Of a stretch of DNA of 40,674 nt, positions 1-40,674 are shown piece after piece. Origin of the DNA: a virus. The notes under the pieces are model-generated. The model did no database searches and had not been told where the DNA came from. It saw nothing but the letters and a program-made list of their open reading frames with translations. Within the stretch, counting starts at the first letter, position 1, and each line of letters starts with the position of its first letter. Location: the IMG/VR virus record IMGVR_UViG_3300021357_000004, positions 1 through 40,674 of that record; one strand, given 5' to 3'. The position numbers and the translations under genes are program-made.

Positions 1-131
1 CCCCCACCCCCAACCACCACTCCCCCACCAAGCGTGCTATCGCCCGCCGGGGTGGGGATAGAACAAATGTGCGCTCCCACGTGATAATCGTTATGAGAAA
101 AAAATCAGTGGCATGTGAGTATCATTATCTT

Positions 132-189
132 TCTCGCACACATGTTCCGAACTTGCGTGCCAGCGATATCCGTCTCGCACGCATGTGCC
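132..189. repeat. Direct repeat pair in the gene-free left end
   Basis: Two 17-bp copies lie at 132-148 and 173-189. They share the core TCTCGCACRCATGTKCC, differ at two positions, and are 41 bp apart start to start. The rest of positions 1-397 holds no convincing gene: the first 30 bases are C-rich runs, and an A-rich patch lies near 100. The pair could be a protein-binding site or part of a leader ahead of the first gene at 398. No function is assigned. Confidence 0.45.
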
Positions 190-397
190 AGGCGCATACC
201 AAATTTGGTCTAAGTTTAAAAGCATTACCACCTGGACATTTCTAGGGGCGATATTAGAATGGATGTACTAGGGCTACCCAGCTACGACCAGCACGCCTGT
301 ACCAAGCGGAAATGGTGGGGTAGCACCCGCCTTTCCCCCATTGAAACAGCTTGCATCAACCCTTATACTGGTAACAGTCGGGCAGGGAGGTGGCAGC

Positions 398-811
398 GTG
401 AACCAGCAGGACAGGGATATACTCCATACCCGCAATGCCAGTAGGCGCAAGGTAGGCGATGTGCATACAAGTCTAGCGCAATGGCATCAAGGCATTGGGG
501 GCCACGGGTACGTCAAGCTGGGCGTGGCAAAGGGTGTGCGGTTCAACCTGTACTCGGCCCTGTGTCGGCTCAGCGATAGCATCCACAATCCCCAGCCGGT
601 CAAGGCCACAAGGCAGCCAAAGCCTACTCCGCCCACACGCATTGGCATTGGCGGCACTCTGACCCATGAACGGCGTGATGCCCACGGCATCCTATTGCCA
701 ACAGCGCAACAGCGTCGCTATGTGGCAGCGCCCAGCACTGCGCCCAGCATTGCTAACCCTTACGGGCTTAAACGGCTGAACATCGGACTTGACGGGAAGC
801 GTATGGATTAG
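398..811 (+). CDS. Hypothetical protein, first gene of the rightward arm
   Basis: Not recognised. A GTG start at 398 is preceded by GGGAGG (385-390) at good spacing, so I prefer it to an ATG further upstream at 341 that lacks a site. The product is about 137 residues, basic and rich in Arg, His and Pro, with no membrane segment or Cys pair. The TAG stop at 809-811 is followed within 12 bp by the first copy of the TTTCTAAATA/GTGTCA box that recurs at 1.1-1.3 kb. Codon use is less strongly GC3-biased than in the virion genes. It could be a spurious frame; the support is the ribosome site and the absence of any competing frame. Confidence 0.45.
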   Translation: MNQQDRDILHTRNASRRKVGDVHTSLAQWHQGIGGHGYVKLGVAKGVRFNLYSALCRLSDSIHNPQPVKATRQPKPTPPTRIGIGGTLTHERRDAHGILLPTAQQRRYVAAPSTAPSIANPYGLKRLNIGLDGKRMD

Positions 812-881
812 GGCGAGGCTGATTTCTAAATAGCGTGTCACGTTTGCACCCAAACGGCAGCGGATTTTTGAGGAGAATATC

Positions 882-1052
882 ATGCGCTACCAGGAAGCAA
901 TGGATAAACTCGCAGCATACTTAGAGGTTGAGTACACACGTATGGAACCCGACTGGGCCGACCTTCTAGACACCGCCTTCCAAGCACTAGGGGACTGTCT
1001 CAAAGTGGGGTTAGCGGGGGACGAGGGGGAGGAACCAGATGTAAGGGCATGA
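882..1052 (+). CDS. Small acidic protein of unknown function
   Basis: A 56-residue frame opens with ATG at 882, six bases after GAGGAG (870-875). The product is acidic at its C-terminus (DEGEEPD) and has an amphipathic N-terminal half (EAMDKLAAYLEVEY) that is probably helical. No family is recognised. It sits between the isolated repeat box at 823-840 and the main box array at 1081-1302, so it may be controlled by whatever binds there. An antisense frame covers this gene and the array, but it has no ribosome site and looks like a by-product of the repeats. Confidence 0.5.
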   Translation: MRYQEAMDKLAAYLEVEYTRMEPDWADLLDTAFQALGDCLKVGLAGDEGEEPDVRA

Positions 1053-1080
1053 GCGATGCCCAGCGTTGTATATACATTTC

Positions 1081-1302
1081 GTGTCAGGCGTGTCATTATA
1101 TCTAAATACATATAGGATGACACGCTTGCCACGCCCATTTCCAGATACGAAATCGCCCCTTTCATAGCTGGCGTGACATGTTTGACACGAGACCCTTTTT
1201 CAGATACAAAATTGACCCCAGTCCGTGTCAAATTCGTCAACGCCTGACACGCCTGCAATAACGGGGTGATTTCCAGATAGCGACGATACCAGCAACGTGT
1301 CA
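1081..1302. repeat. Iterated GTGTCA / TTTCYARATA box array
   Basis: This 320-bp gap without a credible gene carries seven exact GTGTCA or TGACAC hexamers: 1081, 1090, 1118 (inverse), 1183 (inverse), 1225, 1245 (inverse) and 1297. A near match, TGACAT, lies at 1174. Interleaved are TTTCYARATA-like boxes at about 1099, 1138, 1197 and 1270. One further copy of each, together, sits at 823-840. The units occur in both orientations with 39-73 bp spacing, so this is not a simple tandem repeat. The pattern fits a multi-site binding region such as iterons of a replication origin, or an operator/leader. Confidence 0.6.
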
Positions 1303-1373
1303 GCATGGAGCCTGACGAAAACAGGAATCGTTAGCCCGCTAGGGCAAATCCAAAGCGATTCGAGGGGAGCGAT

Positions 1374-1592
1374 ATGCACTACGCCTACGGTGTTTTCTCA
1401 CAGGGCAATCGCTGGGCGATATGCACTCGCCTGCAAGATGCAAAGTTGCAGTTGCGCGAATTTGGGGGCGGGCAGATACGGCGATTGCCCCGCCATCTCT
1501 ATGATGAAGGCAATAGCTGGGATGCGCCCACCTTTACCGTGCTCTCCGACAAGATTGCCGAGGGGCAGGGAGAGAAGGTATACTGGTACTAG
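1374..1592 (+). CDS. Small hypothetical protein
   Basis: This 72-residue product starts at ATG 1374 behind GAGGGGAG and directly follows the box array. It is rich in aromatic residues and contains DEGNSWDAPTF and a C-terminal KVYWY. It has no membrane segment or Cys pair. I do not recognise the family. The next gene follows after 8 bp, so it is the first member of a run of co-oriented small genes (1374-2498) separated by 8 to 25 bp, which looks like one transcript. The frame opening at 1297 over the same stretch is rejected because it has no ribosome site. Confidence 0.6.
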   Translation: MHYAYGVFSQGNRWAICTRLQDAKLQLREFGGGQIRRLPRHLYDEGNSWDAPTFTVLSDKIAEGQGEKVYWY

Positions 1593-1600
1593 GGGGTAAT

Positions 1601-1765
1601 ATGGCTTGCCCAAAATGTGGGGGCGAGGGCGAAATTATGGGGGCGCTAGGGAATTTAGTCTGGCTTAAGTGTCGGCAATGTGGCTATCACTTTGCGGAAT
1701 TGCCAGAAGCACTTGAGCACGATACCGAAATGGCGCTGTTGGAAAGGAAGTACGCACATGATTGA
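1601..1765 (+). CDS. Zinc-ribbon microprotein
   Basis: A 54-residue protein starts at ATG 1601 after AGGGGGTAAT. It has a canonical zinc ribbon: CPKCG at residues 3-7 and CRQCG at about 24-28, with a glycine-rich knuckle between them and an acidic-helical tail (LPEALEHDTEM). Such minimal ribbons bind one zinc ion and usually serve as nucleic acid or protein adaptors; the target here is unknown. The stop overlaps the ATG of the next gene by 8 bp (ATGATTGA), which suggests translational coupling. It is one of about ten Cys-pair microproteins in this arm. Confidence 0.6.
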   Translation: MACPKCGGEGEIMGALGNLVWLKCRQCGYHFAELPEALEHDTEMALLERKYAHD

Positions 1766-1874
1766 CGCAATCAACGCTATCGGCACGGGCGCATCGCTCG
1801 CTGCCGTTTTCTACGTGCTGCTATTGGAGCCCCTATTGGACTGGCTAGCCAGCAAGCGGGCTTCGGGCAAATAG
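1758..1874 (+). CDS. Single-span membrane microprotein
   Basis: A 38-residue frame begins at ATG 1758 inside the end of the zinc-ribbon gene. Residues 10-28 (GASLAAVFYVLLLEPLLDW) form one hydrophobic span, followed by a short basic tail ending SKRASGK, so the C-terminus probably stays in the cytoplasm. Function is unknown. Phage membrane microproteins of this size are often lysis, exclusion or host-takeover factors, but nothing here decides between these. A longer frame upstream in the same phase (from 1680) is rejected because it overlaps the zinc-ribbon gene fully. Confidence 0.5.
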   Translation: MIDAINAIGTGASLAAVFYVLLLEPLLDWLASKRASGK

Positions 1875-1895
1875 GTGAGAAAGGGGGTAACGACC

Positions 1896-2063
1896 ATGAA
1901 ATTCCTAGTCAAAGTCGAGGGGAAATTGCTGGTGGAAGCCAGCGATAAGAAGTTGGCGATAGAGAAGGCCAATGTATTCTTTGCCGATAGGAACCTGGGC
2001 GGGTTCAAAGGCAGCGAATACTCCACTGAGGAAATCCAAGATTCCAGCGTCATCCCGGCCTAA
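1896..2063 (+). CDS. Small hypothetical protein
   Basis: A 55-residue protein starts at ATG 1896 behind GAGAAAGGGGGTAACGACC; the in-phase start at 1875 has no spacing for this site. The N-terminal FLVKVEGKLLVEASDKKLAIEKANVFF pattern alternates strand and helix and resembles small alpha/beta phage proteins that begin with a beta hairpin. The family is not recognised. It sits in the microprotein operon with 21-25 bp gaps on both sides. Confidence 0.55.
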   Translation: MKFLVKVEGKLLVEASDKKLAIEKANVFFADRNLGGFKGSEYSTEEIQDSSVIPA

Positions 2064-2088
2064 CTAACTGGAAGAAAGGGGGTAGCAC

Positions 2089-2265
2089 ATGGAAGTGAAA
2101 GCGGATACCATCAAGGTGGTGGATGGGCGCTTGCTCGTAGATGTGGCGCTCGATGCGGGCCACCCATCGGCGATCGGGAGAACCACGGTATTCTTCACCA
2201 CACACGGTGGAGAACGCATCGACAAGGACTATACCGTCAGCATCAACCTGTACAAGCGGGCATAG
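2089..2265 (+). CDS. Small hypothetical beta-rich protein
   Basis: This 58-residue frame runs from ATG 2089, preceded by GAAAGGGGGTAGCAC. The sequence alternates short hydrophobic strands (IKVVDGRLLVDVAL, TTVFFTTHGG, YTVSINLY), which suggests a small beta barrel or sheet. I see no Cys, membrane segment or named motif. The upstream spacer (AGAAAGGGGGTAGCAC) closely resembles the one ahead of 1896, so the two neighbours may stem from a duplicated gene start, although the proteins are not obviously alike. Confidence 0.5.
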   Translation: MEVKADTIKVVDGRLLVDVALDAGHPSAIGRTTVFFTTHGGERIDKDYTVSINLYKRA

Positions 2266-2273
2266 GGGGAACC

Positions 2274-2498
2274 ATGCCAAAGTACGATGTCCACGTCTAC
2301 CTGGAAGTAAAGGAACTAATCTGCGACATTGAAGCGGACTCGCCAGTTGACGCGTGCAGGGAAGCCGACCGGCTATTAGACCTATGCCCCCCACCAAACT
2401 GGACGGGTGAGGTCGATGGGTTCATAGTGGATGCGACCGGCGACCCCGACCTCATTGATTCCGCCTGGTACGACTCGGAATATAGAAAGGACGTGTAG
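2274..2498 (+). CDS. Small acidic hypothetical protein
   Basis: A 74-residue protein starts at ATG 2274 behind AGGGGGAACC. It opens with YDVHVYLEVKELICDIEADSP, a pattern seen in small phage proteins where a beta strand pair is followed by a helix (VDACREADRLLD). The C-terminus is acidic (ATGDPDLIDSAWYDSEYRKD). Two Cys residues are too far apart for a ribbon. Function is unknown. Its stop at 2496-2498 is followed one base later by the ATG of the broken gene at 2500. Confidence 0.6.
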   Translation: MPKYDVHVYLEVKELICDIEADSPVDACREADRLLDLCPPPNWTGEVDGFIVDATGDPDLIDSAWYDSEYRKDV

Positions 2499-2499
2499 C

Positions 2500-2773
2500 A
2501 TGTACCTGCATCTACTTTACATAGGTTGCGGGGGGGCAGAGTGAGGAAGCGATTGACGCGCTCGATGCCTACGCCGCCAGCCTTGCGGATTGCACTTCCT
2601 ACCTCGCATACGTCAGTTGGCGGGGGCAAGTGGAGCCAGCGTTGCTGTATGAATACGTCTCCGAGCCAGAAGAACCTTGGCTCATACGCCTGCTGGCGGA
2701 GCGCGCGAAAGCCGACCTCAGCCAAGAGGCTGTGCTGTATGTGCGCTGGCCCGTAACTTTGGCGATGCTATGA
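2500..2773 (+). pseudogene. Hypothetical gene interrupted by a one-base shift at a G7 tract
   Basis: ATG at 2500 follows AAAGGACGTGTAGC and encodes MYLHLLYIGCGG before a G7 run (2530-2536). In this phase it then hits TGA at 2542-2544 after 14 residues. If the run is read as six Gs, the frame continues as QSEEAIDALDAYAASLADC and on to a TGA at 2771-2773, giving a coherent protein of about 90 residues. The distal part has no start codon of its own near its beginning and no competing frame, and its stop forms an ATGA overlap with the next gene, as intact neighbours do. Either the tract carries a real or sequencing +1 insertion, or the ribosome shifts there. Function is unknown. Confidence 0.55.
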
Positions 2774-3006
2774 GCACCGAGAAAACGACGCTCATTGACG
2801 GGCGGCCTGTACATGCCGGGGAGTGCCTGGCCCTCGTGGATGCCCTACTGGGGCGGGAGGGCTCGTGGCTATTCGAGGAGCGGGGGGCATGGTGGATTAC
2901 ATGTCAGTGCTGTGAGGGAGCCAGCGAGCACTTTGACCCCAATGGGGGGCACTATCGGTGCGTTTCATGCGGCGGGCTAGGTGCGTTCAAGATTCAGATG
3001 CCATAG
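2770..3006 (+). CDS. Zinc-finger-like hypothetical protein
   Basis: A 78-residue protein starts at ATG 2770, which overlaps the preceding TGA (ATGA), so I reject the longer in-phase start at 2677. The second half has two Cys pairs, CQCC (about residues 43-46) and CVSC (about 66-69), with a conserved aromatic-Gly context (GGHYRCVSCGGLG) that looks like a zinc ribbon. The N-terminal half is alpha/beta and includes DGRPVHAGECLALVDALLG. No enzyme motif is visible. Function is unknown. Confidence 0.6.
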   Translation: MSTEKTTLIDGRPVHAGECLALVDALLGREGSWLFEERGAWWITCQCCEGASEHFDPNGGHYRCVSCGGLGAFKIQMP

Positions 3007-3101
3007 CCCGCAGGCCCGCTAGGGCGGGGATACTATGTCAAACTGCGGCAGCGCCGCCCTGCGACGGTGTGTTAAAACTGTAACTCAAATAAGGAGGAGC
3101 G

Positions 3102-3335
3102 ATGAAGGCGTACATGGTATTCGCGGATGCGCCCCCAGCGGGGTGCGATGCCGACGACGAGCTTCTGGTCAGCCTGACCTACAGGGATGTCATCGAGGAG
3201 TACGACGAGTTCTACTGGAACGGCGATAAGCCGTACTGGGCAAACTTGCCCGCAAGCACCCAGCACTCGATTTTCGAGGCCGTGGGTGAGTCTGGCATCG
3301 CCCTGGCCGACATCTTCGACCACCTCGTTCCCTAG
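3102..3335 (+). CDS. Acidic hypothetical protein
   Basis: A 77-residue protein starts at ATG 3102 behind a strong AAGGAGGAGCG site. It is very acidic (DADDELL, IEEYDEFYW) and rich in aromatic residues, a profile shared by small phage proteins that mimic DNA or bind host enzymes, though this is only a resemblance. No Cys, no membrane segment. The 95-bp gap upstream has a short CCCGC-TAG-GGCGGG hairpin near 3018-3032 that may end transcription of the preceding group. Confidence 0.6.
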   Translation: MKAYMVFADAPPAGCDADDELLVSLTYRDVIEEYDEFYWNGDKPYWANLPASTQHSIFEAVGESGIALADIFDHLVP

Positions 3336-3394
3336 CGCCCACTTGACGGGCATGAGAGAATAAGGGGGGGGGGGCCGGAGTCTCAACTTTAGTA

Positions 3395-3466
3395 ATGGCT
3401 GGTGGCGGAAGAATAGACGCTAGAACAGAGGCTACTAGTAAACGGAGCTTAGGTAGCCGGTGGTAA
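3395..3466 (+). CDS. Possible microprotein (23 residues)
   Basis: ATG 3395 opens a 23-codon frame, M-AGGGRIDARTEATSKRSLG-SRW, closed by TAA at 3464-3466 immediately before the ATG at 3467. The residue pattern looks peptide-like, but the ribosome site is poor (a GGAG 17 bases upstream). The same bases also form the first hairpin of the structured stretch at 3430-3537. I treat it as a tentative leader peptide or coincidence. Confidence 0.25.
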   Translation: MAGGGRIDARTEATSKRSLGSRW

Positions 3467-3537
3467 ATGAGTGCTGCTGCCAATACCACTCGTCGTCCCA
3501 GGGGAAGTCGGTACAAGGTATACCGTGTGGCCCTGGG
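3430..3537 (+). ncRNA. Structured RNA or leader candidate upstream of 3568
   Basis: Three stems follow each other. Stem 1 is 3430-3435 with 3453-3458 (GGCTAC/GTAGCC). Stem 2 is 3460-3465 with 3484-3489 (GTGGTA/TACCAC). Stem 3 is 3497-3503 with 3531-3537 (CCCAGGG/CCCTGGG) and encloses a 5-bp hairpin, 3509-3513 with 3521-3525 (CGGTA/TACCG). All pairs are Watson-Crick. The stretch ends about 15 bases before the ribosome site of the membrane microprotein at 3568, so it may be a regulatory leader. It overlaps two small frames (3395, 3467); dual use cannot be settled from one sequence. Confidence 0.4.
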
Positions 3538-3610
3538 CCAGCCAAAAATGAAAAAGGAGGAAGAAAGATGGACATTTTACTCGGTCTTGGGGTTGCTTCA
3601 GTTGTCGTAA
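3467..3610 (+). CDS. Possible small basic protein
   Basis: A 47-codon frame starts at ATG 3467, directly after the TAA of the 23-codon frame, and ends at TAA 3608-3610. The first 35 residues are basic and coherent (TTRRPRGSRYKVYRVALGQ, then KMKKEEER), as in small nucleic-acid-binding proteins. The last 13 residues run through the start of the membrane microprotein at 3568. The site is weak (GGTGG). It competes with the structured-RNA reading of the same bases. Confidence 0.3.
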   Translation: MSAAANTTRRPRGSRYKVYRVALGQPKMKKEEERWTFYSVLGLLQLS

Positions 3611-3702
3611 TTATGCTTATAGTTGTTGGTTGGCATTCAGCTAGAGTCCACCACACAACTTTTTGGAATCAGGTATTTGGAGCTAAAACACTTAATATAT
3701 AA
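3568..3702 (+). CDS. Single-span membrane microprotein
   Basis: A 44-residue protein starts at ATG 3568 behind a strong AAAAAGGAGGAAGAAAG site. Residues 3-22 (ILLGLGVASVVVIMLIVVGW) form one transmembrane segment, followed by a short His-rich cytoplasmic or periplasmic tail. Function is unknown. The gene is clearly more AT-rich than the genes before 3350 and after 4400 and begins an AT-rich island (about 3568-4283), which suggests a recent insertion. Confidence 0.6.
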   Translation: MDILLGLGVASVVVIMLIVVGWHSARVHHTTFWNQVFGAKTLNI

Positions 3703-3723
3703 TGAAATAATGAGGTGAGTATA

Positions 3724-4050
3724 GTGGAAATACTGATACCAGAAGGCATAGCATACTTTCGCAAACGGGATTTCCTCGATAAAGCTGGGATTGCCCAGTT
3801 GTGTGATGCTTATGAAGCCCTGCGGGAGCAAACTGAATATTGGCACCAGATGGCTATATTATACGCCGACGAGCGGACTGAGGCCCAGGCCAATGTGCGG
3901 GCGCAGAGTATCGACGGTAAAGAGTCATGTCACGCCGGTCGTGACGGAGACTGTATCTGGGCTAGTTGTCCCCAATTACGGGACGGTGAACCACTGCGGT
4001 ATGGGCGGCATTGCCCGTTGAGTATGGAGGAGCAAGATGTCTCAAACTAA
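3724..4050 (+). CDS. Hypothetical protein with C-terminal Cys motif
   Basis: This protein has 108 residues from GTG 3724; GAGGTG at 3712-3717 favours this over the GTG at 3715. The N-terminal two thirds is helical, with a coiled stretch (LCDAYEALREQTEYWHQMAILYADE). The C-terminus carries CHAGRDGDCIWASCPQLRDG and then RYGRHCPL: four Cys in a C-x7-C-x4-C-x13-C arrangement. I have an impression, not a match to a named family, of similar tails on short environmental-phage proteins. It probably binds metal; function is unknown. The next start overlaps its end by 14 bp. Confidence 0.6.
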   Translation: MEILIPEGIAYFRKRDFLDKAGIAQLCDAYEALREQTEYWHQMAILYADERTEAQANVRAQSIDGKESCHAGRDGDCIWASCPQLRDGEPLRYGRHCPLSMEEQDVSN

Positions 4051-4111
4051 ATTAGCAATCGCATGGATGGTCTACGTTTGCCACATGCGGCAACAGCAAC
4101 GAAAGGAGTAA
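4037..4111 (+). CDS. Possible microprotein (24 residues)
   Basis: ATG 4037 lies five bases after GGAGGAGC inside the end of the preceding gene and opens a 24-codon frame ending at TAA 4109-4111. The peptide (SQTKLAIAWMVYVCHMRQQ) has a short hydrophobic stretch flanked by basic residues. The good ribosome site and the abutting GTG of the next frame at 4113 support it. It is very short and could be only a coupling frame. Confidence 0.35.
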   Translation: MSQTKLAIAWMVYVCHMRQQQRKE

Positions 4112-4112
4112 G

Positions 4113-4283
4113 GTGCTAAATACTGAGACCACAACTCTAATAGGGTTAAGGCAAAAGCTAGAAGACTGTTATCGGTGGGAAGCCTCTCTTTGAGACCCGA
4201 ATCGAGCACAGGTCGTGTTCGATATTTACCGACTGGAGCATCTGAGAGACTTAATGGAAAAGCGAGATGTCAAAGTTAATTAA
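4113..4283 (+). pseudogene. Small helical protein gene with an in-frame TGA
   Basis: GTG 4113 follows GAAAGGAGTAAG and encodes LNTETTTLIGLRQKLEDCY-RWEASL, then TGA at 4191-4193. The same phase continues without shift as DPNRAQVVFDIYRLEHLRD-LMEKRDVKVN to TAA at 4281-4283, which overlaps the next gene by 17 bp. Both halves are helical with regular heptads and together would make a 56-residue coil. The most economical reading is a nonsense change (CGA or TGG to TGA). Readthrough is the other option. Genome-wide recoding is unlikely, because TGA ends many neighbouring genes. Confidence 0.45.
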
Positions 4284-4884
4284 CCCACAGGTAGACGAGA
4301 TGCCAAACACTTGCTCTAGTACCACTCCATCTTACCAGGGTGAGGACTTTCTGACCTGTGAACTGCCAGAAGGCCATTCCGGGCAGCATCGAACTTTGGG
4401 TTTATTCCCCAACGTATGGGAGGACGATATGACACAGACTGATACCATGACCCAAGCCGAGGCCCGGCTATGGCTGGCGGGGCTGGAGAAGGACTGCCAG
4501 CATATCTTTTCTGTCAGACAAGGAATCCGGCCAGTATCGGAATGTGAACTTTGTAACGGCACCGGCAAGGTGTATGTCCTGGACTTGCGGGAGCCGTGTG
4601 GTTGTCCTGTGAGTATTGACCATCGGAGGGGTTGGGTTAGTCCTTGTCCCGGCCACTGCCAGGGTCGAGGCTGGCTCCCGAAGCAGGGGGAGACGGCGTT
4701 GCATTACGCGATGGTGAAGGACGGCTGGTGGCTCCAGTTAGATGTGACTCCTAACGATGAAGGTGGCGGGGATAGATATGTCCTATTTAGGAAGCTCCAC
4801 TATCGCCCTCTCTTGGACATTTTTGGTGACGACAGGGACGACTGGTTGGCCGCGGCCAAGGCGATGAAGACGGCTGGATATTAA
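4267..4884 (+). CDS. Cys-rich hypothetical protein with two metal-site regions
   Basis: A 205-residue protein. Residues 16-55 carry C-x13-C followed by GHSGQH and WEDD, a layout I associate with short zinc-binding phage proteins. Residues about 92-138 hold a second cluster, CELCNGTGK, PCGCP and CPGHCQGRG, reminiscent of DnaJ-type CxxCxGxG zinc repeats in their CNGTGK and CQGRGW parts. The C-terminal third (WWLQLDVTPNDEG and FGDDRDDWLAAAKAMK) looks like a separate alpha/beta unit. I keep the start at 4267; an alternative with a good site (GGGAGGACGAT) is ATG 4429, which would drop the first cluster. Function is unknown; a DNA- or protein-binding role is plausible. Confidence 0.65.
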   Translation: MSKLINPQVDEMPNTCSSTTPSYQGEDFLTCELPEGHSGQHRTLGLFPNVWEDDMTQTDTMTQAEARLWLAGLEKDCQHIFSVRQGIRPVSECELCNGTGKVYVLDLREPCGCPVSIDHRRGWVSPCPGHCQGRGWLPKQGETALHYAMVKDGWWLQLDVTPNDEGGGDRYVLFRKLHYRPLLDIFGDDRDDWLAAAKAMKTAGY

Positions 4885-4893
4885 GGAGAGTAT

Positions 4894-5136
4894 ATGTGGC
4901 AAGATGCCCTGTTCCTAACTGGCGGTGGGCTTTTAGCCCTTGGCTTCCTTCCTACTCTTTTTGGCAGACAGAAGCCTTCACGATGGACGGCAGCGATGTT
5001 CGTGCTGGTTTTAACGAGTTTCGGCGGGGGCTTTCTCTCACTCGACTTGTACTGGAGTGCTGGCTCCCAATTCGTTGGGGCCGCGATGTGGGCAGCGACC
5101 ATTTTTCAACAGCGGGGAGAAAAGGCAGGGTACTGA
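4894..5136 (+). CDS. Three-span membrane protein
   Basis: An 80-residue protein behind AAGGAGAGTAT. Three hydrophobic segments are visible: residues about 5-22 (ALFLTGGGLLALGFLPTL), 32-50 (TAAMFVLVLTSFGGGFLSL) and 55-72 (SAGSQFVGAAMWAATIF), with a basic RQKPSR loop between the first two and a charged tail (QQRGEKAGY). The layout is that of small phage inner-membrane proteins. A holin-like role is possible but not supported by context, as this lies among replication genes and the lysis-type genes are at 19.5-21.8 kb. Confidence 0.65.
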   Translation: MWQDALFLTGGGLLALGFLPTLFGRQKPSRWTAAMFVLVLTSFGGGFLSLDLYWSAGSQFVGAAMWAATIFQQRGEKAGY

Positions 5137-5137
5137 C

Positions 5138-5371
5138 TTGAACACTCGCTGTCACCGTTGTAAAGGGCACCGCCTATTCTCCGCCGACCATTTCGGCACA
5201 TACTGGCATTGCCCGGTTTGCGGTGAGTATGAGGATGTCGCCGTTAATGCCGAGGGGGGGGTGTGGGGGGAAGCACGGGCTTGGCTCCCCCCTTTAACCC
5301 CGCGGCTAATCCCCCCGTGGACGCGCTTCTCGCGCGAGGGACGGATTACCCGAAAGCCCGGCTGTCCGTAA
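5138..5371 (+). CDS. Zinc-ribbon protein preceding the helicase
   Basis: The TTG start at 5138, one base after the previous stop and behind GGGGAGAAAAGGCAGGG, gives 77 residues. A zinc ribbon is plain: CHRCKGH near the start and CPVCGEYED about 20 residues later, with the aromatic HFGTYWHCPVC strand typical of ribbons. The C-terminal 35 residues are Pro/Arg-rich and less convincing. The stop lies one base before the ATG of the ATPase at 5373, so it is probably co-translated with it and may be a DNA-binding accessory of replication. Confidence 0.6.
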   Translation: MNTRCHRCKGHRLFSADHFGTYWHCPVCGEYEDVAVNAEGGVWGEARAWLPPLTPRLIPPWTRFSREGRITRKPGCP

Positions 5372-5372
5372 A

Positions 5373-6329
5373 ATGGGCGACGTGGACGGGCTTCTCAGTT
5401 GGGACGAGTGGCTGGCGCTAGAACTTGGCGAGCCGGAGTGGTTGATTCCCAACCTGCTGGAACGCGGGGGGGCCGGGCTGTTACATGGCGGGATACAGAG
5501 TTATAAGTCCTTTCTATCCTTGCGGTTGTGTTTGGACCTCGCCGCCGGGCAGTCGGTCTTTGGCCTCTTCCCGCCCGCCCCCGCGCGGCCAAGCATCCTC
5601 CTCCAGGCAGAGGGGTCGAAGAAAGCCTGGCAACGTCGTATGCTCAGACTGCAACAGGATTACCCGGCGGGGATACCGTTCTCGTCTAGGCATACGCTTA
5701 CGGAAAAGTTGGACACACGAAAAGGTGACGAGTGGGTGCGGCGGGCAATCGCCTGCACCGGAGCAAACCTGCTGGTCGTGGACCCGATTGCTAACTTTTT
5801 CACCGGCGCGGACACTGACGCAGTTGCCCTGCAACGGTGGAGAGACGTGAGTAATGGCTGGCGAGAAGCCTACGACTGCGCCGTGTTGTGGGTACATCAT
5901 AACCGGCAGGCGATACGGTTCTTCGGTGACGGGAAGGTTGCGACGTTTGAGGGGGGGCCGGAGGAAGCGCGTGGGCGTGGGGACACCAAGGCGTGGGCCG
6001 ACCTGATATTGGGGCTGAAACGACGGGGGGACGAGACGGTATTAACGGTGGAGAAGGTGCGCGACGACCCTACCGGCCAGGCGTTTACGTTCAAGCTGGC
6101 CGCGGGGAAGCTCGTACTCGCACAAGAGGCGGACGGGCTTGAAAAGGTAGTGCTGGCCGCGATAGCGGGCGGGGATAGGTGGGTGGCGGAATTGACGGGC
6201 GAGGTCGCGCAACAGACCGGCGTATCGCCAAGCAGTGTGCGCCGCATGATAGCCCGGCTGGTAGAGCGGGGCGAAATTTACCAGGTCGCATACGGGACAA
6301 GGCAGAAAGTTGGAATAGGAGGAAAGTGA
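5373..6329 (+). CDS. RepA/DnaB-like replicative ATPase (AAA_25 type)
   Basis: A 318-residue RecA-fold ATPase. Walker A is GGIQSYKS (residues 39-46), with Tyr where most P-loops have Gly; YKS versions are, to my knowledge, found in other RepA/AAA_25 ATPases, so this need not mean inactivity. Walker B is NLLVVDP (132-138), and VHHNRQ (174-179) matches the sensor/H4 region. A following GDTKAWADLILGLKR stretch is typical of the family. Residues about 250-310 form a winged helix (GVSPSSVRRMIARLVERGEI). The likely role is helicase or helicase loader at the phage fork; no separate primase was found. The next start overlaps its stop. Confidence 0.75.
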   Translation: MGDVDGLLSWDEWLALELGEPEWLIPNLLERGGAGLLHGGIQSYKSFLSLRLCLDLAAGQSVFGLFPPAPARPSILLQAEGSKKAWQRRMLRLQQDYPAGIPFSSRHTLTEKLDTRKGDEWVRRAIACTGANLLVVDPIANFFTGADTDAVALQRWRDVSNGWREAYDCAVLWVHHNRQAIRFFGDGKVATFEGGPEEARGRGDTKAWADLILGLKRRGDETVLTVEKVRDDPTGQAFTFKLAAGKLVLAQEADGLEKVVLAAIAGGDRWVAELTGEVAQQTGVSPSSVRRMIARLVERGEIYQVAYGTRQKVGIGGK

Positions 6330-6427
6330 TGGATTGGATAGGGCTCGGCATCCTTATCGCCGCGGTGGGTGGTGGTGTGGCGATTTTGGTACAGTTAAGC
6401 CGCAATCCCCCCGGCGGGCGGGCGTAA
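6329..6427 (+). CDS. Single-span membrane microprotein
   Basis: A 32-residue peptide starts at ATG 6329, overlapping the helicase stop (TGATG) behind AGGAGGAAAG. Residues 2-22 (DWIGLGILIAAVGGGVAILV) are one hydrophobic segment, followed by a Pro/Gly/Arg tail. Its own stop overlaps the next ATG (TAATG), so it is translationally coupled on both sides. Function is unknown. It is one of at least five one-span microproteins in the rightward arm (1758, 3568, 6329, 6758, 17073). Confidence 0.55.
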   Translation: MDWIGLGILIAAVGGGVAILVQLSRNPPGGRA

Positions 6428-6651
6428 TGCGTGGAGTACGTGCTGGGGACGAGTTTAATACGCGGGGGGGTTGGCGGGCGCGCGTGATTTGGGTTCGCGC
6501 CGATGGCAAGGGCTTTTACACAGTCCATAAGCCGGAAACAGAGGATGAAATCGTGCCGGTTTACCACTTGCCGGATGGCTGCGCGGTGCCGATATTTGTG
6601 CTGTGCCCCCCACCGCGGTATGATGGCGACCCGGCGGATATACTGTTGTGA
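6427..6651 (+). CDS. TRGGW-family small protein (copy 1)
   Basis: A 74-residue protein starts at ATG 6427, sharing a base with the preceding TAA. It has the core TRGGWRARVIW at residues 12-22, then a beta-rich body (GKGFYTVHKP, IVPVYHLPDGCAVPIFVLC) ending in a Pro-rich stretch. The same TRGGWRA-x-V-x-W core followed by a basic turn and V-H opens the product of 12347-12580, so the two are paralogues within one genome. Function is unknown; the fold looks like a small SH3-type or OB-type barrel. Its stop lies 9 bp before the tmRNA-like RNA. Confidence 0.6.
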   Translation: MRGVRAGDEFNTRGGWRARVIWVRADGKGFYTVHKPETEDEIVPVYHLPDGCAVPIFVLCPPPRYDGDPADILL

Positions 6652-6659
6652 GCTCATGT

Positions 6660-6743
6660 GGGGGAGTGAGGGCTCGACGGCGCGCGAAAACCCACAAGGG
6701 ACGTGCGTCGGACGCGGTGTTCGACTCACCGCCTCCTCCACCA
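6660..6743 (+). ncRNA. Minimal tmRNA-like RNA (tRNA-like domain without tag body)
   Basis: The 5' acceptor strand GGGGGAG (6660-6666) pairs with CTCCTCC (6733-6739), giving seven pairs including G3-U70, the alanine identity pair. A73 (6740) and an encoded CCA (6741-6743) follow. The T arm is GCGGTG (6714-6719), loop TTCGACT, CACCGC (6727-6732). CTCGACGG (6673-6680) and CGGACGCGG (6709-6717) match the two best conserved tmRNA signatures. Between them there is only a P2-like stem (6680-6684 with 6702-6706) and a CCC-ACAA-GGG hairpin (6691-6700). A normal tmRNA would have several hundred bases with pseudoknots and a tag frame. Oddity: the T stem can form six pairs rather than five. There is no anticodon arm, so it is not an ordinary tRNA. 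It lies between coupled genes and needs processing from their transcript. Confidence 0.65.
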
Positions 6744-6757
6744 ACCAAAGGAGAAAA

Positions 6758-6877
6758 ATGAGCAAGACGAATTTCACTAAAGGACCGCCAGGGGGCGAGG
6801 AAGTTGGCATCGTGATACTTATCGTTGGATTAACTGTTACAGGAATCTGTCTAGTTCTTTATCGGATGCTGACATGA
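6758..6877 (+). CDS. Single-span membrane microprotein
   Basis: A 39-residue protein starts at ATG 6758, 15 bases after the CCA end of the tmRNA-like RNA, with AAAGGAGAAAA as ribosome site. Residues 16-35 (VGIVILIVGLTVTGICLVLY) form one transmembrane span after a basic, Gly-Pro-rich head (SKTNFTKGPPGGEE). The stop overlaps the next ATG (ATGA). Function is unknown. Processing of the RNA upstream would leave this gene's message with a very short leader. Confidence 0.6.
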   Translation: MSKTNFTKGPPGGEEVGIVILIVGLTVTGICLVLYRMLT

Positions 6878-7125
6878 TAACAGGCGGCCAGGCAAAATTC
6901 GAGCTAGAATTTTCCCGCCTGCAAGACATCGCCGACGTAGCCTTCGAGCAGGCTAGAGTGCGTGCTGAGGCAGAGGACGAACCCTGCCCACACGACGAGC
7001 TTGAGGGGTGGGGCGAGCCATGCGGCACCACGGATTATGGATGTCAAGCATTTGGACCCCCATTTACATGGGCCTGCATTGCGTGCGGGGCCGTCCGCCA
7101 GCCCGACGGCACGTTCCTCGTGTAA
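6874..7125 (+). CDS. Small Cys-containing hypothetical protein
   Basis: An 83-residue protein starts at ATG 6874 in an ATGA overlap. The N-terminal half is a charged helix (FSRLQDIADVAFEQARVRAE); the C-terminal half has five Cys, including CPHDE, CIACGAVRQPDGTFLV and two isolated ones. The CIACG end followed by a basic turn and short strand resembles the distal half of a zinc ribbon. Function is unknown. It closes this transcript group: the next gene has its own promoter-like motif at 7132-7150. Confidence 0.6.
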   Translation: MITGGQAKFELEFSRLQDIADVAFEQARVRAEAEDEPCPHDELEGWGEPCGTTDYGCQAFGPPFTWACIACGAVRQPDGTFLV

Positions 7126-7131
7126 GCGCCA

Positions 7132-7150
7132 TTGACAAGGCTGGTACAAT
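7132..7150 (+). promoter_or_regulatory. TTGACA-N7-TACAAT motif upstream of the ERCC4 nuclease
   Basis: TTGACA (7132-7137) and TACAAT (7145-7150) are perfect or near-perfect sigma70 hexamers but only 7 bp apart instead of about 17. The block ATTGACAAG-N3-GGTACAATAG-N-GGGGG recurs almost identically at 16685-16711 ahead of another gene, so the arrangement is conserved rather than accidental. It lies 18 bases before the start at 7168. It may be a phage-specific promoter or an operator built from promoter hexamers. Confidence 0.45.
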
Positions 7151-7167
7151 AGTGGGGGAGGCGAAAA

Positions 7168-7857
7168 ATGTCGCGGGTTGAGTTAAAAGGCAGCGCGCTC
7201 TGGTATAGGGAGAAACGGCTTGGTGCAGCCAGCGCGCTCTACTGCTACCCGGGCGAGGAAACGCACCTCGGCACCAGCAATGGGGTTGTGGTGTGCTCCA
7301 CACCCGCCCGCATCGACCTGCTCTTTATGGCAGGAGAGAAGGTGGTGGGCTGTGAGGTCAAAACCATTGTAGACTTGGTGCAGTCCCACCACTCCCGTCG
7401 GCTTCATCGCCAGTTACGCACCCTGAGAGAAACAGTCGATGTGTGCTGTCTTGTGGTGCGGGGGATGGTGGATTGCCCGCTCTCCTTTTACGCAGCCGTG
7501 CAAGCCCACCTCAAACCGGAGGAATTTTGGGGCGACTGGGTGAATTGGCAAACACAAGGGGTGTACATATTGCCAGTAGAGATGGAAGAGTACATGCCCC
7601 AACTCCATCTATACAAGCGGGCGATCGCCACCACCGGGTTGCGCGCCCTCGCGGGCACGGACTTGCGCCCCCCGCGCGAACGGAAACCGGGCTGGCTGTT
7701 GCGGCGTATACCGGGGATAGGACCAGACCGCAGTCAACGCTTGATTAACCTGTTCGGCTCGCCGATAGCCGCACTGCACGCAGCAGAAGAGGGTGCGGTC
7801 GCGCCGATATTGGGGAAAGCGGTAGAGGATAAGTTGCGCCGTGCGGCACGAGAATAG
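7168..7857 (+). CDS. ERCC4 (XPF/Mus81)-type nuclease with HhH domain
   Basis: A 229-residue protein. Residues about 45-100 match the ERCC4 nuclease core: an acidic strand RIDLLF (D50), then GCEVKTIVDLVQS (61-73), which stands where the family has ERKxxxDLxxS, with the middle Arg replaced by Val, then RRLHRQLRTLRE and a hydrophobic VCCLVVRG strand. Residues about 178-206 (IPGIGPDRSQRLINLFGSPIAAL) are a helix-hairpin-helix DNA-binding unit, as in XPF homologues. It probably cuts branched or flapped DNA during phage replication or recombination. It starts a group that continues with the Cas4-like nuclease and the Sak4-like ATPase. Confidence 0.75.
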   Translation: MSRVELKGSALWYREKRLGAASALYCYPGEETHLGTSNGVVVCSTPARIDLLFMAGEKVVGCEVKTIVDLVQSHHSRRLHRQLRTLRETVDVCCLVVRGMVDCPLSFYAAVQAHLKPEEFWGDWVNWQTQGVYILPVEMEEYMPQLHLYKRAIATTGLRALAGTDLRPPRERKPGWLLRRIPGIGPDRSQRLINLFGSPIAALHAAEEGAVAPILGKAVEDKLRRAARE

Positions 7858-7865
7858 GAGGGGAG

Positions 7866-8162
7866 ATGAACAAGGAACAAACGAAAGAGCTTGCCAAGGG
7901 GCTTGCGGAGTTAATGTCAGAAGCACGCGAGATTTTTACGCCGGACCTTAACCCCCCGGCAATGTCACCCGTGGAATTTTACCGGGCTGTGGAAGCCCTA
8001 ATGGTAAAGCGGGAGAACATAAGGGTCGAGGATTACTGGGATTTCAAAGACACCGTGGCAGGCCATAAAGCCGCGGACGAAATAATGCTCTGCATACTGG
8101 AGAACCTGGGGTATGGTGCAGGCTGCGCGCTATTCAATGCCGCGGAAAAGTGGTATGAGTGA
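7866..8162 (+). CDS. Hypothetical helical protein
   Basis: A 98-residue protein behind AGGAGGGGAG, eight bases after the nuclease. It appears all-helical, with an acidic N-terminal helix (KELAKGLAELMSEAREIF) and a C-terminal helix pair (ADEIMLCILENLGYG and ALFNAAEKWYE). No catalytic motif is seen. Its position between recombination genes suggests an accessory role, but the family is not recognised. The next start overlaps its end by 8 bp. Confidence 0.6.
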   Translation: MNKEQTKELAKGLAELMSEAREIFTPDLNPPAMSPVEFYRAVEALMVKRENIRVEDYWDFKDTVAGHKAADEIMLCILENLGYGAGCALFNAAEKWYE

Positions 8163-8298
8163 ACAAGCAGGAACACAAGAGGGTGCCATGTGGACTATTA
8201 TACAAAAGGTCGGGCGCGTGACGCATAAGCGAGAAGTGCAAGAGCGTTTTCTACCCCAGGAGCTAGTCGAGCAGTTGAAAAAGGTGCTCCACCCATGA
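8155..8298 (+). CDS. Small hypothetical protein
   Basis: A 47-residue frame from ATG 8155, overlapping the previous stop. The longer in-phase start at 8113 would overlap by 50 bp without a ribosome site. The sequence is a short strand (WTIIQKVGRVTH) and a basic-acidic helix (EVQERFLPQELVEQLKKVL). Its stop forms an ATGA overlap with the next gene, which supports translation of the phase. Function is unknown. Confidence 0.5.
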   Translation: MSEQAGTQEGAMWTIIQKVGRVTHKREVQERFLPQELVEQLKKVLHP

Positions 8299-8477
8299 CC
8301 ATTGCAGTCGGGCAGAAAAAGGTGCAGGTTATCTTGGACGTGGTGGTAGACAACTATAGTGATAAACTCCTCGCTGAGATAATGCAAGACCTCTTGCAGA
8401 GTATGTCGGGAGAAATGAGTAGCTCTGCGGGTTGGTACGTTACATGGCAAGCACGCGAAAAGTGGGAGGAGACATGA
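8295..8477 (+). CDS. Small hypothetical protein
   Basis: A 60-residue protein starting at ATG 8295 in an ATGA overlap and ending in another (8474). It contains an amphipathic helix (SDKLLAEIMQDLLQSMSGEM) between a short N-terminal strand region (KKVQVILDVVVD) and a Trp-rich end (GWYVTWQAREKW). No motif is recognised. Coupled translation with the Cas4-like gene suggests a shared role in recombination or DNA turnover. Confidence 0.5.
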   Translation: MTIAVGQKKVQVILDVVVDNYSDKLLAEIMQDLLQSMSGEMSSSAGWYVTWQAREKWEET

Positions 8478-9340
8478 GCCATGTTAGCTTGACCGCTCTC
8501 TTAGACTGGAATCGCTGCCAGCGCAGACATTACCTGGCGCACACGCGCCACTTGCGCCCCCGCGAGCGACCAGCCGTGCTCGGCTCCGGCAGCGCCGTCC
8601 ACGCCGCACTTGCCTCTTGGCTGCGGACCTGTCCTGGAGAAAAGCCTTCCCCGCAAGATAGACAGGTCATGGCTGAGGACGGGTTGCAGGGAGAGTATGG
8701 TAAGGACGAGAGCAAGTATGGGCGATATGTTAAGGGTGCGGCCAACGCGCTCTCACTCGTGCCCGATTGGGTGTGGGCACGCACATGGCAATGCGAAACG
8801 CCCGTCGAAATCCCAATCCCCCTCTCCGATTGGGTTGTGCATGGCCGCACCGACATTTGGGGCGTGGGGGACGACGGCATCACGCTCATAGACTTCAAGG
8901 TGTCTGAGGCTAATCCACTCGACCTCATGCTCTGGTCACCACAAATCCGATATTACGCGTTGGCGTTACAGGCGCTACACCCAGACCGGCTCGTCCAATA
9001 CAAGTACCTGCTCTTGCCCACACAAGGCAAGCGGGCGGGCGACCCCTGGGCCTGGCCGTTCACGCGCGCAGCGGCAACGCGCACGCAAGAGGACCTCACC
9101 AAGTTGGTGGAGGACTTCGTAAAGCACCAGGCGTCCTTGACCCCGCTAGGGACGGACGTGCCGCCCCCTACCGGCTGGCTGTGGGATATGGCGCGCCCCG
9201 CCTACGACCGCAGCGCATGTGGGTACTGCCCGTTCAACCCGATATGCCAGGCCGAAATCACGGGCGCCGACCGGCACGCAGTAGAGAAGGGGATGTTTTA
9301 CGAGCATCAACGTAGCATTATGGGAGGAGACGATGACTAA
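8474..9340 (+). CDS. Cas4/RecB-like PD-(D/E)XK nuclease with Fe-S cluster
   Basis: A 288-residue protein from ATG 8474 behind GGAGGAGAC. The N-terminal WNRCQRRHYL puts a Cys at residue 15, and the C-terminal CGYCPFNPIC gives Cys 249, 252 and 258. This is the 1+3 cysteine layout that holds a 4Fe-4S cluster in Cas4 and AddB-type nucleases. The core shows GSAVHAAL (helix His), GRTDIWGVGDDGITLIDFKVS (catalytic D, D and K) and QIRYYALAL (QxxxY motif). It is probably a 5'-3' ssDNA exonuclease that prepares ends for annealing by the Sak4-like protein. It is not near any CRISPR array. It overlaps the next gene by 8 bp. Confidence 0.8.
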   Translation: MSHVSLTALLDWNRCQRRHYLAHTRHLRPRERPAVLGSGSAVHAALASWLRTCPGEKPSPQDRQVMAEDGLQGEYGKDESKYGRYVKGAANALSLVPDWVWARTWQCETPVEIPIPLSDWVVHGRTDIWGVGDDGITLIDFKVSEANPLDLMLWSPQIRYYALALQALHPDRLVQYKYLLLPTQGKRAGDPWAWPFTRAAATRTQEDLTKLVEDFVKHQASLTPLGTDVPPPTGWLWDMARPAYDRSACGYCPFNPICQAEITGADRHAVEKGMFYEHQRSIMGGDDD

Positions 9341-9578
9341 GGTTTATGTTGTTGAGGGCGACCTTGAACTGTACGAGGGGGATGGGGAGATGGCAGTTTA
9401 TAGTACGCTTGAGAAGGCAAAGGCTTCCCTTCCCAATGTAACCTGGCGAGAGGACAAGTATGGGTGGTTTGTGGGGGGAGGGACGGGAGCGATTACCGAG
9501 TTCGTGCTAGATGGGGGAAAGCCGGAGCCAACCCTATTCGAGGTCATGCAAGACGCATCGCAGGAGGGAGCAGAGTGA
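9333..9578 (+). CDS. Small hypothetical protein
   Basis: An 81-residue acidic protein (ATG 9333) that begins KVYVVEGDLELYEGDGEMAV, then a helix (TLEKAKASLPN) and a WF-rich strand. This layout of a strand-forming KVYVV head and an E/D-rich body is common in phage proteins that accompany recombinases, but the family is not identified. The TGA stop overlaps the GTG start of the next gene. Confidence 0.6.
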   Translation: MTKVYVVEGDLELYEGDGEMAVYSTLEKAKASLPNVTWREDKYGWFVGGGTGAITEFVLDGGKPEPTLFEVMQDASQEGAE

Positions 9579-10474
9579 TACGTGACGGCTATTGGGGCAG
9601 CTATCTTTTCTACGGGCCACCCGGCGGCGGCAAGACCGACTTGCTTACTAGCGCATTTTGGGACGTGCGCGCCCGGCGCGAGGTGGCGCGTGGCAAGTGG
9701 ATTACGTTCGGGCGTGAAGGCAATCCGTTCTTGCATGTACCTGAGTCCTGCCGCACGACCAGTGGGGGAATGAGCCTGCGCTTTACAGTCCCCAACCTGG
9801 ACAATACCACTTGGCTCGACCGCTTCGACAAGTTCACCACCGTGCTTCTCGAACAGGCACATCGCGAGCACCCGCTTGACGTGCTCGGCATAGATGGGCT
9901 CTCTGAGTTCGACATGCTATACGAGCGTACATTCGGTGGTGGAGACGGCGATGCCAACAAATTCGCCAAGTGGAATGGCCTCATGGACAAGTTCTTCGCC
10001 ATCATGCAACGTCTCGACCCGAACGAGCTCGGCTGTCATGTGATAATGACGGCGCGAGTGCGAGAGCGCAAGCGCGGCACGGAGGAAGAGGAAAAAGCGC
10101 GACGCAAGTCGGACTTTGAATCTGTATCGGCGGATGACCCCTTCGACTACTACCCCAGCATCCGCGGGGGCTTCAAGGACTGGCTCGCCCATTACTTTGA
10201 GAATGTGTTTTACATTCACACGCGCAAGCCCCCCAAGGGTAAGACGCTGGACGACCCGCAGCATGTGGTGCAGTTAATTACATTGGGTGACTACGTTACC
10301 AAATTGCAGGGGGAGCGCGAGTGGTTGGCCGCGGGGTATCCGCGCGAGCTTGCAAATACCAACTTCTACGCCATCCAACACAGACTGGAAAATTTGCTCG
10401 GTCTGCCACACATATTGCCTATGGAGGTGCAGGATGCTTCGGTCGTACCCGCAAGTATACAGCCTGGGGCATAA
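9575..10474 (+). CDS. Sak4/RecA-like P-loop ATPase (annealing or recombination)
   Basis: A 299-residue protein from GTG 9575 (GTGA overlap; GGAGGGAGCA upstream). The P-loop is GPPGGGKT at residues 14-21, very near the N-terminus. The Walker B strand is DVLGIDGLSEFD, followed by a Gly-rich GGGDGDANKFAKW loop; VIMTARVRERKRG serves as sensor 1. This fits phage AAA_24/Sak4-type RecA-fold proteins, which promote single-strand annealing with an SSB. Neighbouring exonuclease genes and the possible SSB at 11395 support that role. A RepA-like function is less likely, since 5373 already provides one. Confidence 0.7.
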   Translation: MIRDGYWGSYLFYGPPGGGKTDLLTSAFWDVRARREVARGKWITFGREGNPFLHVPESCRTTSGGMSLRFTVPNLDNTTWLDRFDKFTTVLLEQAHREHPLDVLGIDGLSEFDMLYERTFGGGDGDANKFAKWNGLMDKFFAIMQRLDPNELGCHVIMTARVRERKRGTEEEEKARRKSDFESVSADDPFDYYPSIRGGFKDWLAHYFENVFYIHTRKPPKGKTLDDPQHVVQLITLGDYVTKLQGEREWLAAGYPRELANTNFYAIQHRLENLLGLPHILPMEVQDASVVPASIQPGA

Positions 10475-11390
10475 GGCCATCGCGGACCTCCTCCTGGGAC
10501 CGGTAGTGGTGCAGGAGAAGGTGGACGGGTCTCAGTTCTCCTTCGGCCTGATAGATGGCACGGTCTACATGCGGTCGAAAGGGGCCGATATAAGTCCCGA
10601 AAGTCCAGACAAGCTCTTCTCTGCCGCGCGAGAAACTGCGATGGGATTGGCCACTGCCGGGCTGCTTGCGGAGGGATATACATATCGGGGGGAAGTGTTA
10701 AGCAAGCCGCGACACAATACGCTCTGCTACAGCCGGGTGCCCCGCGGTAATATCGTATTGTTCGATGTTGACAGCGGGCTGGAAGACTATGCTCCTCCCG
10801 ACATATTGGCCGCAGTGGGGGAGCATATCGGCCTGGAAGTAGTGCCAACCCTGTATTCGGGCGAGCTCACCGCGCTCTCTCAGTTAGAAGAGCTCTTGGC
10901 GCGCGAGTCTTTTTTGGGCGGGACGAAAATAGAGGGCGTGGTGATTAAGAATTACGCGCGCTTCGGCATAGACAAGAAGGTGTTGATGGGCAAGCTCGTA
11001 TCAGAGGCGTTCAAGGAAGTGCATGGCGCGGATTGGCACGCACGTAACCCGCACGGCAAGGATGTAGTGGCGGGGATTATAGAGAGCTTGCGGGTAGAGG
11101 CGCGGTGGGCAAAAGCAGTGCAGCACTCCCGCGAAGCAGGCACGCTCACCGAGAGCGCAAAGGACATAGGCCCGCTCATACAATCGGTAATAGCGGATGT
11201 GTTGCGCGAGGAGGGGGCGGAAATCCGGGAAATCCTGTTCGACCATTTCTGGCGTGAAATCTCACGGGGTCTCCCGCGTGGCTTGCCGGAGTGGTACAAG
11301 CGGCAACTGGCCGCACAGCAATTTGAGAAGGAGGTAGAGACGCCGAACTCACAACTGAATAGCGCGCTCGAACACGAAGGAAAGGAGTGA
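10434..11390 (+). CDS. Nucleic acid ligase (Rnl2-like RNA ligase family)
   Basis: A 318-residue protein. I choose ATG 10434 (GAGGTGCAGG upstream), which overlaps the preceding gene by 41 bp, because the conserved N-terminus (RSYPQVYSLGHKAIADLL) starts there. Ligase motif I is EKVDG (residues 28-32, Lys29 nucleophile). Motif III is YRGEVL (84-89), IIIa NIVLFDV (106-112), IV EGVVIKN (167-173) and V KKVLMGKLV (181-189). It activates a 5' phosphate with ATP and seals nicks. The motif spacing fits RNA ligase 2-type enzymes better than replicative DNA ligases, and the C-terminal 120 residues are helical. It may repair RNA cut by host defences. Substrate is inferred. Confidence 0.75.
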   Translation: MLRSYPQVYSLGHKAIADLLLGPVVVQEKVDGSQFSFGLIDGTVYMRSKGADISPESPDKLFSAARETAMGLATAGLLAEGYTYRGEVLSKPRHNTLCYSRVPRGNIVLFDVDSGLEDYAPPDILAAVGEHIGLEVVPTLYSGELTALSQLEELLARESFLGGTKIEGVVIKNYARFGIDKKVLMGKLVSEAFKEVHGADWHARNPHGKDVVAGIIESLRVEARWAKAVQHSREAGTLTESAKDIGPLIQSVIADVLREEGAEIREILFDHFWREISRGLPRGLPEWYKRQLAAQQFEKEVETPNSQLNSALEHEGKE

Positions 11391-11394
11391 AAAA

Positions 11395-11910
11395 ATGACG
11401 AATAACGTAAAGGGTTTTTACGACGAGGGGTACGAGGACGCCGTGCGCGGCAATCACCTGCCGTTAGCCTATTACCACCTTCGCATAACTGCTAACCTGG
11501 GAGAGACCGAGTTCTCCACTGAGGCGCGTCCCGCGGTGCATTTGGAAACTGAGGTCGCTTCGGGCGAATACGAGGGGCGCCGAGGCCCGCGCATAACCCT
11601 CCAACTGGGCGCCTGGGACTGGGTGAACCCTAAGAGCGGCAAGACCGTTTCGCATGACGAGGACGAGATGTACCAAAACCTGAAAGCCGACGTGCGCGCC
11701 ATCCACGGTGCAACCCCCCCAGTTATCCCCGCAGGGGTTTATGGCCTGGAACTACTGGACGCGACTGCGGACGCGCTCGTTGCAGACGAGTTCTTCGCCA
11801 AGGTGAGCGAGAACAAGAACGGGTTCCAGGTTGCGGGCTATTACAGGGACATCAACGACCCGCCCAAGGGCTTCGTGCTCTCGAAAGACCGGGACGAGTT
11901 CCGCGTCTAG
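11395..11910 (+). CDS. Possible ssDNA-binding protein
   Basis: A 171-residue protein directly after the ligase. The middle part (LAYYHLRITANL, AVHLETEVASGEYEGRRGP, RITLQLGAWDW) is beta-rich and resembles the OB-like DUF669/SSB proteins that accompany Sak4 ATPases. The E-x-x-x-GEY-x-G-R-x segment is the main point of likeness. The C-terminus (VADEFFAKVSENKNGFQVAGY) is mixed. It lacks the acidic tail of canonical SSB. The assignment rests on pattern and neighbourhood and is tentative; a recombination accessory protein is the alternative. Confidence 0.45.
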   Translation: MTNNVKGFYDEGYEDAVRGNHLPLAYYHLRITANLGETEFSTEARPAVHLETEVASGEYEGRRGPRITLQLGAWDWVNPKSGKTVSHDEDEMYQNLKADVRAIHGATPPVIPAGVYGLELLDATADALVADEFFAKVSENKNGFQVAGYYRDINDPPKGFVLSKDRDEFRV

Positions 11911-11912
11911 CC

Positions 11913-12083
11913 ATGAGCGCGCACCATAGATGTAAGAGTTGTGGGCACCGTCCGGGTCGCCGGGTGGTGTCTGCAACCACCAAGATAACAAAAGAAAAAA
12001 AAGATAACACGCCGCGGCAACATAAGCATGGTTGCGGGTGTGTGTGTCACAGTTCAATCGTGGGTTCTCAGTCAGCGCCGTAG
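11913..12083 (+). CDS. Possible Cys/His-rich microprotein
   Basis: ATG 11913 opens a 56-residue frame two bases after the preceding stop. It has CKSCGH near the start and GCGCVCH near residue 43, separated by a Lys/Thr-rich linker, which would place four to five Cys and His as a zinc knuckle. An A-rich stretch (11990-12003) encodes KITKEKKDN. No ribosome site is strong, but reinitiation after the overlapping stop is possible. It ends 19 bp before the structured RNA region. Confidence 0.45.
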   Translation: MSAHHRCKSCGHRPGRRVVSATTKITKEKKDNTPRQHKHGCGCVCHSSIVGSQSAP

Positions 12084-12101
12084 GTGCTCTGGGATGGAAC
12101 G

Positions 12102-12326
12102 CCTCTGTTTGAGGGGGGACAAAGGCCACGTCCCCAACTGCCCGCTTCATGGGCGAGCGGGGAGAACGCCCGACTGAGGGCGGCGGCGGCGGTGGCGGCG
12201 GTGGGGTTCCGCGCGCACGCACTTGTAGGATGTGCATAAAAACCTTCTAGGGAGTGCTGGGCCATGCCTCTTTGTGGGAGGCATGGTGGTGGTAAGCCAG
12301 CACAAGCCGGGTGTGGGGAGCCCGGC
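12102..12326 (+). ncRNA. Highly structured RNA region, six hairpins
   Basis: Perfect stems follow one another: 12102-12105 with 12111-12114; 12115-12120 with 12130-12135 (GGGGAC/GTCCCC); 12141-12146 with 12156-12161 (CCCGCT/AGCGGG); 12167-12171 with 12178-12182; a two-part stem 12254-12260 with 12297-12303 (GTGCTGG/CCAGCAC) enclosing 12262-12270 with 12278-12286 (CCATGCCTC/GAGGCATGG); and 12306-12311 with 12321-12326. A CGG-repeat (12181-12202) and an A5 stretch at 12238 separate the two halves. The last hairpin ends 5-10 bases before the GGGAGGGGAA site of the gene at 12347, so the 3' half could act as a cis-regulator and the 5' half as a stable RNA. No known class is recognised. Confidence 0.5.
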
Positions 12327-12346
12327 GATTAAAGGGAGGGGAATAC

Positions 12347-12580
12347 ATGGAAGTTAGAAAGACCAGGGGAGGGTGGCGTGCGGAGGTGGTGTGGCGGGCG
12401 CGCAATGGTGATGCGCTTCTGGTACACGACTTGCCCCCATTGCCGGGCGAGCCGGGTATGCTTGGTTGTATTGCGGTCTGGCATAGTGCCGCGGGGGTTG
12501 CCTATCGTACCATACGCCCGCGCACGGTAGACCAGAACTTTGACCTGCTTCCTGACACCTGTTCTAGTTGTGGGAGGTAG
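12347..12580 (+). CDS. TRGGW-family small protein (copy 2)
   Basis: A 77-residue protein from ATG 12347 behind GGGAGGGGAATAC. It begins MEVRKTRGGWRAEVVWRAR, sharing the TRGGWRA-x-V-x-W core with the product of 6427-6651, and ends with a Cys pair (CSSCG) absent from the first copy. The body is beta-rich (GMLGCIAVWHSAAGVAYRT). Function is unknown. It lies immediately downstream of the structured RNA at 12102-12326, while copy 1 lies immediately upstream of the tmRNA-like RNA; this parallel is noted as a finding. Confidence 0.6.
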   Translation: MEVRKTRGGWRAEVVWRARNGDALLVHDLPPLPGEPGMLGCIAVWHSAAGVAYRTIRPRTVDQNFDLLPDTCSSCGR

Positions 12581-12581
12581 C

Positions 12582-13298
12582 GTGACTGTAGTAGAACGAA
12601 TCTTTAATGAACTAGCTTGCACCGAACCACTGACGCTCGAATACATAAAGGAAGCCTTGCGCGACATTTGCACTTTCGACCGCAAGCAGCATGACTATGG
12701 GCCAGAGAATATCGCCGCCTTCGGCGAGAAGGGCGTCGTGGTACGCATGAACGACAAGATGGCCCGCTTGCGGAATCTGGTTTGGGGGTACAAGCTCACG
12801 AGCAATGAACCCATAGATGATAGTTACACCGACCTGTCGGTGTATGGGGTTATCGCGCGGATGTGTCGTGCGGGGGTATGGCCGGGCGTATCCGTCCCAG
12901 TAGCGCCCGAACCGCCCGCCCCAGCAAACTGGGACCGCTGGGAGGATACGCCCCCGCCCTCCGTTGCCGTTGGTAATTTTGAATACTCGTACGACCGATA
13001 CCAACCACCGGAGGACACGCCCCCCGAGGGCGAACTCATACCTGTGCAGGGGTTAGGGTTACCAGCCCGTATTGCACGTGACCATTGGGGAGACCCGCCC
13101 CTAGAGCCGTCCACGCCTACTAGATATTTCTGCCCCCGCTGTCAATGTCAACAATCGGTAGAGGCTGTGGATGGTGGATTTGCGTGTTGGAACTGCCACA
13201 CATTCCTCTTTGGCCCCGGCAATGGTAGTTTCCGTCACCCCGACCGGGAAGCCAGACGATACTTTACACCTGAGATTCAAGGCGGGCCTGGATTGTGA
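12582..13298 (+). CDS. Nmad1-domain (DUF1599-like) protein with C-terminal zinc ribbon
   Basis: The GTG start at 12582 behind GGGAGGTAGC gives 238 residues. Residues 25-95 match the Nmad1/DUF1599 pattern: KQHDYGPENIAAFGEKG, VVVRMNDKMARL and DDSYTDLSVYGVIARM. This domain is associated with enzymes for modified nucleotides and resembles the all-alpha MazG/dUTPase-like fold (acidic D-x-x-x-D helix). A Pro-rich linker (about 100-180) leads to a zinc ribbon with CPRC at 184-187 and CWNC at 202-205. The fusion suggests a nucleotide-handling enzyme tethered to DNA or a partner. I found no thymidylate-synthase-like hypermodification gene in the window. Confidence 0.65.
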   Translation: MTVVERIFNELACTEPLTLEYIKEALRDICTFDRKQHDYGPENIAAFGEKGVVVRMNDKMARLRNLVWGYKLTSNEPIDDSYTDLSVYGVIARMCRAGVWPGVSVPVAPEPPAPANWDRWEDTPPPSVAVGNFEYSYDRYQPPEDTPPEGELIPVQGLGLPARIARDHWGDPPLEPSTPTRYFCPRCQCQQSVEAVDGGFACWNCHTFLFGPGNGSFRHPDREARRYFTPEIQGGPGL

Positions 13299-13609
13299 TG
13301 CCCTTCGTGTGGGCGCTGCTGGCGGGCGTGCTCGCGGTGCTATTGGAGTGGCAATTCCGACGGGGCATCGACTGGCTGCACAACTTGTGGTGGATTGCGC
13401 CAGCCAGTCTCGCGGTCAATTACTTCATCGCCCGGCTCCTGTTTACCGACTTTGGTTGGCTCCCGAGCATCGTGCTCTTCGGCGCTACCACCGCGGTGAT
13501 GCGGATAGCCCTGGCATTCGTGGTAATGCACGAACCCCCCACCCCCGCCAACCTTATAGCGAGCGGGCTGTTGGTAGGGGGGGTATTCATAAGACTATTT
13601 TGGAGGTAG
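13298..13609 (+). CDS. Multi-span membrane protein
   Basis: About 103 residues from ATG 13298, overlapping the previous TGA; a GTG at 13295 is an equal alternative. Hydrophobic segments cover about residues 2-17 (FVWALLAGVLAVLLEW), 27-48, 52-75 and 83-100, separated by short charged turns (RRGID, HEPPTP). The topology is that of a small four-helix integral membrane protein. The family is not recognised; transport or phage exclusion roles are possible but unsupported. Confidence 0.6.
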   Translation: MPFVWALLAGVLAVLLEWQFRRGIDWLHNLWWIAPASLAVNYFIARLLFTDFGWLPSIVLFGATTAVMRIALAFVVMHEPPTPANLIASGLLVGGVFIRLFWR

Positions 13610-13610
13610 C

Positions 13611-13871
13611 ATGGACGCCTACCTGAACGGGCTCCGATTTGACGACATCGAGCGGCGCCTGCGCGCGGCCTCACCAGGACCTTGGCGCTGGGTAGATTTG
13701 GGCGGTGGGGAAGTTCTAATAGCGGTGGTAACTACCGGCCAGTTGGTGGTGGTGGAAAGCTGCGCGAGCGATGGCGACCTTGAGTTTATAACCCACGCGC
13801 GGGAGGATATTGAGTTTTTGCTCTCCCGTATCGAGGAGGATAGCTGGCGTGAACATGACATTGCGGAGTGA
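13611..13871 (+). CDS. Small hypothetical protein with HAREDI motif
   Basis: An 86-residue protein behind GGAGGTAGC. It has the layout of a common phage family: an N-terminal helix with RLRAASPGPWRW, a beta region (VLIAVVTTGQLVVVES), then FITHAREDIEFLLSRIEE. I know such proteins as accessory genes in many phages, without an assigned function. The next frame starts inside its last 23 bases. Confidence 0.6.
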   Translation: MDAYLNGLRFDDIERRLRAASPGPWRWVDLGGGEVLIAVVTTGQLVVVESCASDGDLEFITHAREDIEFLLSRIEEDSWREHDIAE

Positions 13872-14070
13872 CCAGCAAGCGCGCGATAGCCTTGCACGGG
13901 AAATTTGGCGCCTTCGCAAGGCGGTTCATATCGACAGAACGAGACCTTTTGCCAACTGGTGCCGCGGCTTCATTATTGGCTTCGCTACGGCCCTAGAGCC
14001 CACGGCAAAAACAGGAAGGCAGGTGGTGCGAATTGTCAAGATGCGAGTTTTCCAGTACCGCCGTGCTTAA
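13849..14070 (+). CDS. Small basic hypothetical protein
   Basis: I take GTG 13849 as start because GAGGAGGA (13833-13840) is 8 bases away; ATG 13855 is the alternative. The 73-residue product is basic and helical, with a central semi-hydrophobic helix (ANWCRGFIIGFATALEP) and an Arg-rich end (VRIVKMRVFQYRRA). The last 38 bp overlap the polymerase gene, whose ribosome site (AGGTGG, 14021-14026) lies within it, so it may couple translation into the polymerase. Confidence 0.5.
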   Translation: MNMTLRSDQQARDSLAREIWRLRKAVHIDRTRPFANWCRGFIIGFATALEPTAKTGRQVVRIVKMRVFQYRRA

Positions 14071-16675
14071 CGCCCCCCACGATTGCGCGCTCTGCCCGCG
14101 CCTCGTGAGTTCGCGCCGTGCTGTCGTCAATGGGGCTGGCCCATTGCCCGCGCGCGTGCTCGTGGTCGCGCAAGCGCCAGGGCGCGAAGAGGAAGTTAAG
14201 GGCGAACCGCTGGTGGGCTGGTCCGGCAAGCGCCTGGACTATCTCGCTGGCCTCGCTGGGCTCGAGACGGGCACATACCGGAAAGAGAATATCGTGCGGT
14301 GTCGCCCGCCGCGTGGGAAGGGCGGCGACCTGCCGCCCAAGCCGGACGAGATTGGCAACTGCGCGCCCTTTTTGCACGCCGCAATCTCCGCGTGCCAGCC
14401 CGAATTCATCATCACGCTGGGCGCGTCCGCCCTCAGATGGTTCCTACCGAACGCAAAATTGGAGACATGTCATGGAAAACCCATCACTTTTAGTGGTGAT
14501 AGTTACTATGGCGGGGGTTTGGGGAGCGATTTGGTTTTTTATTCTCCGTTCCAAGTAGTTCCAATGTACCACCCGGCTTTTGCCCACCCTTCCCGCAACC
14601 CTAGCATGGCCCCAGTTATGTGTGAGGACTGGGTGCGCCTCGGTGAACTGTTACGTGGGACTCAACAGCAGGAGTTAGGACAGTACAAGGCTGTCTCAAA
14701 GATAGAAACCTTTTCTAGCAATTACACTAACCCCTTCACGATGCCAGAGAACTCCGGCCTGCGAGAATTCGCGTTCGACTATGAGACCACCGACCCAAAT
14801 TGGCGGGGCACGTTCCAGGCCGTGCGCGCCCGGCCCATCGGTGTGTCTGTAGCTGTTAAAGAGGGAGAGGCGGTGTACTGGGCGACGGAGGACGTGTTCT
14901 TGTTAAAGCCCGCTTTAGAAGCCCCCGGCGTTATCAAGGTGGCACATAACGCAGTCTTTGAGTACATAGTGTCGCGCGGGCAGGGCATAACTCCCGTCAA
15001 CCTACATTGCACCAAGCTCATGGCTTACGTGCTTCGCTGCTCCTCCACCCACCTCAAGGACCTTGCGTGGTCCGAGCTTGGCATTAAGCAGACGCGCTTC
15101 AAGGAGGTGGACTGGGCGAACCCGCAGGCGGTCGCGCAATATGGTGCAGCGGACTCGGACATCACCCTCCGCCTCTATCACCGCCTCGGCGCCCGTCTGC
15201 GCGAACAAAAGCTGTGGGACTTGTATGAGATGGAGCGCGCCTGCCTCCCCGTGCTTGCCGAGATGACGATTGCGGGCATCAAGTTCAATGCCGCCCCGCT
15301 CGCCTGGCTTGAACAGCAGTTAACGGGGGAATTGCTGGAGCGCGAGGCCGACCTGCTCAAATACTTCCATGCCGACGACCTGCCCGCCGAGGATGCAGTC
15401 AACTTGAACTCGGACGCGCAACTGCGCTCGCTGCTATATGGACCAGCGTGTTGGCGGGCGAGTGTGGCGCGGGAGTTGAAGGGCCGGTGGGTGCATGATT
15501 GTGGTACTCCTGAGAGCAATTACCCAGATTTACGCCGACCGCACGGGGTAGCTGATTGTGCTGATGGGGTGCGGCTTGGCGCTCAAGCCGTGCTCGCCTG
15601 GCTACCCCCTGGGCTAGCCTGGCGCGTGCGGGCGCGCACACCAACCGGCGAGCCCGCGGTGGACATGGATACCCTGCGGTTATATGAACACCCGGTGGTG
15701 GGGGATTTGGTGCGAGTCAAGTCGATTCGCCAGGCGCTCGAAAACAATATCACCCGCCTCCCGCAACTCGTCCAGGAAGATGGCAGGATTCACCCAGTAT
15801 TCCACCAGGCGGGGCAGTGGGAGGAGCGCGCGGACGCGTCAAAAGAAGCGCCCCGCACTGGTCGCCTAGCGAGCTCTGGCCCGAATCTCCAGAACATAAC
15901 CCACCACGGCGATAGCGAACGCCCCTACGTGGCTGAGTGGGCGCGGCATATACGTCGCGGCTTCGTGGCCTCTCCGGGCATGGTGCTGGTCAAGGTTGAC
16001 ATCGGCCAGGAGGAACCGCGTATTGGCGCGTTCTTGGCCCAAGACCAGGACTTGCTCAACGAATTAGAGTCGGGCGATGTGTACTGCCCGGTCGCCGCGC
16101 TTGAATTCGGGCGCCCCATCACCAAGGCGGATACCGACGAGCGGCAAATAGGAAAGCGGGGGTGGATGGCATGGTTGAATGGGGCAGGCCCCAAGGGGAT
16201 TCAACAGTCCGCCTTTTGGCTCTCGACCGCCGAGGCCGCGCGCGTGGTATCGTACCTACAAAATCGCCACCCAAGAGTCGAGGAGTACCGTGCGCGGCTT
16301 GTTTCTTCGCTCTACACGAATGGGTATACGGAGACACACTTTGGGCGCCGCATTTACCGCCCCGAGGTCTGGTCCGGCCCTGGCCCCGCGCGCGACCACG
16401 CCGAGCGAAGCGTGATGCCTGACGCCATCCAGGGCACCGCCGCGGACGTGATGAAGCTCTGGCTGCCCAAGATTGCTCGCCTGCTTGCCGACGTGCCCGA
16501 GGCGCGCGCACAACTGTTACTTAGCGTTCACGACGAGTGCGTCTTGGAATGCCTGCCCGACCATACCGACATTGTGGTCAATCGCGTGCGCGCCGCCCTC
16601 TCCGGCATACTGCCGGTGCGCTTACCCGCCGAGACATATGTTGGAGAGAACTGGTCCGACATGCGTGCGGTATGA
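14033..16675 (+). CDS. Uracil-DNA glycosylase / exonuclease / family A DNA polymerase fusion
   Basis: An 880-residue protein from TTG 14033 (AGGTGG six bases upstream). Residues 15-210 are a family-4 UDG: Fe-S cysteines 18, 21, 90 and 110, the VVAQAPGREEE loop (45-54), NIVRCRPP, and PMYHPAF with the catalytic-site His at 180. Residues about 245-420 are a DnaQ-type 3'-5' exonuclease with D249 and E251 in FDYETT. Residues about 560-880 are a PolA domain: RTGRLASSGPNLQNI (about 607), motif A VKVDIGQEEPR (about 655), the O-helix from RQIGKRGWMAWLNGAG (about 703) and motif C VHDE (about 832). By my alignment, the positions of E. coli Phe762 and Tyr766 are Met and Asn, which is unusual. It is the phage replicase with built-in uracil repair. 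Confidence 0.85.
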   Translation: MSRCEFSSTAVLNAPHDCALCPRLVSSRRAVVNGAGPLPARVLVVAQAPGREEEVKGEPLVGWSGKRLDYLAGLAGLETGTYRKENIVRCRPPRGKGGDLPPKPDEIGNCAPFLHAAISACQPEFIITLGASALRWFLPNAKLETCHGKPITFSGDSYYGGGLGSDLVFYSPFQVVPMYHPAFAHPSRNPSMAPVMCEDWVRLGELLRGTQQQELGQYKAVSKIETFSSNYTNPFTMPENSGLREFAFDYETTDPNWRGTFQAVRARPIGVSVAVKEGEAVYWATEDVFLLKPALEAPGVIKVAHNAVFEYIVSRGQGITPVNLHCTKLMAYVLRCSSTHLKDLAWSELGIKQTRFKEVDWANPQAVAQYGAADSDITLRLYHRLGARLREQKLWDLYEMERACLPVLAEMTIAGIKFNAAPLAWLEQQLTGELLEREADLLKYFHADDLPAEDAVNLNSDAQLRSLLYGPACWRASVARELKGRWVHDCGTPESNYPDLRRPHGVADCADGVRLGAQAVLAWLPPGLAWRVRARTPTGEPAVDMDTLRLYEHPVVGDLVRVKSIRQALENNITRLPQLVQEDGRIHPVFHQAGQWEERADASKEAPRTGRLASSGPNLQNITHHGDSERPYVAEWARHIRRGFVASPGMVLVKVDIGQEEPRIGAFLAQDQDLLNELESGDVYCPVAALEFGRPITKADTDERQIGKRGWMAWLNGAGPKGIQQSAFWLSTAEAARVVSYLQNRHPRVEEYRARLVSSLYTNGYTETHFGRRIYRPEVWSGPGPARDHAERSVMPDAIQGTAADVMKLWLPKIARLLADVPEARAQLLLSVHDECVLECLPDHTDIVVNRVRAALSGILPVRLPAETYVGENWSDMRAV

Positions 16676-16685
16676 TGTGGCACTA

Positions 16686-16704
16686 TTGACAAGTAGGGTA
16701 CAAT
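16686..16704 (+). promoter_or_regulatory. TTGACA-N7-TACAAT motif downstream of the polymerase
   Basis: TTGACA (16686-16691) and TACAAT (16699-16704) with a 7-bp spacer repeat the arrangement at 7132-7150, including the flanks ATTGACAAG and GGTACAATAG-N-GGGGG. The GGGGG that follows doubles as ribosome site for the ATG at 16713. It probably marks the start of a separate transcript covering 16713-19417, or a regulator site for it. Confidence 0.45.
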
Positions 16705-16712
16705 AGAGGGGG

Positions 16713-16871
16713 ATGGAGAAAATACGGCGTATCCTACGCGACTACTTGAAGCGCCCCCGTCCCGCCGACCTTTGGCACATTATTGCCGGGGGTTGCAAGC
16801 GGTGCGGAGGGAACTTGTACTGGGACATCGCCTTCGAAGAATGGGCCTGCCTGAATTGTGGGCAGAGATAG
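16713..16871 (+). CDS. Zinc-ribbon microprotein
   Basis: A 52-residue protein from ATG 16713, preceded by the shared -10/GGGGG element. A basic N-terminal helix (EKIRRILRDYLKRPRP) is followed by a zinc ribbon, CKRCGGNLYWD and ACLNCGQR, with the aromatic strand WDIAFEEWAC between the Cys pairs. The basic helix plus ribbon suggests a nucleic-acid-binding adaptor. Target and function are unknown. Confidence 0.6.
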   Translation: MEKIRRILRDYLKRPRPADLWHIIAGGCKRCGGNLYWDIAFEEWACLNCGQR

Positions 16872-16878
16872 GGGGGAG

Positions 16879-17073
16879 ATGAAGATTCAACTCGGTCGGG
16901 ACTATATAGACATCGTGACAGATTCCTTGCAGGACGAAATTTATCTCACTGCCGTACTTGGCGTTAAGAAAACTGGCGATGTGGTGGGGGCGATATACAT
17001 GGAAGCGGCCCCAGTGGGCGTGGCTATTCACAGTCCTAGAATAAGGCTGCTGCGCGTGGAGGGGGTGAACTGA
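16879..17073 (+). CDS. Small beta-rich hypothetical protein
   Basis: A 64-residue protein from ATG 16879 behind GGGGGGAG. Alternating hydrophobic strands (MKIQLGRDYIDIVTD, IYLTAVLG, VVGAIYMEAAPVGVAI, IRLLRVEG) suggest a small beta barrel. The in-phase start at 16858 is rejected because it overlaps the zinc-ribbon gene. Its TGA overlaps the next ATG. The family is not recognised. Confidence 0.55.
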   Translation: MKIQLGRDYIDIVTDSLQDEIYLTAVLGVKKTGDVVGAIYMEAAPVGVAIHSPRIRLLRVEGVN

Positions 17074-17165
17074 TGATACCATTATGTATATGGGCATTGT
17101 GGGGAATGGCCTGGGCGATAAGCGTTTTCGGCATCATCATTTTAATGAAGGCACGAATAAAATAG
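17073..17165 (+). CDS. Single-span membrane microprotein
   Basis: A 30-residue peptide starting at ATG 17073 (TGATG overlap, GGAGGGGGTGAAC upstream). Residues 3-25 (PLCIWALWGMAWAISVFGII) are one hydrophobic span with a basic end (KARIK). Too short for a family call; the strong ribosome site and tight coupling support translation. It is followed 10 bp later by the metallopeptidase gene. Confidence 0.5.
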   Translation: MIPLCIWALWGMAWAISVFGIIILMKARIK

Positions 17166-17175
17166 GAAGGTTTGT

Positions 17176-17475
17176 ATGGAATGGCCTGCGCTCCCGCAAT
17201 CACTCGTCCTCTACGGCCAACCCTACTCGGTAGAGATTGTCGCAGACCTTGCCGCGTCAAGCCACCGCTATGGTGAAACCAGGTATTACACCCACACAAT
17301 CTCCATCGACGGGGGCTCGGTGCTATCCGTGCAATGGGCGACGCTCTGCCATGAAGTGCTACACGTCATAGACGAGCACCTGGCGCTGGGGTTGGAAGAG
17401 GAGGATGTGCGGCGCCTGGATTCCGGGCTTTTCGAGTTTATAAGCCAGCTTGGAATTGGAGGCACATGCAAATAG
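17176..17475 (+). CDS. Small HExxH metallopeptidase-like protein
   Basis: A 99-residue protein with HEVLH at residues 59-63, the zinc-binding helix of gluzincin-type peptidases, followed by DEHLALGLEEEDVRRLDSGL, where Glu 11 to 13 residues on could be the third ligand. The preceding strand (HTISIDGGSVLSVQWATL) fits the edge strand of ImmA/IrrE- and SprT-like folds. It is shorter than those families (usually 130-200), so it is a minimal version. It may be a protease against a host or phage regulator; the substrate is unknown. It overlaps the exonuclease start by 10 bp. Confidence 0.6.
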   Translation: MEWPALPQSLVLYGQPYSVEIVADLAASSHRYGETRYYTHTISIDGGSVLSVQWATLCHEVLHVIDEHLALGLEEEDVRRLDSGLFEFISQLGIGGTCK

Positions 17476-18008
17476 CGACGTTCGACTTGGAAACTTCTAG
17501 CCTCAAAGCCAACTTTGGTGTCGTGCTATGTGGCGTGTTCAAGCCGATAGGTGGGGAGTGTCGCGTCGCCCGACTGGACGATTTCACCGATAAATGGTCG
17601 GAGGACCGCGACCTGATAGCCACGCTTATCACCGAGCTCTCTAGCCCCCTCATTCTCGTGGCGCATAATGGGGTTCGATTCGACCGCCCCTTCCTCAACG
17701 CCCGCGCTACTCGCTGGGGGCTAGCCCCCCTCAATCCGCGTGGTCGCATCATAGACCCTGTAGTAGTCGCGCGCAGGCACTTTGCTATGAGTTGGAACGG
17801 CCTCGAAAGCCTCTCAGTTTTCTTGCAGACAGAGCACCGTAAGCACCCTGTTGACGGGGGGCTCTGGCTGCGTGCCATCCTAGACCACGACAAGTTCGCG
17901 CTGGACGAAATCGTGGAGCATTGCGTCAACGACGTGATGGTGCTCGAGGAGGTTGTGGAGCGGTTGCAACCTTTTGTCGGAAAAGTCCAGGAATGGGGAA
18001 GTGCGTAG
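17466..18008 (+). CDS. DnaQ/RNase H-like 3'-5' exonuclease
   Basis: A 180-residue protein. ExoI motif: TFDLETSS with D7 and E9. ExoII: LVAHNGVRFDRPFL (Asp in FDRPF). ExoIII: EHCVNDVMVLEEV, with the H-x3-D arrangement of DEDDh enzymes shifted to HCVND. Size and layout fit stand-alone RNase_H_2/DnaQ nucleases. The polymerase at 14033 already has an exonuclease domain, so this enzyme probably acts in trimming, nucleotide scavenging or recombination. Confidence 0.7.
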   Translation: MQIATFDLETSSLKANFGVVLCGVFKPIGGECRVARLDDFTDKWSEDRDLIATLITELSSPLILVAHNGVRFDRPFLNARATRWGLAPLNPRGRIIDPVVVARRHFAMSWNGLESLSVFLQTEHRKHPVDGGLWLRAILDHDKFALDEIVEHCVNDVMVLEEVVERLQPFVGKVQEWGSA

Positions 18009-18029
18009 GCAATCTGTAAGGAGGAGAAG

Positions 18030-18689
18030 ATGGAAACGCGCGAAAGTTTAGTCCGCAAGGAACTCGCCCAAGCTGCAAATCTGGAAGTGGCTGCGGTTGT
18101 CGCAAGAGAGCAGTTAAAGATGGCAGAGTTGGACGTGAAAATTCGTTTGGAAAATTACAAGCTAGAATGTGCGAAGGACTTCCACAATCATTTCTTCCTG
18201 TTCGCCGACTTAATCGACCTTCGTAATATCACCAACTGCATCGAGACGCTCGGCATTTGGGACCGGCTGGCACCGGAATGTGACATAGAAATCGCCCTCC
18301 ACTCTCCCGGCGGGCACACCCTGCCGGGGATGGCGTTGTTCGATTACATCGGGCGATTGCGTCGCACCCACAAAGTAACAACCTCTGTCCTGGGGTACGC
18401 GGCATCAATGGCCGCTGTTCTTCTCCAGGCTGGAACTCACCGTGTCATGGGGGCGGAATCCACGGTCTTTATTCACGAGATTTCCGCCCAGGCGGTGGGG
18501 AAGATTGGGGAAATCGAGGACATCACCTCTTTCATCCACTCAATCCAGTCTAGGATTATCGACATTTTTGTGTCCCGGTCGGCGGGGCGGATTGACAGAG
18601 AAACTTTCAAAAAGAACTGGGAACGGCGCGAATGGTGCTTGGATGCGCCGGAAATGTTGAAATGGGGGTTCGTCGATGAAGTGGTATGA
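18030..18689 (+). CDS. ClpP-like serine protease with N-terminal coiled coil
   Basis: A 219-residue protein behind AAGGAGGAGAAG. Residues 8-48 form a charged helix or coiled coil absent from host ClpP. The ClpP/crotonase-fold core follows: HSPGGHTLPGMALFDYI (91-107), GYAASMAAVLLQAG (122-135) with nucleophile Ser126, and FIHEIS with His149; a C-terminal Asp (in WCLDAPE) could complete the triad. Phage ClpP-like proteins are usually head-maturation proteases beside portal and coat genes; this one sits in the early arm, 12 kb from the coat gene and on the other strand. It may instead act on host proteins. Confidence 0.75.
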   Translation: METRESLVRKELAQAANLEVAAVVAREQLKMAELDVKIRLENYKLECAKDFHNHFFLFADLIDLRNITNCIETLGIWDRLAPECDIEIALHSPGGHTLPGMALFDYIGRLRRTHKVTTSVLGYAASMAAVLLQAGTHRVMGAESTVFIHEISAQAVGKIGEIEDITSFIHSIQSRIIDIFVSRSAGRIDRETFKKNWERREWCLDAPEMLKWGFVDEVV

Positions 18690-18876
18690 AAAGGGGCATC
18701 GCGCTTTTCACGCGCTCATGGGTTGTTGGCACACGACTGGGAGCCAACCACGAGTAATTCCCGCTATTTCTGGGCACGGCACGGCTGCTGGCCCGCTTCC
18801 AAAAGGTGGGATAACGCTGACGCTGTTTACTCTTATTTGTTGCCGCTGTGGGGCGAGGAAGCAGTTACTCCAATGA
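18676..18876 (+). CDS. Small CxxCG-containing hypothetical protein
   Basis: A 66-residue frame from ATG 18676, overlapping the protease end by 14 bp. It has GHRAFHALMGCWHTTG near the start and ICCRCGARKQLLQ at the end, which together resemble a split Cys/His metal site. The TGA stop overlaps the next ATG (ATGA), the coupling seen across this arm, so I prefer it to the competing phase that opens at TTG 18723. Confidence 0.5.
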   Translation: MKWYEKGHRAFHALMGCWHTTGSQPRVIPAISGHGTAAGPLPKGGITLTLFTLICCRCGARKQLLQ

Positions 18877-19037
18877 AGCCCCCCGACGATTGGAAATATA
18901 AACCGCTCTTGCCCCATCCACCACTCACGGATGACACGCCTATAGCGTTCTTTTGCCACTGGCCCCCATGCCAGGCGGTGTGGGACGGCAAGAAGTACAT
19001 ACCAGAGTGTGAGTGGAATAGGAGTGAGGCGGAATGA
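18873..19037 (+). CDS. Small Trp/Cys-rich hypothetical protein
   Basis: A 54-residue protein starting at ATG 18873 in an ATGA overlap and ending in another (19034). It contains KPPDDWKYKPLLPHPPLTDD and FFCHWPPCQAVWDGKKYIPEC, with a C-x4-C pair and a distal Cys that could bind metal. The phase stays open upstream to 18723, but coupling supports the short form. Function is unknown. Confidence 0.5.
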   Translation: MKPPDDWKYKPLLPHPPLTDDTPIAFFCHWPPCQAVWDGKKYIPECEWNRSEAE

Positions 19038-19186
19038 GTAAGTGCGTTGCGCTATACGCCTACGCCGCGTGCGGTTGGTGTGGGGGAGACGTGCTTCGCG
19101 GGTACAAGGGGCGTGCGCGCTACCAAAAATGCCTCCGCTGTCATCGCGTGTCGTATGGTAATGGCGGGCGAGTGAGGCCGTGGTAG
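19034..19186 (+). CDS. Zinc-ribbon microprotein
   Basis: A 50-residue basic protein from ATG 19034 (ATGA overlap). CGWCGGDVLRGYKG and YQKCLRCHRVSYG form a complete two-knuckle zinc ribbon; the tail is Arg-rich (GGRVRPW). Such basic ribbons usually bind nucleic acid. It is the last of the ribbon microproteins in this arm. Function is unknown. Confidence 0.6.
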   Translation: MSKCVALYAYAACGWCGGDVLRGYKGRARYQKCLRCHRVSYGNGGRVRPW

Positions 19187-19195
19187 GAGAGGAGA

Positions 19196-19417
19196 ATGAG
19201 AGAGTTCATAGACTCAAACTATTGGCTGTTCTACGGGGCGGACATGCTATTCCGCTGGGTGGCCTATACGGTGTTCGCTGTGCTACTGTTCGTCATCGCC
19301 CGCCGATTGCGCCCGCGGCGACACATCCCCTCACCATATACTGGCGGCATATTATGTATTAACAACGCCGCTGGTGGGAAAGAATATCACAAGATAATAT
19401 TGAGAAAGAGCGTGTAA
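19196..19417 (+). CDS. Single-span membrane protein, last gene of the rightward arm
   Basis: A 73-residue protein behind GGAGAGGAGA. Residues about 10-36 (WLFYGADMLFRWVAYTVFAVLLFVIA) form one long or two short hydrophobic spans, followed by an Arg-rich stop-transfer (RRLRPRR) and a 35-residue soluble tail. Function is unknown. The next gene is on the opposite strand. The 47-bp gap between the converging arms shows no clear stem plus U-run terminator. Confidence 0.55.
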   Translation: MREFIDSNYWLFYGADMLFRWVAYTVFAVLLFVIARRLRPRRHIPSPYTGGILCINNAAGGKEYHKIILRKSV

Positions 19418-19464
19418 CGCGTGCCTCGCTTTCGCTCAGGACGGGTCGTGCGGAATAGAGAGGA

Positions 19465-19701
19465 CTAGGGCCAGCTAATTCCCAGCCAGTTGCCCGCGCC
19501 CGCCCCCAGCACGCAAGCGTAGATTAGGCCAGGCTTGCGCGCGGCTACCCCAACGGCAACCCACCAAATCGCGGCCAGCAGCATGGCAAATAGGGGCGCG
19601 AAAGCGGACTCGTCCGCTGTAAAGCGCACCCCCATAGCCACCGCCCACTCCCACGCAACCACGAAGCCAAACGTCGCAAGGTGCGTAATGGCGGGTCGCA
19701 T
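19465..19701 (-). CDS. Small membrane protein at the end of the late arm
   Basis: A 78-residue protein with hydrophobic segments at about residues 7-24 (HLATFGFVVAWEWAVAMG), 33-52 (AFAPLFAMLLAAIWWVAVGV) and 58-76 (GLIYACVLGAGAGNWLGIS). No strong ribosome site is visible upstream of the start. A holin-like topology (three spans, short tails) and its place next to an exported enzyme fit a lysis or export role, but the family is not recognised. Confidence 0.5.
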   Translation of the reverse strand: MRPAITHLATFGFVVAWEWAVAMGVRFTADESAFAPLFAMLLAAIWWVAVGVAARKPGLIYACVLGAGAGNWLGISWP

Positions 19702-19719
19702 GGCGTGCTCATAGCAGAA

Positions 19720-21198
19720 TCACCCCCGCGGGTTCGTTCCATTCAAATACTCCTCCAGATTCGTGTACCCGTCTCCATCCGCATCCTTAGAACCATCGGA
19801 CCCATCGGTGGTACTGAAGCCGTGCATACTCTCCCATTGGTCCGGCATCCCGTCGTGGTCCGTATCGTCACACGCGGTGCCACCGGCAATATTCGGAAAG
19901 CCTCCCGCCGATTCGGGCGAGGTAGGAGGCTCTGTCCACCCAGTACCATTCCGCACGTCCGCAATCACTCGTTGGTCTACGGCATCAGGATTACGAACAC
20001 GGTTCCCACGGCAATCGAGTCTCATATTGGCTCCCACGTCGGCCAAGACCGCTAGGTACGCATCCGTTGCCGAATGGGTGGTAATGGGGTTAGGAGCTTG
20101 AGCTAGCGGTGTGTATCGACGGTAGTTGAGCGGAAGAAGTGTCCCAGGGGGCCATCCGGCAGCAGGGTCTTTCACAATAAGCGCCCAATTGTCGGCAGAA
20201 GAATCTTCAAAGCTTCCTGTGACGATATTCCCTGCCATGTATATCGATGGATCAGGATAAACCCAGCCTTTGGTTACATGCGTACTTTCGTGCTTGTATA
20301 TCAAGCTGCCGCTCATGGGTCCTGGTTTCCAGTAGTTGTTGATCAAGTCAACAGTATTCTTCCTGGCTGACACCCCCACACGAGTCCCCCAGTTATACAC
20401 CACGTTGTTAATGACCTGAGTACCAGCAGTAGACATTTGAGGATTCCGGTCCCAGTTATGGACAAAGAGATTATGGTGAACAGAAATCTCGTGAACCTTC
20501 AGATATACATCTGTAGGTAGATTAGGATTAGCATCGCTTGGGTCCTGGCCGCCAATAATCATGCCCTTGCCATGCAACAATGCCTCGGCAATGAGGCAGC
20601 GTTGAATAGTGATAGCTGTGATGTCTGGTGAGGGAGGCGACTCCGACTTCCAAATATCTATATTCTCATCGGAGGCCCAGGAGGTAGAGCAGTGGTCTAC
20701 GACGACGTTGTACGCACCATTGGCAATGGAGATGCTATCCCCACCTGAGCCTGGAGAATCAGGAGGGAGTAGTCCGAACCGAAGGTATCGAATTATAACG
20801 TCGTGTGTTCGAATCTTGATACCATATTTCGCTTTAATAAGGATGCCTCCACCTGGAGCAGTTTGTCCTGCTATAGTTAGATACGGGTTGGTGATTTCCA
20901 AACGCGTACCGGCTTTTAATTCAATTGTCCCCCCGACACGAAAGACACACGTACGAGGTCCGGAAGCCCCAATGCACGCCCGGAGACTGCCAGCAGGAGC
21001 AGGAACATCATCTGCAAGGGTAGTCACCTCAATGACTTTGCCTCCCCGTCCTCCTACTGATACGGCTCCCCAACCCTCGGCGCCTGGAAAGGCCGGAGTG
21101 GCGGCACCTTGGGTATAAGACTCTTTCGAGCTCAGCACCAGAGACGTGGCTGCTGCAAGAAGCACCAGGACCACGGGCAACGATAGCTTAAGGGACAT
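19720..21198 (-). CDS. Secreted pectate-lyase-like beta-helix protein with Ca-binding repeats
   Basis: A 492-residue protein. Residues 1-30 are a signal peptide (LPVVLVLLAAATSLVLSS). The N-terminal block AFPGAEGWGA, GGRGGKV, VTTLADD, GSLR, GPRTCVFRVGGTIEL is typical of polysaccharide lyase family 1 (pectate lyase). HDVIIRYLRFG and NVVVDHCSTSWASDENID continue the right-handed parallel beta helix, followed by NNVVYNW-type rungs. The C-terminus carries DTDHDGMPDQWE and DADGDGYTNLEEYLNG, thrombospondin-3/dockerin-like calcium loops. By eye the gene is less GC-rich than its neighbours, suggesting transfer from a bacterium. It is probably an exported polysaccharide-degrading enzyme, an auxiliary metabolic gene rather than a virion part. 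Confidence 0.8.
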   Translation of the reverse strand: MSLKLSLPVVLVLLAAATSLVLSSKESYTQGAATPAFPGAEGWGAVSVGGRGGKVIEVTTLADDVPAPAGSLRACIGASGPRTCVFRVGGTIELKAGTRLEITNPYLTIAGQTAPGGGILIKAKYGIKIRTHDVIIRYLRFGLLPPDSPGSGGDSISIANGAYNVVVDHCSTSWASDENIDIWKSESPPSPDITAITIQRCLIAEALLHGKGMIIGGQDPSDANPNLPTDVYLKVHEISVHHNLFVHNWDRNPQMSTAGTQVINNVVYNWGTRVGVSARKNTVDLINNYWKPGPMSGSLIYKHESTHVTKGWVYPDPSIYMAGNIVTGSFEDSSADNWALIVKDPAAGWPPGTLLPLNYRRYTPLAQAPNPITTHSATDAYLAVLADVGANMRLDCRGNRVRNPDAVDQRVIADVRNGTGWTEPPTSPESAGGFPNIAGGTACDDTDHDGMPDQWESMHGFSTTDGSDGSKDADGDGYTNLEEYLNGTNPRG

Positions 21199-21242
21199 TT
21201 TCTACCTCCACTCCTCGGGATTCGTCAATGCGCGGGCGGCGC

Positions 21243-21365
21243 TTACTTTTTGGGCGCTTTCTGTCCGCCGCCTTTAGCTCTCGTATGTTTCTTTCCACGT
21301 TCTTTCCGCCTGGCAAATCGTTCCTCCCGCTTTAACCTGCGTTCTCTATCTAGGGGGTCGCCCAT
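21243..21365 (-). CDS. Small very basic protein
   Basis: A 40-residue protein starting at 21365, just beyond the stop of the upstream gene. About half of its residues are Arg or Lys (RERRLKREERFARRKERGKK, then HTRAKGGGQKAPKK). It should bind nucleic acid or anionic lipid. Its position between a holin-like gene and the secreted lyase leaves open a DNA-condensing or a membrane-active role. No family is recognised. Confidence 0.5.
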   Translation of the reverse strand: MGDPLDRERRLKREERFARRKERGKKHTRAKGGGQKAPKK

Positions 21366-21369
21366 GCGC

Positions 21370-21567
21370 CTACTTGTTCGCCTTGAGCCATGTTATTAGC
21401 TCTACGAGCGTCCTGTCGAGCCGGGAGACCGTTGTCGTCAGGTGCGTGAGATGATTTTCCACTAGCCGCTGCATGAAAACTTGCTGACGGCGCGCGGACC
21501 AAAGCAAGAAGCTGACGACCGCGCCACCCACCGCAACCGCAAAGCCCCACTCTTGCAATCCTGGCAT
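21370..21567 (-). CDS. Holin-like protein (one span plus coiled coil)
   Basis: A 65-residue protein. Residues 7-24 (WGFAVAVGGAVVSFLLWS) are one transmembrane segment, followed by a basic patch (ARRQQ) and a heptad-patterned helix (LVENHLTHLTTTVSRLDRTLVELITWL). This one-span plus amphipathic helix layout resembles BhlA/UviB-type phage holins. It sits at the distal end of the virion genes, a usual site for lysis genes. No endolysin is recognised beside it, so the call stays tentative. Confidence 0.5.
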   Translation of the reverse strand: MPGLQEWGFAVAVGGAVVSFLLWSARRQQVFMQRLVENHLTHLTTTVSRLDRTLVELITWLKANK

Positions 21568-21573
21568 GTCCCC

Positions 21574-21816
21574 TCACTTCTTCGGCTTGTTCGCCGCGTA
21601 TGCAGCTATCACCGCAGCAGTCCACACAGTCCCACACACCGAAACAACCCGTACATCCTCGCCGAGCGTTGGGTCGCCCGGCGCTATCACTTTTCTATGG
21701 TACGTCTCGGTCAGTTTTAGACCGTCCTCCATAATCCGGGTCGCCGTGCGTATTTGCACCTGCCCGTCCTCCAGGACGGTAATCTGGTCCACCACGATGT
21801 CTTTTGTCAGTGCCAT
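21574..21816 (-). CDS. Conserved-looking tail-end protein
   Basis: An 80-residue protein. The first 50 residues form a beta-rich unit (DIVVDQITVLEDGQVQIRTATRI, then TETYHRKVIAPGD) common at the end of phage tail operons. Residues about 57-75 (VVSVCGTVWTAAVIAAYAA) are hydrophobic and could be a membrane or packing helix, followed by NKPKK. It follows the fibre gene with a GGAGGG site. Function is unknown; an accessory role in virion or lysis is possible. Confidence 0.55.
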   Translation of the reverse strand: MALTKDIVVDQITVLEDGQVQIRTATRIMEDGLKLTETYHRKVIAPGDPTLGEDVRVVSVCGTVWTAAVIAAYAANKPKK

Positions 21817-21824
21817 GAGCCCTC

Positions 21825-22730
21825 CTAAATCTGGTAGCTATAACTCAATCGTATTTGGCTGGTGTCGCTAAAATTAGTATCAACTAGGGTGGTCATAAGG
21901 CCCGCATTTGTGCTTTCGTTCAAGTTTATAGTGCCTGTATTTTCTAGCCCTCTGGCAATCGCCATGTCCGCAAAAGACGGGCCATCAATGTGGAGTGAAG
22001 CCGCACCTCGCTGGGCTGCTGAGTTTGCTATTATGAATGGTAGACCTGTTATCGTAGCATCCCCAGTAGAGGTGCCCTTTGCCGAAAGTATAATGTCTAA
22101 TGAAACCCACACTCGATTGCCGATTTTGTTGTAGGTTCCCGCGCGTGTGGTAAAGGTCATTCCAACAGAAACACCCCCAAAAAGCAGATTAGGAGTAAAC
22201 GTGCCCTCCTCATAATCGTCCAGCACATTTGCGCCCGCGTCTGTAACCTGGGTCGCGGGGAAGGCGATGTTGGCGTTCGCGGTAATCACGGAGCTGAATG
22301 TGACCGCGCCAACGAACGTCTGCCCCCCCGCTATTACATCTTGCAGTATCGCGGGCGTGCCGGTTCCCGTGAGTAAAGGCCAGTTCAACGTGCGGTTCGC
22401 CACGATTGCCGCGGGTACGAAGTCGTAGACAAAGGTGTCCGCGGGATTTCGCATTTGGAACACGGCGGTCTCGACGCGTTCCACCTGCACTTCCGTATCA
22501 TACTTCGCCCATCGTATTGACGCCCCATCGGTAATGCGAACATCGTACCTCCCCTCCGCAATCGCCGTAAACTGCCAGAAGCCGTTGGCATCGGTCTGCG
22601 TGAGTGCTACCGCCGAGGCGGTGGCGGTAGTATCCGTCGCGGTGTTGCGAGTGAAAAGGGCAACCGTATCCGCCGCAAGGTCCCGCACGACCCCCTGATT
22701 AGAAAACGCGAATCCGGCAAGTTGTACCAT
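21825..22730 (-). CDS. Tail fibre or tail tip protein
   Basis: A 301-residue protein. Residues about 3-90 form a beta-sandwich resembling carboxypeptidase-regulatory or pre-albumin-like repeats (TQTDANGFWQFTAIAEGRYDVRI), a common anchor in phage fibres. A short shaft follows (VAGGQTFVGAVTF-like, with NANIAFPATQV). The C-terminal domain opens with DYEEGTFTPNLLFGG and continues TFTTRAGTYNKIGNRVWVSL, a receptor-binding tip sequence I know from many tail fibres. It probably determines host range. It is directly preceded by the Vsr-like nuclease gene with no gap. Confidence 0.7.
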   Translation of the reverse strand: MVQLAGFAFSNQGVVRDLAADTVALFTRNTATDTTATASAVALTQTDANGFWQFTAIAEGRYDVRITDGASIRWAKYDTEVQVERVETAVFQMRNPADTFVYDFVPAAIVANRTLNWPLLTGTGTPAILQDVIAGGQTFVGAVTFSSVITANANIAFPATQVTDAGANVLDDYEEGTFTPNLLFGGVSVGMTFTTRAGTYNKIGNRVWVSLDIILSAKGTSTGDATITGLPFIIANSAAQRGAASLHIDGPSFADMAIARGLENTGTINLNESTNAGLMTTLVDTNFSDTSQIRLSYSYQI

Positions 22731-23102
22731 CTATCTCCCCCTGCTCACCTTGCTATGGTCTCTAAATTGCAAGGCTTCTCTGACAAAGTATGCGGCCTGC
22801 GGCCCCATCAAATCTTCCTCGTCTATGAAAATGAGCGTGATGCCCGCTCCCGCTAGCTCGGCCCTCGCTTGAATGTCGTGCGCGCGCGACCCCCCACGCA
22901 ATTCGTAGTGGAAGTATTCGCCCAACACGCTGATTGCGAGCCCCGGTGGGTTATCGAAGAAGAAGTCAACGACCTGCCCCCCCTTGTCCAAACGTCCGCC
23001 AAATTGCACGGACTGAAACACGAAGTCCACGTCCGGCTTGAAACCCAAGCGCACAAGCTCATTATACACCACGCGCTCCGGTTCTGTCGATAGCTCGACC
23101 AT
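22731..23102 (-). CDS. Vsr/DUF559-like endonuclease-fold protein
   Basis: I place the start at 23102, where ATG shares a base with the upstream TAA (TAATG); an in-phase extension to 23240 lies inside the upstream gene. The 123-residue product has E-x-x-VYNELVRLGFKPDVDFVFQ, GGRLDKGGQVVDFFF, LAISVLGEYFHYELRG and a late HDIQARAELAGAGITLIFI segment. This is the order of Vsr/DUF559 nucleases: helix, basic strand, D in VVDF, strand with E, WH-like motif, helix. The usual catalytic Lys position is not evident. It may be a structural derivative that kept the fold, or a virion-delivered nuclease. Confidence 0.6.
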   Translation of the reverse strand: MVELSTEPERVVYNELVRLGFKPDVDFVFQSVQFGGRLDKGGQVVDFFFDNPPGLAISVLGEYFHYELRGGSRAHDIQARAELAGAGITLIFIDEEDLMGPQAAYFVREALQFRDHSKVSRGR

Positions 23103-25006
23103 TACCGCTCGATAGCCCCGACCTGGAACTGTCCCGAGAAGTCGTGCCCAGTGCCCTCCACCCCAGTGAATTGGCCTATTTTCATGTAATAGTTGTACGG
23201 ATTCACCGTCCCCGCGGTGTTGGCGTCGCGGTCGCGCCATGTCACCTGCACGAGCAAGTCGTTCTCCGCCGCTGTAATGAGATTGTCGTACATGAGCTCG
23301 GGCGATTGGCCGAAATCCCCCTCCGCCGGAATGAGAATCGTACAGGATACCCCCCAGCGCACATCTTCCGTGCGGATGAAGTAGAAGTCGAGCCGGTTCA
23401 AGTCCGGCGAGTTCGTACTTACGCTCCCGCGCGCCAGGTCTACTACGAATTTGATTTGCCTGAATAGCAAACCCTCGGGCGTAGTTGCGTTCGGTAGCAA
23501 ATACTCCGTGTGTCCGTTCGTCGTAATCACCGCGAAGCTCGTCTGATTCGCCACGCTATCGTCAAAATTCAGCCGCCGTCGCAATGTGATAGTCTCAGTC
23601 GCGCTCATGCCGGTCGTATCCACGCACACCACAATCCCGGTCTTAGTATTATGCGTCTCGTCCCCATCGAACCAGGGAGTCTCGTGTGTGCTTGAGGCGG
23701 CGTACTCATTGTCGGAGATTTGGGTAGGGCTCACCACGTCGCGCGGCACTTCCATCCAGTACACACGCCCGTCGTGCCCCCACCACAGGCGATACATATT
23801 ATACGCATTGGAGATATGGCCTGTAGTGATTGGGAGTGCGTCGGCATCCGCTGTCCAGAGCGCGCGCCACCCCCGCCCATTCCACGCCATCATCGCAGCC
23901 CTGCCTCGATTTGGGTCCATCGAGTCCGCGTCGGAGAGCCCGTCGCCCGTGAAAAGCGTGGGCGCTGCGCTGGACGTGGCCGCGTCCAAGAGGGCTACCA
24001 GGTCGTTGTGTGTAGGAATGAGCTTGCGGATGCGCCCGCGATACGCGCTCGGCACGCCCTGGTCCTGGTCAAGCCCGATTGTCGTCACGACCGCGTTCGC
24101 CCCGCTCACGTACTGGTATATCCCCAACCCCGCTGGAATGTACGCGGCCTCGCGCCAGCTTAGTGCGCCCAGCCCGTTGTCGGGGTGGCGCGGTAAATGT
24201 GGCTGAACGCGCTCGAACCGTTGCGCGTCCGCATTGTGTGCGTACAACCCTACGGTCGTGGCCGCGTAGAGAATTTCGTCTCCGTCCGGCGCGCGCCCCA
24301 CGAACAGACCCGTCACCGAGCTATTTGGCAAGGGTAATTGCGCGTCATCCTCCTCCACCCCTATCGTGCCTGACGACCATAAAAGCCCGGTCGTGTCAAT
24401 ACCCCACAGCCGGTCATCCCAGAAGGCGAGATATTGCGCGTCGCGTGTATCCGCCGTCCAGGTTGTCCCATCGAAGTAGACGTAGCCCGTAGTGTGGGCG
24501 ATGACGAGATATTCCGTGTTTCCCAGCCGGATGTTTAAGCTGTCCGTGGCGTTAGCGTCGAGCGTGACGAGGTTGGCGCTCCACACGTTTGTGGTGTTGT
24601 TGTAGGAGCGCATGGAACTGCCAAAGCTGGCATAAATCACATTCGCCCGCTCGTTGATGATGCCGACATCGACTGCGCCCGCGACCCCACTGGCGGCGGT
24701 CTGGGTGGCGAGACGGCCTAGCGTGAGGTGTCGCTCGGTGGTGGTGTCAGAAGTAGACCACCAGAAGCGGTCTCCATCGCGCGCGGGGTTCATACGTTCG
24801 ATGCCGCCGCCCCCCCGCCAGCTAGTCCAAGCTATCGCGGACTGGGACTGAGAGCCGCGAGGCGAAACTTCCCCAATCACCATGCGCGGGACAGGCTGGC
24901 TGGCTAAAAAGCGGCGCACTTGCCCGTGCGACGGCTCGCCCTCCGCAAGCCTGTAACGCACGCCGTTGATGTTGATTTCAGCTTGCCCGCCTACACGCGT
25001 GACCAT
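23102..25006 (-). CDS. Large tail or virion structural protein
   Basis: A 634-residue protein, beta-rich throughout, with repeated W/Y-turn-D/N blocks (YLVIAHTTGYVYFDGTTW, YLAFWDDRLWGIDTTG, EILYAATTVGLYAHNAD, LGIYQYVSGANAV) that look like blades of a beta propeller over residues about 100-400. The C-terminal 230 residues are a further beta domain with TETITLRRRLNFDD and NRLDFYFIRTEDVRWG. This is typical of short-tail tube, nozzle or hub proteins. No enzymatic motif. It sits between a ring-like protein gene (25008) and the nuclease and fibre genes. Confidence 0.65.
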   Translation of the reverse strand: MVTRVGGQAEININGVRYRLAEGEPSHGQVRRFLASQPVPRMVIGEVSPRGSQSQSAIAWTSWRGGGGIERMNPARDGDRFWWSTSDTTTERHLTLGRLATQTAASGVAGAVDVGIINERANVIYASFGSSMRSYNNTTNVWSANLVTLDANATDSLNIRLGNTEYLVIAHTTGYVYFDGTTWTADTRDAQYLAFWDDRLWGIDTTGLLWSSGTIGVEEDDAQLPLPNSSVTGLFVGRAPDGDEILYAATTVGLYAHNADAQRFERVQPHLPRHPDNGLGALSWREAAYIPAGLGIYQYVSGANAVVTTIGLDQDQGVPSAYRGRIRKLIPTHNDLVALLDAATSSAAPTLFTGDGLSDADSMDPNRGRAAMMAWNGRGWRALWTADADALPITTGHISNAYNMYRLWWGHDGRVYWMEVPRDVVSPTQISDNEYAASSTHETPWFDGDETHNTKTGIVVCVDTTGMSATETITLRRRLNFDDSVANQTSFAVITTNGHTEYLLPNATTPEGLLFRQIKFVVDLARGSVSTNSPDLNRLDFYFIRTEDVRWGVSCTILIPAEGDFGQSPELMYDNLITAAENDLLVQVTWRDRDANTAGTVNPYNYYMKIGQFTGVEGTGHDFSGQFQVGAIER

Positions 25007-25007
25007 G

Positions 25008-26288
25008 CTAGGCTACCTTCCTGGCGCCCCGGAGTCGCATCAAGCCGCGCCTTGCGAGTTCTGCTTTTATTGCCCAGGTGCTTGCCTCGCGCTCATATTG
25101 TGGGCGTCCCGGCACAGCGCGGAAGGCGAGCTCGGTGGCGCGCGCGATAAGCCAGTTCGCCGAAATCTCGCTCACGGTAGCATCTGCGCTCAATAGCACT
25201 GGCGCATCGCCCCCCACGAGCTTCAAGCGCGCATAACCCACGTCTCGCATGGCACCTTCCGTGAGTATGAGCAGGCCCGCCTCCTGGTCAATCGACCACC
25301 CCCTACGCGATAGCAGGCGCCACACTGCCGTCTCGCGCCGCACGCCCCGAATATCATCCACCCAAAGCACCCCCGCGCCATTGTCAGTGGTGAAGCGCAC
25401 GCCCACCGATATTAGCGCGGTATCCAACTGGGGTGTGCTGAGCGCCACCTCAAAGTGCGTCCAAACGCCCGCTGTCAGCGCGGGGAACGCCAGCGTTTCT
25501 AGCGGGCTCGCGGCGTTGGCGGTATCGTCCAATAGCAGATGCACGTCCGCGGCGACAGTCGCAATAGAGCTTTTCGCCCACATCTCTACATGCGTCATGT
25601 CGCGTATATCGAGCGAGGTGATACTGTCGGTAATCAGCGCGTTGGCGGCAGCAGCAGCAGTCACAGTCAAGCGCAGGCTCGTGCCCCCGCGCCGGTGGTC
25701 GTTCGTGTCGGCGAGTGCGGTCACGCCCGTAGGCACGGTCTCGTCGAAGATTCTATCGCACGCGTGGATTTCGTCGTGCGTGATAGACTCTCGATAGTAT
25801 ATTTCGCTTATCGCCGAAATACCGCTAGGAATTGCGAATCTCGTCGCGCTATTTGCGGCGTGCAGGCTGGTGATTTCAACCGGGTCGTAGGCGCGCCCAT
25901 ACGCCTCGCCGATAGCCTGGTTTATGTACTCGTTAATGGAGTAGGGCGGGAACTCGGGAGGCCAGAGCTCGTAGCCAACCCCGCTGGCGAGTGCCGCGGC
26001 CCAGCCGGGTTGCACTATCGCCTGGTGGCTTGTGTCGGCGTCCGTGCCCGCGGTCCCCTGCACGAAGTCGTTGACCCGTCGGAATAGCCCCTCTTGCGCG
26101 CCATCCGTAATCCACGCCCACCAGCCGTTGTACGCGTCATCCCCCCCGTACAGCCTATTCCGGTCGTTGAGGTTATTAACGGTGGAAGCCAGGCGCGAGG
26201 TAGTTGAGACGACGAAGCGCGAGCCCGCGAGGTTATACCCCACGCTCTGTCTGACCTGTTCACGGGTGCGCCCCTCAAGTACTGGCAT
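25008..26288 (-). CDS. Virion structural protein with adaptor-like ends and CBM-like insert
   Basis: A 426-residue protein. Residues 1-130 (TREQVRQSVGYNL, NEYINQAIGEAYGRAYDP) and the C-terminal 60 residues (ATELAFRAVPGRPQYEREAS, IKAELARRGLMRLRG) are helical, as in head-tail adaptors or tail tube A-type proteins. Residues about 165-320 form a beta sandwich (GTSLRLTVTAAA, THVEMWAKSS, WTHFEVALSTPQLDTALISVGVRF, WVDDIRGV) that resembles a carbohydrate-binding module. It may bind cell-surface glycans or decorate the neck. It overlaps nothing and is one base from the next gene. Confidence 0.6.
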   Translation of the reverse strand: MPVLEGRTREQVRQSVGYNLAGSRFVVSTTSRLASTVNNLNDRNRLYGGDDAYNGWWAWITDGAQEGLFRRVNDFVQGTAGTDADTSHQAIVQPGWAAALASGVGYELWPPEFPPYSINEYINQAIGEAYGRAYDPVEITSLHAANSATRFAIPSGISAISEIYYRESITHDEIHACDRIFDETVPTGVTALADTNDHRRGGTSLRLTVTAAAAANALITDSITSLDIRDMTHVEMWAKSSIATVAADVHLLLDDTANAASPLETLAFPALTAGVWTHFEVALSTPQLDTALISVGVRFTTDNGAGVLWVDDIRGVRRETAVWRLLSRRGWSIDQEAGLLILTEGAMRDVGYARLKLVGGDAPVLLSADATVSEISANWLIARATELAFRAVPGRPQYEREASTWAIKAELARRGLMRLRGARKVA

Positions 26289-26294
26289 GGCTAA

Positions 26295-26480
26295 TTAGCT
26301 GTAAACCCAAGTTGTGGTGAATGTGTTGGTGGTGGTAGTACCACATGTAATGGAAGACCCACAAGTTAGGGCGATTTGTCCGCATTTGCAGCAGAACGTC
26401 CCCGCGGTAGTGTACCGACAGAAACAGTGAACACAAGCTGGTTTGCAATCACACTTGCAACAGCACTTACAACATCCCAT
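26295..26480 (-). CDS. Cys-rich metallothionein-like microprotein
   Basis: A 61-residue protein behind a strong GGGAGGAAAT site. It has 15 Cys: 3, 4, 6, 7, 8, 10, 12, 16, 19, 21, 30, 31, 33, 40 and 46. The first 21 residues hold ten of them in CC, CxC and CxxC patterns with Lys between, as in metallothioneins. The C-terminal 15 residues are Thr-rich and free of Cys. Placed among virion genes, it may bind several metal ions or form a disulfide-locked virion part. It could also be an unusual low-complexity frame, but the ribosome site and intact spacing argue for a gene. Confidence 0.6.
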   Translation of the reverse strand: MGCCKCCCKCDCKPACVHCFCRYTTAGTFCCKCGQIALTCGSSITCGTTTTNTFTTTWVYS

Positions 26481-26501
26481 ATTTCCTCCCTTTAAATGGT
26501 T

Positions 26502-26538
26502 CGGCCCGCCTGCCCGTTGTCGAGCTATGGGCGGGCCG
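26502..26538 (-). promoter_or_regulatory. Strong hairpin between two late genes
   Basis: CGGCCCGCC (26502-26510) and GGCGGGCCG (26530-26538) pair over nine bases with a 19-base loop. No U-run follows in the direction of the late transcript, so it is not a standard intrinsic terminator. It lies 20 bases after the coiled-coil gene and 22 bases before the start of the Cys-rich gene. It may protect or attenuate the mRNA and set the level of the Cys-rich protein. Confidence 0.45.
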
Positions 26539-26557
26539 GAACGACGCGCGTGAATCC

Positions 26558-26716
26558 CTACTTTAACAGCTCCTTCTCCAACTCCTCAATGCGCTCATGC
26601 GCGGCCTGCAATTCCCGCGATACTGCTACCAACTGTAACTGCAACTGCGCGACCGGATTCATCTGCAACACCTTGTTCACATCGTCCAGCGTGGGCTTTA
26701 CGATTTGTTCAGCCAT
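26558..26716 (-). CDS. Small coiled-coil protein
   Basis: A 52-residue protein, ATG at 26714-26716 behind a GGAGAAGC site. The sequence is a short head (AEQIVKPTLDDVNKVLQMNP) and a heptad helix (LQLQLVAVSRELQAAHERIE, then ELEKELLK), predicted as a coiled coil and so probably oligomeric. It lies between two virion genes. A chaperone or minor virion role is possible. Many phages have such a short acidic coil, often with no assigned function. Confidence 0.6.
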   Translation of the reverse strand: MAEQIVKPTLDDVNKVLQMNPVAQLQLQLVAVSRELQAAHERIEELEKELLK

Positions 26717-26725
26717 GCTTCTCCT

Positions 26726-27379
26726 TTATAATGGGGTAGTGCAGACTGTAACACTCACCCCAATTAAGGGGGTAGTGCCCGCAGCAGCGTCACCCATTAC
26801 TGCTACCCACCAGCCTGGTGCAATCACTAGCTTCCCGTCCACTGGGTCGTGGACCACGGTAGGTCCAATACCAGCGGTAGTTGCGAGGGAAGCATCAAGT
26901 CCGGCAAACATCCGCCATATAACCGGGTCGGTGGCCCCAACGGTGGCGGTATAGACGGCTCTTATGTTGCCTGGGCGACCGTTGCTATTCATGTAGCCAG
27001 GGGTGTAGAGAAGGTCGGTGCCGGTAGGAAAGGTGTCGGAGGTATTTGGTGCGCGAACCCAATAAACGGGTCCCGCACCGAGCGTGCCGCTCTCGTAAAC
27101 GAGGCGTGCGTCAATGATGGACACATCCTCGTTCGAGGTACTCAAGTTCCCAATTACCAACAGCGCCGCGGTGCCTGCCACATCCGTGCCAGGAGCAATC
27201 CCCTCGTCGGGCGTGGCGTAGTGGTGGATGCGGCCATCCTTTGCCAACTGGTAGAAGTCTGGGTACAGCTTGGAAGTTATCAGTTGCCCGCCACGGCCCG
27301 CGCGCAATAGCACTTCCTGGTCGCCCGCATACTCCTTCTTTCCAACGAATCCGCGGAGTGTGGCTAGAAATTCAGGCAT
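26726..27379 (-). CDS. Virion protein of unknown role
   Basis: A 217-residue beta-rich protein. It begins FLATLRGFVGKKEYAGDQEV and LLRAGRGGQLITSKLYPDFY, a helical-to-strand head seen in phage neck or decoration proteins, followed by an Ala/Thr/Gly-rich beta sandwich (LLVIGNLSTSNEDVSIIDARLVYESG) with no Cys until the end. Codon use matches the coat and portal genes. It is probably a structural component. The layout with 27997 and 29040 (three beta-rich proteins with similar Ala/Thr-rich style) suggests related decoration or fibre-base proteins. Confidence 0.6.
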   Translation of the reverse strand: MPEFLATLRGFVGKKEYAGDQEVLLRAGRGGQLITSKLYPDFYQLAKDGRIHHYATPDEGIAPGTDVAGTAALLVIGNLSTSNEDVSIIDARLVYESGTLGAGPVYWVRAPNTSDTFPTGTDLLYTPGYMNSNGRPGNIRAVYTATVGATDPVIWRMFAGLDASLATTAGIGPTVVHDPVDGKLVIAPGWWVAVMGDAAAGTTPLIGVSVTVCTTPL

Positions 27380-27381
27380 GT

Positions 27382-27477
27382 CTACTTTTTCCTCCCGCCC
27401 ATACTGGGCTTTTTCTTAGGCATCTCCGGTGGCGGCAGATTGCCGTGCGGCTTGGCCTTAGTGCCGTGCTTGGGCAT
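27382..27477 (-). CDS. Small Pro/Lys-rich protein
   Basis: A 31-residue peptide starting at ATG 27477, overlapping the end of the upstream gene by 20 bp. It is basic and Pro-rich (PKHGTKAKPHGNLPPPEMPK, then KKPSMGGRKK). A longer frame in this phase exists upstream but lies inside the neighbouring gene. Such short basic tails are found among minor virion or DNA-binding proteins. The ribosome site is weak, so confidence is low to moderate. Confidence 0.4.
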   Translation of the reverse strand: MPKHGTKAKPHGNLPPPEMPKKKPSMGGRKK

Positions 27478-27997
27478 CTCTTGCTCTCTCTTCCGCGTCG
27501 AGGCGCTCGAAGTTGGCGATTGCATCCTCTCTCCGCCACCCAGTCTTTTCCAATCTATACAGCAGGGCGCGCCGTACTTCCCACTTATTCGGCTGGTAGG
27601 TCTCTCGGCCCTGACCGGCGGGCACTTTGCGTGGGCGCAAATGCTGCTTGAAACGGTATTCCTCGCGTATCTCAACAAGCGGACGGTTTTGCTCACTCGC
27701 CAGTTGGCGATACCAAATATCGAGTGGCATGTCCATTTCCTCGGAATCCCAAGGTTGAGCCCCCATGACTGGCTCAATTCGATTGCGGTCCCAGTAGCCG
27801 TCTACTTCTTGCACGAACTGGGGGTAATCTTTGGCTAACTCGTCCCAGATGCAACATAGCCGCACTTGGAGTGATTTGCCAATATACGGATTGCCCCACT
27901 CCCCAATGCGCTGGAAGGTGCAATCGCACTTATCATCGCCCACCAACCACTGGTCGGGGGCCATTTCTAGCGCCAATGCTTTTTCAAAAACACCCAT
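27458..27997 (-). CDS. Hypothetical protein in the virion operon
   Basis: A 179-residue, highly charged, helical protein. It opens FEKALALEMAPDQWLVGDD and has WGNPYIGKSLQVRLCCIWDELAKDYPQF, followed by a basic region (EEYRFKQHLRPRKVPAGQGR) and a C-terminal acidic-basic helix (AIANFERLDAEERARDAQ). It looks less like a beta-rich virion component and more like an assembly factor or adaptor. The start shares a base with the upstream stop (TAATG). Not recognised. Confidence 0.6.
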   Translation of the reverse strand: MGVFEKALALEMAPDQWLVGDDKCDCTFQRIGEWGNPYIGKSLQVRLCCIWDELAKDYPQFVQEVDGYWDRNRIEPVMGAQPWDSEEMDMPLDIWYRQLASEQNRPLVEIREEYRFKQHLRPRKVPAGQGRETYQPNKWEVRRALLYRLEKTGWRREDAIANFERLDAEERARDAQARH

Positions 27998-28740
27998 TAC
28001 GTCTCGATGTTGCTGGCAGTGCCCGCGGCGATAACCTTTCGCATGACCGTACCATCAGTGGAAATGGCACCTCCAGTTGTAATTGCCCCCACCGCTTCGG
28101 TGCCCTGTTGGAACACGACTGAGGCTGTAGGCTGGGTGGTAGCAAAGGTGTTCGTGTTGTTGACCTGGAAGTTAGAATCCGCACGAATCTGCCCGCTCGA
28201 CCATACGCCGTAAGTACGAGTGAAAGTCATGTTCGTGCTGGCTACCGGAATTACCACCCGGATTCCCGCCACGTCGGTAAGCGTGATAGCGTTTGTTCCG
28301 GTGAGCGTTCGCGCTCCCACGAACACAACCGCCCCTACCGCCTTAGTCGCGGCAGCGCCGGTATCGTTGAGCGTGCCCGCGGGTATGTGAACTTGCGCGC
28401 CAACGGCAGTGACCAGCGTGCGGCCCGTGAGGTTGGATAGCGTGAACGCCGCGCCCGACACCACCGACGCGCCATGTGACTCAGAATCAGCCCCCGCATC
28501 TATCACTAGCAGGCTGGTGTTGTTGGCGCCCTCCATACGGAAATCACGGTCCACGCCGCCCTCATTATATATCGTGCCCGCGATCGCAATGTCGAAGATG
28601 TCAATGGGGGTGTTGGAGGTAGCGGAGGTGGGCGCTTGAATCCGCAATATGTTGGCGGATGTATCGTACCACATCTCGGCAAACTCCTCTAGCGTGCCGA
28701 AGCGTACAACCTCGCCGTCCCCAAATACGCGTGTGGTCAT
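27997..28740 (-). CDS. Fibre- or decoration-like virion protein
   Basis: A 247-residue protein. The head (VVRFGTLEEFAEMWYDTSAN-ILRIQ) is a pattern found at the attachment end of fibre proteins whose genomic text reads as a measured object (D-TSANILRI). The body is Ala/Thr/Gly-rich beta (GRTLVTAVGAQVHIPAGTLND, FVGARTLTGTNAITLTDVAG). The end has NFQVNNTNTFATTQPTASVV. It probably forms a trimeric fibre or spike. Receptor is unknown. Confidence 0.55.
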   Translation of the reverse strand: MTTRVFGDGEVVRFGTLEEFAEMWYDTSANILRIQAPTSATSNTPIDIFDIAIAGTIYNEGGVDRDFRMEGANNTSLLVIDAGADSESHGASVVSGAAFTLSNLTGRTLVTAVGAQVHIPAGTLNDTGAAATKAVGAVVFVGARTLTGTNAITLTDVAGIRVVIPVASTNMTFTRTYGVWSSGQIRADSNFQVNNTNTFATTQPTASVVFQQGTEAVGAITTGGAISTDGTVMRKVIAAGTASNIET

Positions 28741-29039
28741 TTCTTGCCTCCCAACCAGTAGCGGCCATGCCCCACTTGCCGGGCTCTCCGCTTGCTGGCC
28801 TCGATTGCCCGCAGGTGCGGGCCGAACTCGTGCTGTTGTGAGCGCGGCATGGTCTGGTGGTTAGCCTTGCCCGCTAGATAGTCTCGAAACATCTCCCGGC
28901 CTTCCTCCACCAAGTCCTCAATCTCGGCAGGCTCCATCATTGGCGCCTGTGGGAGAAAGAGCATCCGCACCGTGGCAGTGCGGGCATTAGTCATCCGATA
29001 CTGAATCGGGCTCACCCACACCCCCACAATCTCCTCCAT
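28737..29039 (-). CDS. Small virion-operon protein
   Basis: A 100-residue protein, ATGA overlap with the downstream gene. It has a beta head (IVGVWVSPIQYRMTNARTAT and VRMLFLPQAPMM), an acidic helix (EPAEIEDLVEEGREMFRDYL) and a basic tail (EASKRRARQVGHGRYWLGGKK). The charge split suggests a protein that bridges partners. Not recognised. Confidence 0.55.
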   Translation of the reverse strand: MEEIVGVWVSPIQYRMTNARTATVRMLFLPQAPMMEPAEIEDLVEEGREMFRDYLAGKANHQTMPRSQQHEFGPHLRAIEASKRRARQVGHGRYWLGGKK

Positions 29040-29777
29040 CTATTCAATCGTCAGGAATAAGAGTTGGTAGTCCGTAGTGACTGACACCACGTTCGTCACC
29101 TTGCCCACAATATCCGACTCTACGGTGCCCCCGTAGTTGGAGGGAGTGACTGCGCCCGCTGTGGTCGTGCTGGGAGAAGCGGTCTCACCAATGACTAGCG
29201 TGCCCTCCACGAGCACTGAGCACATCCCATGTACTTGCGCCCAGAAGTAGCTATTGTCCGCGACTTCCGTTGGCGCAACGCCCGCGGACATGCCCACGGT
29301 CGTGGTCGCGTGCGTGGCTACATCCTTCCAAGGATTCTCAGTCAGTCCGGCTAGCGAGGTAGCGGTTGTGAGCGCCTCCCGCACATCGTCGCCCTGGCGC
29401 AGCGTCACGACCAGCGTGGCCGAGGCAGCCGCGACGGGGTTAGAGCGGATGCGGTAGATATGGCCCTCGCCCGCACCGTCGTTGATGTGAATGAAGCCAT
29501 CCTCGTACTGGTCGAGCGTGGCGGCGCCAGCCTCTAGCGTAACTGAAATCGTCTGCGCGCCCACAGCCGCAGCCGTCTGTACGGCCAGGTCCATGTCGTG
29601 TGTGGTAGTAGGCGCTTTCTGTTGCAACAGGTTGCCCGCACCCAGCGCGCCATCGCTAAACGCCCACCTGAACCAGCGACCATCCGGCGTGACGCCAAGC
29701 GTGCCCAGTGAATGTTCCCGCCTGGTGGTAGTGACGATTTTCTCCTGCCCCCAAGGGATTGATACGATATTGTCCAT
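29040..29777 (-). CDS. Probable head decoration or structural protein
   Basis: A 245-residue beta-rich protein two genes after the coat protein. The text GFIHINDGAGEGHIYRIRSN, then VTLRQGDDVREALTTATSLAG-LTENPWKDV and NSYFWAQVHGMCSVLVEGTL follows a pattern I know from virion proteins of environmental phages, in which a small beta barrel carries pairs of surface loops. It has no enzyme motif. A capsid cement or vertex role is the most likely reading. Confidence 0.6.
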   Translation of the reverse strand: MDNIVSIPWGQEKIVTTTRREHSLGTLGVTPDGRWFRWAFSDGALGAGNLLQQKAPTTTHDMDLAVQTAAAVGAQTISVTLEAGAATLDQYEDGFIHINDGAGEGHIYRIRSNPVAAASATLVVTLRQGDDVREALTTATSLAGLTENPWKDVATHATTTVGMSAGVAPTEVADNSYFWAQVHGMCSVLVEGTLVIGETASPSTTTAGAVTPSNYGGTVESDIVGKVTNVVSVTTDYQLLFLTIE

Positions 29778-30037
29778 TAGTCCCCCTTAATGAGTACCGG
29801 CAGGGCCGGTGTTTCCAGTTGTACCGGCAGCGTGTAGTCGGGTGGGGCCGGTTTCCAGCCCCTATCGCTAAACCGCTTGTAGTGGTACGCGTCTACAGGC
29901 AGCACGCCAACGAGCGTCCCGTCCGCGCGCAACCAGGGGCGCTTGGGCTGTAAGCGCAGAATGTAGTCGCTCTCATAGCCCGCGGCACCAAGCAGGGCGC
30001 GTTCCTCTTGCATGGTCTTGCCATACTGCTCAGGCAT
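29777..30037 (-). CDS. Small protein downstream of the coat gene
   Basis: An 86-residue protein. ATG at 30035-30037 is six bases after AAGGAG; a TTG three bases earlier is the alternative. The N-terminal half (YGKTMQEERALLGAAGYESDY) is helical, the middle basic (LQPKRPWLRADGTLVG), the end Pro-rich (WKPAPPDYTLPVQLETPALP). Its place immediately after the coat protein suggests a head-completion or decoration role. Not recognised. Confidence 0.55.
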   Translation of the reverse strand: MPEQYGKTMQEERALLGAAGYESDYILRLQPKRPWLRADGTLVGVLPVDAYHYKRFSDRGWKPAPPDYTLPVQLETPALPVLIKGD

Positions 30038-30047
30038 CAATCACTCC

Positions 30048-30929
30048 TTACGCCACGACTGGGTTGATTGCATCAAAAGTGCAAGGCGCGCCCTTGGTGT
30101 CGTCAATCTCGAACGCGATGTACTCGCTCACAAAGCCGAGCTCCCACGCGCGTCGGCGCTTGCGCTCCTCACGGTAGCTGGTAGGCGCGGCCTCCTTGAG
30201 AATCCCCATCGCGCTCTTGTCAAAGATAGCGCCGATGGCATCATCGCTACTATCACGCGTGATGTCGCCGGTCTGGAAGAAGGGGACGGTGCCAATCATA
30301 AACCCGGTCCAATAGCCCCTATCGAGCACGTCCTTGGAAAAACCCTCTGGGATGGGGCGTATCTGACCAGAGCCGATAGTGGAAAGGTCCCGGCCCAGGC
30401 GTAGGATGGCGTTGGGGTGTTGTACGAACACCAACTCGTTACCGTACTTGTTCGTTTGCGCCACGGCGATGATGCTGCTGGCGTTGGCCGCGGAAAGGGG
30501 GGCTCCCGCCAGGCCCAAGTCCGTGCCCCCATTCAAGGCGGTGAACAGGCCCAAAATGTCCGTGTTCTCCAGCCTCGCCTGGGCATCGCCAAACTGCTTG
30601 GCTACCACCTGAAACAGATTGCCCGCACTCGCGGCGGTGCGCCGTAATAGCCGGGTGGACAAGACTACATACCCCCCAACCTCGTTCGCCTGGACGGAAA
30701 TAGTGCTCAACCCTATATCCTGCTCGTTCGACATTTCCTCGCCCTCGTTGAGCGCACGCATGTTGACCTGGCCTACCTTGGGGAAGATGCCGGTATCCTC
30801 GCCCTTTTTAAGCATGTGCTTCTCGACGAGCTCCGCCATTACAGCATTATGCTCGTTGGTGTATCGGATTTGACTAATCATCTCCTTGGCTATATTCGCC
30901 AAGCTACCTGTAGTTGAGATTTGCGGCAT
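30048..30929 (-). CDS. Major coat protein (probable HK97 fold)
   Basis: A 293-residue protein directly after the scaffold. The sequence has a helical N-terminal arm (ANIAKEMISQIRYTNEHNAV), an extended loop region (GIFPKVGQVNMRALNEGEEM), a strand-helix spine (VGGYVVLSTRLLRR and LFQVVAKQFGDAQARLENTD) and a late AWELGFVSEYIAFEID, as expected for HK97-fold coat proteins of about 300 residues. Order, size and preceding scaffold support the call. The specific family (N4 gp56-like or other) cannot be decided by eye. Confidence 0.75.
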   Translation of the reverse strand: MPQISTTGSLANIAKEMISQIRYTNEHNAVMAELVEKHMLKKGEDTGIFPKVGQVNMRALNEGEEMSNEQDIGLSTISVQANEVGGYVVLSTRLLRRTAASAGNLFQVVAKQFGDAQARLENTDILGLFTALNGGTDLGLAGAPLSAANASSIIAVAQTNKYGNELVFVQHPNAILRLGRDLSTIGSGQIRPIPEGFSKDVLDRGYWTGFMIGTVPFFQTGDITRDSSDDAIGAIFDKSAMGILKEAAPTSYREERKRRRAWELGFVSEYIAFEIDDTKGAPCTFDAINPVVA

Positions 30930-30941
30930 TTTCCCTCCCTA

Positions 30942-31622
30942 TTAGATGGGTCTCCACCCATGCAGTGCTTCAAACTCCGTGGCGTTTAGCGCCTTGCCCT
31001 TCCCCTGTGTGTAATCGTTGCGCTTTGCTTGTACCGCGCCCACACTAGCGCCTGAGCCCCCATCAAACCGCTGGACAGGCGCTTTGGGCGTTTCCACTTT
31101 TGCCTTCAACCCCACAAGCTCTTTCGCCTGCGCGCCATAAACCGTGGCGGCAGCACGCATGGAGGCCGGGTCGGTAAAGCCCGCTAACATCTGTGCGGGC
31201 ACGCCGTGCTCCCGGCTTAAATCCCGAATTAGCGCCTGCTTTACGCTCTCATTGGCCTGGTTTAGCGCCTCGTCGCGCTGGAAGTTGGCCCAATACTCGC
31301 GCGCGGCGGTCTCCGCCTGCTGTTGGGCCGCGGGAGCGTCCATGCCCTGTGCGATTAAGGACTGTCGAAATTCATGTGCGGCCTGTGTGATTGAGAGTTT
31401 TACTTGTTCAGCGCGCAATTCGGCGCGCGCGCTCGCTAGCGGGTCTACAGCGGGAGCAACGGGCGCGCTAAGGACGGGTGCCGCGACTGCTTGTACCGGG
31501 GGGGGTGCCGCGGCTGGGGCTGCGGGCGGTGCCGTTACCTCCGGCTCTCCCGCGGGCTCCGGCGCCCACCCCAATTCTTGCTCTATCTGCTGGTCTGTCT
31601 GTTGACTCTCTACGTCAGGCAC
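30942..31622 (-). CDS. Scaffold protein
   Basis: A 226-residue protein between the ejection protein and the coat gene. It has an acidic N-terminus (DVESQQTDQQIEQELGW), an Ala/Pro-rich flexible linker (residues about 20-60), a long Ala/Gln/Glu coiled helix (ELRAEQVKLSITQAAHEFRQ and EYWANFQRDEALNQANESVK) and a basic C-terminal stretch ending with an aromatic GWRPI. This is the classic layout of phage capsid scaffolds, whose C-terminal basic helix binds the coat protein. It has its own promoter upstream (31653-31681). Confidence 0.75.
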   Translation of the reverse strand: MPDVESQQTDQQIEQELGWAPEPAGEPEVTAPPAAPAAAPPPVQAVAAPVLSAPVAPAVDPLASARAELRAEQVKLSITQAAHEFRQSLIAQGMDAPAAQQQAETAAREYWANFQRDEALNQANESVKQALIRDLSREHGVPAQMLAGFTDPASMRAAATVYGAQAKELVGLKAKVETPKAPVQRFDGGSGASVGAVQAKRNDYTQGKGKALNATEFEALHGWRPI

Positions 31623-31652
31623 AAACCCTCCCCAATACTAGGTCTATCTTGT

Positions 31653-31681
31653 ACTTTACCACACTTTCACTCTCCTGTCAA
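31653..31681 (-). promoter_or_regulatory. Sigma70-like promoter for scaffold and coat genes
   Basis: Read on the - strand, TTGACA (31681-31676) is followed after 17 bases by TAAAGT (31658-31653), and a TACAAG lies just beyond. The -35 is perfect and the spacing ideal; the -10 matches four of six. It lies in a 59-bp gap between the 787-residue gene and the scaffold gene, the only real gap in the head genes, so it probably boosts expression of scaffold and coat protein, which are needed in large amounts. Confidence 0.6.
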
Positions 31682-34045
31682 CTAATTAATTTTCGGCATC
31701 CACTTGGGCCTGGGCCGCTTCTCCCAGGGGTAATAGAACAAGCGTTCGTCTGCTGGGTCGTGGGCGCGTTCCCACGCCTTCTTAAAATTCTTCTTCCCTG
31801 TCTCATTCGCGTCGGCTAACCGCCCGCGCCCACCCATAGCCGTCCAGAATTTCTCTTTCGCCGTATTAAACGTCTGCGTGCCCACACCAAGCACGCCGGG
31901 TGTTGCGCGTGCCTCGCCCCGCCAACCCTCTAGTTCGGCGGCGTTCGCCACGTCCTGCCAGAACAGTGGGATTAAGCGGTCGAGTGCTTCCTTCTTCACG
32001 CCACTCGCGCTCGCAACCATTCGCTCGCCAATGAAATTCTCTGGCCGCTTGCCCTCTCCCAGTGGTAAGAGGTCGCGCGTCAAGCCCCCCAGCGGGGACA
32101 ATTTCGTTGACAAGAAGCCCCCCACTATGCGCGCGCGTCCCGGCTTGGTGGTGTCCCCAAGGCTTATATCAGTTTGGGCATTCATAATGCCGCCCGCCAC
32201 CAAGCGCGCAATAGGCTGGTAGCCTGCCCAAATGTTGAAGCGTTGGTTGCCAATTCGCACTTTACCAAAGTCGGACGAAAATGGGTTCGCGCTCACTTCC
32301 GCTGCCCCCGACGCATGGAGCATGGTGAGAATGGAAGTGCCCAAGCCCACACTCCCTACCAGGTCACGCGCAATTTTGGCACGCACGGGATTGGCGTATG
32401 GCAAGCCTTTCATGGGCCGTACCAGGTCGAACACAGTTTGCGGGTACGATACGAGCAAGCGCGGGGCAAAGAAGGCTAGCGATAGCACCCGGTTCAACGT
32501 ATCTCCGCTTGGCAGCGCGCCGCGCCCGGTGACATGCGTGACGAATTGCCCCCACGCACTGAGATGGTCATAACGCGTCTGCTCGGCGCTAGCCAACTGT
32601 GCCATCTCGTCCGTCCACTCCAACCCCGGCTCTCCCTCCCTCGCCAGCCGCCCCGCCTTATTCACAATCTGCCCGACCTCCACCTTCGCGCCCGCGCGCA
32701 ACGCATCCCGCCCTTCCAGGCCGAGCTTTTTCGCGCCCGTTTCGATTGCGTCCGCGCCCAAAACGCGCCCCGTTTCCTCCCATCCCTTCACAGCCTCATT
32801 GAAGGTGAGATGACGCAGTTCGTTGAGGTAGGTGACGAATATGCGGTTGGACGCGCGCACCATCGGGATGCGCTGGGCGAATTTGGATAGAAATGTTTCT
32901 TCTCCCTTCACCAACCCACCTGCAATATCGCCATGAAATAGTTTGGCGTTCATCGCCTCGTCGAACCCCGGCGACGCGCGCCGCGCTTCATCTATAGCTT
33001 GCGCGTTGTCTTCGCTAAATAGAGTACGCATCGATGCCGCGAATGCTTCACGCGCGCGCCCTGGGTGCATGACCGTGCTCACCGCCCCCTGCCTTAACAC
33101 GGCGCTATGCTCGCCCATAGTCAACGCAGCGCGTGGCACTAATCCACCCACTTCCAGCGCCGCGCCTGGAAGCCCGCGCACAATCCCGCCCGGCGTTATC
33201 CCACGCAGTTCTTCCGTCGATATAGACGGTTTCACCGCCCCCAATAGCCCACGCCCCACATCCCCCATCGACTTTGGCAGTGTCAACCCCACTGTTCCCG
33301 CCGCCCGCTCAAGCGGGCTCAACATATCGGCTAAAGGCTGGAAGCCCCCAAACTCGGCCTGCAATCGCGCGGGCTCGTCGGGGCGCGGGAAAGCCTCCTC
33401 CAACAGCGTGGGTCGTCGGGCAATCCCACCCGTGGCTACGTCCTCTCCCACCATGCGAGCTGGCATTGATTCGGCATGAAGGCCGGTTGGACGCGCGGGT
33501 GGGCGGGCTCTCCCGAGCGCACGCCCCAATCCCCGGACTCCCTTAATTCCCCCCCTAATGAGACCTATGCCTGCGATATTTAGGGGGTCGAACAAAAGTT
33601 CGCCAACGCGCGGCGCAATTCCCTCTTTCGCTTCTTGCATAGCGATTATATCGCCAAGCCCCATTTTCCCCGTCACTAGACCCCGCAATCCTGCCTGACG
33701 GTCAGTAACTAAACCGGCACCCAGTTGACCAGGACGTGCGGATAATTCGAGTGCGCGTGAAAATCGCCCTTGTGCGGGAGCGCCGCCCGACCCGAACAAG
33801 TAATCTCGCGCTTCCTCCTGTGGGGTTTTAGGGGGGAGCCCCTGCCCGCTTGGGGGAGTTTGGGTAGGCGCGAGAGGACGCGGGGGTGAGGGCGTGGGGG
33901 GCACTCCCCCTGGACCATACAGGTACTCTAACGCTTCCTGCCGTGGTGTTTTGGTGGGCACGGGCGCGGGCGCACCTGGCGTGGGTGGCAAGGGAGGTAG
34001 GCCGAGGTACTTTCTCGCCTCGTCCTGTGGCGTGTGCTGGGGCAT
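31682..34045 (-). CDS. Large internal or ejection protein with N-terminal TPxxEAxxYL repeats
   Basis: A 787-residue protein between the portal group and the scaffold. The N-terminus has three repeats, TPQDEARKYL (5-14), TPRQEALEYL (33-42) and TPQEEARDYL (74-83), each followed by a Gly/Pro-rich linker. Then come glycine-rich amphipathic stretches (residues about 120-330), a long helical middle and a hydrophobic, Gly-rich part (about 560-620). No protease or muramidase motif is visible. Size, helical make-up and place match internal virion or ejection proteins of short-tailed phages, which pass through the portal to carry DNA across the envelope. Confidence 0.6.
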   Translation of the reverse strand: MPQHTPQDEARKYLGLPPLPPTPGAPAPVPTKTPRQEALEYLYGPGGVPPTPSPPRPLAPTQTPPSGQGLPPKTPQEEARDYLFGSGGAPAQGRFSRALELSARPGQLGAGLVTDRQAGLRGLVTGKMGLGDIIAMQEAKEGIAPRVGELLFDPLNIAGIGLIRGGIKGVRGLGRALGRARPPARPTGLHAESMPARMVGEDVATGGIARRPTLLEEAFPRPDEPARLQAEFGGFQPLADMLSPLERAAGTVGLTLPKSMGDVGRGLLGAVKPSISTEELRGITPGGIVRGLPGAALEVGGLVPRAALTMGEHSAVLRQGAVSTVMHPGRAREAFAASMRTLFSEDNAQAIDEARRASPGFDEAMNAKLFHGDIAGGLVKGEETFLSKFAQRIPMVRASNRIFVTYLNELRHLTFNEAVKGWEETGRVLGADAIETGAKKLGLEGRDALRAGAKVEVGQIVNKAGRLAREGEPGLEWTDEMAQLASAEQTRYDHLSAWGQFVTHVTGRGALPSGDTLNRVLSLAFFAPRLLVSYPQTVFDLVRPMKGLPYANPVRAKIARDLVGSVGLGTSILTMLHASGAAEVSANPFSSDFGKVRIGNQRFNIWAGYQPIARLVAGGIMNAQTDISLGDTTKPGRARIVGGFLSTKLSPLGGLTRDLLPLGEGKRPENFIGERMVASASGVKKEALDRLIPLFWQDVANAAELEGWRGEARATPGVLGVGTQTFNTAKEKFWTAMGGRGRLADANETGKKNFKKAWERAHDPADERLFYYPWEKRPRPKWMPKIN

Positions 34046-34047
34046 GA

Positions 34048-34380
34048 CTAGAAGCCAAACAGAAATCTAGTCTTTGGGTTGAAGAACTGGCTACTCACGC
34101 CACGCTGAAAGCGAGGCTGCTGCTGAAATAGCCGGTTGAAATCGAAATTGCCTGAAAAATCGGCAAACGTCTGGTCAGATGCCACGCCTGTTCGCGCTGC
34201 CGCCCCCAGCGCGGCGAGATACTGGTCAAATACCGTGTCAAATTGGTTCTGGAAAAATCTCCGCCTGATTGGGGCCTTACTAAACGGCTCAGCGGCACTG
34301 AAAAAGGCCGAGCGCGGTTGGTCCTCAAGGAAGAACGCGGGAAACTCCGGGCCAGTCCCAAAGAAATCAGTCGCGGGCAT
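34048..34380 (-). CDS. Small Phe-rich virion protein
   Basis: A 110-residue protein with 21 or so Phe residues (FFGTGPEFPAFF, FFSAAEPFSKAPIRRRFFQN, FADFSGNFDFNRLFQQQPRF, then TRFLFGF). The repeated F-x-x-F pattern and terminal GF match the neighbouring 34380 product, which ends QFAGFGGF, so the two may share a docking motif. Such Phe-rich chains can pack into a portal or needle. It shares its start base with the upstream stop. Not recognised. Confidence 0.6.
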   Translation of the reverse strand: MPATDFFGTGPEFPAFFLEDQPRSAFFSAAEPFSKAPIRRRFFQNQFDTVFDQYLAALGAAARTGVASDQTFADFSGNFDFNRLFQQQPRFQRGVSSQFFNPKTRFLFGF

Positions 34381-35246
34381 TAGAAGCCTCCAAACCCGGC
34401 GAATTGTGGTAGCCTATTTTGCCCTAATTCCTGCAAGAAACCGAGGCCAGGACTTTCCTGCCTGAACCGATTGAACTGTCGCTCCAGAAATCGTGAGAGT
34501 TCATTCCTATAGCCAGTGCCCCGCCGCGCTAGCCAAGGGCCAAAGGCCGTACTAAACATTAGCTCTTGCATTTCTTGTGATGGGTCTTGCTGGAACGACT
34601 CGGCGCGAACCTTCTGTGACCCCGCCAGTCCCGTTGGGTCACCGGATGCCGCTCGGAATGCGTTCACTATATCTGTCTGGCTTGGTAATCCCCCGCCAAC
34701 AAAGTCTGCCAGTTGGAAAGAGCCCAAGTTTTCTGGGGCAATATCACGAAGGAATGGCGCCAAACGAAAGCCCGCTTTAGCTGGCTCGCCCAAAAAATTG
34801 AACGACGAGCGATTTAATAGGGTTCCCGGTTGACCAATAGAGGTGTCAAAGAGTTGTTGGAAGGCCCGCTCTGGGTCTTGTATCAGCGCGAGAAGGTCGG
34901 CCTCTCTCCTCCCCTCTGGCGTTTCTGCAAGGAGAGAGGAAGATACTGGCGCTCCACCAACGTTTGTCCCCACGAAACCTGGCGTGGCGGTGGGAATGCC
35001 GGTAGATAGGCCAAGGAAGGTCCTGGCGCCATCATTGGTGTACCCCAGTAGTTCCAATGCAGCAATCGCCGCCTCGTCGCTACTAAAATTGCCCGCTTGG
35101 AAATCCGCCAGTATGTCCGCCGCGGTCTTTGGCGCAACGTCTAGGTCATCGGCGGGCTCTACAGGTGTCCCCGTATCCCAATAAATGGTATTCTCTGATG
35201 CGTATGGGGAAACGGCGCCTGATACGTCTCCGTAGTATCCTGGCAT
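34380..35246 (-). CDS. Virion protein next to the portal
   Basis: A 288-residue protein. The N-terminal 60 residues are acidic and flexible (YDGDVSGAV-like, then PVEPADDLDVAPKTAADILA), the middle has helical repeats (SSDEAAIAALELLGYTNDGA and ETPEGRREADLLALIQDPER), and the end is Phe/Arg/Gln-rich (SRFLERQFNRFRQE, then GLGFLQELG and FAGFGGF), which resembles the 34048 product. It probably belongs with the neighbouring 787-residue protein to the ejected set or to the head-tail junction. No catalytic motif. Confidence 0.6.
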   Translation of the reverse strand: MPGYYGDVSGAVSPYASENTIYWDTGTPVEPADDLDVAPKTAADILADFQAGNFSSDEAAIAALELLGYTNDGARTFLGLSTGIPTATPGFVGTNVGGAPVSSSLLAETPEGRREADLLALIQDPERAFQQLFDTSIGQPGTLLNRSSFNFLGEPAKAGFRLAPFLRDIAPENLGSFQLADFVGGGLPSQTDIVNAFRAASGDPTGLAGSQKVRAESFQQDPSQEMQELMFSTAFGPWLARRGTGYRNELSRFLERQFNRFRQESPGLGFLQELGQNRLPQFAGFGGF

Positions 35247-35259
35247 ATCTCAATCTCCT

Positions 35260-37044
35260 TTATGGGCGTCGCGGGAAGCCTGCATTTCCTTCCATGCCTG
35301 TGGGCGCGTTTGGCGCCCCACCGGGCGAGCCCCGCTGTGCCATGAACGACAAGACGGTTGGGGGCAAGCCGGGCGCACCTCCACCAGGCGTGCCACCTGG
35401 CGCTCCAGGCGCACCCCCTCCCATCTTTGATAATACCACAAACTTGAAGTATTCGTCAAGATATATCTTGGCGGTCTCTTTCTCGCCTCGCTCCATCGCC
35501 GCCTTCCCAAGCGCGAGCGCAAGCGCGGCAGGGTGCGAGCGTTCCGCAAGCTGCTCTTTCAGCATTGAATCAATCAGCGCGGTATCGGGCAGGTGTAGGA
35601 AGTTCTCCCACAGCCATCTATCCGGCAGGAATGGCAACTCGCCCGCTCTCGCCTGCTGTGCGGCGGCCAAGCGCGCCACGTCGTCCTGTGGAAGTTGCGC
35701 GACCATCTCCACCTTGAATGGGGGCAAGTTGGCGATTAAGTCGGGGGTGATTGTGACCTGCATGTAGTCCTTATTGCGCCCCAGCCCACGCACTACCACA
35801 GGGTTAAATTGCCCACTTACAAACTGGTCCACCCACAACTCCACAATCCCCTTCATGGCTAGCTGTATGGCCTGAGTCTGCGGGCCTAGCACCGTGAGAA
35901 TCTGCTGGTTGAGTTGGGTGATGGCGTAGCCGGAGATGGCGAACGATAATTCTCCATACGTAGAGTACGGCAATCCCCCGCGCTGGAGCATGGCAGTCAC
36001 CGCCGAGAGTAATTGCAGCGCGTCCTTGGTAGTCTCGGGGGGTGGCACGGCCTGGTACTTGTCCTCGCGCCCCAGATATTGCACGCCGCTTTTCACGCTT
36101 GGATGCTCCTCAAGCTCGGTATCCTCCTCGTCGGTGAATACGAGACCTCCCGGCTCGCGCGCTTTCGCCATAAGTTCGAGCGTGACCGAGAGCACTTCAT
36201 TCAAGTGGTTGTAGAGCGGGCGGTTAGTAGCCAATACGGATTCCCCGTAATCGTCCGTACTCTCCGGCACGCCCTTCATGCTCATAGCGCCGGTGGGCGA
36301 CCAGATATTGGGCTGGAGCGGCACCGGCACGATTACCACGGGCACGCGTGGCGACCCATGTGGCGTCCACGGCTTGAGCATGACATCCGGCGTCATTACG
36401 GCGTTCATGTTCTCGGTGTACATGTCATACACCACAAGTAACTCGTCCTCGTCCCGGAAAGCGAGCTCGGCCTCCGGGTACGCCGACAATATCTGCGCGG
36501 CAGGTCGGCTAGTGCGATGGCACGCCCATAGCAGGCCCTCGCCCCCCACCTGCCAGTACACGTTGCGCGGGTCCCACGGGCGGGCAGAACCAACAGTGGT
36601 GCCATCCGCGCGGTTCATCAATAGCGCGCGCACCGTCACCCATCCCCGATTGGGTGAGAACCACGCAAGCTGGTTTCGCAATGGTATTTCCACCAGCGCA
36701 GCCAGCAGGTCGTCGGCCTGGTCGAGAAGCCCCAGCGCGAATCGCTCTTTGAGGTCGTATCGCCCGCGCTCCGCGCGTTGTGCATGGCCGTAGGGCACCT
36801 GGAGTAGCACTTGCGCGCCCGCGAGGAAGGCTACCACCTTGCGAACGAGCGCACCCGCCTCATTGCTGGTGAAGCTCTTGAAATCCGTGCCCGCCTCTGT
36901 GCCCTCCGCGTCCACGTTCGTGTCATACGGGTCGCCGCGTTGCAGTTTGTAGTCAGAGTCCATACGTGCGCGCCGCCTGCTGGTAGCCTGGTCCTCGCGC
37001 TCCACCATACGCACAACTTCATCTATTGGATAGGTGTCTGGCAT
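35260..37044 (-). CDS. Portal protein
   Basis: A 594-residue protein following the large terminase with a one-base TAATG overlap. The order terminase-portal, its size and features fit: an N-terminal helix with EREDQATSRRRARMDSDYKL, a stem with a hydrophobic helix, FTSNEAGALVRKVVAFLAGAQ, a central wing with NRGWVTVRALLMNRADGT, a helical crown (QQARAGELPFLP), and a Gly/Pro/Ala-rich C-terminal tail. Portals form a 12-mer ring at the packaging vertex. The C-terminal low-complexity tail is probably disordered. Confidence 0.75.
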   Translation of the reverse strand: MPDTYPIDEVVRMVEREDQATSRRRARMDSDYKLQRGDPYDTNVDAEGTEAGTDFKSFTSNEAGALVRKVVAFLAGAQVLLQVPYGHAQRAERGRYDLKERFALGLLDQADDLLAALVEIPLRNQLAWFSPNRGWVTVRALLMNRADGTTVGSARPWDPRNVYWQVGGEGLLWACHRTSRPAAQILSAYPEAELAFRDEDELLVVYDMYTENMNAVMTPDVMLKPWTPHGSPRVPVVIVPVPLQPNIWSPTGAMSMKGVPESTDDYGESVLATNRPLYNHLNEVLSVTLELMAKAREPGGLVFTDEEDTELEEHPSVKSGVQYLGREDKYQAVPPPETTKDALQLLSAVTAMLQRGGLPYSTYGELSFAISGYAITQLNQQILTVLGPQTQAIQLAMKGIVELWVDQFVSGQFNPVVVRGLGRNKDYMQVTITPDLIANLPPFKVEMVAQLPQDDVARLAAAQQARAGELPFLPDRWLWENFLHLPDTALIDSMLKEQLAERSHPAALALALGKAAMERGEKETAKIYLDEYFKFVVLSKMGGGAPGAPGGTPGGGAPGLPPTVLSFMAQRGSPGGAPNAPTGMEGNAGFPRRP

Positions 37045-38540
37045 TACTCGCCCCCTCGCGTCCCACGCTTCCGCTTGCCCTCACGCTTTCCAAAGAACTG
37101 CGCTCTAGGCCGCTTGCGTGGGCCAGCGCCGAGCGCGTGCGAAAAGTTATGCACCAGCCCCCGCCCGAGCGCCTGGATACCGTGGTCCCACTTTGGCTCT
37201 GGCTCGTCGCCAATCTGATTGCCCGACGCGTCGGTGCGCCATCGGTAAATATGCTCTTGATGGTCGAACGGGTTGGGCATCATGCCGAACTCGCTAAGTA
37301 GGCCACGGCATTTAGGGCTTATCACCAGCTTGGCTGCGCCGCTAGCACTAGGGACGAGGAAAGTCTTGATGCGCTCTATGCGTGGCAATAACCGCACGCG
37401 TGGATTGCGCGCCTCCTTGCCGGTGAACTTGCGCCAAATTTCCCTTGAGGAAGTGGTGGAGTGGTGCTGCGTGGCGTAGTGCGGGTCATCCACAAGCACC
37501 TCGAAGTCCTTGTACCACTCGCGGTGCCGCACGATGTCCTTAATAATTTCCTCCGTCGTGCGCCCGCGCTCATAGATTTCATCGACTATCCGCACTTGCC
37601 CCTCCACAATCTGCACCACCTCCACCGCGTGCGCGCTCTCCGTCCCATAGCCGGGGTCCTCCCACAACTGCACTTGCACTCCCGGCTCGTAAGTCACATT
37701 GCCCACATGCAAGTCCGGCCTGAACTCCGGGAACACCACGCCGGTTGGTAAGCACGGCTCGCCCTCGTAGCGTTCCTTGTACTGCGTGTCGGTCATCTCG
37801 CCGCGTATGCGAACGAGCTTGGGGTCATCGTCCCCACCGGGGAACATGTAATAGTTGCTCGCCGACTTGAGCCGGAACCACGCCTTGTCTGGGCCAGCAT
37901 TGCCCCACGCCTTCCCGAGCACCGTGAACCACCCCCACGAGGTCTCGATAGTGCCAGTCGCCATCAACCATGCATCGCCCGGCGCGGTGCGCTCCATGCA
38001 GCGTTCAAAACCTGCCAAATCCAATTGCCCGGCCTCGCAAATCACAATCCCGCTTGGCGCTTCCTTGCGTAGAGTGCGGAAATCCTTGGCTGACTTCGTT
38101 TTTATCTGCGCTAACACCAATTGTCGCCCCGTGCCGCCCATAATTTCGAGCATACCGGGGTTTATCTTCTTCACTTGCCGCTTGAGCAGACCGAGGGCCT
38201 GAAAATCGTTCTGCAAGTAGTGAAATTCGCGCTCAGTAGCATCATAATCTGACCCAACGAGCCAGTAAATGATGGGCAGCACGTCTGTAATCGGTAATCG
38301 CTGCGCTTCCGCGCGTGCGAGCGCCTTTTTTAAGTCCGGTATGAACTCTTTGAGCACCTTTTTCGCCCCAACCGCGCTCTTTCCCGCCTGAATTCCACCC
38401 GTAATCGCTATCAGTGTGGCTGGGGATAGCAAAACGGCCTGCTGTTCGGGCGTTGGCGTGTACCCCACAGTGCGAAACAGCGCGCGCGTGCGCTCACCAA
38501 AGGGCTGGAGGAGGGCGTCTTGTGTATTATTCACGGCCAA
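37044..38540 (-). CDS. terL: Large terminase subunit (packaging ATPase and nuclease)
   Basis: A 498-residue protein. Walker A is GGIQAGKS (48-55), Walker B IVICEAG (165-171) with catalytic Glu169, and the coupling motif MATGTIE (193-199). The nuclease domain has WEDPGYGTE (Asp295) and later LVDDPHYA with further acidic metal ligands. It powers DNA packaging through the portal ring and cuts the concatemer. The basic C-terminus (RKRPRAQFFGKREGKRKRG) probably contacts the portal or DNA. It overlaps the upstream gene by 14 bp. Confidence 0.85.
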   Translation of the reverse strand: MAVNNTQDALLQPFGERTRALFRTVGYTPTPEQQAVLLSPATLIAITGGIQAGKSAVGAKKVLKEFIPDLKKALARAEAQRLPITDVLPIIYWLVGSDYDATEREFHYLQNDFQALGLLKRQVKKINPGMLEIMGGTGRQLVLAQIKTKSAKDFRTLRKEAPSGIVICEAGQLDLAGFERCMERTAPGDAWLMATGTIETSWGWFTVLGKAWGNAGPDKAWFRLKSASNYYMFPGGDDDPKLVRIRGEMTDTQYKERYEGEPCLPTGVVFPEFRPDLHVGNVTYEPGVQVQLWEDPGYGTESAHAVEVVQIVEGQVRIVDEIYERGRTTEEIIKDIVRHREWYKDFEVLVDDPHYATQHHSTTSSREIWRKFTGKEARNPRVRLLPRIERIKTFLVPSASGAAKLVISPKCRGLLSEFGMMPNPFDHQEHIYRWRTDASGNQIGDEPEPKWDHGIQALGRGLVHNFSHALGAGPRKRPRAQFFGKREGKRKRGTRGGE

Positions 38541-39015
38541 ACTTCAACCCGCTCCCCAAAATCGGGTCCTCCGGCATTAAAAAGGCATACCCGCCCGTTG
38601 GCCGAGCTCTGGTTGGAGTAATTCGGGCCAAAAACTGGAGGCCCAACCGGGAAAGGGGACCAAACCAGGGCATCATCCCTTCCTCAAATTCCTCCACAAT
38701 GACAGCCATCTCGCCATCCGCCTGACCCCCCCGCACTCTCCCCAGAGCCATTTCCGGTGGGGCAGTTCCATACCGTTCTATTAGGGGTATCCTAATTTGG
38801 TCATTGATAAAACTACGGTTACGCTCGAAATCGCTCAACCCAAAACGCGGGGACTCGTCAATGCCAGGAATGATTAAGCCACCTTTACCACTAAAACTTT
38901 GGCTGAGTTGTGGTAATTCTTCCAATCTCGGGCGGCTCGCTTTGTTCTCAGACAACTTAACGGCTCGCCGGGCGGCGGCCTTTCCAAGATTCAAAAAGGG
39001 ATATGGGCTAGGCAT
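38527..39015 (-). CDS. Hypothetical protein between terminase genes
   Basis: A 162-residue protein between small and large terminase. It has a basic N-terminal helix (PFLNLGKAAARRAVKLSENK), a charged middle (RNRSFINDQIRIPLIERYGT) and an acidic helix (ADGEMAVIVEEFEEGMMPWF) followed by a GLQFLARITPTRARPTGG tail. The N-terminus (MP-PYPFLNLGKAA) resembles that of the 39469 product (MPNPRPFLRPALDA), so the two may be distant relatives. Function is unknown; a terminase cofactor is possible. Confidence 0.55.
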   Translation of the reverse strand: MPSPYPFLNLGKAAARRAVKLSENKASRPRLEELPQLSQSFSGKGGLIIPGIDESPRFGLSDFERNRSFINDQIRIPLIERYGTAPPEMALGRVRGGQADGEMAVIVEEFEEGMMPWFGPLSRLGLQFLARITPTRARPTGGYAFLMPEDPILGSGLKFGRE

Positions 39016-39482
39016 TACCGTGCCCCCACGAGCGCGTCAACCGCGTCCTCTAGCGCCGCGCCATCACGCACGGGGGCTGCGTCATCGCGCATCCCCATTA
39101 GCGCGTCGATGATGCGCTTCGCTTCATCCTGCGATACGCCCAGCTTGTACCCGTAGCGTTGTGGCATGAGCCCGCGCAGCGCGAACATGAGCAGGTTGGG
39201 ATAGCGCAGGATCTTATCATACTTCTCCTCACTCGCGGTCGCCCAATCTAGCACGCTAAACATCCGCGCTTCCAGATTTCGCGCGCGCTGTCCCTCAACC
39301 ACTTGCAGACGGGCGGCAAAGTCGTCGTCCTCACTCAGCCAGCGGTAGAGGGTATTGCGCGAAATCCCCGCCTGCGCGCACGCTTCCTTATCCGTTACTG
39401 CTTCCGCGAACTCGGTGAGAAACGAGTCCTTGCGCGCCCGAACGTCCTCCGGCGATTTGCCTGTAGGTCTATGGCTGCTCAA
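39015..39482 (-). CDS. terS: Small terminase subunit
   Basis: I choose TTG 39480-39482 (GGAGG seven bases upstream) over the longer frame reaching 39545; it overlaps the upstream gene by 14 bp. The 155-residue product has a helix-turn-helix, VTDKEACAQAGISRNTLYRW, typical of small terminase DNA-binding domains (phBC6A51/Terminase_2-like), then a helical ring-forming region (LEARMFSVLDWATASEEKYD and LLMFALRGLMPQRYG) and an acidic end. It recognises the packaging site and presents DNA to the large subunit. Confidence 0.7.
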   Translation of the reverse strand: MSSHRPTGKSPEDVRARKDSFLTEFAEAVTDKEACAQAGISRNTLYRWLSEDDDFAARLQVVEGQRARNLEARMFSVLDWATASEEKYDKILRYPNLLMFALRGLMPQRYGYKLGVSQDEAKRIIDALMGMRDDAAPVRDGAALEDAVDALVGAR

Positions 39483-40206
39483 GGAACGGCCTCCGCAATT
39501 TAATCCTTTGCTGCGCTGCGTCAAGCACATCCCCCACGCTCCCACCCATCGCCCGACTTGCCGCTATGTTATGCGCCCCACCTGTGCGCGCGCCCTCTAA
39601 TGTATGTATGTTAGGCAACGCATCACGTATCTCTCGAATCACCTCCCGCACCACACTCACCGGCACACCCGCCGCACCGGGGGTAGCCACCATCTTTAGC
39701 GCGTCAGGCCGGTTGGGATTACTATACTGTATTGTGGCGTACCCCACGCCCGCTCTCCCGCGCGCTTCCACTATCCGCAATAACCGCATCGCCCCATCCG
39801 GGCTCGAAAGCTCGAACTCGTGCGCGGGCTGTTGCAAACCACGCACGCCCGCGCGCGCATACGCCAACTTGAATCCCTCCCTAAGCTCGCGCGTATCGCC
39901 CAACTGCATCGCCCCACTCCCCCCCGCAAGTGGGGGCGGGTTGATAGGCCGCAAGAACCCACCAGGCGGCATACCCGGCTCGGGCGCACCAGGCAGGCGC
40001 ACGCGCCCCGCTTGGAACTCCTGCTCTCGCGTGAGCACACTTGGGCGCGGGGCGCCCGGCATCGCGCTAGCGCCGGGGAAGTCCATCCCTCTCGGCCCAA
40101 TGTTCTCGCGCGCGAGAAAGGGGTGCCCACGCGCGGCACGCGCTCGCTGCGCGGCAGCCAGCATCGCGTCTAGCGCGGGGCGCAGGAATGGGCGTGGGTT
40201 CGGCAT
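39469..40206 (-). CDS. First gene of the late arm, unknown function
   Basis: A 245-residue protein. ATG 40204-40206 is five bases after GAGGT and 20 bases after the -10 box at 40226-40231. The first 90 residues are Pro/Arg/Gly-rich and probably disordered. The rest is alpha/beta: RELREGFKLAYARAGVRGL, RLLRIVEARGRAGVGYATIQ, ALKMVATPGAAG and a late NIAASRAMGG. The order of strands and the G-x-G turn recall GNAT acetyltransferases only loosely. It is the first gene transcribed from the late promoter. Confidence 0.6.
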   Translation of the reverse strand: MPNPRPFLRPALDAMLAAAQRARAARGHPFLARENIGPRGMDFPGASAMPGAPRPSVLTREQEFQAGRVRLPGAPEPGMPPGGFLRPINPPPLAGGSGAMQLGDTRELREGFKLAYARAGVRGLQQPAHEFELSSPDGAMRLLRIVEARGRAGVGYATIQYSNPNRPDALKMVATPGAAGVPVSVVREVIREIRDALPNIHTLEGARTGGAHNIAASRAMGGSVGDVLDAAQQRIKLRRPFLEQP

Positions 40207-40225
40207 AGTTCGACCTCTATCCACC

Positions 40226-40254
40226 ATTCTAGCACGCGCACGCGTGCGTGTCAA
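40226..40254 (-). promoter_or_regulatory. Late-arm sigma70 promoter
   Basis: On the - strand, TTGACA (40254-40249) and TAGAAT (40231-40226) are separated by exactly 17 bases (40248-40232), one mismatch from the full consensus. The expected start near 40219 leaves about 13 bases to the ATG at 40206, with GAGGT inside. No other promoter of this quality precedes the long - strand operon, so it is probably the main start for the packaging and virion genes. Confidence 0.7.
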
Positions 40255-40279
40255 CCGGGCGAGCGGGGTGTGGTATAAT
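40251..40279 (+). promoter_or_regulatory. Divergent extended -10 promoter
   Basis: TATAAT (40274-40279) has TG at 40271-40272, giving an extended -10 element. The region 17 bases upstream (40251-40256, TCAACC) is a poor -35 and overlaps the -35 of the late promoter on the other strand. It points toward the gene at 40305. The two promoters would compete for or share one polymerase-binding area. Confidence 0.55.
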
Positions 40280-40304
40280 GGAGGGGGAAAGGGGGGAATT
40301 GGCG

Positions 40305-40502
40305 ATGACAATGTACTACCTTGGCATGGAGCAACGACGGAGAGAGCGAGAACAAGGCATCCCGCCATGGTCTAAGTGGGGCGACTACTTGTACGAGATA
40401 CACCGGGATGTGGAGGAGTTGTGCGGGCGCACGCTCTCGCCGGGCGAGGTGGCGGCCTGGCGGTTTGGGTATAGGATGGCAGACGTGCGTGTGGGCGCTT
40501 GA
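40305..40502 (+). CDS. Small hypothetical protein at the right end
   Basis: A 65-residue protein. ATG 40305 is preferred because GGGGGGAATTGGCG precedes it; the ATG at 40278 lies in the -10 box. The sequence is a charged helix (LGMEQRRREREQGIPPWSKW), a second helix (DYLYEIHRDVEELCG), then LSPGEVAAWRFGYRMADVR. It looks like a small DNA- or protein-binding helix bundle, possibly a regulator of the adjacent divergent promoters. Not recognised. Confidence 0.55.
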   Translation: MTMYYLGMEQRRREREQGIPPWSKWGDYLYEIHRDVEELCGRTLSPGEVAAWRFGYRMADVRVGA

Positions 40503-40527
40503 CAAACGCGCGGCGCGCGAGTACAAT
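40499..40527 (+). promoter_or_regulatory. Sigma70 promoter facing the right end
   Basis: TTGACA (40499-40504) and TACAAT (40522-40527) with an exact 17-base spacer make the best + strand promoter in the window. It fires toward 40674, where no gene starts before the end. If the genome is circular or permuted, it would drive the first early genes from 398 on through a leader of about 540 bases. Confidence 0.65.
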
Positions 40528-40674
40528 GGAATTGCGGGGGCGCGCATACAGCAAGTATTATTTGAGGTTCGGGCGACCGCGCACTCTATCCCCCCATCCC
40601 GGCTCGCCGACTTTTGACCTTTCTGATTGCGCGCGGTAGGGCTCCCTCACATACTCCCATCCCACTAAGACCTA
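40528..40674. other. Non-coding right end
   Basis: No frame with a ribosome site is visible. The stretch is a GC-rich sequence with pyrimidine-rich runs near its end (about 40585-40610 and 40640-40665). If the ends join, it is continuous with the gene-free left end (1-397). No direct terminal repeat with the left end could be seen by eye. Confidence 0.5.

Follow-up and report, generated by a model that had tools for sequence, protein, structure and literature searches.

Genomic Neighbourhood of the RNA

The window, that is, the whole stretch of 40,674 b analysed here, is an IMG/VR virus record. The virus is a tailed phage by its gene content, which comprises the large terminase subunit, a head maturation protease, a fusion of UDG with PolA, a PD-(D/E)XK exonuclease, and an RNA ligase. 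No integrase was detected among the scanned window proteins. A short tmRNA-like RNA, hereafter mini-tmRNA, nearly fills the gap between the end of one ORF (6651) and the start of a 39-aa ORF (6758), with which it may be co-transcribed (Table 1). The sequence directly preceding the RNA gave no promoter match; a TATACT located 21 nt upstream is weak. Neither the RNA nor its flanking sequences had a nucleotide match among 50,697 phage records, and no IMG/VR relatives were found via the neighbouring helicase of the window. Elsewhere in the window, a uracil-DNA glycosylase domain is fused N-terminally to a family A DNA polymerase (14033-16675), and the RNA ligase (phrog_548) is encoded at 10287-11390. 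An RNA ligase near a mini-tmRNA was also observed in the Streptomyces phages BRock, LuckySocke, and GiJojo.

Table 1. Coordinates of the mini-tmRNA, its structural elements, and the adjacent features of the window.
Feature	Position	Strand	Basis
AAA_25 (RepA/DnaB-like) ATPase, upstream	5373..6329	+	PF13481, E 3.2e-25
74-aa ORF, no family; stop 8 nt upstream of the RNA	6427..6651	+	
TLD-only tmRNA (mini-tmRNA), 84 nt including encoded CCA	6660..6743	+	RF00023, 53 bits; R1, 63.9 bits
Acceptor 5' strand GGGGGAG, contains G3 of G3-U70	6660..6666	+	sequence; both model alignments
D-like region TGAGGGC TCGAC (tmRNA GG, UCGAC)	6667..6678	+	sequence; tmRNA consensus alignment
P2 5' strand GGCGCGCG, 8 bp, partner 6702-6709	6679..6686	+	sequence; 7 modelled pairs covary, 53 contexts
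Internal loop AAAA / A and apical hairpin CCC-ACAA-GGG, replacing the tag/pseudoknot body	6687..6701	+	sequence; equivalent hairpin in relatives
P2 3' strand CGTGCGTC	6702..6709	+	sequence
GGAC, variable-loop signature of tmRNA	6710..6713	+	sequence; RF00023 alignment
T arm, 6-bp stem GCGGTG/CACCGC (one pair extra), loop TTCGACT	6714..6732	+	sequence; bases inserted on both sides relative to RF00023 and R1
Acceptor 3' strand CTCCTCC (U70), A73, CCA	6733..6743	+	sequence
Shine-Dalgarno-like AAAGGAG, begins 4 nt past the encoded CCA	6747..6753	+	sequence
Hydrophobic 39-aa ORF immediately 3' of the RNA, probably with one membrane span	6758..6877	+	sequence; inference

Identity and Structure of the Window Copy

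The cmscan search with Rfam assigned positions 6660-6743 of the plus strand to the tmRNA family RF00023 with 53.0 bits (gathering score 47; E 3.3e-18). The alignment extends from the first to the last model position (1-374), and 294 model positions are spanned by 6 bases. This Infernal result agrees with an earlier reading of the sequence alone (the sequence-only reading), which had proposed a tmRNA-like RNA without the tag body; its structural description, comprising a 7-bp acceptor (GGGGGAG/CTCCTCC) with G3-U70, A73, an encoded CCA, the T loop TTCGACT, and the TCGAC and GGAC signatures, was likewise reproduced. The 5-bp stem that it placed in the position of the tag body proved to be P2, an 8-bp helix capped by CCC-ACAA-GGG. 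A covariance model (R1) trained on 23 mini-tmRNAs, the window copy being left out, recovered the window RNA with a score of 63.9 bits (E 2e-13) and standard pairs throughout, and this was the sole R1 match within the 40,674-b window up to E 5. ARAGORN made no tRNA or tmRNA call for 6660-6743, and the permuted tmRNA model RF04321 had no match anywhere in the window.

The window RNA is colinear, in the order 5' acceptor, P2, T arm, and 3' acceptor, and is not of the two-piece permuted design. It has the 7-bp acceptor, G3-U70, A73, and T arm of the tmRNA tRNA-like domain (TLD), together with the UCGAC and GGAC signatures and the P2 helix. The anticodon arm is absent, its place being taken by the 8-bp P2 with a 4-nt apical loop. 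The TCGAC-to-GGAC spacing is only 31 nt; the mRNA-like domain (resume codon, tag frame, and stop) is missing, as is the pseudoknot ring according to the RF00023 alignment. The molecule is thus a TLD-only phage tmRNA, a phage-borne RNA that has the full tRNA-like domain and is devoid of the mRNA-like one. By these sequence criteria, it is predicted to be chargeable and unable to tag, as had been suggested earlier.

The canonical fold of the window RNA has a free energy of -37.2 kcal/mol versus -40.1 for the MFE structure, and the MFE differs from that of shuffled sequences by only z = -2.0. The reality of the RNA rests on homology and covariation, folding energy being weak support. Since the T stem of the window copy has 6 bp, its acceptor-T stack comprises 13 bp instead of 12. 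The window copy is alone among 120 RNAs in this feature, a form that was outside the reach of most scans. A 13-bp acceptor-T stack is unusual among EF-Tu substrates, with the exception of tRNA-Sec.

Distribution and Genomic Contexts of the Family

Relatives were collected with pattern scans for the two signatures (TCGAC and GGAC) at short spacing, and the matches were then filtered by structure. G1-G3, both signatures, and a portion of the T arm were set by the patterns; U70 and A73 were left free. At least 120 distinct mini-tmRNAs of 69-94 nt, mostly 80-84 nt, were found in public viral contigs. Including the window, at least 176 loci fell into at least 53 groups without any common neighbouring protein. 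In one strict scan, at least 37 viral-contig stretches were matched versus at least 18 in a much larger genome collection. That collection holds 85k genomes of bacteria and archaea, and of its 18 pattern matches only two were genuine copies, one on a contig binned as Mycobacterium (L139) and one on the chromosome of Planctomycetes bacterium syqfu (L145); nearly all of the other 16 were ordinary tmRNA 3' halves with a chance TCGAC. In the Planctomycetes chromosome (L145 1163-5530 and 7520-7604), a gene for an A32-like packaging ATPase (PF04665 above the cut-off) is located close to the mini-tmRNA, and a neighbouring protein is weakly similar to the coat protein P2_C; this gene content suggests an integrated non-tailed (double-jelly-roll) virus carrying a mini-tmRNA.

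Four general contexts were recognised. Context A, between the prohead protease and the HK97 major capsid protein, comprises at least 33 loci and Pontimonas phage phiPsal1, whose unannotated copy was found via the capsid protein rather than by pattern and has the same features (83.4 bits). Context B is a replication module in which the mini-tmRNA adjoins an AAA helicase (at least 17 loci); the window is of the same general kind. The context-B helicase is also present in the Beephvirinae Streptomyces phages Manuel, Romero, and FlowerPower, in which the mini-tmRNA is absent. In context C, the mini-tmRNA is located beside HNH, SSAP, and replication genes. Context D consists of tRNA arrays, including those of the cultured Streptomyces phages BRock, LuckySocke, GiJojo, Shaeky, pSt2308, and Alone3, where the copies are unannotated or lie under a hypothetical CDS. 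The hypothetical protein gp44 of GiJojo (L291 1989-2231), which overlaps the mini-tmRNA, is probably a misannotation.

When capsid-gene relatives were sampled regardless of the RNA, the mini-tmRNA was present in 14 of 80 and missing in 66, so that it is dispensable. None of the relatives lacking it has a full tmRNA at the capsid site, and the capsid-site mini-tmRNA therefore behaves like an accessory cassette subject to gain and loss. The sequence-only reading had allowed that the RNA might be an isolated deletion if related phages carried a complete tmRNA in its place; at the major-capsid site, no such phage was found.

Covariation and Charging Determinants

Covariation was evaluated in an alignment (A5) of 53 sequences, one copy per context. 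In this model-made alignment, which leans towards R1, 95.8% of the pair cells were standard, and two-sided changes occurred in 352 cells, compared with 108.5 after shuffling and no more than 87 in the slid controls; all seven P2 pairs (7/7) covary. A MAFFT alignment (A2, n = 23) gave a similar result, with 98.0% standard cells and 127 double changes versus 34.5. The compensatory changes on which the earlier reading had made its case depend were thus seen in both the acceptor and P2 across the 53 contexts.

Acceptor pairs 4-7 (four of the seven) vary freely, with compensation, across the 53 contexts. Pair 3 is G3-U70, the AlaRS identity pair, in 53/53 contexts, and position 73 is A in every one of them (53/53). 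In the larger set, U70 is found in 119 of 120 copies, the exception being a copy with a damaged acceptor strand (L165). The equivalents of U17 and A334 (in TCGAC and GGAC, respectively) are kept in the family, both motifs being part of the search pattern.

Expression Signals and Partner Genes

A -10-like TANNNT motif peaks at position -12 from G1 (16 of 119 copies versus about 2 at other offsets). The copies in the peak belong to contexts A and C, which are unrelated, and this placement suggests a transcription start at nucleotide 1 (G1) in both. A ribosome-binding site and a start codon occur within 45 nt 3' of the RNA in 36 of 115 copies versus 16 and 21 at control positions.

In the 50 carrier records, many of which are fragments, neither SmpB, nor a second, full-length tmRNA above the cut-off, nor peptidyl-tRNA hydrolase was detected (0/50 each); a release-factor domain occurs in one. 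Because the carrier records lack SmpB (50/50), host SmpB would be the partner. Whatever its role, the mini-tmRNA is predicted to work through host proteins, with the proviso that fragmentary records limit absence as proof.

Proposed Function and Alternative Explanations

In tmRNA, G3-U70 directs alanylation, and EF-Tu brings alanyl-tmRNA-SmpB to stalled ribosomes. By its sequence, the mini-tmRNA keeps the elements for charging, delivery, and SmpB contact and lacks only the parts used after peptidyl transfer, and it is probably charged and enters the ribosome. We consider it fairly likely that it competes with host tmRNA in an alanine-charged and SmpB-dependent form, drawing stalled ribosomes away from host tagging. 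The RNA would fold as the tRNA-like half of tmRNA, receive alanine from host AlaRS by way of G3-U70/A73, bind host SmpB and EF-Tu-GTP, and replace host tmRNA in ribosomes stalled on broken mRNAs. Because it has no tag frame, nascent chains would not be targeted to ClpXP-type proteases. As a net effect, host trans-translation would be outcompeted or blocked during infection by SmpB titration and occupied stalled ribosomes, presumably to the benefit of the phage.

Several observations favour such a charged competitor, including tmRNA homology that is missing only the middle part, the unlinked contexts, the covariation, the invariant G3-U70/A73, the carriers without SmpB, and the placement of the -10 box. 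SmpB Trp122 packs on A15, U17, and A334 of tmRNA (PMC8363625), and the contact residues kept in the family also speak for it. A statement in PMC4131195, citing Mao 2009, has TLD-only RNA strongly inhibiting tmRNA whether chargeable or not, perhaps via SmpB titration, and a statement in PMC11915505, citing the same work, has the form from Mycobacterium phage DS6A inhibiting endogenous tmRNA in E. coli. The reported inhibition supports the competitor, but its independence of charging, as cited, leaves the invariant charging determinants unexplained by itself. The 13-bp acceptor-T stack of the window copy, the dispensability of the RNA, and the lack of a promoter match in the window also count against it. 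A stronger version, in which phages of unrelated lineages have each retained a tmRNA that lacks the tag, carries alanine, enters stalled ribosomes, and accepts nascent chains, so that tag-free acceptance takes the place of tagging in an active takeover of rescue beyond an SmpB decoy, is regarded as possible but somewhat doubtful.

Of the functions guessed at in the sequence-only reading, a decoy and ribosome release are still the leading ones, and an AlaRS sponge, though possible, is less probable. The inhibition reported in PMC4131195 (citing Mao 2009) with or without chargeability was the basis there for proposing SmpB titration, and sequestration of SmpB alone would make charging unnecessary. 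Such a sponge gives no reason for keeping the AlaRS identity pair, and G3-U70 and A73 are constant in 53/53 contexts while the neighbouring acceptor pairs vary with compensation; we regard it as improbable and favour a charged competitor, since strictly conserved charging determinants argue for selection beyond SmpB titration. The same determinants would suit an RNA that needs to enter the peptidyl transferase centre and rescue ribosomes without a tag: the charged RNA with SmpB would take the nascent chain, the truncated mRNA would leave, and the peptidyl-RNA would drop off or be hydrolysed, recycling being the benefit. Mitochondrial tmRNAs without a tag frame persist alongside SmpB (PMC11915505), which is consistent with this possibility. 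We nevertheless consider it rather unlikely, as the TLD-only activity reported in PMC4131195 is inhibition and not rescue, and the carriers encode no peptidyl-tRNA hydrolase (0/50) and a single release-factor domain (1/50), although host enzymes could serve. Within the acceptor stem, conservation is highest at the charging determinants, which would also fit an RNA that acts as a sink for alanine or for AlaRS/EF-Tu or that donates alanyl groups to a non-ribosomal enzyme; such a role is very improbable, as SmpB-contact residues and a fixed 7-8-bp P2 would then be unnecessary and no recurrent aminoacyl-transferase neighbour was found among the clustered genes.

Two further explanations have hardly any probability. 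One is a cis-acting 5' leader, a tRNA-like element controlling the processing or translation of the gene directly 3'. It would account for the ribosome-binding site and start codon downstream of 36/115 copies and for the AAAGGAG and ATG following the window copy, but downstream genes vary by context (capsid, helicase, HNH, and tRNAs), and many copies are part of tRNA arrays or are flanked by a terminator-like hairpin on one side and the separate leader of the capsid gene on the other. The other, also raised in the sequence-only reading, is a deletion relic, or an attP fragment of host ssrA. The ssrA gene is a common integration target, att-site fragments are known, and full-length phage tmRNAs exist. 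An ssrA integration fragment would consist of the 3' end only and lie beside an integrase, whereas the window RNA has both ends, and no integrase was found near it among the scanned window proteins. In the family, both ends and P2 are kept and covary in at least 53 unlinked contexts. As compensated homologues exist in 53 unlinked contexts and no capsid-site relative has a full tmRNA at the matching site, the deletion relic is unsupported and is already refuted for the family as a whole.

Comparison with Known Systems

The TLD-only tmRNA as a kind is already known from one phage, so the earlier supposition that no minimal form had been described does not hold. Both PMC4131195 and PMC11915505 list Mycobacterium phage DS6A as having a 'TLD only' tmRNA (Mao et al. 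2009, PMID 19617710). The DS6A RNA resembles the mini-tmRNA in lacking the tag frame, a likeness by description, the DS6A sequence being outside the searched collections. In contrast to this single reported phage, the present family includes many unrelated phages and displays covariation and invariant charging determinants. As far as the literature was searched, the breadth of the family, its covariation, the cultured carriers, and the invariance of G3-U70 have not been reported.

Bacterial tmRNA (ssrA, RF00023) shares with the mini-tmRNA the G3-U70 acceptor, A73, the T arm, UCGAC, GGAC, P2, and the absence of an anticodon arm; the mini-tmRNA differs in having no mRNA-like domain, tag, or pseudoknots and in a P2 closed off by a small hairpin. 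Phage tmRNAs of full-length or permuted form (for example, those of Bxz1-type mycobacteriophages and of Melnitz) are likewise phage-borne but, unlike the mini-tmRNA, keep the tag frame, and none was present in the searched carriers. The jakobid mitochondrial tmRNA is a permuted form. Tag-less mitochondrial tmRNAs of jakobids and others and the ~65-bp plastid forms of Mallomonadaceae also possess a tRNA-like domain without a tag frame (PMC11915505); these are organellar, whereas the phage mini-tmRNA is one colinear molecule of 70-85 nt.

Since 2009, the TLD-only tmRNA has figured in the literature as an oddity of a single phage. Its occurrence in at least 53 unlinked contexts under clear structural selection, with carriers among phages propagated on laboratory Streptomyces strains, points to a general and directly testable phage strategy and indicates trans-translation as a routine phage target. 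It also explains tmRNA matches missed by annotation tools such as ARAGORN. The mini-tmRNA family is widespread in phages and largely unnoticed, and it probably competes with host tmRNA. The invariant G3-U70 leads to the sharp prediction that charging is required for function. If the takeover of host rescue is true, the mini-tmRNA would rank among the more widespread of those RNA-based factors for host takeover that have gone unrecognised in phages.

Other RNAs Recovered in the Searches

Several matches were rejected. L003 was a chance pattern match, L002 a piece of a permuted tmRNA, and the match in Gordonia Yeezy was limited to the tRNA-like 3' end beside an integrase. The RNAs of SlimJimmy, PaMx31, and Rb1 are full or permuted tmRNAs, and the match beside a release-factor gene in Tunturiibacter phage Tunturi_4 was dropped as a permuted full tmRNA. 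In Tunturi_4, the release-factor-domain gene lies directly 5' of the permuted full-length tmRNA (L124 2622-3383), a possible phage ribosome-rescue pair. Mycobacterium phage SlimJimmy carries a GOLLD RNA (L127 3809-4222; 215 bits) within a tRNA array, ~800 nt from its full tmRNA. The Microbacterium phages Armstrong (L374 1138-1230) and Katzastrophic (L373 1139-1230) contain an unannotated ~93-nt RNA beside two tRNAs, with a G3-U70 acceptor (GGGCCUG/CAGGUCC) and R1 scores of 39.5 and 36.2 bits, in which UCGAC and GGAC are absent; this RNA possibly represents another tRNA-like class.
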